Of a DNA stretch of 64,000 bases, positions 1 through 64,000 are shown piece after piece. The stretch lies in the NCBI GenBank assembly GCA_024742275.1, contig JANSYS010000006.1:1-64000 (forward strand), written 5' to 3'. The stretch is from Alphaproteobacteria bacterium (GTDB taxonomy: Bacteria; Pseudomonadota; Alphaproteobacteria; Thalassobaculales; Thalassobaculaceae). Position 1 is the first letter of the stretch. Each line of letters starts with the position of its first letter. Position numbers and translations under genes: made by a program. The notes under the pieces were generated by a model. That model was not told the DNA's origin, ran no database searches, and worked only from the letters and a program-made list of their open reading frames with translations.

Positions 1-98
1 ACAACCGCCGCCTGCTGGAGCCCATCGGGAACATCCCGCCCGCCGAAGCCGAGGCCAACTTCTACGCCGCTCTGGACGCTGAACCCATGGCCGCGTAA
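1..98 (+). CDS. IS3-family transposase, C-terminal end (5' part outside window)
   Basis: The frame opening at base 3 reads NRRLLEPIGNIPPAEAEANF and ends in a TAA at 96-98, giving only the last 31 residues. The motif NRR-LLEPIGNIPPAEAE followed by a short tail is typical of the end of the OrfB (DDE integrase) protein of IS3-family elements. The catalytic DDE residues would lie upstream of the window, so activity cannot be judged. The terminal inverted repeat of the element follows within 40 bases. Confidence 0.8.
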   Translation, partial: NRRLLEPIGNIPPAEAEANFYAALDAEPMAA

Positions 99-105
99 CT
101 AACCG

Positions 106-137
106 AAATCAGCCTCCGGCAAACCCGGCGCGGTTCA
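106..137 (-). repeat. terminal inverted repeat of the IS3-family element
   Basis: Read on the minus strand from 137 it begins TGAACCGCGCCGGGTTTGCC and continues GGAGGCTG. This matches the usual IS3-family terminal repeat pattern. The partner repeat is not in the window. Confidence 0.65.
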
Positions 138-285
138 GGGCCCAAAACTTCAGCGGAACGTTAACCGAGATACCGTTACCCGATCCGAATTGGAAGCTGC
201 TGGCTGGAAGGTCTTAGTGATCTGGGAATGTGAACTGGATGACATGGCTTCGGTAGAAGCTCGCATCTCGCAGTTCCTAAGCTAG
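138..285 (+). pseudogene. vsr: Vsr (very short patch repair) mismatch endonuclease, C-terminal remnant
   Basis: Starting directly at the IS end, an open frame without a start codon runs to a TAG at 283-285. It contains PKLQRNVNRD and then GWKVLVIWECEL, which are hallmark segments of the C-terminal half of Vsr endonucleases (N-x2-RD, then GW-V-V-WEC). Vsr nicks next to T:G mismatches arising at cytosine-methylated sites and is normally encoded beside a DNA cytosine methyltransferase. The N-terminal half with the catalytic Asp and zinc site is absent, so this is a broken gene, most simply truncated by the IS3 insertion. An intact N-terminal part may lie beyond the left end of the element. Recognition rests on the motifs only. 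Confidence 0.72.
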
Positions 286-409
286 CCGAGCACCGCTCCT
301 ACGCAATTCCCACGCAAACTCCGCTAACCCCTTGATCACATATCTCAAAATCATACCGTTTGCGAGAAACTATGCCAGAATAACGCATTGATTTCGCTTA
401 TATACTGCC

Positions 410-457
410 ACAATGGCATTGTAGAGGTCAGGAGTTCGATCCTCCTTGGCTCCACCA
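410..457 (+). other. 3' fragment of tRNA-Ala(GGC): probable integrase attachment (att) site
   Basis: The sequence carries the anticodon loop ATGGCAT (414-420), the 3' anticodon stem, a variable loop AGGTC, a T-arm AGGAG-TTCGATC-CTCCT, the acceptor strand TGGCTCC, A73 and an encoded CCA ending at 457. The 5' acceptor strand and D-arm are missing: the 75-base stretch that would complete a tRNA is AT-rich and unrelated, and the 5' anticodon stem carries a mismatch. Such 3' duplications are left by tyrosine-integrase elements that insert at the 3' end of a tRNA gene. The intact tRNA should lie upstream of the window, with the island between. The 124 bases between the vsr remnant and this site hold no gene that I can see. 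Confidence 0.75.
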
Positions 458-460
458 ACC

Positions 461-488
461 GGGGCTCCTTGGGAAACCAAGGAGCCCC
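461..488. terminator. perfect 12-bp hairpin after the tRNA fragment
   Basis: GGGGCTCCTTGG, loop GAAA, CCAAGGAGCCCC. No T-run follows on either strand. It lies 3 bases after the tRNA CCA and 22 bases beyond the stop of the minus-strand TPR gene. It could be the original terminator of the tRNA, serve the TPR gene, or both. Confidence 0.55.
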
Positions 489-510
489 GATCCGTTGGAA
501 GGGTCTCCCT

Positions 511-948
511 TCAATCCGACGCGCGGTCTCGAGCGTGTGCTACCAGGGCTTCGCGCGCGCCGACGTGCTTCGGCTGCAGCGACAAGCACTGCCGCCAGCA
601 GATCTCCGCCTCGGCGACGCTGTCGAGTTCCTCGAAGGCTCGACCGAGGCCGTACCAACTCTCCGCATTCACCGGGTCGACGTAAATCGCACGCCGCAGC
701 GCGTCGACGCACTGGCTCCACCAGCCGGCTTTGGCGCAGACCTTGGCCAGATGAAAGAGATAGGCGTACTCCGCCGGCTCGATGACAAGAGCGCGACCGA
801 TCAGTTCGGCCGCTTCGCTCGGGCGGTCGTTGTCGAGGGCGAGGACCGATTTGACGTTCAGCGTGCGGGCGTCGTCGGGCGTGTTGGCGGTGACCCGGCT
901 GTACAGGCCCTCCAGCCGGCCGATGCCGTCACCACGCCGCCGTCCCAT
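511..948 (-). CDS. tetratricopeptide-repeat protein
   Basis: This is a 145-residue protein made almost wholly of TPR-like helical pairs, for example DARTLNVKSVLALDNDRPSEA, a middle unit ending WWSQCVDALRRAIYVDP, and a third unit AESWYGLGRAFEELDSVAEA. There is no signal peptide or membrane segment, so it is probably a soluble scaffold for protein-protein contacts. It starts 10 bases after the MTA phosphorylase stop, and its ribosome site GAGGAGG overlaps that stop, so the two genes are one transcription unit. No specific function is recognised. Confidence 0.85.
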   Translation of the reverse strand: MGRRRGDGIGRLEGLYSRVTANTPDDARTLNVKSVLALDNDRPSEAAELIGRALVIEPAEYAYLFHLAKVCAKAGWWSQCVDALRRAIYVDPVNAESWYGLGRAFEELDSVAEAEICWRQCLSLQPKHVGAREALVAHARDRASD

Positions 949-958
949 CGCTGCCTCC

Positions 959-1846
959 TCAGCCCTTCAGGACGCGCCCGGCGACCGCGTCCAGCCTGGC
1001 GACCACCTGCGGGTCCCTCGCCTCAGGGTGCGTGATCAGCGCGTATTCAAGCGCGTGGTCGCCGCCCTGTTCGTCCACCAGCGGACGCTCGTACAGCTTG
1101 GGAGCGACCGTCTTCACCAGGGAACGCGCGTTGTCCGCATTGGCCGTCAGCACTTTCACCACAGCATCGACCGTGACGTGGTCGTGGTCCGGATGCCAGC
1201 AGTCGTAGTCGGTGACCATCGCGACGGTCGCGTAGGGGATCTCGGCTTCGCGGGCGAGTTTCGCCTCCGGCATGTTGGTCATACCGATCACGTCGGCGCC
1301 CCACGAGCGATACAGGAACGACTCGGCCTGTGTGGAGAATTGCGGGCCCTCCATAGTCACGTAGGTTCCGCCTCGGCTGTACGGCAGCTTCAGCTCCTTG
1401 CAGGACGCTTCCAGCGCGTCCACCAGACGGGTTGCCACCGGATGGGCCATGGAAACATGAGCGACGCAACCGGTATCGAAGAAGGTCTTCTCCCGGGCGA
1501 AGGTGCGATCGATGAACTGGTCGATCAGCACGAAGTGACCTGGCGCGTACTCCTCCTTCAGCGATCCCACGGCCGAAACCGAGACGATGTCGGTGACGCC
1601 GGCGCGTTTCAGGGCGTCGATGTTTGCCCGGTAGTTGATCGTCGTCGGGCTGAAACGGTGTCCGCGTCCGTGGCGTGGAAGAAACACGAGGGGCTGGCCG
1701 TTGAGGTCTCCGAAGAGCAGTTGATCGGAAGGCTGGCCGAACGACGAGGCAACGGTCTCCCAGCGTGCGTTCTCAAGGCCGTCGATGTTGTAGACGCCGC
1801 TGCCGCCGATGACCGCGATCAGGGCCTTGCGTGTTTCCGTGCTCAT
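959..1846 (-). CDS. mtnP: S-methyl-5'-thioadenosine phosphorylase
   Basis: The enzyme phosphorolyses methylthioadenosine to adenine and methylthioribose-1-phosphate in methionine salvage. The 295-residue protein has the phosphate-binding GGSGVY near the N-terminus, the PRHGRGH segment, SAVGSL, the substrate loop YVTMEGPQFST, GMTNMPEAKLAREAEI (class 2 nucleoside phosphorylase signature) and the late TDYDCW. Length and order match MtnP rather than purine nucleoside phosphorylase. It leads a two-gene unit with the TPR protein. No other methionine-salvage gene is in the window. Confidence 0.93.
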   Translation of the reverse strand: MSTETRKALIAVIGGSGVYNIDGLENARWETVASSFGQPSDQLLFGDLNGQPLVFLPRHGRGHRFSPTTINYRANIDALKRAGVTDIVSVSAVGSLKEEYAPGHFVLIDQFIDRTFAREKTFFDTGCVAHVSMAHPVATRLVDALEASCKELKLPYSRGGTYVTMEGPQFSTQAESFLYRSWGADVIGMTNMPEAKLAREAEIPYATVAMVTDYDCWHPDHDHVTVDAVVKVLTANADNARSLVKTVAPKLYERPLVDEQGGDHALEYALITHPEARDPQVVARLDAVAGRVLKG

Positions 1847-1903
1847 CTCGGTCCCGTTGTGAGTGGTCGTTGCGCAGGTATACCCCGGCCGGCCGGGAAC
1901 GCG

Positions 1904-1930
1904 AAAGGCCGCGGACGAACCGCGGCCTTT
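1904..1930 (-). terminator. hairpin ending the petABC operon
   Basis: AAAGGCCGCGG, five-base loop, CCGCGGCCTTT. It is an 11-bp stem with A/T tracts on both sides, 42 bases beyond the petC stop, between petC and the upstream region of mtnP. It would work in either direction. Confidence 0.7.
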
Positions 1931-1971
1931 CGATGCATGTTGCTACGCGAGCGCGTGGCGTCGACGAATGC

Positions 1972-2754
1972 TTAGTGGACGTCGGCCCAAATCTTGCGCT
2001 TGGTGGCGTACAGGAGCCCGGTGAAGACCAGAAGGAAAAGAATGGTCATCACGCCGGCCCGCTTGCGCTCTTCCATTTCCGGCTCGGCCGCCCAGGCGAG
2101 GAACGTCGTCAGATCCTCCGCCTGCTGCTCGATCGTCGCCGCCGTACCGTCCTCGAAGGTGACGTCGTCCCCCCAGAGCGGCTGTGCCATGGCGATCTGA
2201 TGACCCGAGAAGTACGCGTTGTAGTTCATGCCCGGCATCAGATTGAAATCCGCCGGCGGATCGACATAGCCGACCAGAAGCGCACGGAGATAGTTGGCCC
2301 CGTCCGGCCGCGCCTTGACGATCAGCGACAGGTCCGGCGGATACGCGCCGCCGTTGGCCGCCCGGGCCGCCTTCTCATTCGGGAAGGGCGATACGAAACG
2401 GTCGGCCGGAATACCGGAGCGTTCGAACATCTCGCCGTCGTCGTTCGGACCGTCCACGACGAGAGCCTGAGCGGCGATCGCCTTGATCTCGTCCTCGTTA
2501 TAGCCGAGGTCCTCGAGGTTGCGGTACGCGACGTAGCTGAGCGCGTGGCAGCCAGAGCAGATGTTCTTGTAGACCTGGAACCCACGCTGGAGGGCGCCGC
2601 GATCGAAGGTCCCGAACGGTCCGGAGAACGACCAGTCGTGCTGCGGGTATTCGATCGCCGGTCCGGCGGCCTGTGCCGGACCGGAGACGGCGAAGGACCA
2701 GGCGCCGGCCGCGACCGCGACGGCCGCGATGGTGGTGGTGAGACGCGCGATCAT
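1972..2754 (-). CDS. petC: cytochrome c1 of the bc1 complex
   Basis: This is the membrane-anchored c-type cytochrome that passes electrons from the Rieske protein to soluble or membrane cytochrome c. The 260-residue protein has a signal peptide (about residues 1-30, ending AQA), one haem site CSGCH at residues 66-70, the MPGMNY segment with the axial Met, and a C-terminal membrane helix followed by the basic tail KRKIW. The start ATG shares its A with the petB TGA. The frame stays open far upstream, but that part merely overlies petB and the secretion signal fixes the start here. It is the last gene of the operon and is followed by a hairpin. Confidence 0.95.
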   Translation of the reverse strand: MIARLTTTIAAVAVAAGAWSFAVSGPAQAAGPAIEYPQHDWSFSGPFGTFDRGALQRGFQVYKNICSGCHALSYVAYRNLEDLGYNEDEIKAIAAQALVVDGPNDDGEMFERSGIPADRFVSPFPNEKAARAANGGAYPPDLSLIVKARPDGANYLRALLVGYVDPPADFNLMPGMNYNAYFSGHQIAMAQPLWGDDVTFEDGTAATIEQQAEDLTTFLAWAAEPEMEERKRAGVMTILFLLVFTGLLYATKRKIWADVH

Positions 2755-4007
2755 CAGACTTTCTCCCTCGGTGCGGCGGTTGCCCCGGCGAATCCGCCCC
2801 CGGCGCCCAGCACCGGTTCGCTGATCGATTTGGGCAGCGGTTTTGGCGTCTCGAAGATGCTCAGGAGCGGCAGGATCACCAGGAAGTGCAGGAAGTACCA
2901 GACCGTGGCGATCTGAGTGCCGATGACGTACCAGCCTTCCGCCGGCTTGGCACCGAGCCAGGTCAACACGACCACGTCTATCACCAGGAGCCAGAAGAAG
3001 ATCTTGAAGATCGGCCGGAACTGACCGCTGCGCACCGGAGACCGGTCGAGCCAGGGCAGGATGAACAGCACCGCAATGGCACCGAACATCAGCAGGACGC
3101 CGCCAAGCTTGTCGGGCACGGCACGCAGGATCGCGTAGAACGGCAGGAAGTACCATTCGGGGACGATATGGGCCGGCGTCACCAGCGGGTTGGCCGGAAT
3201 ATAGTTGTCCGGATGGCCCAGGAAGTTCGGCGCGAAGAAGATGAACGCCGAGAAGAAGATCAGGAAGACGCCGAGGCCGAACGCATCCTTGATGGTGTAG
3301 TACGGATGGAACGGGATCTGGTCTTTCGGCCCCTTCACGTCGATTCCCAGCGGATTGTTCGATCCGAAGCGATGCAGGGCGACGATGTGCAGCACGACCA
3401 CGCCGACGATGACGAACGGCAGCAGGAAGTGCAGCGAGAAGAAGCGGTTCAGGGTCGCGTTGTCGACCGAGAAGCCCCCCCACAGCCACGTCACGATCGA
3501 CTCGCCCGCCAGCGGGATCGCCGAGAAGAGGTTGGTGATGACCGTGGCGCCCCAGAAGCTCATCTGGCCCCAAGGCAGCACGTATCCCATGAACGCGGTG
3601 GCCATCATCAGCAGCAGGATGACGACGCCGAGCATCCAGAGAATTTCGCGCGGCGCCTTGTAGGATCCGAAATACAATCCGCGGAAGATGTGGATGTAGA
3701 CGACGATGAAGAAGAAGCTGGCACCGTTCATGTGGATGTAGCGGATCAGCCAGCCGTAGTTCACGTCGCGCATGATGCGCTCGACGCTATCGAAGGCGTG
3801 GTCCACATGCGGCGTGTAGTGCATCGCCAGGGTTATGCCGGTGACGATCATGATCACCAGGGCGATACCCGCGAGAGAACCGAAGTTCCACCAGTAGCTC
3901 AGGTTCTTCGGCGTCGGATATTCATGCAACTCGTGGTGCATGAAGGTGAAGACCGGGAGGCGATGGTCGATCCACCGTACCACCGGATTTGAGAAATTCG
4001 CAGCCAT
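2754..4007 (-). CDS. petB: cytochrome b of the bc1 complex
   Basis: This polytopic subunit holds the two b haems and both quinone sites. The 417-residue length is normal for the unsplit alphaproteobacterial form. It has several hydrophobic helices, paired haem-ligand histidines in segments such as [12 protein letters not shown] and [21 protein letters not shown], and the Qo-site PEWY near residue 275. The C-terminal tail is Gly/Ala/Pro-rich. It lies 16 bases downstream of petA and overlaps petC by one base, so the three subunits are translated as a set. Confidence 0.97.
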
Positions 4008-4023
4008 GTTCCGGCGCTCCCTC

Positions 4024-4554
4024 TTAACCGATACGGATGACGGTGTCGGAAATGTACTGGTATTCCGGCACGGGCAAGTTCAGCGGCGCCGGACCACGGC
4101 GAATGCGACCCGACGAGTCGTAGTGCGAGCCGTGGCACGGGCAGAACCATCCGTCATAGTCGCCCTTCGGATCCGACACGCTTTGCCCTAGCGGCACGCA
4201 GCCGAGATGCGTGCAAACGCCGACCATCACCAGATACTCCGGCTTGATGGCCCGCTCGGCGTCCGTCTGCGGATCGCGCAGTTCGTCGAGAGGCACCTCG
4301 CGGGCCTCCTCGATCTCTTTCGGGGTGCGATGGCGAACGAACACCGGTTTCCCGCGCCAAGTCAGCGTGACCGCCTGTCCTTCGGGAACGGTCGACACAT
4401 CGAACTCGATGCTGGCGAGGGCCAGGGTGTCGGCGGCCGGGTTCATCTGGTCGATGAACGGCCAAGCGACGCACGCCGCGCCCACTGCGCCGACGGCAGT
4501 GGTCGTGATCATCAGGAAGTCGCGGCGGGAGTCGCCTTCGTGGGTTTCGGCCAT
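4024..4554 (-). CDS. petA: ubiquinol-cytochrome c reductase iron-sulfur (Rieske) subunit
   Basis: This 176-residue protein has an N-terminal Tat-like signal anchor ([18 protein letters not shown]), which the Tat pathway uses to insert folded Rieske proteins. The cluster-binding boxes are CTHLGC (Cys124, His126, with Cys129 for the disulphide) and CPCHGSH (Cys148, His151, with Cys150 for the disulphide). All ligands are present. It is the first gene of petABC; its promoter must lie in the 190-base region shared with divergent trmL. Confidence 0.96.
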
Positions 4555-4744
4555 GATTCTCCACTCGTCCTAAAATGGCGCTCGACATGGAGCCGACCCG
4601 CGTGCCGGCTCGCCGACTAATATCGAGCATTCGTGCAGAAAGGAAACGCGACCCGCTGTCGCAAACACTTCCGCCACGATCTGGCATGCGTATACAGCAG
4701 AGGTTTGCCTTTTGCCAAGCATTGCTAGGCGCTTAGATACGGCC

Positions 4745-5197
4745 ATGCGCATCGTTCTCTATCAGCCCGAGATTCCGCAGAACGCCGGAACCATCCTGCG
4801 CCTCGCCGCCTGTCTCGGTGTGGGCGTGGACGTTATCGAGCCTTGCGGCTTCGTCTGGTCGGAACGGCGGATGCGCCGCGCCGGCATGGATTACCTGGAA
4901 TTTGCCGCGGTACGCCGCCATTCCTCGTGGTCCGCGTTCCTGGTCGATCGGGAAGCGGGACGGTTGGTGCTGGCCACCACCAGGGGCGCCTTGTCCCTTC
5001 CGGACGCTCGGTTCGAAGCTGATGATCATCTGATCCTGGGCCGGGAAAGCGCGGGCGTGCCAGAAGAGGTTCACGCTTCGGCCGATCTGGCGGTCCGGGT
5101 TCCGATGGTCGACGGCGCCCGGTCGTTGAACGTGGCGGCAAGCGCGGCGATCCTCCTGGCCGAGGGGCTGCGACAGACGGGGACTTGGCCGGGATAG
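4745..5197 (+). CDS. trmL: tRNA (cytidine(34)-2'-O)-methyltransferase
   Basis: This SPOUT-fold methyltransferase modifies the wobble base of certain leucine tRNAs. The 150-residue protein begins MRIVLYQPEIPQNAGTILR, the family's N-terminal signature, and carries the trefoil-knot motifs LILGRESAGVPEEV and VPMVDGARSLNVAASAAI that bind AdoMet. An in-frame ATG 33 bases upstream would add residues not seen in the family, so the later ATG was chosen. It stands alone, divergent from petA and convergent with the M20 peptidase. Confidence 0.92.
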   Translation: MRIVLYQPEIPQNAGTILRLAACLGVGVDVIEPCGFVWSERRMRRAGMDYLEFAAVRRHSSWSAFLVDREAGRLVLATTRGALSLPDARFEADDHLILGRESAGVPEEVHASADLAVRVPMVDGARSLNVAASAAILLAEGLRQTGTWPG

Positions 5198-5230
5198 TCC
5201 GGATCGCCCTCGCCCGTCGCAATTGGATTT

Positions 5231-6640
5231 CTAGACCGCCTTTCCGGGGAAACCCTCGCCGAGATCCCAGAACAGACCGGTCATCATCTCAAGACCCTCC
5301 CGCATCAGGTGCGGCAGAACATGCTCGTTCGGCGCGTGCTGGGAGCATCCCGTGTAGCTGTGCGGAACCCAGATGGTCGGCATGCCGATGCCGTTCAGGA
5401 AAATGTCGTTCGGAAGGGATCCGCCGGCGTTCGGGATCACGGTCACCGTCTTGCCGGTGGTTTTCTGCATCGACGCCACCGCCCACGGCACCGCCGGGTG
5501 GTCCGGGTCCAGACGCGATGCCCGCAGCATCGACATCCGCGCCGGTTCGACCGTGATATCGCCGTAGCCCTGCTCCGACAAATGGTCGCGGATCGCCGGC
5601 AGGAAGACGTCGGGATCGGTGTCGACCACGAAGCGGATCTGGCAGATCGCCTCGGCGAAGGGGGGGACGGCGTTCTGCGGCTTCTCAGGGTCTCCGGTGA
5701 TGAAGGACAGCACCTCGAAAGTGTTCCAGCCGAACACCTTTTCCGCCAGGGAGAGGCCGGGCTCGCCCCACCAGGGGTCGATCTCGGGGTCGTCCGGGCC
5801 GGATTTCACGTCGACATGGGACAGCGCGGCCCTCACGGAGTTCTTGATCTGCGCCGGTTTCAGCGCCGGTAGAAGGATACGCCCTTCGCGGCCGACCAAG
5901 CTGGTGAGCGCATGCATCAGCACGATCGCGGGGTTGGCCAGCAGCCCGCCCCAATTGCCGGAATGATGACCGCCCTCCCGATACTCCAGACGGAACCGGA
6001 TGTTCAGCCCGCCGCGCGTGCCGAGCTTGATATCCGGACCGTCGGTCGAGAAGCGCGGCCCGTCGGAGGCGATCAGCAGGTCGGCGGCGAGCATGTCGCG
6101 GTTGTCGCGGCAGAACTCGGCCAGGCCGGGCGAGCCCATCTCCTCGGCCATCTCGATCAGAAACGTCACATTGTATCCGAGCCGGCCGCGCGTTTCGATC
6201 ACATGGCGCATCGCTTCCATGTTGATGGCGTGCTGGCCTTTGTTGTCGGCGGTGCCGCGTCCGTACCAGCGCTCGCCGGACGGGGTTTCGGCGACGTCCA
6301 GGGTCCACGGCTCGCGGTTGTCGGCCCAACGGCCCTCCTCGCCGGGAACCGTGTCGCCGTGACCGTAGCAGAACAGCGTCGGCAGATCCGGATCCTCGAT
6401 CCGCTTGGCGACCAGAAACGGCGCGCCGTCGAGCAGCGAATTGGGGAAGATATCAATGGTGAAGCCCATGGCCTCGAACCTTTGACGCATCAGCCGGTCT
6501 AGATAGTCGATCAGGTCGGCGCGATGCTCCTCCTCGCGGCTCGATGTCTGTACGGCAACCCGCTCGGCCAGTTCGGCGCGGAAGCCGCCGTTGTCGAAAT
6601 AGGCGCGTACGGCGTCGAGCGCCGCTTCCCGCGTGGTCAT
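5231..6640 (-). CDS. M20-family metallopeptidase (dipeptidase / ArgE-DapE group)
   Basis: This 469-residue dizinc amidohydrolase has the family's ordered ligands: CYGHGDTVPG (His and catalytic Asp), GRGTADNKGQ (bridging Asp), EMAEEMGSPG (general base and ligand Glu), ASDGPRF, and the late SQHAPNEH. A dimerisation insert lies between about residues 200 and 330. The substrate could be a dipeptide, an acetylated amino acid or a carbamoyl compound, and no neighbour helps to decide. The ATG with the AGGAG site 8 bases upstream was used; an earlier in-frame start adds 19 basic residues without a ribosome site. Confidence 0.88.
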   Translation of the reverse strand: MTTREAALDAVRAYFDNGGFRAELAERVAVQTSSREEEHRADLIDYLDRLMRQRFEAMGFTIDIFPNSLLDGAPFLVAKRIEDPDLPTLFCYGHGDTVPGEEGRWADNREPWTLDVAETPSGERWYGRGTADNKGQHAINMEAMRHVIETRGRLGYNVTFLIEMAEEMGSPGLAEFCRDNRDMLAADLLIASDGPRFSTDGPDIKLGTRGGLNIRFRLEYREGGHHSGNWGGLLANPAIVLMHALTSLVGREGRILLPALKPAQIKNSVRAALSHVDVKSGPDDPEIDPWWGEPGLSLAEKVFGWNTFEVLSFITGDPEKPQNAVPPFAEAICQIRFVVDTDPDVFLPAIRDHLSEQGYGDITVEPARMSMLRASRLDPDHPAVPWAVASMQKTTGKTVTVIPNAGGSLPNDIFLNGIGMPTIWVPHSYTGCSQHAPNEHVLPHLMREGLEMMTGLFWDLGEGFPGKAV

Positions 6641-6742
6641 GTAGTCGCTCCTGTGTTGAGACGCGTGTTTTCGGAACCGAAGGTCAAGCATAGGCACGGA
6701 TCCGGGTGCACGGAATACGCAGTCGCGCTACATCTTTACGGT

Positions 6743-7576
6743 ATGGAGTTCAAAGACATCAGTCAGGCGGCGGTAGCGGTTCTGTCCACCGCAGACGCCC
6801 GAGGCAAGGCCGAACTCGGACGCCGGGCGGCGGCGGCATGGAAAGCCGGCAAGCTTCCCGTGGCCTACACGGTCGCCCCGCCGGATCGGCCGGGACGACC
6901 GGAGGCGCCCCCGTTGCTGCCGCCCCGCCGGGTCAAGAAGCGCAGGATCACCGCCGAGACGCGCGGCCGCGTCGCATTGCTCCACGCCCTGGCCCATATC
7001 GAGTTGAACGCCGTCGATCTCGCCTGGGACGCGGTCGTCCGTTTTCCCGAGGCCGGTTTCCCGCGCGCATACTTTGACGACTGGGTTCGCGTCGGGGACG
7101 AGGAATCGAAGCATTTCCTGCTCATCGCCGACCGGCTCGAGGATCTGGGCTCCCAGTATGGCGCGTTGCCGGCCCATGACGGTTTGTGGCAGGCGGCGGT
7201 GGAGACGGCCGACGACCCGCTCGCCCGACAGGCCGTCGTCCCGTTGGTGCTGGAGGCGCGGGGGCTCGACGTCACGCCGCCGATGATCGCCAAACTCCGC
7301 GAGGTCGGCGACGACGCCTCGGCCGACATTCTTCAGATCATCCATGACGACGAGATCGGTCATGTCGCTGTCGGGAAACGCTGGTTCGACCATCTTTGCG
7401 AGGCGCGGGGCCTGGAGCCGGTCTCGACCTGGCAATCGATCGTCCGGGAACGCTTCCGCGGTGGCGTGAAGCCGCCGTTCAACGTTCCCTCGCGCGAGGC
7501 GGCGGGGTTCGATGCCGCGTTCTACGGTCCGCTGGGTGCAGAGTATCTCGAGAGTCACCGTCGGACTGCGGAGTGA
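6743..7576 (+). CDS. DUF455 family ferritin-like protein
   Basis: This 277-residue protein belongs to the DUF455 group, which has a ferritin-like four-helix core. Likely di-iron ligands are visible: HIELNAVD, DEESKHF (E-x2-H type), LEARGLDV and HDDEIGHV. An N-terminal extension, rich in Pro and basic residues around KKRRIT, precedes the core. Family function is not settled; an oxygenase or oxidase role is inferred from the fold. It leads an operon: the cyclase starts 4 bases after its stop. An upstream reading of the frame overlies the M20 peptidase start and was not used. Confidence 0.85.
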   Translation: MEFKDISQAAVAVLSTADARGKAELGRRAAAAWKAGKLPVAYTVAPPDRPGRPEAPPLLPPRRVKKRRITAETRGRVALLHALAHIELNAVDLAWDAVVRFPEAGFPRAYFDDWVRVGDEESKHFLLIADRLEDLGSQYGALPAHDGLWQAAVETADDPLARQAVVPLVLEARGLDVTPPMIAKLREVGDDASADILQIIHDDEIGHVAVGKRWFDHLCEARGLEPVSTWQSIVRERFRGGVKPPFNVPSREAAGFDAAFYGPLGAEYLESHRRTAE

Positions 7577-7580
7577 ACGG

Positions 7581-9395
7581 ATGTCGATGAAGAGCCATAC
7601 TATGGTGTGGGACTTCGATCATCCGCCGGAGGTGATCTGGCCGTTGCTGGCGGATACGGCCCGGTTCAACGAGGCCGCCGGCCTGCCGAAGCACCTCGTC
7701 CGGCAGGTGGAGCAACCCGATGGGACCGTGCGGTTCTTCGCCAACGCCAAGATGGGCGCCGTCCACCTGGCCTGGGAGGAGATACCGGTCGAATGGGTCA
7801 CGGACAAATGGTTCCGCCACGAGCGCCGTTTCTCCCGCGGCCCGATCGCGTTGATGATCGCAACGGCCGAATTCGAGGCGACGGCGCGCGGCTGTCGATG
7901 CACCTATCGGTTGGACGCGGCACCGGCCACGCTGCTCGGACGGCTGCTCCTGGCGACCGCTTTCTTTTCCGGGACCGAGAAGAATTTCGATCGATTGGTC
8001 GAAGACGTTCGCCGTTTCGCCGCCGGCGTCAGCGCCCATGTATTCACGCCGAAGCGTGTCGCGCTCGATGCCGAACACCGCCAGCGACTGGACCGCATCG
8101 TCGCCGATATCGACGCCAGCCCGAATGGCCACAGGCTTGGCCGTCGTCTGGCTGACTACGTCCTGGATGCCCAGGAGACTGATCTGGTCCGTATTCGTCC
8201 CCGGCGGCTGGCGCGGGACTGGGAGCAGGACGAGCTTGCGGTGACCGAACTCTGTCTCGAGTCGGTGCGCGACGGACTGCTCGAATCAAGATGGGATCTG
8301 CTCTGTCCGCGGTGTCGGGGTGCGCAGCTTTCGGTAGGGTCGTTGGATCAGATGCCGGACAGCGCCCATTGCGACTCCTGCAACATCGACTACGGTCGCG
8401 ATTTCTCCCGGAACGTGGAACTGAGCTTCCAGCCCGCACCAGCCGTCCGGCCGGTTCAGCAGGGCGAATTCTGCCTCTTCGGACCGATGTCGCTGCCGCA
8501 TGTGGTCCTCCAGGTCACCTTGGAGCCGGGCGACAGCCGGACCGTCCCAGCCAGCCTCGCGGCGGGCGACTACCGCTATCGGACGCTCGAAACCGGCGGT
8601 CATTGCGACGTGGCTGTCGACGGCGCGGTGCCGTCCTTCATCGTCTCGGGCGCCGAAGTGCGGACCGGCGACGCCTCGACGCCCGGCACGGTGACCTTGG
8701 AGAACCGCGGTGACGTTCGGCGGACCCTGGTGGTAGAATCCCGGGACTGGGTGGCCGACGCCCTGACCGCCCACGAGGTGACGACCCTCCAGGCGTTCAG
8801 AGACCTGTTTTCCAATGCGGTGCTGCACCCTGGCGACCAGGTCTCGATTGCCCAGATCGCCCTGATGTTCACCGACCTGCAAGGCTCCACCTCTCTCTAC
8901 GAAAGGATCGGCGACGCCAACGCCTATCATCTCGTGCGCGAGCATTTCGCCTTCCTAGGCAGGATCGTGCGGAGCCACCGGGGTGCCATCGTCAAGACGA
9001 TCGGAGACGCGGTGATGGCCGCCTTCGCCGAACCGGCCGACGCGGTGCGGGCGGCCCTCGCGGTGCAACAAGGCACCGACGCTTTCAATCGCGAGCAAGG
9101 AGGGGAGGCAATCTCCATCAAAGTCGGCGTCCATGCCGGTGCGAGCATCGCCGTCACGCTGAACGACCGGCTGGACTATTTCGGATCCATGGTCAATCTG
9201 GCCGCCCGGATACAGGGTCTGGCTTCGGGCGGTGAAGTGGTGCTGAGCGGCCGGCTCGCGGCCGATCCTTCCGTGGCGCCGTTGGTTAGGGCCGGCCGCC
9301 GCGAGCGGGCGCGAGTCCGGGGCATAGCCGAACCGGTCGAAGTCGTGCGGCTACCGGGCGACCTTTCTGTCGAGGAGAAGACGCATGGCGGATAG
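7581..9395 (+). CDS. class III nucleotide cyclase with N-terminal SRPBCC-like and zinc-knuckle (DUF5939-like) regions
   Basis: This 604-residue cytosolic protein has three parts. Residues ~1-150 resemble a START/SRPBCC ligand-binding fold (SMKSHTMVWDFDHPPEVIWP). Residues ~150-410 contain a four-Cys zinc site (Cys242/245 CPRC, Cys264/267 CDSC) followed by a beta-rich region. Residues ~420-590 are a cyclase domain. The six canonical class III residues are all present: metal-binding Asp432 and Asp476, adenine-selecting Lys472 and Asp532, and transition-state Asn539 and Arg543. Adenylate rather than guanylate cyclase activity is therefore predicted. A small hydrophobic ligand may gate cAMP synthesis through the N-terminal fold. 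It overlaps the next gene by 11 bases. Confidence 0.88.
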   Translation: MSMKSHTMVWDFDHPPEVIWPLLADTARFNEAAGLPKHLVRQVEQPDGTVRFFANAKMGAVHLAWEEIPVEWVTDKWFRHERRFSRGPIALMIATAEFEATARGCRCTYRLDAAPATLLGRLLLATAFFSGTEKNFDRLVEDVRRFAAGVSAHVFTPKRVALDAEHRQRLDRIVADIDASPNGHRLGRRLADYVLDAQETDLVRIRPRRLARDWEQDELAVTELCLESVRDGLLESRWDLLCPRCRGAQLSVGSLDQMPDSAHCDSCNIDYGRDFSRNVELSFQPAPAVRPVQQGEFCLFGPMSLPHVVLQVTLEPGDSRTVPASLAAGDYRYRTLETGGHCDVAVDGAVPSFIVSGAEVRTGDASTPGTVTLENRGDVRRTLVVESRDWVADALTAHEVTTLQAFRDLFSNAVLHPGDQVSIAQIALMFTDLQGSTSLYERIGDANAYHLVREHFAFLGRIVRSHRGAIVKTIGDAVMAAFAEPADAVRAALAVQQGTDAFNREQGGEAISIKVGVHAGASIAVTLNDRLDYFGSMVNLAARIQGLASGGEVVLSGRLAADPSVAPLVRAGRRERARVRGIAEPVEVVRLPGDLSVEEKTHGG

Positions 9396-10344
9396 GCCGT
9401 TGATGGTGCTCTGGACTGACGGGGCGCCAATCTATGTCGAGGCGCTTGCCGCGGCGGGATTGGGCGAAAGGCTTCGGTTGGAGGGCATCGACCGCGCCCA
9501 GGCGCTCAGCGACGCGCAGAAGGCGGAGGCGGAGATCATGCTTGCCTGGGGAGCGCCGCCGGGCCTGCTGGACGAGATGCCGAGGCTGCGCTGGGTGCAG
9601 ACGACCACCGCGGGCGTGGAAGCATGGCTTGCGCGGCCGGATCTTTCGGACGGTCTGCTTCTGACGGCGGCGAAGGGCGTCCATCGTGTGCAGATGCCGG
9701 AGAACATCCTGGCCGCCCTGTTCCACGCGACCAAGCCGATCGCCGCCGCCGCCATCGACCAAATGACCTCGACCTGGACCCGGCGGGTGGCCGAGCCGCT
9801 TGCGGGCAAGACGCTTGGGATTCTCGGTCTCGGCACCATCGGCGCCGAGCTTGCGCGCAAGGCGCGGGCGCTGGAGCTGCGCGTGGTCGGGGTGCGGCGG
9901 TCCGCCGACCCGGTCGAGCATGTGGACGCTGTTTACAGGCCGGAAGAAACCGATCGGATGCTGAGCGCGGCGGATTTCGTCCTGAATCTTCTCCCGGTCA
10001 CGCCGGATACCCGCGATTTCATGAACGCCGACCGGTTTCGGGCGATGCAGCCGACCGCATGGTTTTTCAATTTCGGACGCGGCGCGACGGTCGTGGACGA
10101 GGACCTGATCGCGGCGGTGACCGGCCGAGACATCGCCGGTGCCGTGCTCGACGTGTTCCGTCAGGAGCCGCTGCCTGCGGATCATGCCTTCTGGACGACC
10201 CCGGGAATCAGCGTCTGGCCCCATGTAGGCGGCCTGCATCCGAGCCGGGATGCCATCGTCGCCGAACTGGTCGTCGAGAATGCCGCCCGCTACCTCGACG
10301 GCCGCCCGCTCCTGCATCAGGTCGATCGTAGCCGAGGTTACTAG
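9385..10344 (+). CDS. D-2-hydroxyacid dehydrogenase family protein
   Basis: This 319-residue NAD(P)-dependent reductase has the Rossmann motif GLGTIG, the catalytic Arg in NFGRGATVVDE, Glu in FRQEPLP, and the general-acid His in WPHVGG. This matches the GhrA/D-isomer 2-hydroxyacid dehydrogenase family. The substrate (glyoxylate, hydroxypyruvate or another 2-oxoacid) cannot be told from sequence. The ATG lies inside the end of the cyclase gene, so translation is probably coupled. It is the third and last gene of the DUF455-cyclase operon. Confidence 0.88.
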   Translation: MADRPLMVLWTDGAPIYVEALAAAGLGERLRLEGIDRAQALSDAQKAEAEIMLAWGAPPGLLDEMPRLRWVQTTTAGVEAWLARPDLSDGLLLTAAKGVHRVQMPENILAALFHATKPIAAAAIDQMTSTWTRRVAEPLAGKTLGILGLGTIGAELARKARALELRVVGVRRSADPVEHVDAVYRPEETDRMLSAADFVLNLLPVTPDTRDFMNADRFRAMQPTAWFFNFGRGATVVDEDLIAAVTGRDIAGAVLDVFRQEPLPADHAFWTTPGISVWPHVGGLHPSRDAIVAELVVENAARYLDGRPLLHQVDRSRGY

Positions 10345-10389
10345 CGCAACAGGCGACCGGACCGACCGCTGACCGGCCAGGGTCCGATC

Positions 10390-10842
10390 TCAGGAGAGCG
10401 TCTTCAGCAGGCTGGCCCCGAGGCTGGCAACGGCGATGGCCGACAGGTACTTGCGCAGCACCCCGTACCAGGCGGGAAACCACCCGAGCGCGGTGGCCGA
10501 CCGGTCCACCATGTAGGCGGCGACTAAGCCGCCGACCAGCAGCACGAGCCCGAGGTCGGGCTTGGCGAGCGCCGCCACCCAGGCGAGCAGGCTCGGGGTG
10601 ACGCTCCAGGCGAGTGGCCGCCAGAGCGCCTCGCCTTCCAACGGGCTCGCCAGCGCGCGCCCCCAGTGGACGGCGCCGAGAAACGACAGGATCGCGCACC
10701 CGTAGTAGACCTGGGCGTTGAGCAAAACCCAGTCCCACGGGGTTTCCAACGTCCAGACACCGGCGGCACCGCCGACGAAGGGGATCACGCCCGCGAAGCC
10801 GAGAAGCCGTGCGGGAAGCGGGATGTCGGTCAGGGTCGCCAT
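10390..10842 (-). CDS. DUF3429 family membrane protein
   Basis: This 150-residue protein has about five hydrophobic segments and the family pattern PLPARLLGFAGVIPF, then a Q-VYYGCAILSFLGAVHWG segment. These match the DUF3429 (TMEM69-like) inner-membrane proteins of unknown function. The start ATG has a GGAGAC site 6 bases before it. Longer in-frame starts overlie the divergent SDR and were rejected. It is convergent with the dehydrogenase and divergent from the SDR. Confidence 0.85.
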   Translation of the reverse strand: MATLTDIPLPARLLGFAGVIPFVGGAAGVWTLETPWDWVLLNAQVYYGCAILSFLGAVHWGRALASPLEGEALWRPLAWSVTPSLLAWVAALAKPDLGLVLLVGGLVAAYMVDRSATALGWFPAWYGVLRKYLSAIAVASLGASLLKTLS

Positions 10843-10948
10843 AGCGTCTCCAGTCTGGTCGTCCGGCCCGTCGGCGTCTCGTACGGGCCACCGCGATCTG
10901 ATATCACCTGTCGGAACCGAACACATAGGCCGCGACGGGAGGAAGGCG

Positions 10949-11710
10949 ATGGATCTCAACGGCAAGGGAGCGCTGGTAACGGGCGGCGGCAGCGGCCTCG
11001 GTGCCGCGACCGCGAGGGCATTGGCGGCGCGGGGCGCCAAGGTGGCTGTGCTCGACGTGAACCTGGACTCGGCCTCGGCGCTGGCCGACGAGATCGGCGG
11101 GCTGGCGTTCGCCTGCGACGTGGCCGACGCGGCCTCGGCCGAGACTGCCGTCGCTCGGGCTGGCGAGGCGCACGGTCGACCCGTTGTGCTTGTGAACTGC
11201 GCCGGGATCGCCCCCGCAAAACGCATCGTGGGCCGCGACGGGCCGATGGATCTCGCCGATTTCAAGAAGGTGATCGACGTCAATCTGGTCGGCAGCTTCA
11301 ACCTGATCCGTCTGGCGGCGGCGGTCATGGGCGGCAACGACCCGGACGATGACGGCCAGCGCGGCGTCATCGTGTCGACCGCCAGCGTGGCGGCCTTCGA
11401 GGGGCAGATCGGGCAGTCGGCCTATGCCGCGTCGAAGGGCGGGGTGCATTCCCTCACCCTGGTCGCCGCCCGCGAGTTCGCCCGCACCGGCATCCGGGTC
11501 TGCGCCATAGCGCCGGGGATCTTCGGCACGCCGATGGTGCTCGGCATGCCCCAGGAGGTGCAGGACAGCCTCGCCGCCCAGATCCCGTTCCCCTCGCGCC
11601 TAGGCAAGCCGGAGGAGTTCGCCCGGCTGGTGGAAAGCATCGTCGACAACCCGATGCTCAACGGCGAGACGATCCGCCTCGACGGCGCCATCCGGATGGG
11701 CGCGAAGTAG
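10949..11710 (+). CDS. SDR oxidoreductase, 3-hydroxyacyl-CoA dehydrogenase type (HSD10-like)
   Basis: The 253-residue protein opens LVTGGGSGLGAATA (NAD-binding TGxxxGxG), has NCAGIAPAKRIV and the catalytic SAYAASKGG (Tyr-x3-Lys). The segment GPMDLADFKKVIDVNLVGSF and the long MGGNDPDDDGQRGVIV loop are typical of type II 3-hydroxyacyl-CoA dehydrogenases, which oxidise 3-hydroxyacyl-CoA in beta-oxidation. A strong GGGAGGAAGG site precedes the ATG. It is a single gene, followed by paired hairpins. Confidence 0.85.
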   Translation: MDLNGKGALVTGGGSGLGAATARALAARGAKVAVLDVNLDSASALADEIGGLAFACDVADAASAETAVARAGEAHGRPVVLVNCAGIAPAKRIVGRDGPMDLADFKKVIDVNLVGSFNLIRLAAAVMGGNDPDDDGQRGVIVSTASVAAFEGQIGQSAYAASKGGVHSLTLVAAREFARTGIRVCAIAPGIFGTPMVLGMPQEVQDSLAAQIPFPSRLGKPEEFARLVESIVDNPMLNGETIRLDGAIRMGAK

Positions 11711-11734
11711 GGGACAACATCGACACCCCCCGTC

Positions 11735-11802
11735 ATCCTGACGCACGTCAGGATCTGCGGTGTATTGGCGCCGGCAGCTTGGTCCTGAAACGAGTTCAGG
11801 AC
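11735..11802. repeat. paired palindromes between convergent genes
   Basis: Two hairpins with related stems lie between the SDR and the zincin gene. One is ATCCTGACG-CA-CGTCAGGAT (11735-11754); the other is GTCCTGAA-ACGAG-TTCAGGAC (11782-11802). They may act as a bidirectional terminator or belong to a dispersed intergenic repeat. A related CCCGTCATCC hairpin occurs at 14789-14824. Confidence 0.55.
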
Positions 11803-11811
11803 GACGGCTAA

Positions 11812-12258
11812 TCAGGCGCGCCCGGCCGGGGCGTTCGTCTCTTCCTCGTCGGCCAGACGCTCCAGCTCTTCCATTTCGCTGTCGCTATAGCCGTAGTGGT
11901 GGCCGATCTCGTGGATCAGCACGTGGCGGACCACCGTGTAGAGGTCGTCGCCGCTCTCGATCCAGTAGTCCAGGATCGACCGGCGGAACAAGAAGATGCG
12001 GTCGAGATCGGCCGGCGTCTCGCCGCTGGAGCGGTGACCGAGCGGCACGCCCTGATAGAGGCCGAGCAGGTCGAAAGGCGTCTCCAGGTCCATCGCCTCG
12101 CAAATCTCCTCGTCCGGGAAATCCTCGACGAGGATCGCCAGACCGGACAGCGGCTTCAGCAGCTCCTGGGGAACGTTCGACAGGGCATCTTCCGCCAAGG
12201 CCGCCATCTGCTCGATGGTGGGGGCTAGGATTCCTGGGCGGGCTCTTTGTGCGCACAT
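11812..12258 (-). CDS. zincin-type metallopeptidase family protein
   Basis: This 148-residue protein matches the small bacterial minigluzincin family (PF06262 type). An N-terminal helical region ending VEDFPDEEI is followed by DLLGLYQGVPL, the FLFRRSILDYW strand and the zinc motif HEIGHHYGYSDSEM near residue 125, then an acidic tail. The family has an HExxH site, but its natural substrate is unknown. The ATG at 12258 keeps the helix PTIEQMAALAEDAL; an internal ATG would shorten the family domain. It is divergent from bdhA. Confidence 0.85.
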   Translation of the reverse strand: MCAQRARPGILAPTIEQMAALAEDALSNVPQELLKPLSGLAILVEDFPDEEICEAMDLETPFDLLGLYQGVPLGHRSSGETPADLDRIFLFRRSILDYWIESGDDLYTVVRHVLIHEIGHHYGYSDSEMEELERLADEEETNAPAGRA

Positions 12259-12364
12259 GGCCGCGTCTATAGACGGTTCTTCGCCCCAGGGAAAGATTGC
12301 CGCGGAAAGTTTGCCGCACCCGCGAGGATCGCAACTGGTCTTGCGCCGGACCGTGCGAGTATCA

Positions 12365-12380
12365 ATTTTTGCAGTGCACC
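12365..12380 (+). promoter_or_regulatory. putative PhaR-type operator upstream of bdhA
   Basis: TTTTTGCAGTGCACCC contains TGCAGTGCA (12370-12378). This 9-mer is shared with both inverted sites around the phasin promoter at 25404-25477. It lies 52 bases before the bdhA ATG. TGC/GCA-type sites are known for PhaR repressors of PHB granule genes. Binding here is inferred. Confidence 0.5.
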
Positions 12381-12430
12381 CGGAATTGACCGCGCTTGCG
12401 GCGCGGCCGCGAAAGCAAAGGAATCCCAAA

Positions 12431-13216
12431 ATGAGCCTCAAAGGCAAATCCGCCGTCGTCACCGGATCCACCAGCGGTATCGGTCTCGGCATCGCCCGTG
12501 CGCTCGCCGCGGCGGGCTCCGACATCATGCTGAACGGGTTTGGCGATGCCGGCGAGATCGAAGAGATCCGCGCCGGTCTGGAAAGCGAGTTCGGCGTCAG
12601 AGCAGCTTTCAGCGGGGCCGATCTGACCAAGGGCGATGAGGCGAAGAAGCTGGTCGTCGACGCAGAGGCGGCGTTCGGCAAGGTCGACATCCTGGTGAAC
12701 AACGCCGGAGTCCAGACCGTGGCGCCGGTCGACGAGTTTCCCGAGGACCGCTGGGAGTTGATCGTCTCGCTGAACCTGTCCTCCAACTTCTACACCACCA
12801 AGGCCGCGCTTACCGGCATGAAGCAGCGGGGATGGGGCCGGATCATCAACATCGCCTCGGCGCACGGACTGGTCGCCTCGCCCTACAAGGCCGCCTACGT
12901 GGCGGCGAAGCACGGCGTCGTCGGTTTCACCAAGGTCGTGGCGCTCGAGACCGCCGAGCAGGGCATCACCTGCAATGCGATCTGCCCCGGCTTCGTCAAG
13001 ACGCCGCTGGTCGAGGGCCAGATCGCAGACCTGGCCAAGGCCAATCGTATGACCGAGGAGGAGGTCGTGCGCGACGTGATCCTCGCCAGCCAGCCGACCA
13101 AGAAGTTCGTCGAGATCGAGGACCTGGGCGCCCTGACGGTCTTCCTCGCCGGTGACAACTCCGGCTCGATCACCGGGGCGGCGCTCCAGATCGACGGCGG
13201 TTGGGTGGCCCGCTGA
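12431..13216 (+). CDS. bdhA: 3-hydroxybutyrate dehydrogenase
   Basis: This 261-residue SDR interconverts (R)-3-hydroxybutyrate and acetoacetate, the step that feeds PHB breakdown products into central metabolism. It has VVTGSTSGIGLGIA, NNAGVQTVAPV, IASAHGLVASPYKAAYVAAKHG (catalytic Ser, Tyr, Lys), NAICPGFVKTPLVEGQI and the family ending QIDGGWVAR. These are specific to BdhA rather than to SDRs in general. Its TGA overlaps the ATG of the patatin gene. A TGCAGTGCA site upstream suggests control with the phasin. Confidence 0.92.
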   Translation: MSLKGKSAVVTGSTSGIGLGIARALAAAGSDIMLNGFGDAGEIEEIRAGLESEFGVRAAFSGADLTKGDEAKKLVVDAEAAFGKVDILVNNAGVQTVAPVDEFPEDRWELIVSLNLSSNFYTTKAALTGMKQRGWGRIINIASAHGLVASPYKAAYVAAKHGVVGFTKVVALETAEQGITCNAICPGFVKTPLVEGQIADLAKANRMTEEEVVRDVILASQPTKKFVEIEDLGALTVFLAGDNSGSITGAALQIDGGWVAR

Positions 13217-14370
13217 TGGCCCGACGCCCCCGCGCCGACGAGGGGCGCATTGCCGATGGGCATGATGATCCTGTCCATCGGATCACCGATGTCTCGCCCC
13301 AAATTCTGGACGAGGCGGCGGCCGCCGTTGTTCCGAAACGCGGCCGATCCAAAGCCGGCAAGGAGACGAAGCGGATAAATCTAGCTCTCCAGGGCGGAGG
13401 CTCCCATGGGGCATTCACCTGGGGCGTGCTCGACGGCTTGCTCGAGGATCCCAGGGTCGTTTTCGACTCGATCTCCGGAACCAGCGCCGGGGCGATGAAC
13501 GCGGTGGTGATGGCCTCCGGTTGGGCCGAGAACGGTCGTCAGGGCGCCCGCGACAAGTTGAATCGTTTCTGGCACGGCGTCGCGGATGTCGGCCGCTTCA
13601 GCCCGATCCAACGCACCGCCATCGATCGGCTGCTCGGCAACTGGCGCATCGACAATTCGCCCGGTTTCCTGGCGATGGACTTCGTCAGCCGATATCTGTC
13701 GCCGTATCAGACGAACCCACTGAACCTGAACCCGCTGCGCGATGTGCTGTCGGACCTGGTCGATCCCGATCTGGCGCGAAAAAGCGGAATCGACCTCTTC
13801 ATCAGCGCCACCAACGTGCGCTCCGGCAAGATCCGGGTGTTCGAGAATGGCGATCTCAGCATCGACGCGGTGATGGCCTCCGCCTGCCTGCCCTTCATGT
13901 TCAAGGCGGTGGAGATAGACGGCGAGCACTATTACGACGGCGGGTACATGGGCAATCCGGCGCTCTATCCGCTGATCTACAATTCGGACTGCCGCGACAT
14001 CGTGATCGTGCAGATCAACCCGCTCTACCGGGAGAGGGTGCCGACGGACGCCCGGGGAATCATGGACCGGGTGAACGAGATATCCTTCAACTCGACCCTG
14101 ATGCGGGAGATGCGCGCGATCCATTTCGTGAACAGGCTGATCGCCGCCGGGAAGCTCGACCCCGAGGCCTATCGGGTCACCCGCATCCACATGATCGCTG
14201 CGCCCGACGAGATGGAGGACATGCACGCGTCCTCCAAACTCAACGCCGAACCGGCTTTTCTGCATCACCTGCGCGATATCGGCCGCGCGGCGGCCGCTGC
14301 CTGGCTGGAGGAGAGTTTCGGCTGCGTCGGAGAGCAGTCTTCGGTCAACGTGCGGGAAACGTTTCTCTAG
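13216..14370 (+). CDS. patatin-like phospholipase family protein with DUF3734-like C-terminus
   Basis: The 384-residue protein has the oxyanion motif GGGSHGAF, nucleophile elbow GTSAG (Ser90) and the dyad Asp in DGGYMG (Asp241), so a serine acyl-hydrolase is predicted. About 40 polar residues precede the domain, and a C-terminal helical region (MREMRAIHFVNRLI) is typical of DUF3734 patatins. The start ATG shares one base with the bdhA stop. Coupling to bdhA suggests a role in PHB or 3-hydroxyalkanoate lipid turnover. That is inference; phospholipase activity is equally possible. Confidence 0.88.
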   Translation: MARRPRADEGRIADGHDDPVHRITDVSPQILDEAAAAVVPKRGRSKAGKETKRINLALQGGGSHGAFTWGVLDGLLEDPRVVFDSISGTSAGAMNAVVMASGWAENGRQGARDKLNRFWHGVADVGRFSPIQRTAIDRLLGNWRIDNSPGFLAMDFVSRYLSPYQTNPLNLNPLRDVLSDLVDPDLARKSGIDLFISATNVRSGKIRVFENGDLSIDAVMASACLPFMFKAVEIDGEHYYDGGYMGNPALYPLIYNSDCRDIVIVQINPLYRERVPTDARGIMDRVNEISFNSTLMREMRAIHFVNRLIAAGKLDPEAYRVTRIHMIAAPDEMEDMHASSKLNAEPAFLHHLRDIGRAAAAAWLEESFGCVGEQSSVNVRETFL

Positions 14371-14477
14371 GTCTGGCCCGTCGCCGCGTGCTTGCAACAT
14401 GGCAAGGCGCTCCCACTTTCGGTCGAGGCCGGCTAAGCCTTCGGCCATCGACCAAACCCAACGGAGACGAAACCGAC

Positions 14478-14783
14478 ATGGCCGAGAAACTCAGCGCCGA
14501 CGACCGCAAGGCAAGCCTTACCTCGATCGACGGCTGGTCAGAGGGCGACGGCGGAGACAGCATCGTCAAGACGTTCAGGTTCGACGGCTTCGACTCCGCC
14601 TGGGGCTTCATGACCCGGGTGGCGATCAAGGCTCAGAGCATGGACCACCATCCGGAATGGTCCAATGTCTACAACCGGGTGGACGTTGTCCTCACCACCC
14701 ACGATGCGGGTGGGGTCACGGACCTGGACATCGAGTTGGCCAAGTACATGGATGACGCGGCCGAGAGCACCGGCGCGAAGTGA
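14478..14783 (+). CDS. phhB: pterin-4a-carbinolamine dehydratase
   Basis: The 101-residue protein has the family core QSMDHHPEWSNVYNRVDVVL with the catalytic His-His and the distal His in TTHDAGGVT. It dehydrates 4a-hydroxytetrahydrobiopterin in pterin recycling and can act as a dimerisation cofactor. A GGAGACG site precedes the ATG. No phenylalanine hydroxylase is nearby; alphaproteobacteria often carry the gene alone. Confidence 0.93.
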   Translation: MAEKLSADDRKASLTSIDGWSEGDGGDSIVKTFRFDGFDSAWGFMTRVAIKAQSMDHHPEWSNVYNRVDVVLTTHDAGGVTDLDIELAKYMDDAAESTGAK

Positions 14784-14788
14784 GCGCG

Positions 14789-14824
14789 GTCCCGTCATCC
14801 CGATCGCTGCCAGGATGACGGGAC
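14789..14824. terminator. bidirectional hairpin between phhB and the EF-G-like gene
   Basis: GTCCCGTCATCC, 12-base loop, GGATGACGGGAC: a perfect 12-bp stem exactly between two convergent genes (stops at 14783 and 14838). There is no T-run. The stem shares CCGTCATCC with the 11735 hairpin. Confidence 0.65.
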
Positions 14825-14837
14825 GAGAAGACCGCGG

Positions 14838-16910
14838 CTATCCGACGGCCGCCTCGTGATGCTCCACGACCCGGTCCGCCAGCCGACCGGTGAGTTCCTG
14901 CAAGTGATCGAAAGTCCAGGCAAAGGTGGCCAGCCCCTGGCTCTGGGCGCGGAGATCCAGGATCAGGTCGTGCATCTCGGCCTCCGGAAGGTAGGCCGTC
15001 ACCGTGTCCCAGCCGGGCCAGCCGTCCTTGGCGTCAAAGCCGAGGATCTGGCCGCGCCGCGATGAGAGGATGCCATGAACCTTGCTGGTCGCTTCCGACG
15101 GAACGGAGATCGTCACTTGATGGATCGGTTCCAGCAGGACAGGCACCGCCTTGGCCAGCGCATCGTGCAGGCCGGAGCGGGCGGCGATCTTGAATGCCAT
15201 GTCGGAGCTGTCGACGGCGTGATGCTGGCCATCCGTCAGCGTGACCTTGACGTCGACCACGGGGAAGCCGAGCGGTCCCCGCCGGCATCCCTCTCGACAG
15301 CCCTCTGCGACCGCCGGGATGTAGTTCTTCGGAACCGAGCCGCCGACGACCTTTTCTTCGAAGGCGAAGCCGCTTCCCCGGCCGATCGGCTCCACGGTAA
15401 TCCGAATATCGGCGAACTGACCGTGACCGCCGGACTGTTTCTTGTGCCGCGCGTGTTCGTCGACCCGATTGCGGATGGTCTCCCGATAGGCGACCGACGG
15501 TTCCGACAGGGTGACGTCGAGCTTGAAGCGGGATCTCAGCCGCTCGGCGACCACCCGCAGATGGGTATCGCCCTGCCCCCAGATCGCGAGTTCCCCCAAC
15601 TCCGGGTCATGCCGTACCAGCAGAGACGGGTCCTCCTCGGCGAGTTTGGCCAGCGCCCCGGAGAGTTTGACCTCGTCGTTGCGTTCGGCGACCTTCAGGG
15701 CGCGGGCGAAGACCGGCTGAGGAACCTCCGGCCATCCTAAGCCCTTGTCCGGCATGCCGCCCGTCGGCGTGAGGACGTCGCCGGTCTGGATCGGATCCAT
15801 CCGGCCGAGCGCGACCACGTCGCCTGGGCCGGCCGAGGGACGCTTGTCCAGCTTGCCGCCGGTGGCGGCGTAGATGCCGGAGACCTTGGCGCCATTCAGG
15901 GTCTCACCGTCCTTGACCGTGCCGCGCCAGATACGGACGTGAGAAAGCTTGCCCATGTGCGGGGCGTGGACCGTCTTGAAGACTTGGGCCATCGGCTCCG
16001 CGCCCTCGGCCAGGCCGCGCCGCGCGACAGTCGCCGTGTGGTCCGGCGTCTCGTGGCGCAGCAGCTTCAACAGGCGCTGGATACCGTGATCGTGCTCGCC
16101 GGCGCCGAGCAGCACCGGTACGAGCAGATCGGAGTGAAGTGTCTCCGCGAGATGGGTGTAGACCTCCGTCCTGTCCGGATCGACGTCTTCCAGGAGCTGT
16201 TCGAGCAGGCCGTCGTCGAAGTCTGCCAGGGTTTCCAGCAGTTCGGCCCTCGCCTCTGCTTCCCGGTCGGCGACGCTTCCGGGCAACTCGATGAGTGCCG
16301 ACGGTTCCCCCTCCCGGTATCGATAGGCGCGCTCGCTGACCAGATCGACATAGCCGGTGACCCGTTCGCCGTCGCGGATCGGCACCTGCCGAAGTGCCAG
16401 GGGCCGTGTGGAGAAGCCCTGGAGTGCGCCGAGGATCTCGCGCACGGTCTCGCCCGCTTGGTCCATCTTGTTGAGCAGCACGACATGGGGGATGCCGTGG
16501 TCGTCGAGGAACTTCAGGATCGGTCCGGCCGCTGCGGCCTTCGCCGCTTCTGGTTCGACCACCACGACCGCGACGTCCGCGATCATGCAGGCGTGGCGGG
16601 AGTCGAGCGTGAACTCGATGCCGCCCGGGGTGTCGATGAACGTCCAGCTGTCTCCGAGAAAGGCGCCGTGGCCCACCGAAAGCTCGGTGCTTGCTCCGCG
16701 CTCCCGCGCTTCCGGGGCGGTATCGCCGACCGTGGTCCCGTCCCTGACCGTGCCTTTGCGGCCAACGGTTCCGGTGGCATGAAGCAGGGCTTCGAAGAGG
16801 CTGGTTTTACCCGACTGATAGGGTCCAAGAATTGCGGCGCAGCGGGTGGCGCCGCCGCCTAGTCTGCCGTTTTCTGTCGCCCCGGAGACGTCTTTGGGAT
16901 TGGAGGCCAT
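14838..16910 (-). CDS. elongation factor G-like translational GTPase (EF-G paralogue)
   Basis: The 690-residue protein has the full EF-G domain order: a GTPase domain with P-loop GPYQSGKT, switch DTPGG and NKMDQAG; domain II around VFKTVHAPHMGKLSHVRIW; then domains III-V with YRETIRN and a C-terminal KVHGILSSRRGQILGFDA. The P-loop differs from the AHIDAGKTT of true EF-G. The protein belongs to the FusA2-like paralogues, whose role in translocation, ribosome recycling or antibiotic tolerance is not established. No ribosomal gene is nearby, which also argues against the main EF-G. It is preceded by 232 bases, shared with the MFS gene downstream of which it lies, with no gene and no clear motif. 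Confidence 0.88.
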   Translation of the reverse strand: MASNPKDVSGATENGRLGGGATRCAAILGPYQSGKTSLFEALLHATGTVGRKGTVRDGTTVGDTAPEARERGASTELSVGHGAFLGDSWTFIDTPGGIEFTLDSRHACMIADVAVVVVEPEAAKAAAAGPILKFLDDHGIPHVVLLNKMDQAGETVREILGALQGFSTRPLALRQVPIRDGERVTGYVDLVSERAYRYREGEPSALIELPGSVADREAEARAELLETLADFDDGLLEQLLEDVDPDRTEVYTHLAETLHSDLLVPVLLGAGEHDHGIQRLLKLLRHETPDHTATVARRGLAEGAEPMAQVFKTVHAPHMGKLSHVRIWRGTVKDGETLNGAKVSGIYAATGGKLDKRPSAGPGDVVALGRMDPIQTGDVLTPTGGMPDKGLGWPEVPQPVFARALKVAERNDEVKLSGALAKLAEEDPSLLVRHDPELGELAIWGQGDTHLRVVAERLRSRFKLDVTLSEPSVAYRETIRNRVDEHARHKKQSGGHGQFADIRITVEPIGRGSGFAFEEKVVGGSVPKNYIPAVAEGCREGCRRGPLGFPVVDVKVTLTDGQHHAVDSSDMAFKIAARSGLHDALAKAVPVLLEPIHQVTISVPSEATSKVHGILSSRRGQILGFDAKDGWPGWDTVTAYLPEAEMHDLILDLRAQSQGLATFAWTFDHLQELTGRLADRVVEHHEAAVG

Positions 16911-17142
16911 GCTGTCTCTCCCTTCGCTCGCCCGGGTGAGAGCCCCTGCGGTCGGCCTTGGGAAAGGCGCTAAGAGGGGGCGTCCCGGGTCGTGTTGCCG
17001 GTGACCGCCCCAAGGGCCCTATGGCGAGCGCCGGGACGACCGGCGTCTATGTTTTGACATTCAAAGCCTCCGAATGCGTAGGTGCAAGCCGATTCGCGAC
17101 GCGCGTCCCGGCAGCCGTCGTCGCCGGTCAGTCCATCGACGA

Positions 17143-18459
17143 TCAGTCCGTATCCGCCATTCGGCGTGCCGTTGGCATGGCACGCGACAGGACGAAGCCC
17201 AGCGCGGACAGGGCGCCCAAGGCAAGGACAGTGGTGGCGACATCGGTGATCTCGGCCAGGATACCCAGCCCCATGAAGGCCACGGCGACGATCCCGGCCG
17301 CCGTATTGGAGAAGGCCACGTAGAGCGGCCGCTCGTCCTCGGGCGCACCGTCGGCCAGATAGGTCTTGCGCCCGAGCCGCACGCCGGCGACCGCCACGCC
17401 GAGGATCAGGAAGACGCCGGCGAAGGCCCAGTGGCGAAGATCCTCCGGCACGAGGAGGGGCAGCGCCAATGCGGTCGCCGCGGCGAGAGTTCCCAGCAGC
17501 GCGCTGACGGTCATGACCCTGCGGGCGGAATCGTCTGAGACCGCGCCCCAGAAAGGGCTCGACAGGACGGCCGCCAGACCGGTCGCCACCATGTACAGAC
17601 CGAGATCGCCAAGGGTTGCGCCTGCCTTCTCCTGGGCGAAGAGGACGAAGATCGGCGTCGCCATCTCCACCGAAAGGAGGGCGGATCGGGCGGCGAGAAA
17701 GCGCCGGAATCCTGTGACCTCACGGACCAGAACCAGACCATGGCGAAGTTCGCTCAGCGGGTTGCGTCCCTTGCCCGGCTCGCTCTCCTCCTCCGGTATG
17801 CCGGCGAACAGAATTGCGCCGACGGCCCAAAGAACGGCGGCCGCGCCTACGAGGATGAGCACGGGGGCCAGCGCGTCCGTCTCTTTCAGACCGGTCGATA
17901 GCCAAACGCCCGTCGCGAGTGCGAAGGCTCCGCCGATGGCGGAACGGTTCGCGAGCATGCGGCCGCGCGCGCCCGAAGGCACGGTTTTGGGCGTGACGTC
18001 CTGGAACGACACCGAGCCGCAGCCGCTGGCGATGCTGAAGGCGAGCAGCAGCCCGACGATTGCCCAGCCTGCCGGCGCGGCGGGCATCCAAAGCGCTGCG
18101 GCGACCATCGCCAACAAGCAAACCGCCTGGAAGGCGCCGGCGGCAACCCACACCCATTTGCGGCGGGCGCGGGTTCGGATCCAGCCGGAAATCATCAGTT
18201 GCGGGAGCAGGGAACCGGCCTGCTTGGCCGGCATCAGCATCGCCGCGATCCCGGATGGTGCCGAGATAGCGCCGAGCAGCCAGGGCAGCACCAGGTCCGG
18301 GCCGGCGAGTTTCTCGGCGAGCTTCGTGCAGGCGCCGTTGGCGACGTTCAGCAGATAGGCGCGGGCCGTTTTCGGTTCGTCGGCCAAGTCGACCGCGGCG
18401 TCGCCGGCAAGGAGATTGAGAAGCTTCGAGCCGCCGTGGGAGGGCGTGTCGATTCTCAT
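17143..18459 (-). CDS. MFS transporter
   Basis: The 438-residue protein has about 12 hydrophobic segments, the N-terminal LLNLLAGDAAVDLADEPKTA and a central polar loop ESEPGKGRNPLSELRHG between the two six-helix halves. This is the major facilitator layout. No substrate signature is recognised. It resembles the MFS_1 exporters in helix order. It is divergent from msrP with a 137-base shared upstream region. Confidence 0.82.
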   Translation of the reverse strand: MRIDTPSHGGSKLLNLLAGDAAVDLADEPKTARAYLLNVANGACTKLAEKLAGPDLVLPWLLGAISAPSGIAAMLMPAKQAGSLLPQLMISGWIRTRARRKWVWVAAGAFQAVCLLAMVAAALWMPAAPAGWAIVGLLLAFSIASGCGSVSFQDVTPKTVPSGARGRMLANRSAIGGAFALATGVWLSTGLKETDALAPVLILVGAAAVLWAVGAILFAGIPEEESEPGKGRNPLSELRHGLVLVREVTGFRRFLAARSALLSVEMATPIFVLFAQEKAGATLGDLGLYMVATGLAAVLSSPFWGAVSDDSARRVMTVSALLGTLAAATALALPLLVPEDLRHWAFAGVFLILGVAVAGVRLGRKTYLADGAPEDERPLYVAFSNTAAGIVAVAFMGLGILAEITDVATTVLALGALSALGFVLSRAMPTARRMADTD

Positions 18460-18596
18460 ACCGTCGAGATTGGTCTTCTTCCCGGAAAAGGCAAATAGTG
18501 AATTGGCGGCCGATCGCTTTCACCCCGAGTTGATTTGGCGTGTCGGCCGCTCCGCGCTACCTGTTGGAGACACAGTAGACAAGGGAGTGAGCGACT

Positions 18597-19598
18597 ATGC
18601 TGATAAAGCGGCCCAGGGGTTGGGAACTGCCGGAACGCCTCGCCACGCCCGAAAGCGTCTACATGAACCGACGCGCTTTGCTCCGAGGCTTGGGTATCGG
18701 AACCATGGTCGTCGGCGCCGGCGGGCTGGCGGCCTGCGGTGACGAGGCCTCGGCCGAAAACGAGGCGATCCAGCTTGCCGAGCTGCCGCCGGACCCCTCG
18801 GTCGGTCTCTACCCGGTAAAGCGGAACGAACGCTACACGGTCGACCGTCCGATCACGGACGAGGATCTGGCGACCACCTACAACAACTTCTACGAATTCG
18901 GCTCGTCCAAGAATATCTGGCGGGCGGCTCAGGATCTGCCGATCCGCCCTTGGACCGTGACCCTGGACGGGATGGTCGAGCAGGAAAGGACGGTTGCGAT
19001 CGACGATCTTCTAGCGGCCATGCCGCTGGAAGAGAGGGTCTATCGACTTCGCTGCGTGGAGGCTTGGTCGATGACCGTTCCATGGTCCGGCTTCGCCCTG
19101 AAATCGCTGGTCGAATACGCCAAGCCGTTGTCCTCCGCGAAATATGTCGTCATGCAAACCTTCCAGAACGCCGATGTCGCGTCCGGACAGCGCCAGCACT
19201 GGTACCCTTGGCCCTATGTCGAAGGGCTCAGCATCGCAGAGGCGACGAACGAACTCGCCTTCATCGCGACCGGGCTCTACGGCAAGCCGATCCCGCGTCA
19301 GAACGGTGCGCCGCTCCGGCTGGCCGTGCCGTGGAAATACGGGTTCAAGTCGATCAAATCCATCGTCCGCTTCACCTTCACGGACAAGCGCCCGGTTTCC
19401 TTCTGGGAGGAGCTTCAGGCCAGCGAATACGGCTTTTGGGCCAACGTGAACCCGGAAGTGTCGCATCCGCGTTGGAGCCAGGCGACGGAGCGGGTGCTGG
19501 GCACAGACGAGCGGGTCCCGACCCTGCTGTTCAATGGCTACGGCGAGTTCGTCGCCGATCTCTACAAGGGGCTGGAGGGCGAAAGCCTCTATATGTGA
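18597..19598 (+). CDS. msrP: protein-methionine-sulfoxide reductase catalytic subunit
   Basis: MsrP (YedY) is a periplasmic molybdopterin enzyme that repairs oxidised methionines in envelope proteins. The 333-residue protein has a Tat signal (MNRRALLRGLGIGTMVVGAG, residues 23-42) after a short N-terminal lead, SSKNIWRAA, the molybdenum-ligand Cys in YRLRCVEAWSMTVPW, and HWYPWPYVEGLSIAEA. Length and motifs match the family. The usual haem membrane partner msrQ does not follow it, so electron supply must come from elsewhere in the genome. A rho-independent terminator closes the gene. Confidence 0.95.
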   Translation: MLIKRPRGWELPERLATPESVYMNRRALLRGLGIGTMVVGAGGLAACGDEASAENEAIQLAELPPDPSVGLYPVKRNERYTVDRPITDEDLATTYNNFYEFGSSKNIWRAAQDLPIRPWTVTLDGMVEQERTVAIDDLLAAMPLEERVYRLRCVEAWSMTVPWSGFALKSLVEYAKPLSSAKYVVMQTFQNADVASGQRQHWYPWPYVEGLSIAEATNELAFIATGLYGKPIPRQNGAPLRLAVPWKYGFKSIKSIVRFTFTDKRPVSFWEELQASEYGFWANVNPEVSHPRWSQATERVLGTDERVPTLLFNGYGEFVADLYKGLEGESLYM

Positions 19599-19630
19599 TC
19601 CTTCTCCCCGAGCCCGCGTGTCGAATACGG

Positions 19631-19660
19631 ACCGGTACCGATGCTCGGTGCCGGTTTTTT
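19631..19660 (+). terminator. rho-independent terminator of msrP
   Basis: ACCGGTACCGA-TGC-TCGGTGCCGGT followed by TTTTTT: an 11-bp stem with one G-T pair and a T-run, 33 bases after the msrP stop. Confidence 0.85.
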
Positions 19661-19728
19661 CTTCGGTGCGGCCCGGCCAAAGCATGGGTTGTGAAGAAGC
19701 GGCGGGTGAAGAAACGGGAGGAAGCACG

Positions 19729-20478
19729 ATGGGTAGGCTCCAGGGGAAAGTCGCGGTCATTACCGGTGCCGCTGCGGGCATCGGAAAGGCGTCGGCGGCC
19801 TTGTTCGCGCGCGAGGGCGCCGCGGTCGTTCTGGCCGACGTCAAGGCGGATCTGGGCGAGGCTGCTGCTGCTGCCATCCGCGAGGCCGGCGGCATGGCGG
19901 AGTTCGTCGCGACCGATGTATCCCAGGAGGAATCGGTTCGGGCGCTTGTCGACGGCACGGTCGGGCGCCACGGCAGGATCGACGTTCTCTACAACAACGC
20001 GGGCGGGGCGACGCCGAAGGACGGCAAGGTAACCGACATGCCGTTGGAGGAGTTCTGGCGCACGATCTCGGTCGATCTTTTCGGCACGTTTCTCGGCTGC
20101 CGGTTCGCCATTCCGCATATGCAGCGATCAGGCGGCGGCTCGATCATCAACACCACGTCCATCCGCGCGCTCACCGGAACAGCCGGGGCGGATGCGTATT
20201 CGTCGGCCAAGGGCGGCGTGATCGCCTTGACCAAGGCCCTGGCGATGCAATGGCACACCGCCGGTATCCGCATCAATGCCATCGGACCGGGCATGGTGCT
20301 GACCGAACGGGTGGCGGCGATGCTGGATCCCGAGACCAACCCCATCGCTATCAAATCGCTGATGGGACCTATGGAACCGGATGACATCGCCTACCTCGCA
20401 CTATATCTCGCCAGCGACGAATCATGCAGGATCACCGGCGCGATCTATCCGGCCGAAAGCGGAGCGAGCGCGCACTGA
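19729..20478 (+). CDS. SDR family oxidoreductase
   Basis: The 249-residue protein has VITGAAAGIGKASA, YNNAGGATPKDGK and the catalytic Tyr-Lys in DAYSSAKGGV. The ending TGAIYPAESGASAH departs from the usual DGG-x-T C-terminus. It is a classical short-chain dehydrogenase of unknown substrate. A GGGAGGAAG site precedes the ATG. It may be cotranscribed with lgt, 50 bases on, although a functional link is not obvious. Confidence 0.85.
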   Translation: MGRLQGKVAVITGAAAGIGKASAALFAREGAAVVLADVKADLGEAAAAAIREAGGMAEFVATDVSQEESVRALVDGTVGRHGRIDVLYNNAGGATPKDGKVTDMPLEEFWRTISVDLFGTFLGCRFAIPHMQRSGGGSIINTTSIRALTGTAGADAYSSAKGGVIALTKALAMQWHTAGIRINAIGPGMVLTERVAAMLDPETNPIAIKSLMGPMEPDDIAYLALYLASDESCRITGAIYPAESGASAH

Positions 20479-20528
20479 TCCGTGCCGACGCCCGCCAACC
20501 GCCCAGAGCCACCGTCGAGGCCAACCTC

Positions 20529-21344
20529 ATGATCCTTCCCGCCATTCCGTTTCCGGTGATTGATCCGGTGGCGGTCGCCATCGGCCCCTTCGCGATCCGC
20601 TGGTACGCACTGGCCTACATCGCCGGGATCCTGATCGGCTGGAAATACGCGGTCTGGCTGGCGCGGCGGCAACCGGTTTTCTTCGAGCCGAAATTGATCG
20701 ACGACTTTGTCTTCTACGCCACCATCGGCATCGTGTTGGGGGGGCGGCTCGGATACGTCCTGTTCTACAATTTCGGTTACTACCTCGCCCATCCGCTCGA
20801 GATCCTCATGGTATGGCAGGGAGGCATGTCGTTTCATGGCGGCTTTCTGGGCGTTGTTCTGGCGACGGTTCTGTTCGCCCGAAAGGTCGGCGCCCCGATG
20901 CTGGCGGTAGGCGACCTGGTGGCGGCCGCTGCACCCGTCGGCGTGTTCTTCGGGCGGGTCGCCAACTTCATCAACGGCGAGCTGTTCGGCCGTCCGGCCC
21001 CGGACCTGCCTTGGGCGATGGTGTTTCCGAACGGCGGACCGGTTCCGCGCCATCCCTCGCAACTCTACGAGGCGGCACTGGAAGGGCTGGTTCTTTTCGT
21101 CGTCCTGTTTTTGCTGGCCCGTCGCGAAAGCATCCGCCGACGGCCGGGAATCGTGATCGGCGGTTTCTTCCTCGGTTACGGTGTCGCGCGTACGATCTGT
21201 GAGGTTTTCCGCGAACCCGACGTGCAGCTCGGTTTCATTCTGCCGCAGGTGACCATGGGCCAGATCCTCAGCCTGCCGATGATCGTGGCCGGGATCCTCG
21301 TGATCGTCTGGAGCGCCCGGCGGGATCCCATCGTCATCAAGTGA
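20529..21344 (+). CDS. lgt: prolipoprotein diacylglyceryl transferase
   Basis: Lgt attaches diacylglycerol to the lipobox Cys of prelipoproteins at the inner membrane. The 271-residue protein has seven hydrophobic segments, IRWYALAYIAGI near the N-terminus, the essential HGG box (GGMSFHGGFLG) and the Lgt signature GRVANFINGELFGRP, plus RHPSQLYEA. Its TGA overlaps a GTG that could start the next gene. Lgt-midA-pgeF is a frequent order in alphaproteobacteria. Confidence 0.96.
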   Translation: MILPAIPFPVIDPVAVAIGPFAIRWYALAYIAGILIGWKYAVWLARRQPVFFEPKLIDDFVFYATIGIVLGGRLGYVLFYNFGYYLAHPLEILMVWQGGMSFHGGFLGVVLATVLFARKVGAPMLAVGDLVAAAAPVGVFFGRVANFINGELFGRPAPDLPWAMVFPNGGPVPRHPSQLYEAALEGLVLFVVLFLLARRESIRRRPGIVIGGFFLGYGVARTICEVFREPDVQLGFILPQVTMGQILSLPMIVAGILVIVWSARRDPIVIK

Positions 21345-21355
21345 CGGCCGGTGCG

Positions 21356-22441
21356 ATGACCCTGCTGGACCATCTCCGTCGGCGCGTCGCGGCCGAGGGG
21401 CCGCTATCCGTCGCGGATCTGATGGCGGATGCGCTGACCCATCCTCGGTTCGGCTACTACGCCACGCGCGATCCGTTCGGCGCCGGTGGCGATTTCGTCA
21501 CCGCGCCGGAGGTCAGCCAGATGTTCGGCGAGCTGATCGGCCTCTGGATGGCGGTGGTCTGGCAGCAGATCGGCGCGCCGTCGCGGTTCCGTCTGGTCGA
21601 GCTCGGCCCCGGTCGCGGCACGCTTATGGCGGACGCATTGCGCGCGACCCGGTCGGTCCCCGGATTCCTGGAGGCGGCCGACATCCATCTGGTGGAGGCC
21701 AGCCGTACCCTGCGTGCGCTTCAAGCCAAAGCGCTGAAAGGATACCGGCCCTCCTGGCACGACAACATCTCAACGCTGTCGGATGGACCGATTCTGCTGA
21801 TCGCCAACGAGTTCTTCGACGCTTTGCCGATCGTCCAACTCGTGCGCTCGGACGCCGGCTGGCGCGAGCGGCGCCTGGCTTTCGACCCGCAGAGCGGTGT
21901 GCCGCTCTGGACACTGACCCCCGGCACCTCAGCGCTCGCGACCCTTTTGAACCCACGCTTGCTTGCCACCGCCCGATCCGGCGATGTGGCCGAGTGTTCG
22001 CCGGCCTCGCTTTCCGTCGCCGCCTCCTTGGCCCGGCGGCTCGCGACACAGGGCGGCGCTGCATTGGTGATCGACTACGGCCATGGCGACAGCGGGCTCG
22101 GCGATACGTTGCAGGCGGTCCGGGCACACGAGCCCGTGGAGGTTCTGGCCACCCTGGGCGACGCAGACCTGACGGCCCATGTGGACTTCGAGGCACTCGC
22201 CCAGGCCGCGCGGCAGGCCGGCGCGATCGTCCATGGTCCGGTGACTCAAGGAGAGTTCCTGTCTGCGCTCGGGATCGGCCACCGGGCCGAACGGCTCGCG
22301 GCCGGCGCGACGCAAGCCCAGGCCCGTGACATAAACGCGGCGATGGTCCGCTTGATCGATCCCGGCGAAATGGGCACCCTGTTCAAGGTCGCGGCCTGGA
22401 CAGGCTCGACCGCCACCCCGCCGCCCGGGTTCGAGGGTTGA
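21356..22441 (+). CDS. class I SAM-dependent methyltransferase, MidA/NDUFAF7 family
   Basis: The 361-residue protein has the AdoMet motif VELGPGRGTLMADALR, FGYYATRDPFGAGGDFVTAPEVS typical of the family, ANEFFDALPI and VIDYGHGD. NDUFAF7 homologues methylate an arginine of a complex I subunit. That role is plausible but unproven in bacteria. The ATG at 21356 gives the usual MTLLDHLRRR start. A GTG at 21341 overlapping the lgt stop is an alternative that would add five residues and couple translation. Confidence 0.9.
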   Translation: MTLLDHLRRRVAAEGPLSVADLMADALTHPRFGYYATRDPFGAGGDFVTAPEVSQMFGELIGLWMAVVWQQIGAPSRFRLVELGPGRGTLMADALRATRSVPGFLEAADIHLVEASRTLRALQAKALKGYRPSWHDNISTLSDGPILLIANEFFDALPIVQLVRSDAGWRERRLAFDPQSGVPLWTLTPGTSALATLLNPRLLATARSGDVAECSPASLSVAASLARRLATQGGAALVIDYGHGDSGLGDTLQAVRAHEPVEVLATLGDADLTAHVDFEALAQAARQAGAIVHGPVTQGEFLSALGIGHRAERLAAGATQAQARDINAAMVRLIDPGEMGTLFKVAAWTGSTATPPPGFEG

Positions 22442-22486
22442 AGCCTCGGCCCGTTCCACAGATCGGCCGACCGCGAGAGACGGTTC

Positions 22487-23251
22487 TTGTTTCAGATCGA
22501 CGCTTTTGACGACAACGGCATTGCCCACGCTTTCTTCTCGCGCCGCGGTGGCGTGAGCCGGGGCCTCTACACTTCTTTGAACTGCGGGCGCGGCTCCGGT
22601 GACGATCAGAGGGCGGTCGAAGCGAACCGGGCCCGTGCCGCCGCCGCCCTCGACATGCCGCCCGGTACGCTCTTCACCAACCACCAGATCCATTCCAACA
22701 AGGTGGTGGTGATCGACGACACGGCGGAACCCGATGCGAAACGCGAGGCCGACGCCTTGGTGACGGCGCGGCCCGGCGTCGTCATCGGCGTCCTGTCGGC
22801 GGACTGCGCGCCGGTTCTGTTCACCGCGCCGGGAGAGAGGGTGATCGGCGCGGCTCATGCCGGTTGGCGGGGCGCGCTTGACGGCGTATGCGACGCCACC
22901 GTCGACGCGATGATCGACCTCGGCGTTCGAGCCGACGGCATCAAGGCGGCGATCGGCCCGTGCATCGGCATGGAATCCTATGAGGTGGGCCCGGAGTTTC
23001 CCGCTCCCTTCCTCGACCAGGACCGCCAGAACGGACGCTTTTTCGAGCAGGCCGAGCGCGAAGGGCACTACCTGTTCGATCTTTCTGGTTACCTGGTTCA
23101 CCGGCTGTCGAGGCTGGGCCTCGGCGAAGTGTTGCGGATGGGCGCCGACACCTGTCGCGACGAGGCCAATTTCTTCAGCTACCGACGCTCCTGCCACCGT
23201 CGAGAGCCCGACTACGGGCGGCAACTGGCCGCGATCACGCTCGGCGCATGA
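22487..23251 (+). CDS. pgeF: peptidoglycan editing factor / YfiH (polyphenol oxidase) family protein
   Basis: The 254-residue protein has FFSRRGGVSRGLYTSLN, the metal and catalytic residues in NHQIHSNKV, SADCAPVLF and AAHAGWRGAL, and the late ANFFSYRRSCH. The family was once called laccase-like. Escherichia coli PgeF is a hydrolase that removes mis-incorporated L-Ser from peptidoglycan precursors. There is no ATG near the N-terminus; TTG at 22487 is the best start because the family sequence begins there. It is the third gene after lgt-midA. Confidence 0.9.
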   Translation: MFQIDAFDDNGIAHAFFSRRGGVSRGLYTSLNCGRGSGDDQRAVEANRARAAAALDMPPGTLFTNHQIHSNKVVVIDDTAEPDAKREADALVTARPGVVIGVLSADCAPVLFTAPGERVIGAAHAGWRGALDGVCDATVDAMIDLGVRADGIKAAIGPCIGMESYEVGPEFPAPFLDQDRQNGRFFEQAEREGHYLFDLSGYLVHRLSRLGLGEVLRMGADTCRDEANFFSYRRSCHRREPDYGRQLAAITLGA

Positions 23252-23276
23252 CAGCGCATCACACCGGGGGGACCTG

Positions 23277-24428
23277 ATGGCTCTGCATTTCACGCGTGCC
23301 GAATTCGATGGCCGCAAGGCGAAGACACTCGCAGCGATGGACAAGGCCGGGATCGACGGCCTGCTGATGTTCCGACAGGAAAGCATGTTCTGGCTGACCG
23401 GCTACGATACGTTCGGCTTCTGTTTCTTTCAGTGTCTCTATCTCGGCGCCGACGGCAGGTTGATTCTGCTCACCCGCGCACCGGACCTGCGCCAAGCTCA
23501 GAATACCTCGATCATCGAGGACATCCGCATCTGGGTTGATCGCGACGGGGCGAGTCCGGCCGACGACCTGCGCGATGTGCTGGCTGAAGCGGGCGCGCAC
23601 GGCAAGCGGTTGGGGGTCGAGTACGACGCATACGGGCTGAACGCGCGCAACGGCAAGCGCCTGGACGCTGCCCTCGACGGCTTCGCGCATCTTGAGGATG
23701 CGTCGGACCTGGTCTCGATGCTCCGGGTGGTGAAATCGCCGGCCGAACTGGACTATGTCCGCCGAGCCGGCGTGTTGGCCGACGAGGCGTTGGTGGAAGC
23801 CCACCGGCTCACCGGCCCGGGGGTCGACGAAGGAGAAATCCTGGCCGCCATGCAGGGCGCGGTGTTCAAGGGCGGCGGAGACTACGCGGGCAACGAGTTT
23901 ATTATCGGCAGTGGAGGCGACGCCCTGCTGTGCCGCTATTTCACGGGTCGTAAGACCCTCGCATCTCAGGACCAACTTACTTTGGAGTTTGCAGGGGCAT
24001 ACCGGCACTACCATGCCTGCCTGATGCGAACGATCCCGGTTGGACCGGTGCCCGATCACCAGGTCCATATGTTCGACGCCTGCGTCGAAGCGCTTCAGGC
24101 CTGCAAGGATGCGCTTCGGCCGGGGCGGCCGATCGGCGAGGTGTTCGACGCCCATGCCCGTGTGATGGACGCGAACGGTCTTCGGCATGCGCGACTGAAC
24201 GCCTGCGGTTACTCACTGGGAGCCGTGTTCGCGCCGATCTGGATGGACTACCCCATGTTCTATCACGGGAACCCTGTGGAGGCGGCGCCCGGCATGGTGT
24301 TCTTCCTGCACATGATCCTGATGGACAGCGAGGCGCAACTCGCCATGACCCTGGGCGAGACCGTGATCGTCACCGAGGGAGAACCCGAACGGCTCTCCGC
24401 CATGCCGCTCGAACTCGTGACCAAGTAG
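23277..24428 (+). CDS. M24 (creatinase/Xaa-Pro peptidase-like) protein, probably metal-free
   Basis: The 383-residue protein has the two-domain pita-bread layout: a creatinase N-domain (LLMFRQESMFWLTGYDTFG) and a C-terminal M24 core (FIIGSGGDALLCRYFTGRK). The usual dimetal ligands are not conserved: the first Asp is Glu (LTLEFAGAYRHYHACLMRT) and the second is not Asp. It should therefore act as a creatinase-like hydrolase or ectoine-hydrolase relative rather than a metallopeptidase. The substrate is unknown. It lies 25 bases after pgeF and may be read from the same message. Confidence 0.82.
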   Translation: MALHFTRAEFDGRKAKTLAAMDKAGIDGLLMFRQESMFWLTGYDTFGFCFFQCLYLGADGRLILLTRAPDLRQAQNTSIIEDIRIWVDRDGASPADDLRDVLAEAGAHGKRLGVEYDAYGLNARNGKRLDAALDGFAHLEDASDLVSMLRVVKSPAELDYVRRAGVLADEALVEAHRLTGPGVDEGEILAAMQGAVFKGGGDYAGNEFIIGSGGDALLCRYFTGRKTLASQDQLTLEFAGAYRHYHACLMRTIPVGPVPDHQVHMFDACVEALQACKDALRPGRPIGEVFDAHARVMDANGLRHARLNACGYSLGAVFAPIWMDYPMFYHGNPVEAAPGMVFFLHMILMDSEAQLAMTLGETVIVTEGEPERLSAMPLELVTK

Positions 24429-24467
24429 CGCTTGGCAAGACCGGGTGCGGCGCGGCATATCAACGTC

Positions 24468-24536
24468 ATGCCGCACCTTTGGATCTTTCTCGGGTTCCTG
24501 TTTCTCGGTCTGATGGCGAGCTGTGTGATCGTATGA
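24468..24536 (+). CDS. possible 22-residue membrane peptide
   Basis: An ATG opens a 22-codon frame encoding one hydrophobic segment (MPHLWIFLGFLFLGLMASC, then VIV). Its TGA shares four bases (ATGA) with the start of the lipoprotein gene. The overlap is the type seen in coupled real genes. No convincing ribosome site precedes it, so it may be chance or a leader that couples translation of the lipoprotein. Confidence 0.3.
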   Translation: MPHLWIFLGFLFLGLMASCVIV

Positions 24537-25357
24537 TCGCCCGTCTGCTGTCCGCCCTCCTGCTCGTCGCGGGACTGGCCGGCTGCGGTCAGCTACCTCA
24601 GCCGTTTTCCAAGGATCAGGCCAATCTGGCCGACGCGCCGTTCCTGATCGCTCCGGCGACCGAAGGCGTTATCGTCTGGCCGATGGTCGGTGTTCCGGAC
24701 GATATCGCCGCGTTGGTGACCGAGATGACGATCGACGCACTACGCAAACGGGGCGTGGTGGCAAGCGCCAACGCATCGAACCGCGCGAGCCTGCTCTTGA
24801 CCACCTCGGGGCGGCGTCAGGACGACGGCGCCCTGGAGATCACATGGCGGCTCAACAGGCCCGACGGGAGCCTGGTCGGTACTCGCGTGGATGCGGTCGC
24901 CAGCGACGACCGTTTCGAAAAGGCGGTGACCGAGGTGGCCCGCTGGATCGTTCCCAACGCGAAGCTCATGGACGAGGAGGAGACGGCATTCGCCGTCGCG
25001 GTGTTCGATGTCGACGGCGCGCCGGGCAACGGCAACAATCTGCTCCGCCGGGCCATGGCCTTCGCTTTGATGCGCGCCAAGGTCGAGGTGAGCGATTTTC
25101 CCGATCCGGATGGTTTTGTCGTGCAGGGAAACGTGTCGATCACGCCGAAGGACACCGGCGGCGATCTGGTCAGAGTATCCTGGTCCGTGTTGGATGGCCG
25201 GGGGCGAGAGATCGGGGTGATCGATCAGTCCAACATCGTCGCCTCCGGATCGCTCGACAGCAATTGGGGTCCGGTGGCTGCACCGATCGCCAAGGCTGCG
25301 GCCGGCGGAATCGTCACCCTGATCGAGCGCCATCTCGAGGTGGCGTCGGGCAACTAG
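24533..25357 (+). CDS. lipoprotein of unknown function
   Basis: The 274-residue protein has a short signal with lipobox LAGC (Cys18), and is then soluble. Two similar halves can be made out: VIVWPMVGVPDDIAALVTEM and a later TLIERHLEVASGN, with alternating strands and helices. This resembles periplasmic lipoproteins that sense or assemble, but no named family is recognised. Its start overlaps the 22-residue frame. It is followed by the phasin control region on the same strand. Confidence 0.8.
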   Translation: MIARLLSALLLVAGLAGCGQLPQPFSKDQANLADAPFLIAPATEGVIVWPMVGVPDDIAALVTEMTIDALRKRGVVASANASNRASLLLTTSGRRQDDGALEITWRLNRPDGSLVGTRVDAVASDDRFEKAVTEVARWIVPNAKLMDEEETAFAVAVFDVDGAPGNGNNLLRRAMAFALMRAKVEVSDFPDPDGFVVQGNVSITPKDTGGDLVRVSWSVLDGRGREIGVIDQSNIVASGSLDSNWGPVAAPIAKAAAGGIVTLIERHLEVASGN

Positions 25358-25403
25358 ACCCGGATGGCGGATAGGGCTCGATACTCAGGTCGAACGCGGC
25401 TTA

Positions 25404-25418
25404 TGCTGCACTGCACAA
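25404..25418 (+). promoter_or_regulatory. putative PhaR-type operator, left copy
   Basis: TGCTGCACTGCACAA is the exact reverse complement of the sequence at 25463-25477. It lies immediately upstream of the predicted -35 of the phasin promoter. It contains TGCACTGCA, also present (inverted) upstream of bdhA. Confidence 0.6.
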
Positions 25419-25423
25419 AACAT

Positions 25424-25453
25424 TTGACTCTGGCGCACGGCGGCCCCATTTAA
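25424..25453 (+). promoter_or_regulatory. predicted sigma-70 promoter of the phasin gene
   Basis: TTGACT at 25424-25429 is followed 18 bases later by ATTTAA (25448-25453). It lies between the two inverted PhaR-like sites, so a repressor bound to either would block polymerase. Confidence 0.45.
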
Positions 25454-25462
25454 TCTTGCGTA

Positions 25463-25477
25463 TTGTGCAGTGCAGCA
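25463..25477 (+). promoter_or_regulatory. putative PhaR-type operator, right copy
   Basis: TTGTGCAGTGCAGCA is the perfect inverted partner of 25404-25418. It is placed at or just after the expected transcription start, 59 bases before the phasin ATG. Confidence 0.6.
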
Positions 25478-25536
25478 ACGACTGCACCGGCTGGTTTCCA
25501 TTCCGTAACCCCCAGCCAGACAAAGAGGAGAGCGAA

Positions 25537-25968
25537 ATGGCCGAGTTCAAGAATCCTTTCATGGACTTCGACGTGCAGAAGATCATGGGCGAGTTCAAGG
25601 TCCCCAACGTGGATGTCGACAGCATTGTCGCCGCCCACAAGAAGAATTTCGACGCTATCGCCCAGGCCAACCAAATCGCGGCCGAGGGTATGCAGGCGAT
25701 CATGAAGCGCCAGAGCGAGATCGCTCAGAGCGCCATCGCCGAGGTCCAGGCGAACCTGCAGGCGATGGCCTCGCAGGGGGCGCCGGAGGAGAAGCTGGCG
25801 CAGCAGGCCGTGATCGCCAAGTCGACTCTTGAGCAGGCGCTGGACAATCTCAAGGAACTTCAGGAGATGGTCGCGAAGTCCAATGCGGAAGCGTCGGGCA
25901 TCATCAACAAGCGCATCATGGAGTCTCTCGACGAGGTGAAGACCGCGATCGAGAAGGCGAAGAAGTAA
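25537..25968 (+). CDS. phasin family protein
   Basis: The 143-residue protein has no signal peptide and is almost wholly amphipathic helix. Motifs include NPFMDFDVQKIMGEFKVP and long Ala/Gln/Lys helices such as ANQIAAEGMQAIMKRQSEIA. This is the Phasin_2 pattern: phasins coat polyhydroxybutyrate granules and control their size. A GAGGAG site lies 8 bases before the ATG. The promoter sits inside a pair of perfectly inverted TGCAGTGCA sites, as expected for a PhaR-repressed granule gene. No phaC is in the window. Confidence 0.9.
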   Translation: MAEFKNPFMDFDVQKIMGEFKVPNVDVDSIVAAHKKNFDAIAQANQIAAEGMQAIMKRQSEIAQSAIAEVQANLQAMASQGAPEEKLAQQAVIAKSTLEQALDNLKELQEMVAKSNAEASGIINKRIMESLDEVKTAIEKAKK

Positions 25969-26011
25969 TCGATCGGATCTCAAGCCAATTCCCGAGTGGC
26001 GTGAGGTTGAG

Positions 26012-26046
26012 GGACCGTCCGAGCGATCGGGCGGTCCTTCTTCGTT
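26012..26046 (+). terminator. terminator of the phasin gene
   Basis: GGACCGTCCG-AGCGAT-CGGGCGGTCC followed by TTCTTCGTTT: a 10-bp stem with one G-T pair, 43 bases after the phasin stop. Confidence 0.75.
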
Positions 26047-26108
26047 TGCCGGCCCTGCCGGCGATATGGTAGCGGCGGATCGGGCAATCGGATCGCATGG
26101 AGGCGGAC

Positions 26109-26462
26109 ATGGCGGAAGAACGGGCGGCGGAAATCGGTTTCGATGACTTCCTGAAGGTCGATATCAGGGTCGGGACCGTCATCGACGCTCAGCCGTTTCC
26201 CGAGGCACGAAAGCCGGCGATCAAACTGTGGATCGACTTCGGCGAGGACATCGGGGTGAAGAAGACGTCGGCCCAGATCACGGTGCACTACACGCCCCAG
26301 GATCTGGTCGGTCGTCAGGTCGCCGCCGTGGTAAACTTTCCGCCCCGTCAAATCGGTCCATTCATGAGCGAGGTCCTCACCCTCGGCTTCACGGACGAGA
26401 ACGGCGCGGTGGTTCTGGTCGGTCCGTCAATCAAAGTGCCGAACGGCGGACGCCTGCACTGA
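26109..26462 (+). CDS. csaA: CsaA-like tRNA-binding domain protein
   Basis: The 117-residue single-domain protein of the EMAP-II/OB tRNA-binding type has FLKVDIRVGTVIDAQPFPEA and the conserved SAQIT, NFPPRQIGPFMSEVL segments of CsaA. Bacterial CsaA proteins bind the tRNA elbow and have been called export chaperones. The first ATG (26097) is followed by GGAGGCGG, which is a ribosome site for the second ATG at 26109, so the later start was used. The gene stands alone. Confidence 0.88.
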   Translation: MAEERAAEIGFDDFLKVDIRVGTVIDAQPFPEARKPAIKLWIDFGEDIGVKKTSAQITVHYTPQDLVGRQVAAVVNFPPRQIGPFMSEVLTLGFTDENGAVVLVGPSIKVPNGGRLH

Positions 26463-26546
26463 GCCGGACGCGCCGCCGCAGACACGCCTCCCGGACATTA
26501 GGACAAGGGCTCCGGGGCGGGGGGGCTGAACCGGGGGATCGATCCG

Positions 26547-27197
26547 TCAGATCTTTGCGAACTTCGACAGCGCCTCGCGGAACGTCAACCCGTTGTCCAT
26601 TTCCCTCATCGCCTGGGCGTCGTCGGCGGCATAGCGCTGCGTCATTTCCAGAATGGCTGAGGCGTGCTCGATCGGAATCACGCAGATTCCGGAGCCGTCG
26701 GCGACGATCAGATCGCCGGGACGGACCAGCACGCCTTCGATGGTGATCGGCTCTCCGATCGCTTCGACCTTCAAGCGTGTCTTGCCGGGGGTCGGTACCA
26801 TGTGCCGGGCGAAGATCGGAAAGCGGAACTCCTGCTGCTCCTCCCAATCGCGCACGCCCCCCTCGACCAGGAGTCCCTCGATTCCCTGGATCTTCGCCGC
26901 ATAGCTGGCCATGCCACCCCAGGTCGAGACAGGGTTGCCGCCGTTGTCCACCACGATCACGTCGCCGGCGCCGGCCGCCTCGATCATGTGACCGACCTTG
27001 AAGTCCTCGACAGGGAAGGTGCCTTTCGCACCGGTCTGTTGGCGGACGGTGACGGCCGGACCCACGGCCTTGGTCCCCGCAACTACGGCCTTGAGGCCGA
27101 CGATCACGCCGTTCAGATCGAGTTCGTCCAGCGCGTTGGCGATTGTGGGGGTCGCGATGTCGCGGAAACCGGCAACCAGCTGGGCGATATCGGTCAT
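26547..27197 (-). CDS. RraA family protein (HMG/CHA aldolase-like)
   Basis: The 216-residue protein has TPTIANALDELDLNGV, the GDVIVVDNGG loop, and the EGGVRDWEE segment with the Arg-Asp pair that binds metal and pyruvate in HMG/CHA aldolases. Related proteins are either class II aldolases for 4-hydroxy-4-methyl-2-oxoglutarate or RNase E regulators (RraA). An aldolase or oxaloacetate decarboxylase role is more likely in an alphaproteobacterium. Its ATG overlaps the PAS gene stop by four bases. Confidence 0.85.
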   Translation of the reverse strand: MTDIAQLVAGFRDIATPTIANALDELDLNGVIVGLKAVVAGTKAVGPAVTVRQQTGAKGTFPVEDFKVGHMIEAAGAGDVIVVDNGGNPVSTWGGMASYAAKIQGIEGLLVEGGVRDWEEQQEFRFPIFARHMVPTPGKTRLKVEAIGEPITIEGVLVRPGDLIVADGSGICVIPIEHASAILEMTQRYAADDAQAMREMDNGLTFREALSKFAKI

Positions 27198-27787
27198 TGA
27201 TCGGCTCCGAGCGATGGGAAAGCGTCGAAGTAGAGCACGCCGATGGTCATATCGACGAGATGTCCGTCCGTGGCCAGGGGGCAATGGACGCTGTCGAAGC
27301 TTCGCCAGGAATGATCGATCGGCCATTGAACCCAGCCGGACCGGAAAACCGGGCGACGCTGGAGAACCGGGTTTCGGAACGTCGCGATCATCGACTCCCG
27401 GGATTCGCCGAAATCGCACTGCGAGATCCACTTTCCGGTGTAGTCCCGGTCGCGGAAGGCTGTGATCTCAGTCCCGATAAGCCGATAGCGGAAGTCTTCC
27501 CCGCCGTCGCCCACATCCATGATCAGCACATGACCGAACCATGGCTGAAGGTCCTCGATCGAGAAGTCTGCGCGCGCAGGAAGCCGGGTATCCGCGCCCT
27601 TGGCCTCCCAAAGCGCGGCAAACGCAGCGACCCCGTCGTGTCGGGGCCGCTCCTGGATCTCCAGACTGTCATAGGTCACGTCCTGGGATCGCTTGTCGTA
27701 GTCCGGCGGCGTGGTCTCGTTTTCACCGGTCCAGGGTGTGATCCAAGCCGTTGAAAGAGACGGAAGGCCCACGAGCTTGTTGCTCAT
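27194..27787 (-). CDS. PAS-domain (PAS_5-like) protein
   Basis: The 197-residue protein carries one PAS-type segment: LWEAKGADTRLPARADFSIE, then a core with FRYRLIGTEITAFRDRDYTGKW and a beta-rich end (GVLYFDAFPS). There is no output domain, so it is either a sensor that acts through a partner or a standalone ligand binder. The ATG at 27787 was chosen; a TTG 105 bases upstream is in frame but its extra residues overlie an inverted repeat. It couples with the RraA-like gene by ATGA. Confidence 0.72.
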   Translation of the reverse strand: MSNKLVGLPSLSTAWITPWTGENETTPPDYDKRSQDVTYDSLEIQERPRHDGVAAFAALWEAKGADTRLPARADFSIEDLQPWFGHVLIMDVGDGGEDFRYRLIGTEITAFRDRDYTGKWISQCDFGESRESMIATFRNPVLQRRPVFRSGWVQWPIDHSWRSFDSVHCPLATDGHLVDMTIGVLYFDAFPSLGADQ

Positions 27788-27825
27788 ACGCGGACCGTAC
27801 GAATCACCAGTTTTTCCCTCGGATT

Positions 27826-27864
27826 TCGACACCCTGTCACCGCTCGTCGTAGACAGGGTGTCGA
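27826..27864. repeat. perfect 13-bp inverted repeat, possible terminator of the chemoreceptor gene
   Basis: TCGACACCCTGTC, 13-base loop, GACAGGGTGTCGA. It lies between the MCP stop (27914) and the PAS gene start (27787) on the minus strand. It could end MCP transcription or be an operator for the PAS-rraA pair. Confidence 0.6.
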
Positions 27865-27913
27865 TATCAGTCCCTGGAGGCGAACCCGTCAAGGGGTTAA
27901 GTGAAAATTTGCC

Positions 27914-30280
27914 TCAACTTGCACGGATACGCTGAATGAACCCGACCGCTTCGTTCTCGAGCGCCTTCATCTCGGCCTCGAGCTTACCGCAAGTGCTCAG
28001 CACCTGGCTTGCGCTCTGACCGGTCGCACGGGATGTCTCGCTGACTTCGGCGATCTCGATGGTAACCTTCGATGTGCCGGAGGCGGCCTCTTGGCTGTTG
28101 CTGGCAATGCTCGCGGTCGTCATGGACTGTTCCTCGACCGCCGCCGCGATGGCGGCATTCATCTCGTCCAGACCGGCAACCGCCTGGGTGATGGTATCGA
28201 TGGCCTCGACGGCTTCACCGCTGGCGCCCTGCATCTGGCCGATCTGGTTGCGGATGTCCTCGGTTGCCTTCGCGGTTTGCGTGGCGAGGCTCTTCACTTC
28301 AGAGGCCACGACGGCGAAGCCTTTTCCGGCATCTCCGGCGCGTGCCGCCTCGATGGTGGCGTTCAGGGCCAATAGATTGGTCTGCTCGGCGATGTCCTGG
28401 ATCAGGGCGATCACGTCCCCGATCTTCTGAGCGGTTTCGGCCAGCGCCGCGATCCTTTCGTTGCCGATACCGGCCTGGGTGCTGGCGCCCCGTGCCATTT
28501 CCGCCGCCCGGGCAACCTGGCTGCCGATCTCGTCGGACGCCGCGGCCAACTGCTCGGCGGCATCCGAGACGGCCTTGACGTTCGCGTTCGACTGTTCGGA
28601 CGACGCCGCGACCGCGTCGGCGCGGGTCAGCGACGTATTCGACGAAGCGGCCATGGTCTCCGCCTGGGCGCGCACTTCGGCGACCTGCGCGGTCAGACCG
28701 GCGACCAACTTGCCGACCGACTCTTCGAAGCTGGCGGCAAGACTCTCCATCGCCTGCCGCTTCTCCGCTTCTGCGCGGGCCGCAACCTCCTGCTGCTCCC
28801 GTTCCAGGCTCTGCACACGAAGCGCGTTCTCCTTGAAAACCTGCACGCAGCGGGCGATGTCGGCGATCTCGTCCTTGCGCTTAACGCCCGGAATCTCGGT
28901 GTCCAGATCGTTGTCGGCCAGGCGTTCCATGGCGCCGGTGATGGCACGCAGGGGAAGGGTGATCCCGCGCCCGAGAACGAAAGCCAGAATGACGGCCAGC
29001 AATGCGGCGGCGCCGGTGCCGACCAAGATCAGCATGATCGCCATCGCGCGGTCAGCGGAGCGGGACTCCGCTGACGCCGCGACGCTCGCCTGGACCTGTT
29101 CCGCTACGGCGGTCGCGGATGCCGCCATCTCCTCCGCCGCTTTGGTCCGGGTGCGGAGGGCGGTCACCAATTCCTCGAACTGATTCTGTTGCGCGGCCAA
29201 CTTGTCAGTGAAGGCGTCCACCGCTTCCGCGTCCGACAACTGCTCGCGCAGCCTGCCGACGATGCCGTCCAGCGCGCCGAATGCAGCCGTCTGCGCCATG
29301 ACCGCATCGCCCTGGCCGCCATCGGCCACAACCTGGCGCGAGTTCCCGTCCAACTCCTTGACGGCCGTGACCAGGTCCGAGGCGGTGGCTGAGATTGCCG
29401 CCGCCGCTTCGGCTTCCGCGGTCGCCTTCTGCGCCGCAGCACTGGCATCGGAGTAGGCCTTGGCTTCCTTGCGTGCGATAGCGCCGGCGAAGGCGTTGAT
29501 CTTCCTTGAAACCGCACCCAACTGCTCGACGGCCGAGGTCGCCGCCCAACCCTGAGACACCACGACGACCATCGACTCGAACGTCTTTCGATATTCGCTC
29601 ACCGACTCCGCCAGGGTCGCGACAGCCTTCTCTTCGTCCGTGCCCTTGGTCGCTTTCTTCATGTTCAGCGAGGTGAGGTACATTTCCTTGATCGCCTCGC
29701 GGGCGCCGTTCGCATCCGCGTCGTCTTTGGTGCGCAGATACATCGCCTCGTCGCGCCGCGCCCGCAGGGTGGCAAAGATCAACGTGCGCGTCAGTTCTTC
29801 GACTTCAAGCTTGGCCTTCTGCTCGGCGATGGCGGCATCGCGGTCGGCATTGAGCGTCTTGCGCCGTTCGTCCTGCTGCGCGCGGATCGTGCTGGCGATC
29901 CGCTCCAGCTCGACATTGCTTGCTTCGATCTCGGAGATCAGTTGGCTCGCGTTGTCGCGGGCCGCGATCAAGGTCCCGAACTGCGCTTGATACTGCGCGA
30001 TCGACTCCGCGGCAGCGTCCTCGCCGAGGTCCCGCGCCAGTTGGTTGGCTTGATCCAGGCTGTTGGTGGTGGCGTCCCTGGCCGCTGGCGAACCGGATAT
30101 CTGATAGTCTCCGGCGGCGATCTGTGCTGCCCGGACACTGCGCTCGATCTCTGCGACCCTGTCGGCTTGGTCGACCTGGCCGGCATACCGGTCAAGCGCC
30201 AGCCAACCCGTGGTCCCAAGCACAAGCGTCAGTGTCACCACGCCGGCGAAACCCGCTCCAATCCGCAGCCCGATCCGCAT
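27914..30280 (-). CDS. methyl-accepting chemotaxis protein with a large periplasmic sensor
   Basis: This is a 788-residue receptor. TM1 (~8-28) and TM2 (~412-438) enclose a ~380-residue periplasmic region that is largely helical, longer than a four-helix bundle and compatible with a double bundle (HBM-like). HAMP follows (~440-491, [17 protein letters not shown]), then the signalling hairpin with the tip [20 protein letters not shown] (residues 630-649). There is no C-terminal NWETF-type CheR tether. It is divergent from a secreted Cache-domain protein; the 239-base AT-rich gap serves both. The ligand is unknown. Confidence 0.93.
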
Positions 30281-30376
30281 GCTCTACTCCTACTCATCGA
30301 GAATACAGAGAAAAGCTACCTGGTAAACGTTAACAGGAAGTTGACTAAACTCTTAATTGTCGTTTTGGTAATTATA

Positions 30377-30399
30377 TTTCCATTTTACGAAAATGGAAA
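30377..30399. repeat. perfect 10-bp palindrome in the MCP / Cache intergenic region
   Basis: TTTCCATTTT-ACG-AAAATGGAAA. It sits in the middle of a markedly AT-rich 239-base spacer that separates divergent genes. It could be a transcription-factor site or the hairpin of an RNA leader. No other gene is in the spacer. Confidence 0.55.
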
Positions 30400-30519
30400 T
30401 ACTTTGCGTTGAAATTTAAGCGAATAGTAACGATTGATTAATAAAATTCGATCAAAATAGTCGTGTAGGGATCGTGCTCAAAGATTTCTCACAGCGGTTT
30501 GAAGTACAGGAGAATGAAT

Positions 30520-31110
30520 ATGAGAATCGGCACATACCTGGCGCAGGGAGTGATCGCGGTTTCACTGATCGCGTTCGGCGGGACCTCCGCTTCGGCGAAC
30601 GACTTCGCCGATCAGATCACCGCCACGCTGAACGATCAGGTGAAGGGTTGGATCAGCGATCCCGTGGTGGTCGAAGCGATCAAGGCGCAGAACGCCGAGA
30701 CCAGCGGCCTGTCGGAGGCGGATATCGACGCCTTGGACAAGCAGTGGCGCGCCGAGGCGAACGCCGGCAGCGGCCCGCTGATCGACGAAGTTCTCGCGAA
30801 CAAGCTTTCGGCCTTCCTCAAGGAGAAGAAGGCGGCATCGAACGGCCTGTTCTCGGAGATTTTCGTGATGGACGGCAAAGGCCTGAACGTCGGCCAGAGC
30901 GATATCACCTCCGACTACATGCAGGGCGATGAGGACAAATGGCAGAAGACCTATCTGGTCGGCCCGGACGCCGTGTTCATCGACGAAGTCGAATTCGACG
31001 ACTCCAGCGGGCAGTTTCAGAGCCAGGCCAATGTCACGATCGCGGATCCGGCTTCGGGCCAGCCGATCGGCGCCATCACGATCGGCATCAATGTCGAGAA
31101 GTTGAACTGA
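30520..31110 (+). CDS. secreted single Cache (PDC)-type sensor domain protein
   Basis: The 196-residue protein has a signal peptide (residues ~1-29, ending SASA) and one extracytoplasmic domain with the Cache motif GLFSEIFVMDGKGLNVGQSD then TSDYMQGDEDKWQKTYL. It ends shortly after the last strand, with no membrane or output domain. It is thus a free periplasmic ligand binder, perhaps presenting ligand to the divergent chemoreceptor. The second of two close ATGs was used because AGGAGA is 7 bases before it. A strong terminator follows. Confidence 0.85.
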   Translation: MRIGTYLAQGVIAVSLIAFGGTSASANDFADQITATLNDQVKGWISDPVVVEAIKAQNAETSGLSEADIDALDKQWRAEANAGSGPLIDEVLANKLSAFLKEKKAASNGLFSEIFVMDGKGLNVGQSDITSDYMQGDEDKWQKTYLVGPDAVFIDEVEFDDSSGQFQSQANVTIADPASGQPIGAITIGINVEKLN

Positions 31111-31171
31111 CCCCTTTCAGTACGCCCCGACGGGGAGAAGTGTTTCCCCGTTTCCTCCCGGGTGCTCCCTC

Positions 31172-31202
31172 GGGCCGGTTTTCAAAACCGGCCCATTTTT
31201 TT
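31172..31202 (+). terminator. rho-independent terminator of the Cache protein gene
   Basis: GGGCCGGTTTT-C-AAAACCGGCCC followed by ATTTTTTT. It is one of the strongest terminators in the window, 62 bases after the stop. Confidence 0.9.
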
Positions 31203-31250
31203 GTCCCGATGACGCCTGCCCGCCTTGCGTTGGGAAGACCTCGGGCGTAG

Positions 31251-32507
<1,257 letters not shown>

Positions 32508-32530
32508 GCGCCACCGCCATCGCCTGAACG

Positions 32531-32561
32531 ACGCCGGCGCGATCCCTCGCGCCGGCGTTTG
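32531..32561 (+). terminator. terminator of aatA
   Basis: ACGCCGGCGCGA-TCCC-TCGCGCCGGCGT followed by TT. A 12-bp perfect stem, 23 bases after the stop. Confidence 0.75.
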
Positions 32562-32668
32562 CCTGCCTTGACCGCGCTGGCCGACACGGCGCACCCTTCT
32601 GTCCGCCGGACGCCAAAGAATTCCATCAATAAGCGCCGGTGCAATCGCTCGACCGGAGGAAATGCGCG

Positions 32669-34405
32669 ATGACCGACCGTCCCGATCCCATGAAGGGCAA
32701 ACGCCGCTCGTCCCAGTGGTTCGGCAAGATCGACAAGGACGGGTACGCCCACCGGTCCTGGATGAAGAACCAGGGTTTTCCTGCCGAGGTCTTCGACGGC
32801 CGCCCGGTGATCGGGATCGCGAACACCTTCAGCGAGTTCAATCCGTGCCACGCCCATTTCCGCAAGATCTGCGAGCATGTGAAGCGCGGAATCTGGGAGG
32901 GGGGCGGATTCCCGCTCGAGTTCCCGGTCTTCTCCAACTCCGAAAGCCAGCTCCGTCCGACCTCGATGCTGTACCGGAACCTGGCGTCGATGGATGTGGA
33001 AGAGGCGATCCGCGGCCTGCCGATGGACGGTGTCGTGCTGCTGGTCGGCTGCGACAAGACCACGCCGGCTCTGCTAATGGGCGCGTCGAGCTGCAATCTG
33101 CCGACCATCTGCGTCAGCGGCGGGCCGATGCTGAACGGCTACTACAAGGGCGAGAAGATCGGTTCGGGAACCCATGTCTGGAAGTTCTCAGAGGCCGTCC
33201 GAGCCGGCGAGATGTCGATCGAGGCGTTCATGAGCGCCGAGCAGGACAACCACCGCTCCGCCGGTCACTGCATGACCATGGGCACCGCCTCGACCATGGC
33301 GTCGATGGTCGAGAGCCTGGGCGTCTCCCTGCCGGCCAATGCCGCGATCCCGGCCGTCGACAGCCGGCGCTACGTGCTGGCGCATATGTCCGGCAAGCGG
33401 ATCGTCGACATGGTGATCGAGGGTCTGCGCCTGTCGAAAATTCTGACCAAGAACGCGTTCGAGAACGCCATGGTCACAAACGGCGCCATCGGCGGCTCGA
33501 CCAATGCCGTGATCCATCTCCAGGCCATCGCCGGGCGTCTCGGGGTCGATATCGGGCTCGACGATTGGGATCGGCTCGGCAAGGACATGCCCTGTCTGGT
33601 CAACCTCATGCCGTCGGGCGAACACCTGATGGAGGATTTCTACTACGCCGGCGGGCTGCCCGCCGTGCTGAAGGAAATCGGCGACTTCCTCCACAAGGAC
33701 GCGGTGACGGCGAACGGGAAGACCATCTGGGAGAACGTCCAGGATGCGGAATGCTTTAACCGCGACGTTATCTTCGCGCTGGACAAACCCTTCAAACCGA
33801 ACGGCGGTATCGCCGTCCTGCGGGGTAACATGACCCCCGACGGCGCCATTATCAAACCGTCGGCGGCAACGCCCGAACTGATGGTCCATACCGGGCGGGC
33901 CGTCGTTTTCGAGGACATCGACGACTACAAGGCGCGGATCGACGACGAGGCTCTCGATATCGACGAGACCTGCATCATGGTGCTGAAGAACTGCGGTCCG
34001 ATCGGTTACCCAGGTATGGCGGAGGTCGGCAATATGGGCCTGCCGCCAAAGGTTCTACGCAAGGGTATCACCGACATGATCCGGATCTCCGATGCCCGCA
34101 TGTCCGGGACCGCCTACGGTACTGTTATCCTGCACGGCGCGCCCGAGGCGGCGGCGGGCGGACCGCTGTCCCTGGTGGAGACCGGCGACATGATCGAGGT
34201 CGACGTGCCGAACCGGCGCCTCCATCTGGACGTTTCGGACGCCGAACTGGACAAGCGTCGGGCGGCCAGAAAACCCTTCGTCCCGCCCTACGACCGGGGC
34301 TATACCAAGCTCTACGTCGAGACCGTGAACCAGGCGGACAAGGGCGCGGACCTGGAGTTTCTGGTCGGCAACTCCGGCACGCCGCTGATGCGTGAGAGCC
34401 ACTGA
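32669..34405 (+). CDS. IlvD/Edd-family sugar-acid dehydratase (L-arabinonate type)
   Basis: The 578-residue iron-sulfur dehydratase has the three cluster Cys at 60 (FNPCHAHF), 128 (VGCDKTTPALLMG) and 201 (HCMTMGTAS), a spacing very close to that of L-arabinonate and D-xylonate dehydratases. Together with the opening RRSSQWFGKIDKDGYAHRSW this points to a pentonate dehydratase rather than IlvD. The product would be 2-keto-3-deoxypentonate. A GGAGGA site fixes the start. The MFS transporter downstream could bring in the sugar acid, but a terminator-like hairpin lies between. Confidence 0.88.
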   Translation: MTDRPDPMKGKRRSSQWFGKIDKDGYAHRSWMKNQGFPAEVFDGRPVIGIANTFSEFNPCHAHFRKICEHVKRGIWEGGGFPLEFPVFSNSESQLRPTSMLYRNLASMDVEEAIRGLPMDGVVLLVGCDKTTPALLMGASSCNLPTICVSGGPMLNGYYKGEKIGSGTHVWKFSEAVRAGEMSIEAFMSAEQDNHRSAGHCMTMGTASTMASMVESLGVSLPANAAIPAVDSRRYVLAHMSGKRIVDMVIEGLRLSKILTKNAFENAMVTNGAIGGSTNAVIHLQAIAGRLGVDIGLDDWDRLGKDMPCLVNLMPSGEHLMEDFYYAGGLPAVLKEIGDFLHKDAVTANGKTIWENVQDAECFNRDVIFALDKPFKPNGGIAVLRGNMTPDGAIIKPSAATPELMVHTGRAVVFEDIDDYKARIDDEALDIDETCIMVLKNCGPIGYPGMAEVGNMGLPPKVLRKGITDMIRISDARMSGTAYGTVILHGAPEAAAGGPLSLVETGDMIEVDVPNRRLHLDVSDAELDKRRAARKPFVPPYDRGYTKLYVETVNQADKGADLEFLVGNSGTPLMRESH

Positions 34406-34436
34406 GCCCCGATCGTACCGGCTGACTCTATCTGCC

Positions 34437-34457
34437 GCCCCGGCCATGCGCCGGGGC
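34437..34457 (+). terminator. hairpin after the dehydratase gene
   Basis: GCCCCGGC-CATGC-GCCGGGGC, an 8-bp perfect stem 31 bases after the stop. The following T content is low (CTTCGTC). Confidence 0.6.
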
Positions 34458-34605
34458 CTTCGTCACAGGCCCGCGACCGCCTGAATGCACCCCTCCCGTC
34501 ACTCCGGGTAGGCGGTGGCGGAAGCGCCGGCACGCGGTAGGGCGCCGCTCGGCGAACCCTCGGCGGTCTGTCGCCCGGCTGACCGATAATCGGACGCGGA
34601 AACGG

Positions 34606-35874
34606 ATGAACAGCAGCCCCGGCCAAACTCCCTTGCCTAGCCGCACCCTGCTCGGGGTCGGCTGGTTCCTGTGCGCGGTGTTCTTCTTCTACGCCTTCGT
34701 GCAGCGGGTTGCGCCGTCGGTGATGGTTGAGGACCTGATGCGCGACTTCGCCGTCGGCGGCGCGCTGGTCGGAAACCTCTCGGCTTTCTACTACTACGCC
34801 TATGCCGGCTCGCAGATTCCGGTCGGGGTGATGCTCGATCGGTTCGGCCCGCGCCGCCTGATTACCGTCGCCGTCGCCCTGGTCGCCGTCGGGAGCTTCG
34901 TCTTCGCGGGGGCCGAGACCCTATGGATGGCCTACCTGGGGCGCATGCTGATCGGTTTCGGCTGCGCCTTCAGTTTCGCCGGTGCCCTGAACTACGCCGC
35001 TATCTGGATGCCGGTTCATCGCTTCGCCACGCTCAGCGGCGGGGCTCAACTCCTCGGCGTCATCGGCGGCATCACCGGACAGGCGCCGTTGGGTGCGGCC
35101 GTGGAGGCATTCGGCTGGCGGCCGATGATGCTGGTGATTGCCGTCTTCGGCGCGGCGCTGGCAATCGCCTGCGGCCTGATCCTGCGCGACCGTCCGCGCG
35201 GCGACGGCACGACGGCCCGCCCCCGCCTGCTTGCCGGTCTGAAGCGGGCGGCGGGGAGCGGTCAGGTTTGGCTCGCCGCGCTGTTCGGCCTTGCCATGAC
35301 GAGCGCCATGTTGGCCTTCGGGGGACTCTGGGGCGTGCCTTACGTCATGCAGGCCTACGACCACCCGAAGGCGGAGGCCGCTCTGCTGGTGAGTTGCCTG
35401 TTCGTCGGGTGGGGAGTCGGCGCGCCTCTCTTCGGCTGGTTGGCCGACCGCTACCGGCGGCGGAAACCACTCATGATTCTTGGGGCGACCCTGTCTACCA
35501 TCGGCATCGCGGCGGCCGTCTATCTGCCCCATGTCAGCGACGTAACCCTGGTGGCCTCGCTAATCGTCCAGGGATTGGGGGCGTCCTCCATGGTGCTCTC
35601 CTTCTCGGTTGGCCGCGAGAATGCCCCGCTCTGGGCGGCGGGGGCGACCGTCGGGATCATCAACGGCTGCGTGGTCGGCTCGGGTGCCGTTTTGCAGCCG
35701 TTGCTCGGCTGGGTGCTCGACCTCGCGTGGGACGGCACGATGGTTGAAGGCGCGCGGGTCTACACCGCTGCTGCCTACGAGCGCGCTTTCCTGGTCCTGC
35801 CAGTGATCGGCCTGTTCGGCCTGCTCGTCGCCTTTGCCGTGCGCGAGACCTATGGGGAGTCCGTCGACTCCTAG
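34606..35874 (+). CDS. MFS transporter
   Basis: The 422-residue protein has twelve hydrophobic segments, an early FVQRVAPSVMVEDLMRDF, the GVMLDRFGPRR loop 2-3 motif and the GWLADRYRRRKP loop in the second half. It resembles another MFS protein in this window (47425-48696), which has LLLDRYGPRR and the same N-terminal pattern, so the two are probable paralogues. The substrate is not known; the sugar-acid dehydratase upstream is a weak hint. Confidence 0.85.
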   Translation: MNSSPGQTPLPSRTLLGVGWFLCAVFFFYAFVQRVAPSVMVEDLMRDFAVGGALVGNLSAFYYYAYAGSQIPVGVMLDRFGPRRLITVAVALVAVGSFVFAGAETLWMAYLGRMLIGFGCAFSFAGALNYAAIWMPVHRFATLSGGAQLLGVIGGITGQAPLGAAVEAFGWRPMMLVIAVFGAALAIACGLILRDRPRGDGTTARPRLLAGLKRAAGSGQVWLAALFGLAMTSAMLAFGGLWGVPYVMQAYDHPKAEAALLVSCLFVGWGVGAPLFGWLADRYRRRKPLMILGATLSTIGIAAAVYLPHVSDVTLVASLIVQGLGASSMVLSFSVGRENAPLWAAGATVGIINGCVVGSGAVLQPLLGWVLDLAWDGTMVEGARVYTAAAYERAFLVLPVIGLFGLLVAFAVRETYGESVDS

Positions 35875-36006
35875 ATCGGATCGTGCGGTGCCGGGATCAT
35901 CTCGTGATCGGGTCGGCGTGTATGATCCTGCTGTATATTATTGGTTCGAAGACAGATCACCGGCCATACCGAGTTTTTCCGCGAGTCGATTTGGTCGAGT
36001 TTGGCT

Positions 36007-36720
36007 CTAGAGAAGGCCCTTCGAACGGAAGCTGACATGACCGTGACGGGCGACGATCAGGTGGTCGTGCAGCACGATGCCGAGGGTCGCCGCCGCCTCC
36101 CTGAGCTGGGCGGTGGTGGAGATATCGGCCTGGGAGGGTGTGGGGTCCCCGGTCGGGTGATTGTGCACCACGATCAACGCCGAAGCGCCCAGATCCAGCG
36201 CCCGCTTCACCACCTCTCGCGGATAGAGTGGGGTATGGTCGATGGTGCCGCGCCCCTGCAACTCGTCCTGTATCAGCCGGTTGCGCTTGTCGAGATAGAG
36301 CACGCGTACGATCTCCACCGGTTCGTGCGCCATCGCCGCATGACAATAGTCGAGAAGCTGCTTCCAGCCCGACAAGACCGGCCGCTTGAGCAGAGGTTCG
36401 CCCAACAACCGGTCGGCGGCCGCCTTGGCCGTCTTCAGCGCGGCGACCGAGGCTTCGCCCATGCCATCGATCTTGGCCAGTTCCGAAGGTTCCGCGCTGA
36501 TGGTCTCGGCGAACGATCCGAAGCGGGCGAGCAGCCGCTTGGCCAGCGGTTTCACGTCGCCGCGGGGCTTGGCCAGGAACAGCAGCATCTCGATGAGTTC
36601 GTAGTCCGCCAGGGCGTCGGCGCCGGCGGCGAGAAAGCGGCGGCGCAGTCGACGTCTATGCCCTTCGGGTCCGGTATCCTGCGCCTCGGCCAACCCGTCG
36701 TACACGCGCCATCTCCCCAT
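36007..36720 (-). CDS. radC: RadC family JAB1/MPN-domain protein
   Basis: The 237-residue protein has a helix-hairpin-helix-like N-terminus (IDGMGEASVAALKTAK) and a JAMM metalloprotease-fold core with HNHPTGDPTPSQAD. The name radC is historical; the DNA-repair role is doubtful and the biochemical function is unknown. It lies 50 bases after map on the same strand. Longer in-frame starts overlie map and were rejected. Confidence 0.93.
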   Translation of the reverse strand: MGRWRVYDGLAEAQDTGPEGHRRRLRRRFLAAGADALADYELIEMLLFLAKPRGDVKPLAKRLLARFGSFAETISAEPSELAKIDGMGEASVAALKTAKAAADRLLGEPLLKRPVLSGWKQLLDYCHAAMAHEPVEIVRVLYLDKRNRLIQDELQGRGTIDHTPLYPREVVKRALDLGASALIVVHNHPTGDPTPSQADISTTAQLREAAATLGIVLHDHLIVARHGHVSFRSKGLL

Positions 36721-36770
36721 TCGCCGTGATACCGGCGATATGGCAGGCGGGGGACGCGAATGCGGCGTTC

Positions 36771-37574
36771 TCAGAGATACGGCGGCTTTGTGTAGCCCTT
36801 CGGCGACAGGGTAAAGATCTCGAACCCGGTCTCGGTCACGCCGATCGAGTGCTCGAATTGGGCGGAGAGCGAGCGGTCGCGGGTCACCGCCGTCCAGCCG
36901 TCTTCGAGAATCTTCACCGCAAACTTGCCGGCGTTGATCATCGGTTCGACCGTGAAGAACATGCCGGGCTCGAGCATCGGGCCTTCCTCTGGGCGACCGT
37001 AATGCAGAACGCTCGGCGGTGCGTGGAAGGTGCGGCCGAGGCCATGGCCGCAGAAGTCGCGCACGACGGAGAACCGCTGCGCCTCGGCGAAGGTCTGGAT
37101 GCGATGGCCGATCGCGCCGAGATGGACGCCGGGACGGATCACCTCGATGCCGAGCATCATCGCGTCGTAGGTGACCTCGACCAGACGCTTGGCCTTCACC
37201 GGAATTTTGTCGCCGACCAGGTACATGCGGCTGCTGTCGCCGTGCCAGCCGTCGAGGATCACGGTGACGTCGATGTTCACGATCTCTCCCTCGATCAGCT
37301 TGCGGTCGCCGGGAATGCCGTGACAGACGACGTGATTGATCGAGGTGCAGATCGACTTCGGAAAGCCCTTGTAGCCCAGTGGCGCCGGGGTCGCGCCGTT
37401 GGCCAGGGTCATCTCGTGGCACAGCCGGTCGAGCTCGTCCGTCGTCACGCCGGGCACGACGTGGTCGGTGATCATGTCGAGGATCTCGGCGGCCAAACGG
37501 CCGGCCTTCCGCATTCCCTCGAAATCCTCCGGCCCATGACGAACGATCTGGCGCGCTTCTGCGAGCTGCTGCAT
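36771..37574 (-). CDS. map: type I methionine aminopeptidase
   Basis: The 267-residue enzyme that removes N-terminal Met has all five metal ligands: the two Asp in NIDVTVILDGWHGDSSRMY, His in CGHGLGRTFH, Glu in FTVEPMINAG and Glu in QFEHSIGV. ICTSINHVVCHGIP is the substrate-side His motif. The ATG at 37574 gives the usual short N-terminus; a longer frame adds a basic tract not seen in MAPs. It lies between sfsA and radC, a common alphaproteobacterial order. Confidence 0.96.
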   Translation of the reverse strand: MQQLAEARQIVRHGPEDFEGMRKAGRLAAEILDMITDHVVPGVTTDELDRLCHEMTLANGATPAPLGYKGFPKSICTSINHVVCHGIPGDRKLIEGEIVNIDVTVILDGWHGDSSRMYLVGDKIPVKAKRLVEVTYDAMMLGIEVIRPGVHLGAIGHRIQTFAEAQRFSVVRDFCGHGLGRTFHAPPSVLHYGRPEEGPMLEPGMFFTVEPMINAGKFAVKILEDGWTAVTRDRSLSAQFEHSIGVTETGFEIFTLSPKGYTKPPYL

Positions 37575-37644
37575 CGCGAACTTCCTTGCTTCGTAACCTG
37601 GCTGCAATCTGCGGCGGCGGCGCCGGAAGGTCAAGGTTCGGGGG

Positions 37645-38355
37645 TCAGCCGACCACCGGGACCGGTCGACTCAGGACGATCCGCTCCCGCCTCACGTCGC
37701 ACTCCCAGGCTAGCGCCTCGACCCCGGCCTCCAGCGCCCGGTCGAAAGCGGCGCCGTATTTCGGGTCGATGTCGCGGGCGAGGGCCAGACGGTCGCCGTC
37801 CATCCGCTGGATGCAGAACATCATCACGGCCCGGTGCCCCGCCTCGACCATGGCGGCGAGTTCGTCCAGATGCTTGGCGCCCCGGGCGGTCACGCTGTCG
37901 GGAAACTCGTGGGCGCCGGGATTGGGCCCGTCCGGGCGAACCAGATGGACGTTCTTCACCTCGACGTAGCAGGCGGGCCGCTCCGGGCTCTCCAACAGCA
38001 TGTCGATCCGGCTGTTGACGCCGTACTTCACCTCGCGGCGCAGGCTCTCGTAGCCGGCCAACTCCGGGATCCGGCCGTCGGCGATCGCCTCTGCGACGAT
38101 GGCGTTGGGACGCCCGGTATGGATGCCGACCAGACCGCCCTTGGTCTCCACCAGTTCGAGCGTGTAGGGCAGCTTGCGCTTCGGGTCCGGGGAAAGGGAC
38201 AGCCAGACCCGCAGTCCCGGCTCCTTGAGGCCGGTCATGGCTCCGGGATTGGGGCAATGGGCGGTGACGGTCTCGCCGCCGAGATCGACATCGGCCAGGA
38301 AACGCTTGTACCGCTTGATCAGGCGGCCTTCGTGCAGGGGTGTCGGCAGGTCCAT
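37645..38355 (-). CDS. sfsA: DNA/RNA nuclease SfsA
   Basis: The 236-residue protein matches SfsA across its length: LIKRYKRFLADVDL, AHCPNPGAMTGL, REVKYGVNSRIDMLL, YVEVKNVHLV (PD-ExK-like core) and FPDSVTARGAKHL. Once described as a sugar-fermentation regulator, it has a nuclease-like fold. It starts the sfsA-map-radC unit. Confidence 0.95.
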   Translation of the reverse strand: MDLPTPLHEGRLIKRYKRFLADVDLGGETVTAHCPNPGAMTGLKEPGLRVWLSLSPDPKRKLPYTLELVETKGGLVGIHTGRPNAIVAEAIADGRIPELAGYESLRREVKYGVNSRIDMLLESPERPACYVEVKNVHLVRPDGPNPGAHEFPDSVTARGAKHLDELAAMVEAGHRAVMMFCIQRMDGDRLALARDIDPKYGAAFDRALEAGVEALAWECDVRRERIVLSRPVPVVG

Positions 38356-38428
38356 CGCCCGACGCTAGCCGGGCCGGTGGGCGATGTCATCCCTTCCACC
38401 AGGACACGGTTCGTGGTTAGACGGAGGC

Positions 38429-39889
38429 ATGTCGATCGATCCCATCATTCTTCAGAAATCCGTCGACCTCCGCGATCCGCACGACTGTACCGATAGCGGC
38501 GACGCGCTGGCGCTGCTGGACGCCGTCTTCGCCGCACCTGTCCGCCGACGGGCAGGTGGCGGCTACGCTCCGTCGCTGGCCGAGTCCTGGACCGTCTCGC
38601 CGGATGCCCGCCACTGGACCTTGACGCTGCGCCCCGACCTCAGCTTCCACGATGGCCGGCGTCTCGACGCGGCAGCCATGGCAGCTTCCATCGAGCGGAT
38701 GAAACGCCCCGACGTCGGCGCGACACTGGGGGCGCCGGCGGTATGGGGACAATATCTGGCCGGCGCCGAGATTCGCGCGGTGGATCCCCGAACGGTATCG
38801 ATCGCCGCGGTCGAGCCTCTGGCCGATCTGCTGGCGATCCTCGTTTCGGCCTATGCGGTGCCGCCCGAGGTGGACGAGCCCGGCTTTCGGGAACGCCCGA
38901 TCGGCAGCGGTCCCTATCGGGTGGAAACGATGCGACCGGGCGCGGAGGTCCGTCTGGCTGCCGCCGGCTGGTCGGGCGGGCCGCTCGCGAACCCGCGTCT
39001 GACCTTTCGGAGCGAACCCGACGCCGATCGCCGCGCGGAGGCCGTGGCGGCGGGCGAAGCCGCTCTGGCCACCCGCCTTCGGGCCTCGCGCCACCGATCG
39101 GGCGTCGAAGAGGCCGGACGGTTCTGGACCGGCTTCACCGACCCGACCGCGATCATCTTTCTGCTGAACGCCGCCACCGGGCCATGCGCCGATCCGCGTG
39201 TCCGACGGGCGCTGACCCTTGCGGTCGACCGAACCGATCTGATCGCGCGCGTGCTGGACGGCGATGGCGAGATGCTCACCGGTTTCGTCAGCGCCGCCCA
39301 TTTCGGCGCGGCTCCAAGTAGCGGCGATCCGCACGATCCCGAGGCGGCGCGCGCGCTGCTGGCGGAGGCCGGGTACGGCGCGGGGCTGAGCCTGATCCTG
39401 GATACGCCGACCCGGCTGCCCGACGAGGCGCAAGCCCTTTCGGCGGCCTTCGCTGCGCAGCTCGCGCCGCTCGGCGTCGAGGTCAGCGCGCGGATCACCG
39501 AGGACCGGGTGGCCTATGCCGAGAACGTTCGGGACAAGAGGATCGGCGATATCTGCGTCTTCGACTCGAGCCCGATGAGCACTTTCCGGGTGCTCTATGA
39601 GAAAATCGACAGCCGGGTCGCAGGTTCCTGGTGGCAGGGCTACGCGAACCCCAAGGCGGAAGACCTGCTCGATGCGGCCCGCCGAACCACTGACGATGCC
39701 GCCCGAGCCGTCCTCTACGGCGATGCCTATCGCGCCCTGCAGGCAGATCCGGCTTGGGTGCCGCTGTATCACCATAGCCTGGGTGTCGGCGCTGCCGTAC
39801 CGATGCCGGTATCGCCGGTTAGAGACGACGGCGTCCTTGATGTAACACTGCTGCCGAAGCTGACCGGTGGGGAGGAGAGACGCGCATGA
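38429..39889 (+). CDS. family 5 solute-binding protein without a signal peptide
   Basis: The 486-residue protein is a full-length extracellular-type SBP_5 (dipeptide/nickel) fold: SLAESWTVSPDARHWTLTLR, FHDGRRLDAAAMAASI, IGSGPYRVE and ADPAWVPLYHH. Neither of the two possible ATG starts gives a signal peptide or lipobox, so it should stay in the cytoplasm. No permease or ATPase lies next to it. It overlaps the following SDR by ATGA, so the two may handle the same small molecule. GGAGG precedes the chosen ATG. Confidence 0.82.
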   Translation: MSIDPIILQKSVDLRDPHDCTDSGDALALLDAVFAAPVRRRAGGGYAPSLAESWTVSPDARHWTLTLRPDLSFHDGRRLDAAAMAASIERMKRPDVGATLGAPAVWGQYLAGAEIRAVDPRTVSIAAVEPLADLLAILVSAYAVPPEVDEPGFRERPIGSGPYRVETMRPGAEVRLAAAGWSGGPLANPRLTFRSEPDADRRAEAVAAGEAALATRLRASRHRSGVEEAGRFWTGFTDPTAIIFLLNAATGPCADPRVRRALTLAVDRTDLIARVLDGDGEMLTGFVSAAHFGAAPSSGDPHDPEAARALLAEAGYGAGLSLILDTPTRLPDEAQALSAAFAAQLAPLGVEVSARITEDRVAYAENVRDKRIGDICVFDSSPMSTFRVLYEKIDSRVAGSWWQGYANPKAEDLLDAARRTTDDAARAVLYGDAYRALQADPAWVPLYHHSLGVGAAVPMPVSPVRDDGVLDVTLLPKLTGGEERRA

Positions 39890-40653
39890 CGCAGAAGGTT
39901 GCGATCGTCACGGGCGCCGCCCGAGGTATCGGTCTGGCGGTAACCCGGCGGTTCCTGGCCGAGAGTTGGCGGGTCGCGATGGTCGATATCGAGGCCGAGT
40001 CGCTGTTCGCCGCACATGCGTCGCTGGCGACCGACGACGCGGTCGCCCAGGCCTGCGACGTTTCCGACCCGGCCCAGGTCCGCAAGACCGTGTCCGCCGC
40101 GGTCGAGGCGTTCGGGCGTGTCGACGCGGTGGTGAACAACGCCGGCATCGCCGTGTTCAAGCCGCTGCTGGACACCAGTTTCGAGGATTGGTCGCGGGTT
40201 CTGGCGGTGAACCTGAACGGGCCGTTCCTGATGGTGCAGGAGACGGCGCGGGTGATGGCGGAAACCGGCGGCGGCGCGGTGGTCAATATCGGCTCGATCT
40301 CCGGCCTCAGGGCGAGCACGCTGCGGGTGGCCTACGGCACCTCGAAGGCGGCACTGGCCCACCTGACCAAGCAGCAGGCGACGGAGTTAGGCGAAATCGG
40401 CGTGCGGGTAAATCTGGTCGCGCCGGGTCCTGTGGACACGGCCATGGCGAAAGACGTCCACACCCCGGAGATCAGGGCCGACTATCACGACGCGATTCCG
40501 CTCAACCGGTACGGTCTGGAGGAGGAGATCGCCAACGGCGTCTTCTTCCTGTGCAGCGATCAGGCCCGGTACATAACCGGGCAAACCCTGGCAGTCGACG
40601 GCGGGTTCGACGCCGCCGGAATCGGCCTGCCGACCCTGCGTCGGGCTCCCTGA
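39886..40653 (+). CDS. SDR family oxidoreductase
   Basis: The 255-residue protein has IVTGAARGIGLAVT, NNAGIAVFKPLL, NIGSISGLRAST, catalytic VAYGTSKAAL and the C-terminal TGQTLAVDGGF. This is a classical NAD(P) SDR, of the FabG/glucose dehydrogenase type. Its ATG overlaps the stop of the cytoplasmic solute-binding protein by four bases. The substrate is unknown. Confidence 0.88.
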   Translation: MTQKVAIVTGAARGIGLAVTRRFLAESWRVAMVDIEAESLFAAHASLATDDAVAQACDVSDPAQVRKTVSAAVEAFGRVDAVVNNAGIAVFKPLLDTSFEDWSRVLAVNLNGPFLMVQETARVMAETGGGAVVNIGSISGLRASTLRVAYGTSKAALAHLTKQQATELGEIGVRVNLVAPGPVDTAMAKDVHTPEIRADYHDAIPLNRYGLEEEIANGVFFLCSDQARYITGQTLAVDGGFDAAGIGLPTLRRAP

Positions 40654-40734
40654 CGACGATCCCATCGCTCCCGGCTTGCTGTCCGGAGGAGGGTGCCGCA
40701 TCCTCTCCCGTCCGCCAACCGCCCGGAGTTCGGA

Positions 40735-41559
40735 ATGTCCGACGCGTCGACTACTTCTGCCCCCGCTGCCGCATCCGGCACCGTCACAGCTGCGATGCTG
40801 ATCATAGGAAACGAGATCCTCTCCGGCCGTACCAAGGACAAGAATGTCGGCTACATCGCCGAGGAGCTGACGGCGATGGGAATCCGGCTGTCGGAGGTCC
40901 GGGTGGTACGGGACGACGAGGCGGCCATCATCGAGGCGGTCACTCTGCTGTCGGATCGCTACACATATGTCTTCACGTCCGGTGGGATCGGGCCGACCCA
41001 CGACGACATCACGACCGCCTGCATCGCCAAGGCTTTCGGTGTGGAAGTTGAGCGCAACGCCGAGGCGATGCGCCGGCTGACCGCCCATTACGCCAACAGC
41101 GGCGTCGAGTTCAATGCCGCGCGCCAAAAGATGGCGGAGATCCCGATCGGCGCCGCCCTGATCGACAACCCGGTCTCCGCGGCGCCCGGCTTCATCCTGA
41201 AGAACGTCCACGTCATGGCCGGAGTGCCACGCATCCTGCAGGCGATGTTCGAGGGCTTGAAACCGACGCTGACCGGCGGCGCCCAGATGCTGTCGCGGAC
41301 CGTGGCCTGCACGGTCGGCGAGGGCACCGTGGCGGGCGGACTCGGCCGAATCCAGGACGCGTTTCCCGATATCGAGATCGGCAGCTACCCTTATTTCCGC
41401 GCCGGAGCCTTCGGCACCAGCCTGGTGCTCCGCGGTACCGACGAGGTGCAACTCGACGCCGCGGCGGACGAGGTCCGCGCCCTGGTCCGGTCGCTTGGCG
41501 GCGAACCGATCGATATCGACGACGGCATGGAACCGAACGGCGCGGAGGCGTCCGCGTGA
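40735..41559 (+). CDS. competence/damage-inducible CinA-like MoCF domain protein
   Basis: The 274-residue protein has only the N-terminal molybdopterin-binding domain: AAMLIIGNEILSGRTKDKN, FTSGGIGPTHDDIT and KMAEIPIGAALIDNPVSAAP. This matches COG1058/CinA N-domain proteins, which can be nicotinamide-nucleotide or ADP-ribose pyrophosphatases. The C-terminal amidase domain of full CinA is absent, as is common in this group. The final GTG of the next gene overlaps its stop. Confidence 0.88.
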   Translation: MSDASTTSAPAAASGTVTAAMLIIGNEILSGRTKDKNVGYIAEELTAMGIRLSEVRVVRDDEAAIIEAVTLLSDRYTYVFTSGGIGPTHDDITTACIAKAFGVEVERNAEAMRRLTAHYANSGVEFNAARQKMAEIPIGAALIDNPVSAAPGFILKNVHVMAGVPRILQAMFEGLKPTLTGGAQMLSRTVACTVGEGTVAGGLGRIQDAFPDIEIGSYPYFRAGAFGTSLVLRGTDEVQLDAAADEVRALVRSLGGEPIDIDDGMEPNGAEASA

Positions 41560-42308
41560 CCACGGTCAGGATCGAGCGGTACGAGCACACCGCTCGGGTG
41601 ATTCTGAACCGGGCGGCCAAGCGCAATGCGATCAGCGCCGAGGTCGCGTCCGATCTAGAGGGCGCGCTGCTGTCGCTCGCCGAGGAACCGGATCTCCGGG
41701 TCGTCGTTTTGTCGGGAGATGGTCCGAGCTTTTGCGCCGGCGCCGACGTCGGGCAATTGTCGGAGCTGACGCCGGAGACCGCGGAACGCTTCATCCGCGG
41801 GCTGCACCGCGCCATCGCTGCCGCGATGGCCTGTCCGGTGCCGATTATCGCGGCTATCCGAGGGGCCTGCATCGGCGCCGGCCTGGAACTCGCGGCCGGC
41901 TGCGACATGCGGATCGCCAGTCAAGACGCAAGATTCTCGATGCCGGAAGTGAAGATCGGCGTACCGTCGGTGATCGAGGCGGCGCTGCTGCCGAGGCTGA
42001 TGGGCCGGGGACGGGCGGCACGGCTTGTGTTGACCGGCGAGACCATCGACGCGCAGACCGCTCTCGATTGGGGATTGGTGGAGGAACTGGTGGCGGGCGA
42101 CGATCTGATGTTCAGGGCCGGAGCACTGGCAGCGGAAATCGCCGAAGCGGATCCGCTAGCCGTGCGCGCTCAGAAGCGGCTGCTCCGTGCTTGGGACGAC
42201 ATGACCGTCGCGCAGGCGGTGGAGGCCAGCGTCAGCGCATTCGCCGACAGCTACCGTACGGACGCGCCGCGCACCCGGATCGCGGCGGCGCTGACCGGCA
42301 GAACATGA
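41556..42308 (+). CDS. enoyl-CoA hydratase/isomerase family protein
   Basis: The 250-residue crotonase-fold protein has VRIERYEHTARVILNR, the oxyanion hole in GPSFCAGADVGQL and RGACIGAGLELAAGCDMRIA, then PEVKIGVPSVIEAALLPRLM. The GTG start overlaps the upstream stop by four bases. The exact reaction (hydratase, isomerase or another crotonase) is not fixed; the classical second Glu is replaced around GVPS, so it may not be a standard hydratase. Confidence 0.87.
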   Translation: MTTVRIERYEHTARVILNRAAKRNAISAEVASDLEGALLSLAEEPDLRVVVLSGDGPSFCAGADVGQLSELTPETAERFIRGLHRAIAAAMACPVPIIAAIRGACIGAGLELAAGCDMRIASQDARFSMPEVKIGVPSVIEAALLPRLMGRGRAARLVLTGETIDAQTALDWGLVEELVAGDDLMFRAGALAAEIAEADPLAVRAQKRLLRAWDDMTVAQAVEASVSAFADSYRTDAPRTRIAAALTGRT

Positions 42309-42700
42309 GAAACGTTTGCGTATCCGCGGCCCTGCTCACCGCGAGTCTCGCCGCGGCACCAGCTGCGGCGGCGTCGTTCGATGGAATCTGGGGGGTGGCC
42401 TCAGGCGGCATTCCGGATTGCAGCGGCTTCGTCGTGGTGCTGCGGGCCGGCACCTACACCAAGGCGCTTCTGGATCTCGGCACGACTCAAGGCAAGCGGG
42501 ACAGCATCGCCGGAACGTCCACCTACACCGTCGCGGGGACACGGGTGGAGATCGCACCGACCTTTTCACTGTCTCGACCGGAGCCGCGTCAGGTCTTGGT
42601 CTGGGATGCGGTGTCGGACGTGCTCGTCCGGCACGAACCGGCCCCCAGGCTCACATATGCCCGCTGCCCGGATCGGCCGTTGAACCCGATGACGCGATAG
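42305..42700 (+). CDS. small secreted protein of unknown function
   Basis: The 131-residue protein has a signal peptide (about residues 1-23, ALLTASLAAAPAAAA) and a compact beta-rich domain with two Cys (PDCSGF and YARCPD) that could pair. No family is recognised. Its ATG overlaps the enoyl-CoA hydratase stop (ATGA). The last 50 bases overlap, on the other strand, the end of the amidohydrolase gene. Confidence 0.75.
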   Translation: MRNVCVSAALLTASLAAAPAAAASFDGIWGVASGGIPDCSGFVVVLRAGTYTKALLDLGTTQGKRDSIAGTSTYTVAGTRVEIAPTFSLSRPEPRQVLVWDAVSDVLVRHEPAPRLTYARCPDRPLNPMTR

Positions 42701-43676
42701 CCGATTCGGGTATCGCCGGAAACCGCCAGAGCGTTCGCGCGTTCTCGATCAGGATGAGGTCGCGCAACCCCTCGTCCTCGCACCATTCGTCGAGCAGTCG
42801 AAGCAGATGCCTCCCGTTGGGGCGGATGCGTTTCGCCGCCGGGTCGAGGGCGGCGGGATACGGCCAGTTGCTGCCCCAGACGAGACGCTCGGGCGCGAAG
42901 CGGATCAACATGCGGGCCAGTCGCTCGGCATGGGGATAGCGGGGGTGTTGCGGGTCGCTCTCCTCCGGTCCCGAGAGCTTGACCCAGACCTTGTCGGCGT
43001 CGATCAGACGCAGAAGGGCGCGGAATCCGGGGTCGCGGTCGCTGACCGGCCCCATGAAGCACCCGATATGGTCCAGGATCACGCGTCCGGGCCAACTCCT
43101 GATCCGATCTTCGACCTCCATCAGGAAGCGGCCATCCATCTGCAGATCGACGTCCCAGGCTACAAGATCGTGGACGCGCGCGGCGATCCGGTCGGTGTCC
43201 AGCCAATCGATCCTACGGCCGGGCTCGCGCATCTGGAACCGGGTCGCGACGCAGCCGGCGGTGTCGAGATCCCGCAGTTCGCCGTCGCTGGTCTGCGGTC
43301 CGACGGTCGCCACGCCCCGGGCCCGGTCGGCGCCCAGTTGCTCCAGCGCTTCGAGAAGCGTGGCATGGTCGAAACCGTGGGCGTCGGCTTGCACGAGGAC
43401 CGCACGATCCAGGCGCAGGTCGTCCCTCACGCGGAGGTAGTCCTCGATTTTCCGAGACCCTTCGGCTTCCGCCGCGCCGGCGTGCAGCTCAACATGGCTG
43501 TCGCAAGTGCCGTCGACGGGGGGCGGAGCATCCTCCTCCGGCGCGGTCTCGCCGTCCTTCTCTTCCGCGAGGGCGGCCAACCTGTCTTCCAGGGACGGAG
43601 ACGGTTCGCTGCCGGGTGGAGGCGGCAACTCGTAGAAGGCCGGATCGGACGGCAGGATAAGCGGCATCTTTGACAT
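42651..43676 (-). CDS. amidohydrolase family 2 protein with altered active-site residues
   Basis: The 341-residue TIM-barrel protein resembles the PDC-hydrolase (LigI)/COG3618 group: DAHGFDHATLLEAL, QMDGRFLMEVEDRIR, VILDHIGCFMGP and VKLSGPEES. The N-terminus has a ~50-residue Pro/Glu-rich extension. The metal box reads CDSHVELHAG where relatives have D-x-H-x-H, and the late Asp of WG-x-D-WP is Asn (WGSNWPYP). It may be a lactonase of changed mechanism or inactive. It is divergent from flagellin. Confidence 0.8.
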   Translation of the reverse strand: MSKMPLILPSDPAFYELPPPPGSEPSPSLEDRLAALAEEKDGETAPEEDAPPPVDGTCDSHVELHAGAAEAEGSRKIEDYLRVRDDLRLDRAVLVQADAHGFDHATLLEALEQLGADRARGVATVGPQTSDGELRDLDTAGCVATRFQMREPGRRIDWLDTDRIAARVHDLVAWDVDLQMDGRFLMEVEDRIRSWPGRVILDHIGCFMGPVSDRDPGFRALLRLIDADKVWVKLSGPEESDPQHPRYPHAERLARMLIRFAPERLVWGSNWPYPAALDPAAKRIRPNGRHLLRLLDEWCEDEGLRDLILIENARTLWRFPAIPESAIASSGSTADPGSGHM

Positions 43677-43679
43677 GGC

Positions 43680-43714
43680 GCGACTATATAGCCTGCCGCG
43701 GCAGGTGTAGTCGC
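43680..43714. repeat. long imperfect palindrome between amidohydrolase and flagellin
   Basis: Outer arms GCGACTA and TAGTCGC enclose an inner CCTGCC-GC-GGCAGG. It starts 4 bases before the amidohydrolase ATG and ends 6 bases before the sigma-54 -24 element. It could be an activator or repressor site for either gene. Confidence 0.6.
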
Positions 43715-43720
43715 AAATTC

Positions 43721-43735
43721 TGGCACACGCCTTGC
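43721..43735 (+). promoter_or_regulatory. predicted sigma-54 (-24/-12) promoter of the flagellin gene
   Basis: TGGCAC-ACGCC-TTGC matches the consensus TGGCAC-N5-TTGC fully. The flagellin ATG begins 13 bases after the C of TTGC, so transcription would start at or next to the start codon and the message would be almost leaderless. Flagellar genes are common sigma-54 targets. Confidence 0.75.
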
Positions 43736-43747
43736 TTGTAAGAGTGG

Positions 43748-44593
43748 ATGGCTCTTTCGATATTAACCAACCCGGAAGCTCTTGCCGCGCTCAGGAACAT
43801 GAGCGCGGCCAATGGGCGTGTTGCCGACCTGGGGCGCCAGGTGTCTACGGGTCTAAAGGTGCAGGGAGCGAAGGACGATGCGTCGAACTTCGCCATCGCG
43901 CAGGGGCTGCGGACCGATATCAGAGCGATCGGCGCCGTAGTTCAGGGACTGAACAACGCGCGGGGGATCGCCAAGGTGGCGATTGCCGGCGCCACCGCCG
44001 TCTCCGATCTGATGACGTCGATCCGACAGAAGATCACCGAGGCCTCGAACGAGGGCAATACAACCCAGCAGCAGCAGATCCTGCAGAACGACTATGAGGA
44101 GATGATCGCACAGATGCGGCAGATCCTGGAAAACAGTGAGTTCAACGGGGTCAATATCGTCATCGAGGTCGCGGTTCCCTTTAATCTCGCCGTCGGTACC
44201 GTGCGCGATGTCGATGTGCTCGCCAACCTGGACGGCGACACTCTGCGGCTGAACGGCCAGCGGCTCGATCTGACCTACGCGCTTCTCAACAACGAGGATG
44301 TGTCGACGCCTGCCAACGCGCTCGCGGCGCTCAACGTCTTTCGGCAAGAAGAGGAGAGGATCGCGACGGCTCTAGGCAGTCTCGGTGCCGATCTCAGGGC
44401 GCTCGATCTCCAGATCGCCCAGATCCAGGAGATTCTGGATGCCACCGAGGAGGGGCTCGGCAATATCGTCGATGCGGATATGGCGCGTGCTTCGGCTGAA
44501 CTGACTGCCGCCCAGGTCCGCCAGCAGCTTTCGGTCCAGACTTTGGGAATCGCCAACAACGCGCCGCAGATCACGCTGGGGCTGTTCCAGTAG
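43748..44593 (+). CDS. flagellin
   Basis: The 281-residue filament protein has the conserved N-terminal D0/D1 helices (SILTNPEALAALRNMSAANG, VSTGLKVQGAKDDASNFAIA) and the C-terminal D0 (ATEEGLGNIVDADMARASAE, QLSVQTLGIANN). A short hypervariable centre lies between. It is an orphan flagellin, with no other flagellar gene in the window. A perfect sigma-54 promoter is at 43721, so it should be a late structural gene under a FlbD/NtrC-type activator. The stop nearly abuts the minus-strand SDR. Confidence 0.95.
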   Translation: MALSILTNPEALAALRNMSAANGRVADLGRQVSTGLKVQGAKDDASNFAIAQGLRTDIRAIGAVVQGLNNARGIAKVAIAGATAVSDLMTSIRQKITEASNEGNTTQQQQILQNDYEEMIAQMRQILENSEFNGVNIVIEVAVPFNLAVGTVRDVDVLANLDGDTLRLNGQRLDLTYALLNNEDVSTPANALAALNVFRQEEERIATALGSLGADLRALDLQIAQIQEILDATEEGLGNIVDADMARASAELTAAQVRQQLSVQTLGIANNAPQITLGLFQ

Positions 44594-44600
44594 GCCGGGC

Positions 44601-45428
44601 TCAGGGGTCGAAAGCGTCGAACGCCGCCTGGCAGGCCGGATCCCATCGGGACAGCGGCGGTCGGTTCTCGGTGATGTCGCCGGCCGCCCAAAGTATGCGC
44701 TTTCGGTCCATCGCGGGCGTCGTCTCATCGTCCGGGCAGAGGATGTAGAAGTCTCCTGCCTCCAGGCCCGCCATCATATAGTCGACGACCTGGTCGGGCA
44801 GCCATGCGCCGGGCTTGTGCTCGCGGTCGCCGGTCGTCGTCCAGCCGGGAATCAGAAGATGGGCGCTCACACGGCACCCAGGGGTGGTGCGGAGGTCGTG
44901 CTGCAGGGCCTCGGTGTATGTCTTCACGGCGGCCTTGGTCACATTGTAGGCGGTGTTGCCAGGCGGGTTGGTGATGCCCTGCTTGGAGCCGACATTGATG
45001 ACATGGGCCCGGGCTCCGGCCGAAATCATCGACGGCACGAAACAGCGTACGCCGTTGATCACGCCCCAAAGGTTTACGTCGACTGCCTTCTTCCAATCGG
45101 CCCATGGGTTCCAGACGCCTCCGCCGGTCCGGGTGACGGCGTTGTTCATGACAATCGACGGCGCCGTACAAACCGAGATGACCTTAGCGGCGGCCCGGCG
45201 CATTTCCGCTTCGTCGGACACGTCGCAGGGCAGGGCGACGGCATGGCCGGGCTCGGCGGCATGACCGGCGACCTCCGCCTGAGCCGCTTCCAGCGCGTCG
45301 CCGGGAAGATCCAGCAGGTAGACCCTCATCCCGGCCGCCGCGAACCGCGTCGCTGCCGCCCTGCCGATCCCACTGGCGGCTCCGGTTACAACAGCGGCCT
45401 TGTCTCTGGCGACAGCGGCATGGGGCAT
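44601..45428 (-). CDS. SDR family oxidoreductase
   Basis: The 275-residue SDR has VVTGAASGIGRAAA, a variant NNAV in place of NNAG, and the catalytic NTAYNVTKAAV. The protein ends with an extra 40-residue region (ILWAAGDITENRPPLSRW). A GGAGGAG site fixes the ATG at 45428. A CTGAC-TTTTG-GTCAG palindrome lies 23 bases upstream, typical of a TetR-family operator. It is a single gene; the substrate is unknown. Confidence 0.87.
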   Translation of the reverse strand: MPHAAVARDKAAVVTGAASGIGRAAATRFAAAGMRVYLLDLPGDALEAAQAEVAGHAAEPGHAVALPCDVSDEAEMRRAAAKVISVCTAPSIVMNNAVTRTGGGVWNPWADWKKAVDVNLWGVINGVRCFVPSMISAGARAHVINVGSKQGITNPPGNTAYNVTKAAVKTYTEALQHDLRTTPGCRVSAHLLIPGWTTTGDREHKPGAWLPDQVVDYMMAGLEAGDFYILCPDDETTPAMDRKRILWAAGDITENRPPLSRWDPACQAAFDAFDP

Positions 45429-45450
45429 TGGCGTCTCCTCCGGATGGGTT

Positions 45451-45467
45451 TCTGACTTTTGGTCAGT
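45451..45467. promoter_or_regulatory. palindromic operator upstream of the SDR gene
   Basis: TCTGACTTTTGGTCAGT has arms CTGAC and GTCAG about a five-base centre. It resembles operators of TetR/FadR-type repressors. No repressor gene is adjacent. Confidence 0.45.
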
Positions 45468-45506
45468 ATGCCACATCGCCCGGAGCTAAAGACGACACCG
45501 CGAACG

Positions 45507-45542
45507 AAAACGGGCCCCGGTCGAGGAACCGAGGCCCGTTCG
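45507..45542 (-). terminator. hairpin ending the aminotransferase gene
   Basis: AACGGGCC...CGGT-loop-ACCG...GGCCCGTT, a long stem with a small internal bulge, 23 bases beyond the aminotransferase stop on the minus strand. Confidence 0.65.
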
Positions 45543-45564
45543 CGTTCGTCCAGGAGGCGGGTGC

Positions 45565-46947
45565 TTACGCCGCTGCCGCCTTGTGAATCGCGGCCGACGC
45601 GTTGTCGAGAGCCGTGCCCATCTTGTCGAACAGCTCGTTGATCTGGCTCTCGGTGATGATCAGCGGCGGGGTGAAGGCGATGGTGTCGCCGATGGCCCGT
45701 ACGATCAGCCCGGCCTCGGTGGCCGCCGCGTTGATCTTCGCCCCGGCGCCGACCTTCGGATCGAAGGGCGCGCGCGTTTCCTTGTCGGCGACGATCTCCA
45801 GCGCGCCCATCAGGCCCTTGCCCCGGCTCTCGCCCACCAACTCGTGCTGGCCCAGCGCGTGCAGCCGCTCCAGGAACAGCGGCGCGACGGACCGAACGTG
45901 GTCGACGATGCCGTCCTCCTCGTAGATCTTGAGGGTTTCGAGGGCGACGGCGGCGCAGACCGGGTGGGCCGTGTAGGTGTAGCCGTGGCCGAGAACGCCG
46001 AGATCCTGGCTCTGATCGGCGATCGGCTGATAAACGTCCTCGCTGATCATCACCGCCGAGATCGGCAGGTAGCTGGACGAGAGCGCCTTGGCGCAGGTCA
46101 GAATGTCCGGCTTGATACCGATCGACTGGCAGCCCCAGAACTCGCCGGTCCGTCCGAAACCGCAGATCACCTCGTCGGCGATCATCAAAACGTCGTACTT
46201 TTTCAGGACCGCCTGGACCTTCGCGAAGTACGTCTTCGGCGGCACGATCACGCCCCCCGCGCCCATGATCGGCTCGGCGATGAAGGCGGCGACCGTCTCG
46301 GGGCCCTCCTCCAGGATCATCGCCTCGAGATCGTTGGCCATCCGGGTCGCGAAGTCCTCCTCGCTCTCGCCGGCCTGACCGAAGCGGTAGTAGTGAGGGT
46401 TGTTGGTGTGCTTCACGCCGGCGATCGGCAGGTCGAAGCCCGGATGGTTCACCGGCGTACCGGTCAGCGAGGCCGAAGCGATGGTGACGCCGTGATAGCC
46501 CTTCACCCGGCTGATGATCTTCTTCTTGGCGTGACGGCCACGGGCGTTGTTGTAGTACCAGACCAGCTTCATCGCCGTATCGTTGGCCTCGGAGCCGGAG
46601 CCCGCGAAGAACACCTTCGACATCGGCACCGGCGCCAGGTTGATCAGCTTCTCGGCCAGGTCGATGCCGGGGAGATGCGCCTTGTGGGCGAAGGTATGGT
46701 AGTAGGGCAGCGTCTCGAGCTGCTTCGTCGCCGCCTTGACCAGACGGCTCTCGTTGAAGCCGAGGGACGCGCACCATAGGCCGGCCATCGCTTCCAGATA
46801 CTGCTTGCCCCCGTCGTCGTACACGTAGACGCCGTCGCCCTTGGTGATGATCATCGGGCCGTTCTCTTCATGGGCCCGGGCGTTGGTGTAGGGGTGCAGG
46901 AAGTAGGCAACGTCTCTCGCCGCCGGCGAGTTCGGCTGGAAGCTCAT
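45565..46947 (-). CDS. class III aminotransferase (omega-amino acid/polyamine:pyruvate type)
   Basis: The 460-residue PLP enzyme has YLEAMAGLWCASLGF, the cofactor loop VFFAGSGSEANDTAMKL, ISRVKGYHGVTIASASLTG, IADEVICGFGRTG and the PLP lysine in TCAKALSSSYLPISA. These match omega-amino acid:pyruvate or putrescine:pyruvate aminotransferases. The beta-alanine/putrescine choice is open. GGAGG precedes the ATG; a longer in-frame start adds nine residues. It stands alone with its own terminator. Confidence 0.9.
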   Translation of the reverse strand: MSFQPNSPAARDVAYFLHPYTNARAHEENGPMIITKGDGVYVYDDGGKQYLEAMAGLWCASLGFNESRLVKAATKQLETLPYYHTFAHKAHLPGIDLAEKLINLAPVPMSKVFFAGSGSEANDTAMKLVWYYNNARGRHAKKKIISRVKGYHGVTIASASLTGTPVNHPGFDLPIAGVKHTNNPHYYRFGQAGESEEDFATRMANDLEAMILEEGPETVAAFIAEPIMGAGGVIVPPKTYFAKVQAVLKKYDVLMIADEVICGFGRTGEFWGCQSIGIKPDILTCAKALSSSYLPISAVMISEDVYQPIADQSQDLGVLGHGYTYTAHPVCAAVALETLKIYEEDGIVDHVRSVAPLFLERLHALGQHELVGESRGKGLMGALEIVADKETRAPFDPKVGAGAKINAAATEAGLIVRAIGDTIAFTPPLIITESQINELFDKMGTALDNASAAIHKAAAA

Positions 46948-47062
46948 GGCGTCCTCCAATGGGGATCTAGGCATTATCGGGACTAACTCGGGGGGAGCAT
47001 ATCACGGCAAACCGCCGACGAAAGGGGGCGAATCCTGCCGGTGTCCGGCGATCCCGGCGGTC

Positions 47063-47392
47063 CTAGAGGTGGATCGTGTCCTCATCGTCGTCTGACATGA
47101 TGTCCACCGCGAGTTCCTGAGCGGCGACATCCTCGTCGAGGATGCGGTTCAGGGCATCGCGCAACGTCCGCAACAGGTCTTCCGCCGCGCGGTCGTCGAT
47201 ATCCCGGAAGATCGCCTCGTAGTCCAGCAATTCGCGGTCCAGCATGGCCGCGCGATCGGTGCGGTTGGCGGCGATGAGCTGGTCGAGCTGACGGCGTGCC
47301 TCGTCCACCAACTCCACCGCTTCTTCGCGCCGCAGAACGCCCTTCGACACCAGCGCGCGCATGGTGTTTACCTGAAGAATGAATGAGGCCAT
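47063..47392 (-). CDS. helical protein of unknown function
   Basis: The 109-residue protein starts ASFILQVNTMRALVSKGVLR, followed by a charged helical region (REEAVELVDEARRQLDQLIA) and ends in the acidic SDDDEDTIHL. There is no membrane or secretion signal. No family is recognised. A TTG at 47428, overlapping the MFS stop by three bases and preceded by GGAAGG, would add NRDIKTEAFAM, which continues the helix; that start is equally credible. It is probably cotranslated with the upstream MFS gene. Confidence 0.68.
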   Translation of the reverse strand: MASFILQVNTMRALVSKGVLRREEAVELVDEARRQLDQLIAANRTDRAAMLDRELLDYEAIFRDIDDRAAEDLLRTLRDALNRILDEDVAAQELAVDIMSDDDEDTIHL

Positions 47393-47424
47393 CGCGAAGG
47401 CCTCGGTCTTGATGTCGCGGTTGA

Positions 47425-48696
47425 TCAACGGTCCGGCCCTTCCGGTACGCCGCGGCGTTCCACGCCTTTCGCTATGGCGTACCACAGAAGGCTCAGGATC
47501 TGCAGGGCGAGTATGCCGCCGAAGACCGCCTGGTAGGCGTCCGACCGGTAGCCTCCGCCGGCGGCCGGTTCCCAAAGATCGATCGCCGCTCCCATCAGAT
47601 ACTGGCCCGCGAAGGCGCCGAAAAAGGCCAGTGTGTTCAGACCGGTGGAGACGCGCCCCGACAGCGCCAGAGGGAAGTGTCCGTTCAGCAGCGGATAGAC
47701 CAGCGCCGCCCCGTTCGCCAGAAGGCCGAAGGCGATCCAGGGAACGGCGCTCGTCGGCGCGAGTTCGAACACGATGGTCGCCTGGCTCGCCATGAAGAGG
47801 GCGGTGAAGGCGACGATCACCCGGGCGAGCGGAATGCCGCACCGGGTCGCCCAGTCGGCGATGATCCCGGTGAGAACGAAGCCAACGGTCATGGCGGCGG
47901 CGAGCCAGAGCAGCGTGTCGGCGGCTCCTTGTACCCCCATGCCGCCGACGTCGCGCAGCCAGGGGCCGGCCCAGAGTCCTTGTATCGCAAGATTGGCTGC
48001 CATCGTGGTGATCGTCAGCGGTGCGACCCGCCAGAACAAGTGATTGGCGAAGACCCGCTTCAGACCGGCGAACTGCTGGCGCAGCGTGTCGCCAGCGCCT
48101 TGAATCGGCCGCTCCGGGACCGCCACGCGGATCGTCAGGGCGACGGCCACGGTGATGACCGCGAGACCGAGGAACACGCCGCGCCAATCCGTCACGTGAA
48201 GCGCCATCTCGAGCGGCCGTGTGGCGGCGACGGCGCCGAGCCCGCCGATCGCCATGAAGCAGCCGTTGATCAGCGGCCAGCGCTCCTTCGGGAACCACAG
48301 CGTGATCGCCTTGAACGACGCCATGAGTCCGCCGGCGACTCCGAGGCCGATGAAGCCGCGGGCGAGCGCCAGGGTCGTGAGCGAGTCGCCGATGGCGAAC
48401 AGGCCGGCACCGAACGCGGCCGACAGCAGCAGAACCGACTGGACCCGGCGCGGCCCGTACCGGTCGAGCAGCAGGCCGAGCGGTAGTTGGAAGCCGGCGA
48501 AGGCGAGGAAATAGGTGCTCGTCAGAAGGCCCAGGTCGCCGGCGTCGAGGCCGATCTCGGCGATCAGCTGCGGCGCGATGACCGCGTTGGTCGACCGGAA
48601 CAGGTAGGACAGGAAATACCCGCCCGCGAACGGCATGAACACGACGAGCAGAAGGCGCGCGACGGTCGGGTTCGGAGATGCGGCGGTGGCGGTCAT
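47425..48696 (-). CDS. MFS transporter
   Basis: The 423-residue, twelve-helix protein has FRSTNAVIAPQLIAEIGLDA, the loop motif LLLDRYGPRR and a second-half loop around IADWATRCGIP. It is a likely paralogue of the MFS protein at 34606-35874. The substrate is unknown. It is followed closely by the small helical protein gene. Confidence 0.85.
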   Translation of the reverse strand: MTATAASPNPTVARLLLVVFMPFAGGYFLSYLFRSTNAVIAPQLIAEIGLDAGDLGLLTSTYFLAFAGFQLPLGLLLDRYGPRRVQSVLLLSAAFGAGLFAIGDSLTTLALARGFIGLGVAGGLMASFKAITLWFPKERWPLINGCFMAIGGLGAVAATRPLEMALHVTDWRGVFLGLAVITVAVALTIRVAVPERPIQGAGDTLRQQFAGLKRVFANHLFWRVAPLTITTMAANLAIQGLWAGPWLRDVGGMGVQGAADTLLWLAAAMTVGFVLTGIIADWATRCGIPLARVIVAFTALFMASQATIVFELAPTSAVPWIAFGLLANGAALVYPLLNGHFPLALSGRVSTGLNTLAFFGAFAGQYLMGAAIDLWEPAAGGGYRSDAYQAVFGGILALQILSLLWYAIAKGVERRGVPEGPDR

Positions 48697-48789
48697 CGGG
48701 GCCTCGCGATCGGGCGGCCCTTAGACCACGGACGGCCGCGGGGTGTCGAGCCTGCGCGAGCGCCCGGTGGGAGCCCCCCGTTCTGGATG

Positions 48790-49584
48790 TCAGGCGATGA
48801 AGCGCACCCGGACGCCGTTCAGGAAGCTGTCATGCACCACCAGGCTGTCGCCGTCCGGCTCGGCGGCCGGCAGATGCGCTTCTGCGGCGGCAAGGTCGGC
48901 GACGCGAACGGTGATCTCCGGGAATGACGTCGGGCCTTCCTCGATCGTCAGGCTGTCCTGGTCGAGGGCGATGTAGGTCGTGCGCGTTCCGCCTGAAAAC
49001 CGCTGCAGAAAGCCGTCCGCCGCTTCAGGGTCCGGAGCCGACACCATGACGGAGGCGATCCGCTGAGCGCCGTTCGCATGGGTCTGGTAGTCGGGCTTCC
49101 AGAAGACGCTCGGGTTGTGCTGCTGGCAGGTGAAGAAGCCAAGTCCGTCGAGCGACGGATCGGAGGTGAAGGCGAGCGAGAAGGCGACCCGCTGGCTCGA
49201 TCCGTCGGGCTGCTGAGCCTGGCGTTCGAAATCGAACGGGTCGTAGGTTCGCAGGCCCTTGGCCCGCCAGTCGGCCAGATCGCCGTCCCGATCCCGGCTG
49301 GCGAGGACGAGCATCGACATGCCTTCGCCGCTGGTGCTGATGAAGTCGAGATTATGTGCGGCGAAGGAGAACCGGTCTTCGTCGCCGCGGTTGATCCGGT
49401 TGGCGTCGTCGATTTCCAGAAGCTCGATGAAATTGCCCTGCATCTGAATCAGCGAATTCGCCGTGCCGAACGGGTGGACGGCGCGTGGTGTGCAGGTGAA
49501 GCCGCAAGCGCTCCAGGCCGCCTGTGCAGCGGCGAGGTCTCGGGTCATGACGACGATGTGATCGATGTCGCGCGGGGCGGGCAT
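48790..49584 (-). CDS. VOC-family protein (glyoxalase_3-like)
   Basis: The 264-residue protein has two vicinal-oxygen-chelate half-domains. It opens RDIDHIVVMTRDLAAAQAAW, the usual first metal His, and continues NFIELLEIDDAN and TCQQHNPSVFWKPDYQ with further ligands, then a second half (TVRVADLAAAEAHL). This matches Glyoxalase-like domain proteins of unknown substrate. GGGAG lies 6 bases before the ATG. It is divergent from the CNT transporter. Confidence 0.85.
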   Translation of the reverse strand: MPAPRDIDHIVVMTRDLAAAQAAWSACGFTCTPRAVHPFGTANSLIQMQGNFIELLEIDDANRINRGDEDRFSFAAHNLDFISTSGEGMSMLVLASRDRDGDLADWRAKGLRTYDPFDFERQAQQPDGSSQRVAFSLAFTSDPSLDGLGFFTCQQHNPSVFWKPDYQTHANGAQRIASVMVSAPDPEAADGFLQRFSGGTRTTYIALDQDSLTIEEGPTSFPEITVRVADLAAAEAHLPAAEPDGDSLVVHDSFLNGVRVRFIA

Positions 49585-49760
49585 TGGGATCTCCCAAAGT
49601 GAACGTGCGGACCGTAACGAGCGGCGTGCCTGGGGTCGACGCTTTCGGCGGCTCAACGTAGAACGGTGGCTGCGGGTTGCCAGTCATCTTCTGTCGAAGA
49701 GGCTCGGGCACCGCAGGACGCGCGTCGACTGCGCTCCACTGCAACGGGGCGGGGAAAGTC

Positions 49761-51002
49761 ATGGAACAGCTTCATTCCGGGGCCGGGCTGTTGGCGATTT
49801 TTGCGATCGCTTGGGCGCTCAGCGAGGATCGCCGGGGCGTGGGATGGCGTATTCCGCTTGTCGGCATCGCGCTTCAGATCGGCCTCGCTTTCGCGATGCT
49901 GCGGGTGGCGTTTCTGCGGGACGCGGTGGCGGCGCTGAACGACGTTTTCCTGGCCCTGCAAAGCGCGACGCGGGCCGGCACGGCGCTGGTTTTCGGGTAT
50001 CTCGGCGGCGGCGACCTGCCGTTCCAGGAAAGTTATCCCGGAGCGTCGTTCATCCTGGCATTCCAGGCCCTGCCGCTTGTGATCGTGGTCAGCGCTCTGA
50101 CCGCAGCCCTCATTCATCTTCGCATTCTGCCGTGGATCGTGCGCGGATTCGCGACCTTGCTGGAGCGCGCCTTCGGTATCGGCGGCCCGGTCGGTCTCTC
50201 CTGCGCGGCCAATGTTTTTTTCGGGATGATCGAAGCGCCGGTGCTCGCGCGCGACTACCTGCATCGGCTCGATCGAGGCGAGATGTTCATGGTCATGACA
50301 ACCGGAATGGCGACGATCGCCGGGACGGTCCTGGCGCTCTATGCGGGCTTCGTCGCGCCGGTGGTCGACAACGCGGTCGGCCATTTGATCACAGCCTCGA
50401 TCATCAGTGTCCCGGCCGCAATCGCCGTTGCCGCGATCATGGTGCCCCGTCAGGGACCGCCCACGCCGGGCAATCTCGATATCGTGTCGCCGGCCGCCAA
50501 CCTGATGGACGCGTTGACCCAGGGTACCGAGCGGGGTCTGAAGCTGTTCCTGTCTATCCTCGCGATGCTTCTGGTGATGGTGGCGCTGGTCAGTCTTGTG
50601 GATGCCATCCTCGGGCTCCTGCCGGAAGTGCAGGGCAGGGACCTGTCGCTCGGCGCCCTGTTCGGTTGGGTGTTCCGACCGGTCGTCTGGCTGATCGGCA
50701 TTCCGTGGGCGGAGGCGGGAGAGGCCGGCCGGCTGATGGGCATCAAGACCGCACTCAATGAGTTGATCGCCTATCTCGAACTCGCCGGACTGCCCGAGGG
50801 GACGCTCAGCGAACGATCCAGGTTGATAATGATCTATGCGCTCTGCGGCTTCGCCAATTTCGGCAGTTTGGGAATCCTGATCGGCGGACTCGCCTCACTC
50901 CTGCCCGAGCGCCGGGGCGAGATCGCCGGCCTCGCGCCAAAGGCTCTCGTCGCCGGCACATTGTCGACGCTGGCCACCGGGGCGGTGGTCGGGATGGTCT
51001 AG
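49761..51002 (+). CDS. concentrative nucleoside transporter (NupC/CNT family)
   Basis: The 413-residue membrane protein has the CNT core: LPLVIVVSALTAALIHL, CAANVFFGMIEAPVLARDYL, GEMFMVMTTGMATIAGTV and the late ALCGFANFGSLGILIGG with the nucleoside-binding Asn/Phe. It would import nucleosides with H+ or Na+. The ATG at 49761 has GGGGAAAG upstream. Its stop is 22 bases from the convergent Amt-MCP stop. The ribokinase-family gene 12 kb downstream may be unrelated. Confidence 0.9.
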   Translation: MEQLHSGAGLLAIFAIAWALSEDRRGVGWRIPLVGIALQIGLAFAMLRVAFLRDAVAALNDVFLALQSATRAGTALVFGYLGGGDLPFQESYPGASFILAFQALPLVIVVSALTAALIHLRILPWIVRGFATLLERAFGIGGPVGLSCAANVFFGMIEAPVLARDYLHRLDRGEMFMVMTTGMATIAGTVLALYAGFVAPVVDNAVGHLITASIISVPAAIAVAAIMVPRQGPPTPGNLDIVSPAANLMDALTQGTERGLKLFLSILAMLLVMVALVSLVDAILGLLPEVQGRDLSLGALFGWVFRPVVWLIGIPWAEAGEAGRLMGIKTALNELIAYLELAGLPEGTLSERSRLIMIYALCGFANFGSLGILIGGLASLLPERRGEIAGLAPKALVAGTLSTLATGAVVGMV

Positions 51003-51024
51003 TCACCGTCCCGACCGGCCGCGT

Positions 51025-53361
51025 TCACGCGGCGATGACGGCGCGCAGGGACCGCGTCGAGCGTTCGATCTCCTCGGCCACCTGTCGCAACTCGTCAGCC
51101 AGCTTGACGTTCTGGTCGGCGGATGCGGCGAGCGTGTTGAGCGATTGTCCGACTTCGGTGATGTCCGCGTTGGTCGTCTCGGCGCGGCTTACGGCCTCCT
51201 CGGCTTTTGTGGCCAGGATGTTGGCGGAGTCGGTGTTGGCCCGCGCCGCGGCTTCGGACGCCTGTGCGTCGCCCAGAATGCCGTTCGCCGATTGGGAGCA
51301 TCCGAGGGCGGCGTCCGTGATCATCGACACGGCGGTCTCGACCTGATCCATGACAGATCCGATACGGGTCATCGCATCGCTGGCACCCGCCGTCCCCGAC
51401 GAGATGGCGGCCGCCGCTTCGCCGATCTGGGCTGTCGCCTGTCCGGTCCGCTGGGCGAGCGCCTTGACTTCCGTGGCGACGACCGCGAACCCCTTGCCCG
51501 CCTCGCCGGCTCGAGCCGCCTCTATGGTCGCGTTCAACGCGAGAAGATTGGTTTGCTCGGCGATTTCCGCGACGAGATTGGCGAATTCCTCGATCCGCGA
51601 CGCCATCGTGGTAAGCTCGAGCACCCGTTCCGTCGCTTCGCGTGTCTGAGTCGCCGCGCTTGATATAGACCCTCTAGCCTCGTCCGCGCTCGAGCGGATG
51701 TTGTCGACGGAGGCGTTGATCGAGCCTGCGTTGTCGCTGACCGAGCGGAGTTGCGCGGCAAGTGACTGGGCCCGATCGACCGCGCCCGTGCTCTCCGACC
51801 CAACATGGCGTAGTTCGTCGGACATGCCCGAAACGGCTGTCGCCACGCCGGACATGCTGGCGCGCGCACTGCCAATCCGGTCGGCGGCTCCATGAGCTCC
51901 CGCGGCAAGACGCCGGGCGACCTCGACGACCATTTCGGTGTGTCCGGCCAGGTGGCGACCTTCCTGCGAGATCGAGTCGATGACCTTCGACATGCGATGG
52001 CGCAGGGCATTGACCATGGCCGCGATCGCCGCGTTCTCGTCGCCCGGCGGCACCGAGATTTCGGAACGGAAATCGCCGGTCTCGAGCATCTGGGCGAGTG
52101 CCTTCTGGACCACAGCGGTGCCGAGCGTGACACCGTGTTCCTCGTTGAGGCCGGCCTCTTCCGTCTCGACACTGACGCGCATCCAACCGTAGACCGTGCC
52201 GTTTCGCTCGCGCTGGACCAGTCGATGCACCGCGTAGAGCAGCGCCAGAGAGGTTCCGAATACGAAGCCGAAGACGACCCCGACCCCCATTGCCTGGACC
52301 ATGAACTGGCCCCAAATGCTGCCGGCGGGAAGGCTGTCGACCGGGGAGAAGAAGGCGAGCGCCACCGTTCCAAACGCGCCGGCAAAGCCGTGGACGGGAA
52401 CGGCGCCGACCACGTCGTCGACCCGCATTTTTTCGAGCAGTTCGGTGGAGAGATAGACCACCAGGCCGCCGCCGGCGCCGATGGCGATGGCGCCGTGCAG
52501 GTCGACCAGATTGCAGCCCGCGGTAATCGCGACAAGACCGCCCAGAACGCCGTTCACCGACCGCTCGGGGCGCAGCAGGCCTTGGTCGACGGCTGCGCCG
52601 ATGATCATCAGGACAGCGCCACCGGCGGCGCCGGCCATGATCGTGTTCGCGATGATCGGGGCAAAGGCCGCGGGATCGGCCGCCGTCGTCGACCCGCCGT
52701 TGAAGCCGATCCAGCCGATCCAAAGAAGGATCGCGCCGAGGACGGACAGCGACGCGTTGTTCGCCGGGAAAATCCGCCGCTCGCCGTTCGGACCGAACTT
52801 GCCGATGCGGGGGCCGACCACGATGGCGGCCGCGAGCGCGATCCAGGCTCCGGTGCTGTGCACGACGGTGGATCCCGCGAAGTCCAGGAACCCGAGATCC
52901 GCCAGCCAGGCCGGGTTGTCGGGAATCAACAGGTTGCCCCATGCCCAGTGGCCGACGACTGGATATATAATGCCGCAAATCAGCGTGATGAGGAAATAGG
53001 CGGCGATCCGCGTCCGTTCGGCGATCGCGCCGGAAACGATCGTGGCGGCGGTTCCCGCGAACACGAGCTGGAAGACGAAAAAGGTGTACACCCAGGCATC
53101 CGCCTGCTCGAACGCGAAGAGCGTCGTACCGAAGGGGCCGATGGATTCGCCGAACATCAGCGCGAAACCGATCGTGTAGAACACCATCGCGGCGATGATG
53201 AAATCGATCAGGTTTTTCATCGCGACGTTGATGGCCGACGACGTCCGCGACGAGCCGGCCTCCAGCATCAGGAAGCCGGCCTGCATCAGAAAGACCAGTG
53301 CTGCTGCGACGATTGTCCAGACGTGGTTGGCGGCGTCCTGCGCGAGGAATTCTGTACCCAT
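51025..53361 (-). CDS. ammonium transporter fused to a methyl-accepting chemotaxis signalling domain
   Basis: The 778-residue protein has two modules. Residues 1-~395 are an Amt/Rh channel: about 11 membrane helices, the signature-like Asp160 ([10 protein letters not shown]), twin pore histidines His168 and His324 ([10 protein letters not shown]), and WIGFNGGS. Residues ~440-778 are an MCP signalling domain with the perfect hairpin tip [20 protein letters not shown] (600-619) and [19 protein letters not shown] ~45-residue linker ([19 protein letters not shown]) replaces a HAMP. It should report ammonium at the channel to CheA. No glnK is next to it. Longer N-terminal reading overlies the upstream spacer. 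Confidence 0.93.
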
Positions 53362-53716
53362 CTTGGTGCCCCTGTAGATATGCAAGTGTGCCGCACGATC
53401 CAGGGTGGGTCTTAATTTGCGGTTAAAGTTATTCGAATTTTCTATGATTTTGCGGCAAATTTCGATGACGGGTCTTGTTCGAGAGCCAGGACTGCCGACG
53501 TGGTCTGAGCTCCCGAGGGGCGCAGAGAAGGTGTCCCGATCGAGCGCGAACACTTGCATTGACGTACACAGCCACACTCGCTTAAGTGCTGGTTCGCGTC
53601 GGGCGGGGGCCCGGCGCCAACGATGCGAGCGTCGGGCTCGCCCCTTGGATTCCGCAGGTACGGAATCGCAGGGCGCAGAACCGGCGACCATTGGCTTACA
53701 CGTGGGAGCTATTGAG
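53362..53716. other. 355-base intergenic region between Amt-MCP and the first solute-binding protein
   Basis: No gene is seen. The part nearest Amt-MCP is AT-rich and holds a TTTGCGGCAAA palindrome and a second TTTGCGG; they could be a regulator site. A candidate sigma-70 promoter for the binding protein is TTGACG (53559) with TTAAGT 17 bases on. The last ~130 bases are a GC-rich leader with the hairpins ATTCCG-CAGGTA-CGGAAT (53649-53666) and GCGAGC...GCTCGC. Confidence 0.5.
53559..53587 (+). promoter_or_regulatory. candidate sigma-70 promoter of the first ABC operon
   Basis: TTGACG, 17-base spacer, TTAAGT. The -35 is good and the -10 weak. It lies about 130 bases before the binding-protein ATG. 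Confidence 0.35.
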
Positions 53717-55309
53717 ATGCGTAAAACACTGCTGGCCGCCGCTACGGCCGCCGCGTTCCTCGGCGCTTTTGGCGCCTCCACGGCGGACGCGAAGACGTTC
53801 AAGTGGGCGTTCCAGGGCGATGCCCAGTCGCTTGATCCGTATTCCCTGAACGAGACCTTTACCCTCGGCTTTCTTGGAAACATCTACGAAGGCCTGATTC
53901 GACGCGGTCCGGAGCTGGACATCCAGCCGGGTCTTGCGGAGCGCTGGGAGATCGTCGAGCCGACCCGCTGGCGCTTCTACCTGCGCGAAGGCGTGAAGTT
54001 CCACAACGGCAACGATTTCAACGCCGATGATGTTCTGTTCTCAGCCGCCCGCGTCGCCGCGGACGGGTCCGACCTGAAAACCCGCCTCGCCGGCGTGGTC
54101 GACATTGTCAAGGTCGACGACTACACCGTCGACTTCGTCACCGAGGCGCCGAACCCGATCCTCCACTACGAGTGGGCGACCTGGTACATGATGGACAAGG
54201 AGTGGTCCGAGGCGAACGGTGCCCAAGCCCCGACCGACGTGACCGGCGGTACGGAAAACTTCGCCACCCGGAACGCCAACGGTACCGGCCCGTTCATGAT
54301 CCAGTCGCGCGAGACGGACGTGAAGACGGTCATGGTTCCGTATGACGGCTGGTGGGATGCGGCGAACAAGCAGCACAATCTGACCGAGGTGGTCTTCACC
54401 CCGATCGGGTCCGCTGCGACCCGTGTCGCCGCCCTGCTGTCGGGCGAGATCGACATGATGTACCCGGTGCCCGTGCAGGACATGGACCGGATCAACAGCG
54501 GTTCCGACACCGAGGTGCTGGCTGGCCCGGAGCTGCGGACGATCTTCCTCGGCATGGACCAGGAGCGCGATGAGCTTCTGTACTCCAACATCAAGGGCAA
54601 GAACCCCTTCAAGGACATTCGCGTCCGCGAGGCGTTCTACCGTGCGATCGACGTCGATCTGATCAAGGCGAAGGTGATGCGCGGCCTGTCGACCCCGTCG
54701 GCCATCATGATCTCGCCGTTCCTGTTCGCCTATGCCGACGAGTTCACCCGTCTGGAGACGGATATCGACCAGGCGAAGGCGCTCATGGCCGATGCGGGCT
54801 ATGCGGACGGCTTCGAAGTCACCATGGACTGCCCGAACAACCGCTACGTCAACGACGAGGCGATCTGTCAGGCGGTCGTGGCGATGCTGGCCCGGATCAA
54901 CGTGAAGGTGAACCTGCTGGCTCAGCCGAAGGCACAGTACTTCGCCAAGGTTCTGGCGCCGAAGCGCGACACCAGCTTCTACCTGCTGGGCTGGACCCCG
55001 GGTTCCTTCGATAGCTGGAACGTGATGTTCAACCTGATCAGCACCCCGGATGCGGATAGCGGCCGCGGCAAGTTCAACCTCGGGGGCTACTCTAACGCCG
55101 AGTTCGACGCGTTGACCGAAAAGGTCCTGTCGGAAACCGATGCTGACAAGCGCAACGCGATGATCCGCGATGCCTACACCATCCTGCACAACGAGCGCGG
55201 CTACATTCCGCTCCATCAGCAGGGTCTGGCCTGGGGCAAGCGCGGCAACATTTCGCTCGCTCAGCGCGCCGACAACCAGTTCATGCTGTACTACGTCACC
55301 GTGAACTGA
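53717..55309 (+). CDS. Opp/Dpp-type ABC transporter solute-binding protein, copy 1
   Basis: The 530-residue SBP_5 protein has a signal peptide (residues ~1-25, ending ADA), then [44 protein letters not shown] and YIPLHQQG. It delivers a peptide-like or other organic ligand to the two permeases downstream. It is clearly a paralogue of the protein at 59623 (shared [14 protein letters not shown] and TRVAALLS). A hairpin after it can reduce read-through so that the binding protein is made in excess. Confidence 0.92.
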
Positions 55310-55326
55310 CGACCTACCGCATATCA

Positions 55327-55358
55327 GACCCCGGCCCGCCTGACGGTGGGCCGGGGTC
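55327..55358 (+). terminator. intra-operon hairpin after the binding-protein gene
   Basis: GACCCCGGCCC-gcctgacggt-GGGCCGGGGTC. A perfect 11-bp stem with no T-run, between the binding protein and the first permease. It probably attenuates rather than ends transcription. Confidence 0.65.
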
Positions 55359-55397
55359 GACCATTTCAAGTTCTCCGGTTTTCAGGGTACGCGCCCT

Positions 55398-56387
55398 ATG
55401 GTCGCTTTCATTCTCAGGCGGTTGATCCAGTCGCTGTTCGTCATGTTCTTCGTGGCGCTGGTCTCCTTCTCGATGTTCCGGTTCGTCGGAGACCCGGTGC
55501 ATCAGATGGTCGGCATAGAGACGAGTCTGGAGGAGCGCGAGGCGCTGCGCGAGAAGCTCGGCCTCAGGGACCCGGTGATCGTCCAGTTCGGCAACTACAT
55601 CGCCAAGGCGGCGGTGTTGGAGTTCGGCGTGTCGTACCAGCACAAGCGCCCTGTGGCGGAGATGCTGGCCGAGCGGATGCCGGCGACGCTCGAACTGGCA
55701 CTCGTCTCGGCGGTATTCTCGCTGCTGATCGGCGTTCCTATGGGCGTCTATACCGGCCTGAACCGCGACGGTTTCTTCTCGAAGATGTTCCTGTCGATCT
55801 CGCTGGTCGGGATCAGTCTCCCGACCTTCCTCATCGGCATCCTGCTGATCTTCGTCTTCTCGGTGCAGCTCAACTGGCTGCCCTCCTTCGGACGCGGTGG
55901 GGTGGTCGATCTCGGCGGTTGGACCACCAGCTTCCTGACCGTGGACGGCTGGAAGTCGCTGATCCTGCCGTCGATCACGCTCGGCCTGTTCCAGCTCACG
56001 CTGATCATGCGGCTGGTGCGGTCCGAGATGCTCGAAGTGCTGCGCACGGACTACATCAAATTCGCCCGCGCCCGAGGGCTGTCGAACCGGGCGGTCCATT
56101 TCGGCCACGCGCTGAAAAATACGCTGGTGCCGGTGATCACCATCACCGGCCTTCAACTCGGTTCGATCATCGCCTTCGCGATCATCACCGAAACCGTGTT
56201 CCAGTGGCCGGGAATGGGCCAGATGTTCCTTCAGGCGGTGACGACCGTCGATATTCCGATCATGGCGGCCTACCTCATGCTGATCGCGTTCTTCTTCGTG
56301 GTGATCAATCTGATCGTCGACATGCTGTACTATGTGGTCGATCCACGCCTTCGCGTGGACACCGGAAAGGCGACGGGCCATGGCTGA
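55398..56387 (+). CDS. ABC transporter permease (DppB type), copy 1
   Basis: The 329-residue protein has six membrane helices, the DppB-type N-terminus VAFILRRLIQSLFVMFFVAL and the EAA loop YIKFARARGLSNRAVHFGHA that docks on the ATPase. ERMPATLELALVS and ETVFQWPGMGQM complete the family pattern. Its partner permease starts 8 bases before its stop. Confidence 0.94.
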   Translation: MVAFILRRLIQSLFVMFFVALVSFSMFRFVGDPVHQMVGIETSLEEREALREKLGLRDPVIVQFGNYIAKAAVLEFGVSYQHKRPVAEMLAERMPATLELALVSAVFSLLIGVPMGVYTGLNRDGFFSKMFLSISLVGISLPTFLIGILLIFVFSVQLNWLPSFGRGGVVDLGGWTTSFLTVDGWKSLILPSITLGLFQLTLIMRLVRSEMLEVLRTDYIKFARARGLSNRAVHFGHALKNTLVPVITITGLQLGSIIAFAIITETVFQWPGMGQMFLQAVTTVDIPIMAAYLMLIAFFFVVINLIVDMLYYVVDPRLRVDTGKATGHG

Positions 56388-57327
56388 GACCCCCATGACC
56401 ACCGGTCGCGGTTGGACGGACTCGATCCGCCGGTTCTTCGACGGCGACATCTGGCACAGCTTTACCCGGTCGCCAGTAACGATGGTCGCCGCCGGTATCA
56501 CGTTCCTCTACTTCTTCATGGCCGCTTTCGGTCCTTGGATCGCGCCGCACAACCCGTTCGACCTGGCCTCGATCACCTTGCTGGACGCCTCGCTGCCGCC
56601 AGCCTGGATGGAGTACGGCGATCCCCGCTTTTGGCTGGGAACCGATATCCAGGGCCGCGACGTGCTCTCGGCGATCATTTACGGTAGCCGGGTTTCGCTT
56701 CTGATCGGGTTCGCCAGCGTGATCCTGTCGCTGATCCTCGGGGTCGGCCTTGGCCTGATCTCCGGTTTCGTCGGCGGCGCGGTCGACGCCTTCATCATGC
56801 GCGTCGCCGAGATCCAGCTCTCGTTCCCATCGATCCTGATCGCTTTGCTGATCAACGGCGTGCTGCGCGGCGCGATGGACATTCAGGATCAGGCCGACCT
56901 GGCCTACACGGTGCTTATCCTGTCGATCGGCCTGTCGAACTGGGTGCAGTACGCGCGGACCGTGCGCGGCTCGACCATGGTCGAGCGCAACAAGGAATAC
57001 GTCCAGGCGGCCCATGTCATCGGCATCCGGCCGATTCTGATCATGTGGCGCCATATTCTGCCGAATGTGCTGGGCCCGGTTCTTGTCATCGCCACGATTC
57101 AACTGGCCCTGGCCATCATCGCCGAGGCGACGCTGTCGTTCCTCGGTGTCGGCCTGCCGCCGACCGAGCCGTCGCTCGGCACGCTGATCCGTGTCGGCAA
57201 CGACTATCTTTTCTCCGGCGAGTGGTGGATCACGATTTTCCCCGGTGCCGCCCTCGCCATCCTGGTGCTTGCCGTCAACCTCCTGGGCGACTGGCTGCGT
57301 GACGCCCTGAACCCGAAGCTGCGCTGA
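56380..57327 (+). CDS. ABC transporter permease (DppC type), copy 1
   Basis: The 315-residue protein has the DppC N-terminal signature around WLGTDIQGRDVLSAIIYGSR, six helices, and the EAA loop KEYVQAAHVIGIRPILIMWR. It ends GDWLRDALNPKLR as DppC proteins do. The start overlaps the DppB-type gene by 8 bases and the stop shares a base with the ATPase ATG, so the permeases and ATPase are made together. Confidence 0.94.
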   Translation: MAETPMTTGRGWTDSIRRFFDGDIWHSFTRSPVTMVAAGITFLYFFMAAFGPWIAPHNPFDLASITLLDASLPPAWMEYGDPRFWLGTDIQGRDVLSAIIYGSRVSLLIGFASVILSLILGVGLGLISGFVGGAVDAFIMRVAEIQLSFPSILIALLINGVLRGAMDIQDQADLAYTVLILSIGLSNWVQYARTVRGSTMVERNKEYVQAAHVIGIRPILIMWRHILPNVLGPVLVIATIQLALAIIAEATLSFLGVGLPPTEPSLGTLIRVGNDYLFSGEWWITIFPGAALAILVLAVNLLGDWLRDALNPKLR

Positions 57328-58367
57328 TGCCCCTGCTCGAAGTCGAAAATCTCGTCGTCGAATTCCCGACCCGTCGGGGAACCCTGACCGCGGTCAACGA
57401 CATTTCGCTCCATATCGACGAGGGCGAGGTGCTGGGTGTGGTCGGTGAGTCCGGCGCCGGCAAATCCATGACCGGCGCCGCGATCATCGGGCTGCTGGAG
57501 CCTCCGGGACGGGTCGCCGGGGGCAAGATTCTGCTCGAGGGCGAGCGGATCGACAATCTGCCCTACGAGAAGATGCGACGGATCCGCGGTAAGAAGATCG
57601 GAGCGATCTTCCAGGACCCGTTGACCAGCCTGAACCCGCTCTATTCGGTCGGGCGTCAGCTCGTCGAGACGATCCAGACCCATACGGATATGACGCCGAC
57701 CCAGGCGCGGGAGCGGGCGATCGATCTGCTGCGCGAGGTCGGCATACCGGCGCCGGAGCGGCGGATCGACCAATATCCCCACCAGTTCTCCGGCGGCATG
57801 CGGCAGCGCGTGGTGATCGCGCTCGCCCTTTGCGTGAACCCGCGCCTCATCATCGCCGACGAGCCGACCACGGCGCTCGACGTGTCGATCCAGGCGCAGA
57901 TCATCGCTCTGCTGAAGCGCCTCTGCCGGGAGCATGGGACGGCGGTGATGCTGGTCACCCACGACATGGGCGTGATCGCCGAGACCGCCGACCGGGTCGC
58001 GGTGATGTATGCCGGCCGGATCGCCGAGATCGGCCCGGTCCGCGAGGTGATCAAGAACGCCAAGCACCCCTATACCCATGGTCTTATGGGCTCGATCCCC
58101 TCGATCGGCCACGACAACGAGCGCCTGGAGCAGATCCCCGGCGCCATGCCCCGCCTGACAGACATCCCGCAGGGCTGCGCCTTCAACCCGCGTTGCCCGC
58201 ACACGTTCGACAAGTGCCGGACGGTGCGCCCGGATCTCCTGCCGGTCGAGGACAGTTGGACCGCGTGCTGGCTCTACGATGGCGAGGACGGCCGGACGAT
58301 CGAGGCGTCCAAGAAGCTGGTGGCCGAAACAAAGGCCGACGCGCTGCTGGAGAAAAACGATGGCTGA
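57327..58367 (+). CDS. ABC transporter ATP-binding protein (DppD type)
   Basis: The 346-residue ATPase has Walker A GESGAGKS, Q-loop FQDPLTSLNP, signature FSGGMRQRV, Walker B IIADEPTTALD and the switch His in VTHDMG. The Cys-rich C-terminus (CAFNPRCPHTFDKC) is typical of oligopeptide-transporter ATPases (oligo_HPY) and may bind an iron-sulfur cluster. It pairs with the DppF-type gene that overlaps it by 8 bases. Confidence 0.95.
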   Translation: MPLLEVENLVVEFPTRRGTLTAVNDISLHIDEGEVLGVVGESGAGKSMTGAAIIGLLEPPGRVAGGKILLEGERIDNLPYEKMRRIRGKKIGAIFQDPLTSLNPLYSVGRQLVETIQTHTDMTPTQARERAIDLLREVGIPAPERRIDQYPHQFSGGMRQRVVIALALCVNPRLIIADEPTTALDVSIQAQIIALLKRLCREHGTAVMLVTHDMGVIAETADRVAVMYAGRIAEIGPVREVIKNAKHPYTHGLMGSIPSIGHDNERLEQIPGAMPRLTDIPQGCAFNPRCPHTFDKCRTVRPDLLPVEDSWTACWLYDGEDGRTIEASKKLVAETKADALLEKNDG

Positions 58368-59463
58368 GGTTGTCGCCAAGAAGCGCGAGGCGCGCGCGAA
58401 GATCCGTGACGCGGGTGGCCGCGAGGTGGCCATGCTCAAGGTGCAGGGCCTCAAACGCTATTTCGACGTGTCGGCGCCGTGGTTGAACCGGATGATCGAA
58501 CGCCAGCCGAAGCAGATTCTACGGGCGGTCGACGGCATCGACTTCGAGATCGGTCAGGGCGAGACCTTTGGCCTGGTGGGCGAGTCCGGATGCGGCAAGT
58601 CCACGGTCGCGCGGCTGATCGTCGGCCTGTACGGTCCCAGCGAAGGGTCGATCGAGCTGGAGGGACGGGACATCGCCGGTCTCTCGCGTCAGCAGATGGC
58701 GCCGATGCGCCGCCGCCTGCAGATGATCTTCCAGGATCCCTATGCCAGTCTGAACCCGCGCTGGCGCGTGCGGGACATCATCGCCGAACCGATCCGCGCC
58801 TTCGGGCTGGCCGACGGGCAGGCGGCGATCGACGCGCGGGTCGGCGAGTTGCTGGAAACGGTGAAGCTGACGGCGCGGGACGGCGAGAAGTATCCGCACG
58901 AGTTCTCGGGCGGTCAGCGCCAGCGCATCTCCATCGCCCGGGCGCTCGCCTCCGAGCCCGAGTTCCTGGTTTGCGACGAGCCGACCTCGGCGTTGGACGT
59001 ATCCGTCCAGGCGCAGATCCTCAACCTGATGAAGGATCTGCAGCGCGAGTTCGGTCTGACCTATCTGTTCATCAGCCACAACCTGGCGGTCGTCTACCAC
59101 ATCAGCGACCGGGTCGGCGTGATGTATCTCGGCAAGCTGGTCGAGGTGGCGCCGGCCAAGACGCTGTTCACCACGCCGCGCCATCCCTATACCCGCCTGC
59201 TGCTCGACACGATCCCGGACCTCGACATGACCGGGCGCGAGCGGATGCCGGTGGCGGGCGAGGTGCCGAACCCGATCACCCCGCCGCCGGGCTGCACCTT
59301 CCATCCGCGCTGTCCCTTCGCGAACGAGCGGTGCCGCACGGAGATCCCGAAGGCGCGGCCGCTGGGTGACGGCGCGATCGTCGCCTGCCACGGGATCGAG
59401 GAGGGGCGCATTCCCGACGGCCCGACGCTCAGCGCGCCTGCCAAGCCGGAAGGAATGGCGTGA
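58360..59463 (+). CDS. ABC transporter ATP-binding protein (DppF type)
   Basis: The 367-residue ATPase has Walker [40 protein letters not shown] and ISHNLAV, with the oligo_HPY tail [14 protein letters not shown]. It has ~30 charged residues before the core. It forms the heterodimer with the DppD-type protein. As the second transporter has no ATPase genes, these two probably serve both. Confidence 0.95.
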
Positions 59464-59564
59464 GGGTTTCCCGGATCAGGACCGCGTGAGGCTCGCCCCT
59501 GCGGTTCCGCCGAACGGCCTTGCCTCTGGCCTACCGGCGGATGCTCTCCTAGATTATCTGCAAA

Positions 59565-59582
59565 CATGCCGCCTACGGCATG
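59565..59582. repeat. palindrome in the gap before the second solute-binding protein
   Basis: CATGCCG-CCTA-CGGCATG, a perfect 7-bp stem in the 159-base spacer between dppF-like and the second binding protein. It may be a weak terminator of the first operon or part of the second gene's leader. Confidence 0.45.
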
Positions 59583-59622
59583 AGGAAACGCGTGGAAGAA
59601 ACGCTGAACAGGGGATGTTCAA

Positions 59623-61197
59623 ATGAAGACTCTAGCTTACGCACTGGGTATCGGCGTCGCGCTCGCGACCGCCGTGTCCGGCGCCGCCGATGCCAAGACG
59701 CTGCGCTGGGCCAGCCAGGGCGACGCTCTGACCCTGGACCCGCACGCGCAGAACGAGGGGCCGACCAGCACGATGAACTCACAGATCTATGACGCGCTCA
59801 TCCTGCGCGACAAGGATCTGAAGAAGATCCCGGGCCTCGCCGTCTCCTGGGCCCCGGTCGAGCCGACCGTCTGGGAATTCAAGCTGCGCGAAGGCGTGAC
59901 CTTCCATGGCGGGCAGCCGTTCAACGCCGACGACGTCGTGTTCTCCTTCGAGCGCGCGCTGAGCGAGACCTCCGACTTCAAGAACTACATCAACTCGGTC
60001 TCCGAGATTCGCAAGGTCGACGACTACACGGTCCAGATCGTGACCGACGGGCCGAACCCGATCCTGCCCGACCAGATCACGTCGATCCGCATCATGGATC
60101 AGGAATGGTCGCAGGAGCATGGGGTCGAGAAGCCCCAGGACTATGCCGGCGAGCAGGAGACCTACGCCGTGCGCAACACCAACGGTACCGGTCCGTTCAT
60201 CCTGGAGAAGCGCGATCCCGGCATCGAGACTGTGCTCAAGGTGAACGACGGCTGGTGGGGCTGGGACGTTACAGACGCGAAGACCAACGTGACCGAAGTG
60301 GTCTACAAGCCGATCGCCAACCCCGCCACCCGCGTCGCCGCCCTGTTGTCGCGCGAGGTCGACTTCGTGCTCGACCCGCCGCTGCAGGATCTGAAGCGGA
60401 TCGAGTCCACGCCGAACCTTAAGGTTCAGCAGATCAATCAGATCCGCACGATCTTCTTCGGCCTCGATCTCGGCCGGGACGAACTGCGGAATTCTGACGT
60501 CACCGGCAAGAACCCCTTCCAGGACCCGAAGGTCCGCGAAGCGATGTACCGCGCGATCGATATCGAGACGATCCAGCGCAAGACCATGCGCGGCCTGTCC
60601 TTCCCGGCCGGCATCATCACTTCGCCGGGCGTGAACGGCTATACCGAGGCGCTGGACGAGCGGATGGCCTTCGATCCCGACCAGGCCAAGGCGCTATTGG
60701 CCGAGGCCGGTTATCCGGACGGCTTCGGGGTCCAGCTCGACTGCCCGAACGACCGCTACAACAACGACGAGGCGATCTGCCAGGCGACCGTCGGCATGCT
60801 GGCCAAAATCGGCATCAAGGTGAACCTGAACGCCACCCCGAAGAGCATCCACTTCAAGTCGCTGCAGAACAAGGAAAGCGATTTCTACATGCTTGGCTGG
60901 GGCGTCCCGACCCTCGACAGCCACTACGTCTTCTCGTACCTGGCGGCGAGCGAAGGCAGCTGGAACTTCACCGGCTTCTCCGACGCCCGTCTCGACGAGC
61001 TGACCAAAGCCATGGAGGTCGAGACCGACGCGGCCAAGCGCGACGCTATGATCGCTGAGGCGTGGGACATCCTGAAGGCGTCCAACGCCTATCTGCCGCT
61101 GCACCATCAGGTGATTGCCTGGGGCATGTCGGACGGCCTGGAACTGCCGATCGTGCCGAACGACAGCCCGTCGTTCCGCATGGCGCAGATGCGGTGA
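59623..61197 (+). CDS. Opp/Dpp-type ABC transporter solute-binding protein, copy 2
   Basis: The 524-residue SBP_5 protein has a signal peptide (residues ~1-24, ending ADA), LRWASQGDALTLDPHAQNEG, FHGGQPFNADDVVFS and YLPLHHQ. It is paralogous to copy 1 over its whole length but differs in the lobe that follows NGTGPFIL, so a different ligand is likely. A terminator follows before the permeases, as in copy 1. Confidence 0.92.
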   Translation: MKTLAYALGIGVALATAVSGAADAKTLRWASQGDALTLDPHAQNEGPTSTMNSQIYDALILRDKDLKKIPGLAVSWAPVEPTVWEFKLREGVTFHGGQPFNADDVVFSFERALSETSDFKNYINSVSEIRKVDDYTVQIVTDGPNPILPDQITSIRIMDQEWSQEHGVEKPQDYAGEQETYAVRNTNGTGPFILEKRDPGIETVLKVNDGWWGWDVTDAKTNVTEVVYKPIANPATRVAALLSREVDFVLDPPLQDLKRIESTPNLKVQQINQIRTIFFGLDLGRDELRNSDVTGKNPFQDPKVREAMYRAIDIETIQRKTMRGLSFPAGIITSPGVNGYTEALDERMAFDPDQAKALLAEAGYPDGFGVQLDCPNDRYNNDEAICQATVGMLAKIGIKVNLNATPKSIHFKSLQNKESDFYMLGWGVPTLDSHYVFSYLAASEGSWNFTGFSDARLDELTKAMEVETDAAKRDAMIAEAWDILKASNAYLPLHHQVIAWGMSDGLELPIVPNDSPSFRMAQMR

Positions 61198-61219
61198 TCG
61201 TGCGCGATTGATAAACGGA

Positions 61220-61255
61220 AGACGGTCCGGCATTCGTGCCGGGCCGTCTGCTTTT
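61220..61255 (+). terminator. hairpin after the second binding-protein gene
   Basis: AGACGGTCCGGCA-TTCG-TGCCGGGCCGTCT followed by GCTTTT. A 13-bp stem with one G-T pair and a tetraloop. Likely partial termination, giving more binding protein than permease. Confidence 0.8.
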
Positions 61256-61317
61256 GATGATGTCTTTGAAGCGGTTCTCAATCGGACGGACCGCGTTTTC
61301 GGGGTGAGTGCGTCACT

Positions 61318-62310
61318 GTGGTCTCATTTCTGATCCGCCGGGTCGTCCAAGCGATCCTCGTGATGCTGGCCGTGGCCTTCTTGTCGTTCTCCATGTTCAA
61401 CTACGCCGGCGATCCGGTGAACAACATGGTCGGACAGGAGGCAAGCCGCGAGGACCGCGCTGAACTGCGCGAGCGGCTCGGCCTGAACGATCCGTTTCCG
61501 GTTCAGTTCGCACGCTTCGTCGGCAACGCGATTCAGGGCAATTTCGGGATCTCGTACCAGCTTCAACGGCCGGTCGCGGACCTGATCGCCGAGCGGATGC
61601 CGGCTACCCTAGAGTTGGTGCTGGTCTCCGCGATCCTGGCACTTTCGACCGGAATTCCGCTCGGAGTCTATTGCGGCATCGCCCGGCATTCCTGGCTTTC
61701 CCGGTTTTTCCTGACGATCAGTCTGGTCGGCGTCTCGCTGCCGACCTTCGTGATCGGCATCTTCCTGATCTACATCTTCGCCGTGACCCTCGGCGTCCTG
61801 CCGTCGTTCGGCCGCGGCGGCGTGGTCGAGCTGGGGTGGTGGAAGACCAGCTTCCTCACCGCGGACGGCTGGCGCTCCCTGATCATGCCGGCGATCACGC
61901 TGAGCCTGTTCCAGACCACGCTGATCATGCGGTTGGTCCGGGCGGAGATGCTCGAGGTCATGCGCACCGACTACATCAAGTTCGCCCGCGCCCGCGGCCT
62001 GTCGAACCGGGCGATCAATTTCGGCCATGCGCTGAAGAACACGCTGGTACCGGTGATCACCATCGCCGGCCTCAATATCGGCGCGCTGATCGCCTTCTCG
62101 ATCATCACCGAGACCGTGTTCCAATGGCCTGGCATGGGGCTCCTGTTCATTCAGGCTGTGTCGTTCGCCGACGTGCCGATCATGTCCGGCTATCTGGTCC
62201 TGGTGGCCCTGGTCTTCGTCACCATCAACCTGATCGTCGACCTGCTCTACTACGCCGTGGATCCCCGCCTCAAAGTCGATCGCGGCACGTCCGCCGGGAG
62301 GATCGCATGA
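61318..62310 (+). CDS. ABC transporter permease (DppB type), copy 2
   Basis: The 330-residue permease is parallel to copy 1: VSFLIRRVVQAILVMLAVAF, ERMPATLELVLVSAILAL, and the EAA loop YIKFARARGLSNRAINFGHA, nearly the same as in copy 1. The start is GTG at 61318; no ATG lies at the right place. The near-identity of the EAA loop supports use of the same ATPases as the first transporter. Confidence 0.93.
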   Translation: MVSFLIRRVVQAILVMLAVAFLSFSMFNYAGDPVNNMVGQEASREDRAELRERLGLNDPFPVQFARFVGNAIQGNFGISYQLQRPVADLIAERMPATLELVLVSAILALSTGIPLGVYCGIARHSWLSRFFLTISLVGVSLPTFVIGIFLIYIFAVTLGVLPSFGRGGVVELGWWKTSFLTADGWRSLIMPAITLSLFQTTLIMRLVRAEMLEVMRTDYIKFARARGLSNRAINFGHALKNTLVPVITIAGLNIGALIAFSIITETVFQWPGMGLLFIQAVSFADVPIMSGYLVLVALVFVTINLIVDLLYYAVDPRLKVDRGTSAGRIA

Positions 62311-63245
62311 GCATAGACAGCGACAGCGGCGCAAAGGGCCTGCTGGGCCGAGCGCTGGACAGCGACCTCTGGTTCAGTTTCACCCGCTCGCCGGTGGTGA
62401 TGGTCGCTGCCGTGGTGACGCTCCTGTACTTCCTGGCGGCGATCTTCGCGCCGCTTGTTGCGCCTCAGAACCCGTTCGACCCGGCCAGCCTGTCGCTGGG
62501 CGACAGCTTCACCGCGCCGGCCTGGACCGAGTACGGAATGCCGGAATACCTGCTCGGAACGGACGACCAGGGGCGCGATATTCTGTCCACTTTGATTTAC
62601 GGCGCGCGGATCTCTTTGCTGGTCGGGTTCGCGGCGGTGATCCTCTCCGCCGTTATCGGTATCAGTCTCGGGGTCACCGCCGGGTATGTCGGCGGCGGTT
62701 TCGAGAGCGTGGTGATGCGCGTCGCCGATGTTCAGCTCACGGTGCCGGGGATCCTCGTCGCCTTGATGATCGACGGGGTGGCGCGGACCGCCATGCCGCG
62801 CGAACTGCACGACCAGATCGCGATCTACGTCGTCATCTTCGCCATCGGCGTCTCCGATTGGCCGCAATACGCCCGCGTTACCCGAGGCGCCACCATGGTG
62901 GAGAAGAGCCGGGAATACGTGCAGGCCGCCAAGGTGATCGGAATCCACCCGCTGCTGATCATGCTGCGTCATATCCTGCCGAACGTCATGGGGCCGGTGC
63001 TCGTTCTGGCGACTATCGGCCTTGCGCTCGCGATCATCGCGGAGGCGACCCTCTCGTTCCTCGGCGTCGGCGTTCCGCCCACGACGCCCAGTCTTGGAAC
63101 GCTCATCCGCGTCGGGAACAACTTTCTGTTCTCCGGTGAATGGTGGATCACGTTCTTCCCCTGTCTCGCCCTGATCGGACTGGTGCTGAGCGTCAATCTG
63201 CTCGGCGACTGGCTCCGGGATGCGCTGAATCCGCGCTTGCGATAG
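62307..63245 (+). CDS. ABC transporter permease (DppC type), copy 2
   Basis: The 312-residue protein has YLLGTDDQGRDILSTLIYGA, the EAA loop REYVQAAKVIGIHPLLIMLR and the family ending GDWLRDALNPRLR. Its ATG overlaps the DppB-type stop (ATGA), with GGGAGG upstream. No ATPase gene follows: the next gene is the ribokinase-family kinase. Confidence 0.94.
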   Translation: MSIDSDSGAKGLLGRALDSDLWFSFTRSPVVMVAAVVTLLYFLAAIFAPLVAPQNPFDPASLSLGDSFTAPAWTEYGMPEYLLGTDDQGRDILSTLIYGARISLLVGFAAVILSAVIGISLGVTAGYVGGGFESVVMRVADVQLTVPGILVALMIDGVARTAMPRELHDQIAIYVVIFAIGVSDWPQYARVTRGATMVEKSREYVQAAKVIGIHPLLIMLRHILPNVMGPVLVLATIGLALAIIAEATLSFLGVGVPPTTPSLGTLIRVGNNFLFSGEWWITFFPCLALIGLVLSVNLLGDWLRDALNPRLR

Positions 63246-63288
63246 GGCGATCTTCGCCCGTCCGACCAAGTCCGGCCATGGAGGCGGC

Positions 63289-64000
63289 ATGATCACGGTA
63301 TTCGGTTCTCTGAACGTCGACCTGGTGTTCGGTCTGGATCGGCTTCCCACCCGAGGCGAGACGGTGCTGACCCGTGAGATCGTGCGTTTTCCAGGAGGCA
63401 AGGGCGCCAATCAGGCGGCCGCCGCGGCCAAGTCGGGTGCGGTAACCCGGTTCGTCGGTTGCGTCGGCACGGACGGACAAGGGGAGCCGGTACTCGAGGC
63501 CCTTCGAGGCGCCGGATGCGATGTCTCCGGCGTCGTCGCCGTGCCTGGCGCCACCGGAACTGCCGTGGTGATGGTGGAGCGGTCCGGGGAGAACCAGATC
63601 GTCGTCGGCAGCGGCGCGAATATGTCGGTAACGGCGGAACTGCTGGAGGCGGCGCCACTCGCCGGCGGCGATACGCTGGTCTGCCAGATGGAGATTCCGG
63701 TGGAAGCGACCGTTCGCGCGCTCGCCGTCGCCAAGGCGAGGGGGGCGCGAACCGTGCTGAACCTTGCTCCGGCGCAACCGATTGCTCCGGAAGCGCTGGC
63801 AGCGGTTGACGTGCTGATCGTCAACGAAGGCGAGGCGGCCCTGATCGCTGGCGGCGGCGCGCGACCGGAAGCGACAGCCCGCGCCTTGGCTCGTGCGCAC
63901 GATCTGATCTGCGTCGTCACTCTCGGAGCCGACGGCGCGGTCGCGGCCACGCCGCAAGGACAGGGATGGAATGTCGGCACCCTGGCGGTCGAAGCCGTGG
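63289..64000 (+). CDS. ribokinase-family carbohydrate kinase (C-terminus outside window)
   Basis: The first 237 residues of a PfkB-type kinase are present: VFGSLNVDLVFGLDRLPTRG, FPGGKGANQAAAAAKSGA, RFVGCVGTDGQG and NEGEAALIAGGG. GGKGANQA is the sugar-binding ribokinase motif. The catalytic DTxGAGD box lies beyond the window. GGAGGCGG precedes the ATG. It is 43 bases after the second transporter, so its substrate may be what that transporter brings in, perhaps a nucleoside or sugar conjugate. Confidence 0.88.
   Translation, partial: MITVFGSLNVDLVFGLDRLPTRGETVLTREIVRFPGGKGANQAAAAAKSGAVTRFVGCVGTDGQGEPVLEALRGAGCDVSGVVAVPGATGTAVVMVERSGENQIVVGSGANMSVTAELLEAAPLAGGDTLVCQMEIPVEATVRALAVAKARGARTVLNLAPAQPIAPEALAAVDVLIVNEGEAALIAGGGARPEATARALARAHDLICVVTLGADGAVAATPQGQGWNVGTLAVEAV

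Follow-up and report, generated by a model that had tools for sequence, protein, structure and literature searches.

A Putative Ammonium Chemoreceptor Formed by Fusion of a Sensor-Type Amt Domain to an MCP Signalling Hairpin in Alphaproteobacteria

Introduction

Can the fold of an ammonium channel serve as the input domain of a chemoreceptor? The question is raised by a gene in a 64,000-nucleotide stretch of DNA (the window; positions 1–64,000 of contig JANSYS010000006.1, GenBank assembly GCA_024742275.1) from an alphaproteobacterium of the Thalassobaculaceae, in which an Amt domain is joined to an MCP signalling hairpin. Sensor-type Amt proteins with kinase and cyclase outputs are already established; the available text of PMC5764959 describes Ks-Amt5 (PDB 6eu6), from Kuenenia, as a histidine kinase that senses ammonium. 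According to the available text of PMC12918730, it is a matter of debate whether Amt proteins have a role in sensing external ammonium that is separate from transport. In the open-access literature, outside which most subscription journals fall, we found no description of an Amt-MCP.

Based on sequence comparison, we propose with a probability of about 0.7 that the window protein serves as a chemoreceptor for ammonium: an Amt domain of the sensor type stands in for the periplasmic ligand-binding domain and would signal through a HAMP-like unit to CheA.

Gene and Domain Architecture

The gene occupies a single frame with no internal stop. All of the following features lie on the reverse strand, and residue numbers refer to the translation.

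51025–53361, reverse: Amt-(HAMP-like)-MCP fusion gene, 778 codons plus stop in one frame
52138–53322, reverse: Amt domain, residues 14–408, ammonium channel fold (Pfam PF00909, Ammonium_transp, E = 3.5e-96)
53200–53283, reverse: residues 27–54, with Q27, E34, N50, and D53 of the putative intramembrane NH4+ site (alignment to Ks-Amt5)
53032–53043, reverse: residues 107–110, with T107 and S110 of the putative NH4+ site (alignment to Ks-Amt5)
52882–52884, reverse: Asp160 (translation and alignment)
52858–52860, reverse: His168, first pore histidine
52390–52392, reverse: His324, second pore histidine
51964–52131, reverse: HAMP-like linker, residues 411–466 (predicted helix 415–428, connector, and helix from 442; weak profile match; HAMP in the family)
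51028–51963, reverse: MCP signalling hairpin, residues 467–778 (Pfam PF00015; solved MCPs)
51472–51564, reverse: hairpin tip, residues 600–630, the CheA/CheW-contacting region (gap-free alignment to 4jpb_B and 3ur1_C)
51184–51213, reverse: near-match to the methylation consensus, residues 717–726 (second E at tip +102)

The Pfam MCPsignal match covered residues 559–688 (E = 2e-25), and the pore motif was complete, with Asp160, both histidines, the Phe gate (F101/F220), and the selectivity filter (W141/S224). The initial annotation had described a complete Amt joined in one frame to an MCP hairpin, with Asp160, His168, and His324 all kept and a canonical tip. This description was borne out by the Pfam matches of both domains within a single open reading frame, by the translation, and by the gap-free alignment of the tip to the receptor fragments 4jpb and 3ur1. 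Among the NCBIfam matches at E ≤ 1e-10, no family model naming the fusion was found.

The mechanically called reading frame opens further upstream, at 53883, and the extra stretch overlaps a divergent gene; we judge the ATG at 53361, which agrees with the first Amt helix, to be the start. The GC content at third positions was 0.76–0.87 along the frame. The gene lies between a nupC-like gene and a divergent gene for an ABC substrate-binding-like protein. A search for a nitrogen-type promoter upstream of the gene, scored with the commonly known sigma-54 consensus, gave a best site with four mismatches, which was equalled by 490 of 500 shuffled sequences and thus gives no evidence of such a promoter.

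Ammonium Site and Pore

In a sequence search of the PDB, the window Amt domain matched the sensor Amts 6eu6, 8qj3, and 8qpf with E values of about 1e-87, and transporters were matched far more weakly (Af-Amt1, 7e-44; E. coli AmtB, about 1e-25). A structure search agreed, returning 6eu6 (titled “Sensor Amt Protein”) and 8qj3/8qj4 (“Receptor Sd-Amt1”) as the best folds. Ks-Amt5 holds two ammonium ions at an intramembrane site formed by Q24, E31, N47, D50, T51, T109, and T112 (available text of PMC5764959). The alignment placed these at Q27, E34, N50, D53, F54, T107, and S110 of the window protein, where six of the seven positions are identical or conservative, S110 standing for T112, and F54 differs from T51. 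The 24 Amt-MCP rows compared, two of which are 98% identical to each other, showed invariant E34, N50, D53, T107, and S110, with Q27 in 22 rows and K in the other two; the residue at the T51 position varied, with T in three rows. Among 20 unfused Amts, taken from the genome of the window and from relatives of its class, the D, Q, and T of the site occurred once each, all in a single row (L134), and the E, N, and S occurred in 9, 9, and 8 rows, respectively.

An Amt-PII fusion also has the putative site, and the unfused L134 has most of it. Its presence is no proof of sensing, because it is common to sensor Amts by descent and extends to these two cases. L134 (genome G042) carries the site Q, E, N, D, and T with A for S, groups with the Amt-PII protein, and is a possible unfused sensor. 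On a plasmid of Enterococcus raffinosus (L009, 2980–4755), we observed an Amt fused to a P-II domain; like that of the window protein, its sensory-type site has F in place of T51 and S in place of T112.

It had been suggested in the initial annotation that ammonium binding or conduction itself drives CheA. Ammonium sensing coupled to CheA is still the simplest reading; the part of conduction became doubtful, given the Ks-Amt5-type site and four relatives that lack the pore histidines. The window Amt could nevertheless act as a transceptor that conducts, with the transport cycle rather than static binding driving the MCP, so that the cell would sense flux. The intact Asp160, histidines, Phe gate, and filter of the window protein agree with such a role, as does the fate of the pore plug of Ks-Amt5 (F27/Y30/F34), which is a trait of Ks-Amt5 rather than of the sensor Amt group: it corresponds to F30, L33, and S37 here, so that two of the three bulky residues are not kept. 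With its pore complete and the plug mostly absent, the window protein may still conduct. Against this stand four Amt-MCPs (L050, L051, L055, and L060) that have lost both pore histidines (S or C at position 168 and N at 324) and the filter serine (L for S224), yet retain the MCP and the acidic site. The four form one clade with support of 100/100, which is the most unexpected part of the family; the pore histidines are kept in all 20 unfused Amts and in all 26 kinase and cyclase rows. Moreover, the genome already carries an AmtB adjoining a PII gene for uptake. The clade weakens conduction as a required signal, and we consider flux sensing unlikely. The pattern of site and histidines agrees with a receptor under selection for the site rather than for conduction.

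The four histidine-free proteins come from alphaproteobacterial MAGs, and two of them (L051 and L060) have Lys in place of the site Gln; the amine of this Lys might mimic ammonium.

Linker between the Amt Domain and the Hairpin

The initial annotation held that the linker has no HAMP and that the signal must pass through a short helix. Pfam HAMP was found in 15 of 18 Amt-MCPs at E ≤ 0.05 (best, 1.9e-8), each time directly after the Amt domain, although the curated cut-off was passed by four of the 18; two further proteins beyond the 18 also have a Pfam HAMP match. The window protein gave no Pfam HAMP match, nor did L050 and L055. An HMM built from nine Amt linkers matched many ordinary MCPs of the phylum with E values of about 1e-9 to 1e-11 (at most 14 candidates scored per genome), and the matched stretches coincided with Pfam HAMP in all eight tested out of 21. 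A model of these 21 ordinary HAMPs, which is partly circular with the Amt-linker HMM that picked them and for which Pfam is the independent check, gave 54 bits for L050 and 52 bits for L055. The same model matched residues 427–466 of the window protein weakly (10.6 bits, E = 0.0075; best of 200 shuffles, 0.42), and the kinase rows L136, L158, and L161 scored no better than shuffles.

The predicted structure of the window protein (mean pLDDT 75.7; 57–77 in this region) has a helix at 415–428, a connector, and a long helix from 442, which is the layout of a HAMP. A helix-connector-helix of HAMP size thus lies between the membrane domain and the output in the model, although the curated profile cut-off was not reached by the window protein. 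We call this unit HAMP-like because it has no Pfam match, though 15 of 18 family members do; the linker is predicted to be a diverged, HAMP-like unit missed by Pfam. The absence of HAMP is therefore rejected for the family on the evidence of Pfam and the linker HMMs, and is weakened for the window protein by the weak profile match and the modelled fold.

MCP Hairpin and Chemotaxis Pathway

Both Pfam and the alignment to 4jpb and 3ur1, which we take to be CheA/CheW complexes, assign the window protein an MCP signalling domain with a CheA/CheW-type tip. In the PDB search, the hairpin spanned the same 261 residues as 2ch7, presumably of the 44-heptad class, and a shorter alignment differed by one residue. 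The arm from the tip to the end is 158 residues long, compared with 138 in 13 of the 26 further MCPs read from this genome, a single one of which has 157. The commonly known methylation consensus was absent in its strict form from the window protein and present in 22 of those 26 MCPs, where the sites lie near −73 and +67 from the tip. The near-match at residues 717–726 is one position short of the consensus and has its second E at +102, unlike the genome's other MCPs; +102 is presumably the distance of Tsr E493 from its own tip. A strict match was found in one of the 18 Amt-MCPs, about 150 residues before the tip. Adaptation of the window receptor may be weak or may use other sites. The window contains another MCP signalling domain (28037–28456, reverse strand), which has the tip, arm length, and methylation consensus usual for the genome.

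The genome gave seven CheW-domain, 28 MCPsignal, and two FliG_C matches. One CheA (contig C46) has Hpt, dimer, ATPase, CheW, and receiver domains, and CheR, a CheY-like receiver, and CheW are also encoded. A second chemosensory cluster comprises a CheA-like protein of 1163 aa, CheB, and a double-CheW protein. The chemotaxis clusters retrieved lie on contigs other than that of the window. CheW-domain proteins were found in all 20 Amt-MCP genomes searched.

The existence of the second cluster raises the alternative that the output of the receptor goes to a non-flagellar chemosensory pathway, such as one that controls pili or biofilm, rather than to swimming; the length of the hairpin arm and the absence of the usual methylation consensus are in line with it. 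The tip, however, is essentially that of the ordinary MCPs of the genome, and it is not shared by L129, the MCP next to the second cluster, whose tip is different. We regard this alternative as doubtful.

Phylogeny and Comparison with Known Systems

The database search and phylogeny that the initial annotation had called for revealed other Amt-MCPs, which make up a small family. A carefully built tree of 68 Amt domains placed the fusions with kinase, cyclase, and MCP outputs to one side of a branch supported at 95/96, and the window Amt accordingly groups with the sensor type, apart from transporters. A 72-row tree agreed on this grouping (SH-aLRT 96). Before tree building, we removed duplicate rows, fragments, a row that contained a masked stretch, the short Amt-MCP L052, and 11 cyclase fusions, and four further long-branch rows were dropped from the 68-row tree. 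The window protein lay within a set of 22 rows, 20 MCP and 2 kinase (support 100/96), and the MCP label required four changes on the 68-row tree, against a mean of 19.4 after shuffling. The Amt-GGDEF fusions included were sister to the alphaproteobacterial Amt-MCP set.

In a quick tree of the hairpins, the window hairpin shared a group with 20 further hairpins of Amt-MCPs and with a long-branch row of its own genome (SH-aLRT 99, a moderate value given the long branches of the window and several other rows). The 25 other MCPs of the genome and five of 26 Amt-MCP hairpins (L012, L019, L020, L090, and L091) fell elsewhere. L012 belongs to the window's own Amt set, yet its hairpin is outside the window's hairpin group. 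Judged from these trees, Amt and MCP have stayed together in most of the set, but not always. Outputs have been exchanged between fusions, as seen in the L012 hairpin and by an Amt-MCP (L047) beside an Amt-kinase (L057) in one MAG.

The window protein shares with Ks-Amt5 the fold, the sensor-type Amt, and a C-terminal signalling module in the same chain. Ks-Amt5 has a kinase output, whereas the output here is an MCP hairpin, and two of its three pore-closing residues are not kept here. According to the available text of PMC5764959, Ks-Amt5 is without HAMP, whereas a HAMP-like unit separates the domains here. Sd-Amt1 of Shewanella denitrificans (8qj3, OFF-state; 8qj4, ON-state; 8qpf), at about 40% identity, is with 6eu6 the closest solved structure and its record is titled receptor, but it has a diguanylate cyclase output (its chain aligns through a GGDEF protein) instead of an MCP. 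The hairpin and the conserved CheA/CheW tip are shared with solved MCPs (4jpb, 3ur1, 2ch7, and E. coli Tsr 1qu7). Ordinary MCPs receive input through a two-helix anchor and a periplasmic domain, whereas the window protein has a channel domain and no strict methylation consensus. The same genome encodes an Amt-histidine kinase of 691 aa (L001, genome G000, contig C55), with a sensor Amt and a HAMP-like linker (HAMP E = 0.00047) but a kinase output. Kinases of this type were also observed in three genomes of the same genus, in which an Amt-MCP was not found.

Assimilatory AmtB is commonly linked to glnK. The AmtB of this genome has the Amt fold and pore residues of the window protein, but has no output domain, adjoins a P-II gene, and lacks the sensory Q, D, and T. 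The window protein has the pore residues of such a transporter; it is not a stand-alone channel, being fused to an MCP, and the PII-amtB pair lies elsewhere in the genome. That it is an ordinary ammonium transporter, whose MCP tail serves just to localise it to polar arrays or to regulate its transport, is very unlikely: the pore motif is intact and one annotated relative is named “ammonium transporter”, but the conserved sensory site, the grouping with kinase and cyclase fusions, and the loss of pore histidines in relatives all contradict it.

Distribution of Amt-MCPs

A protein search of plasmid records found three full-length relatives with 39–41% identity to the window protein: one of Phaeobacter inhibens P88, the single annotated relative encountered and labelled “ammonium transporter”, and two in unannotated Tritonibacter mobilis records. 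A pattern scan with one genome per species found 52 loci, the scan using two short motifs that favour close alphaproteobacterial linkers and thus undersample other outputs and phyla. By motif, 19 loci had Amt and MCP in one frame (two of them identical), two were pieces with MCP, three were Amt-kinases, 20 were of Amt-GGDEF type, four were Amts cut or with no recognised output, one was a fragment, and three were not Amt. The output class of most fusions was assigned from sequence motifs by script, and Pfam was applied to 18 Amt-MCPs and a few others. The initial annotation had called a fusion of Amt to the chemoreceptor class far less familiar than other fusions; the output is indeed unusual for an Amt, but with 19 of 52 loci the fusion is no one-off.

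By record title, carriers include Azospirillum halopraeferens, Roseospirillum parvum, Pelagibius marinus, Hwanghaeella grinnelliae, Tritonibacter, Epibacterium, and others. Outside the class, a genome of the same phylum (L020) carries an Amt-MCP, as do two MAGs of the Campylobacterota (L090 and L091). These two MAGs are titled Helicobacter cetorum, a title that looks doubtful, and have 25 and 16 CheW-domain matches and one Amt-MCP each. In A. halopraeferens DSM 3675, two scaffolds with an Amt-MCP (L061 and L062) are identical over at least 10,234 bases, the result either of a recent duplication or of duplication in the assembly. Two Rhodobacteraceae records (L065 and L070) have an Amt-HAMP frame that stops early or is broken up, possibly decayed Amt-MCPs. 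The 20 Amt-GGDEF fusions (L069 and L071–L089) come from Stappia, Roseibium/Labrenzia, Mesorhizobium, Rhodomicrobium, and others, and the script also saw an EAL-type motif.

A scan of the Alphaproteobacteria detected an Amt-MCP in at least five of 385 genomes, that of the window included (E ≤ 1e-12; at most eight candidates scored per genome). Among 61 genomes, consisting of this one and 60 relatives, the fusion was found in this genome only, the query being the diverged window linker, with which distant kin could be missed (at most 56 candidates scored per genome). In 30 relatives searched for Amt domains, the long Amt frames retrieved had kinase motifs or no recognised output, and none had an MCP motif; 29 loci were read, of which one gave no protein and two, read partially or in a wrong frame, did not enter the trees. 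The distribution of Amt-MCPs is sparse.

The frameshift or assembly error that the initial annotation named as a possible refutation is ruled out as the origin of the fusion, since independent records of Phaeobacter, Tritonibacter, Azospirillum, Roseospirillum, Pelagibius, and others carry it at full length and separate trees place the Amt half and the MCP half of the window gene each among Amt-MCPs.

Proposed Mechanism and Implications

If the window protein is an ammonium chemoreceptor, NH4+ would enter the vestibule and bind at the acidic intramembrane site (Q27, E34, N50, D53, T107, and S110). Binding would shift the C-terminal region of the Amt domain, and the shift would pass through the HAMP-like unit and the MCP hairpin to CheA. 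The output of CheA would then bias swimming with respect to ammonium, in either direction.

MCPs work as trimers of dimers. Amt proteins are trimers (available text of PMC5764959), and we share the view of the initial annotation that the mismatch of Amt trimers and MCP dimers is a real structural question. As a suggestion, two Amt trimers would supply six hairpins, which is one MCP trimer of dimers. A bolder reading, which we offer tentatively and with the odds somewhat against it, is that Amt is here a pure ligand-binding domain for chemotaxis, in which the site senses and conduction is dispensable, and dead in one clade. The Amt trimer would be matched to the MCP trimer of dimers, either by two trimers giving six hairpins or by dimers bridging trimers into a lattice, and this would be a new array geometry.

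The Amt-MCP family sets a concrete structural problem, namely how trimers drive dimers. It also offers a natural experiment, since relatives have lost the pore histidines with the sensory site intact, and its output is a very well understood signalling machine that can be followed through CheA activity or swimming. For some bacteria, the channel fold itself may thus be the means of navigating by ammonium.
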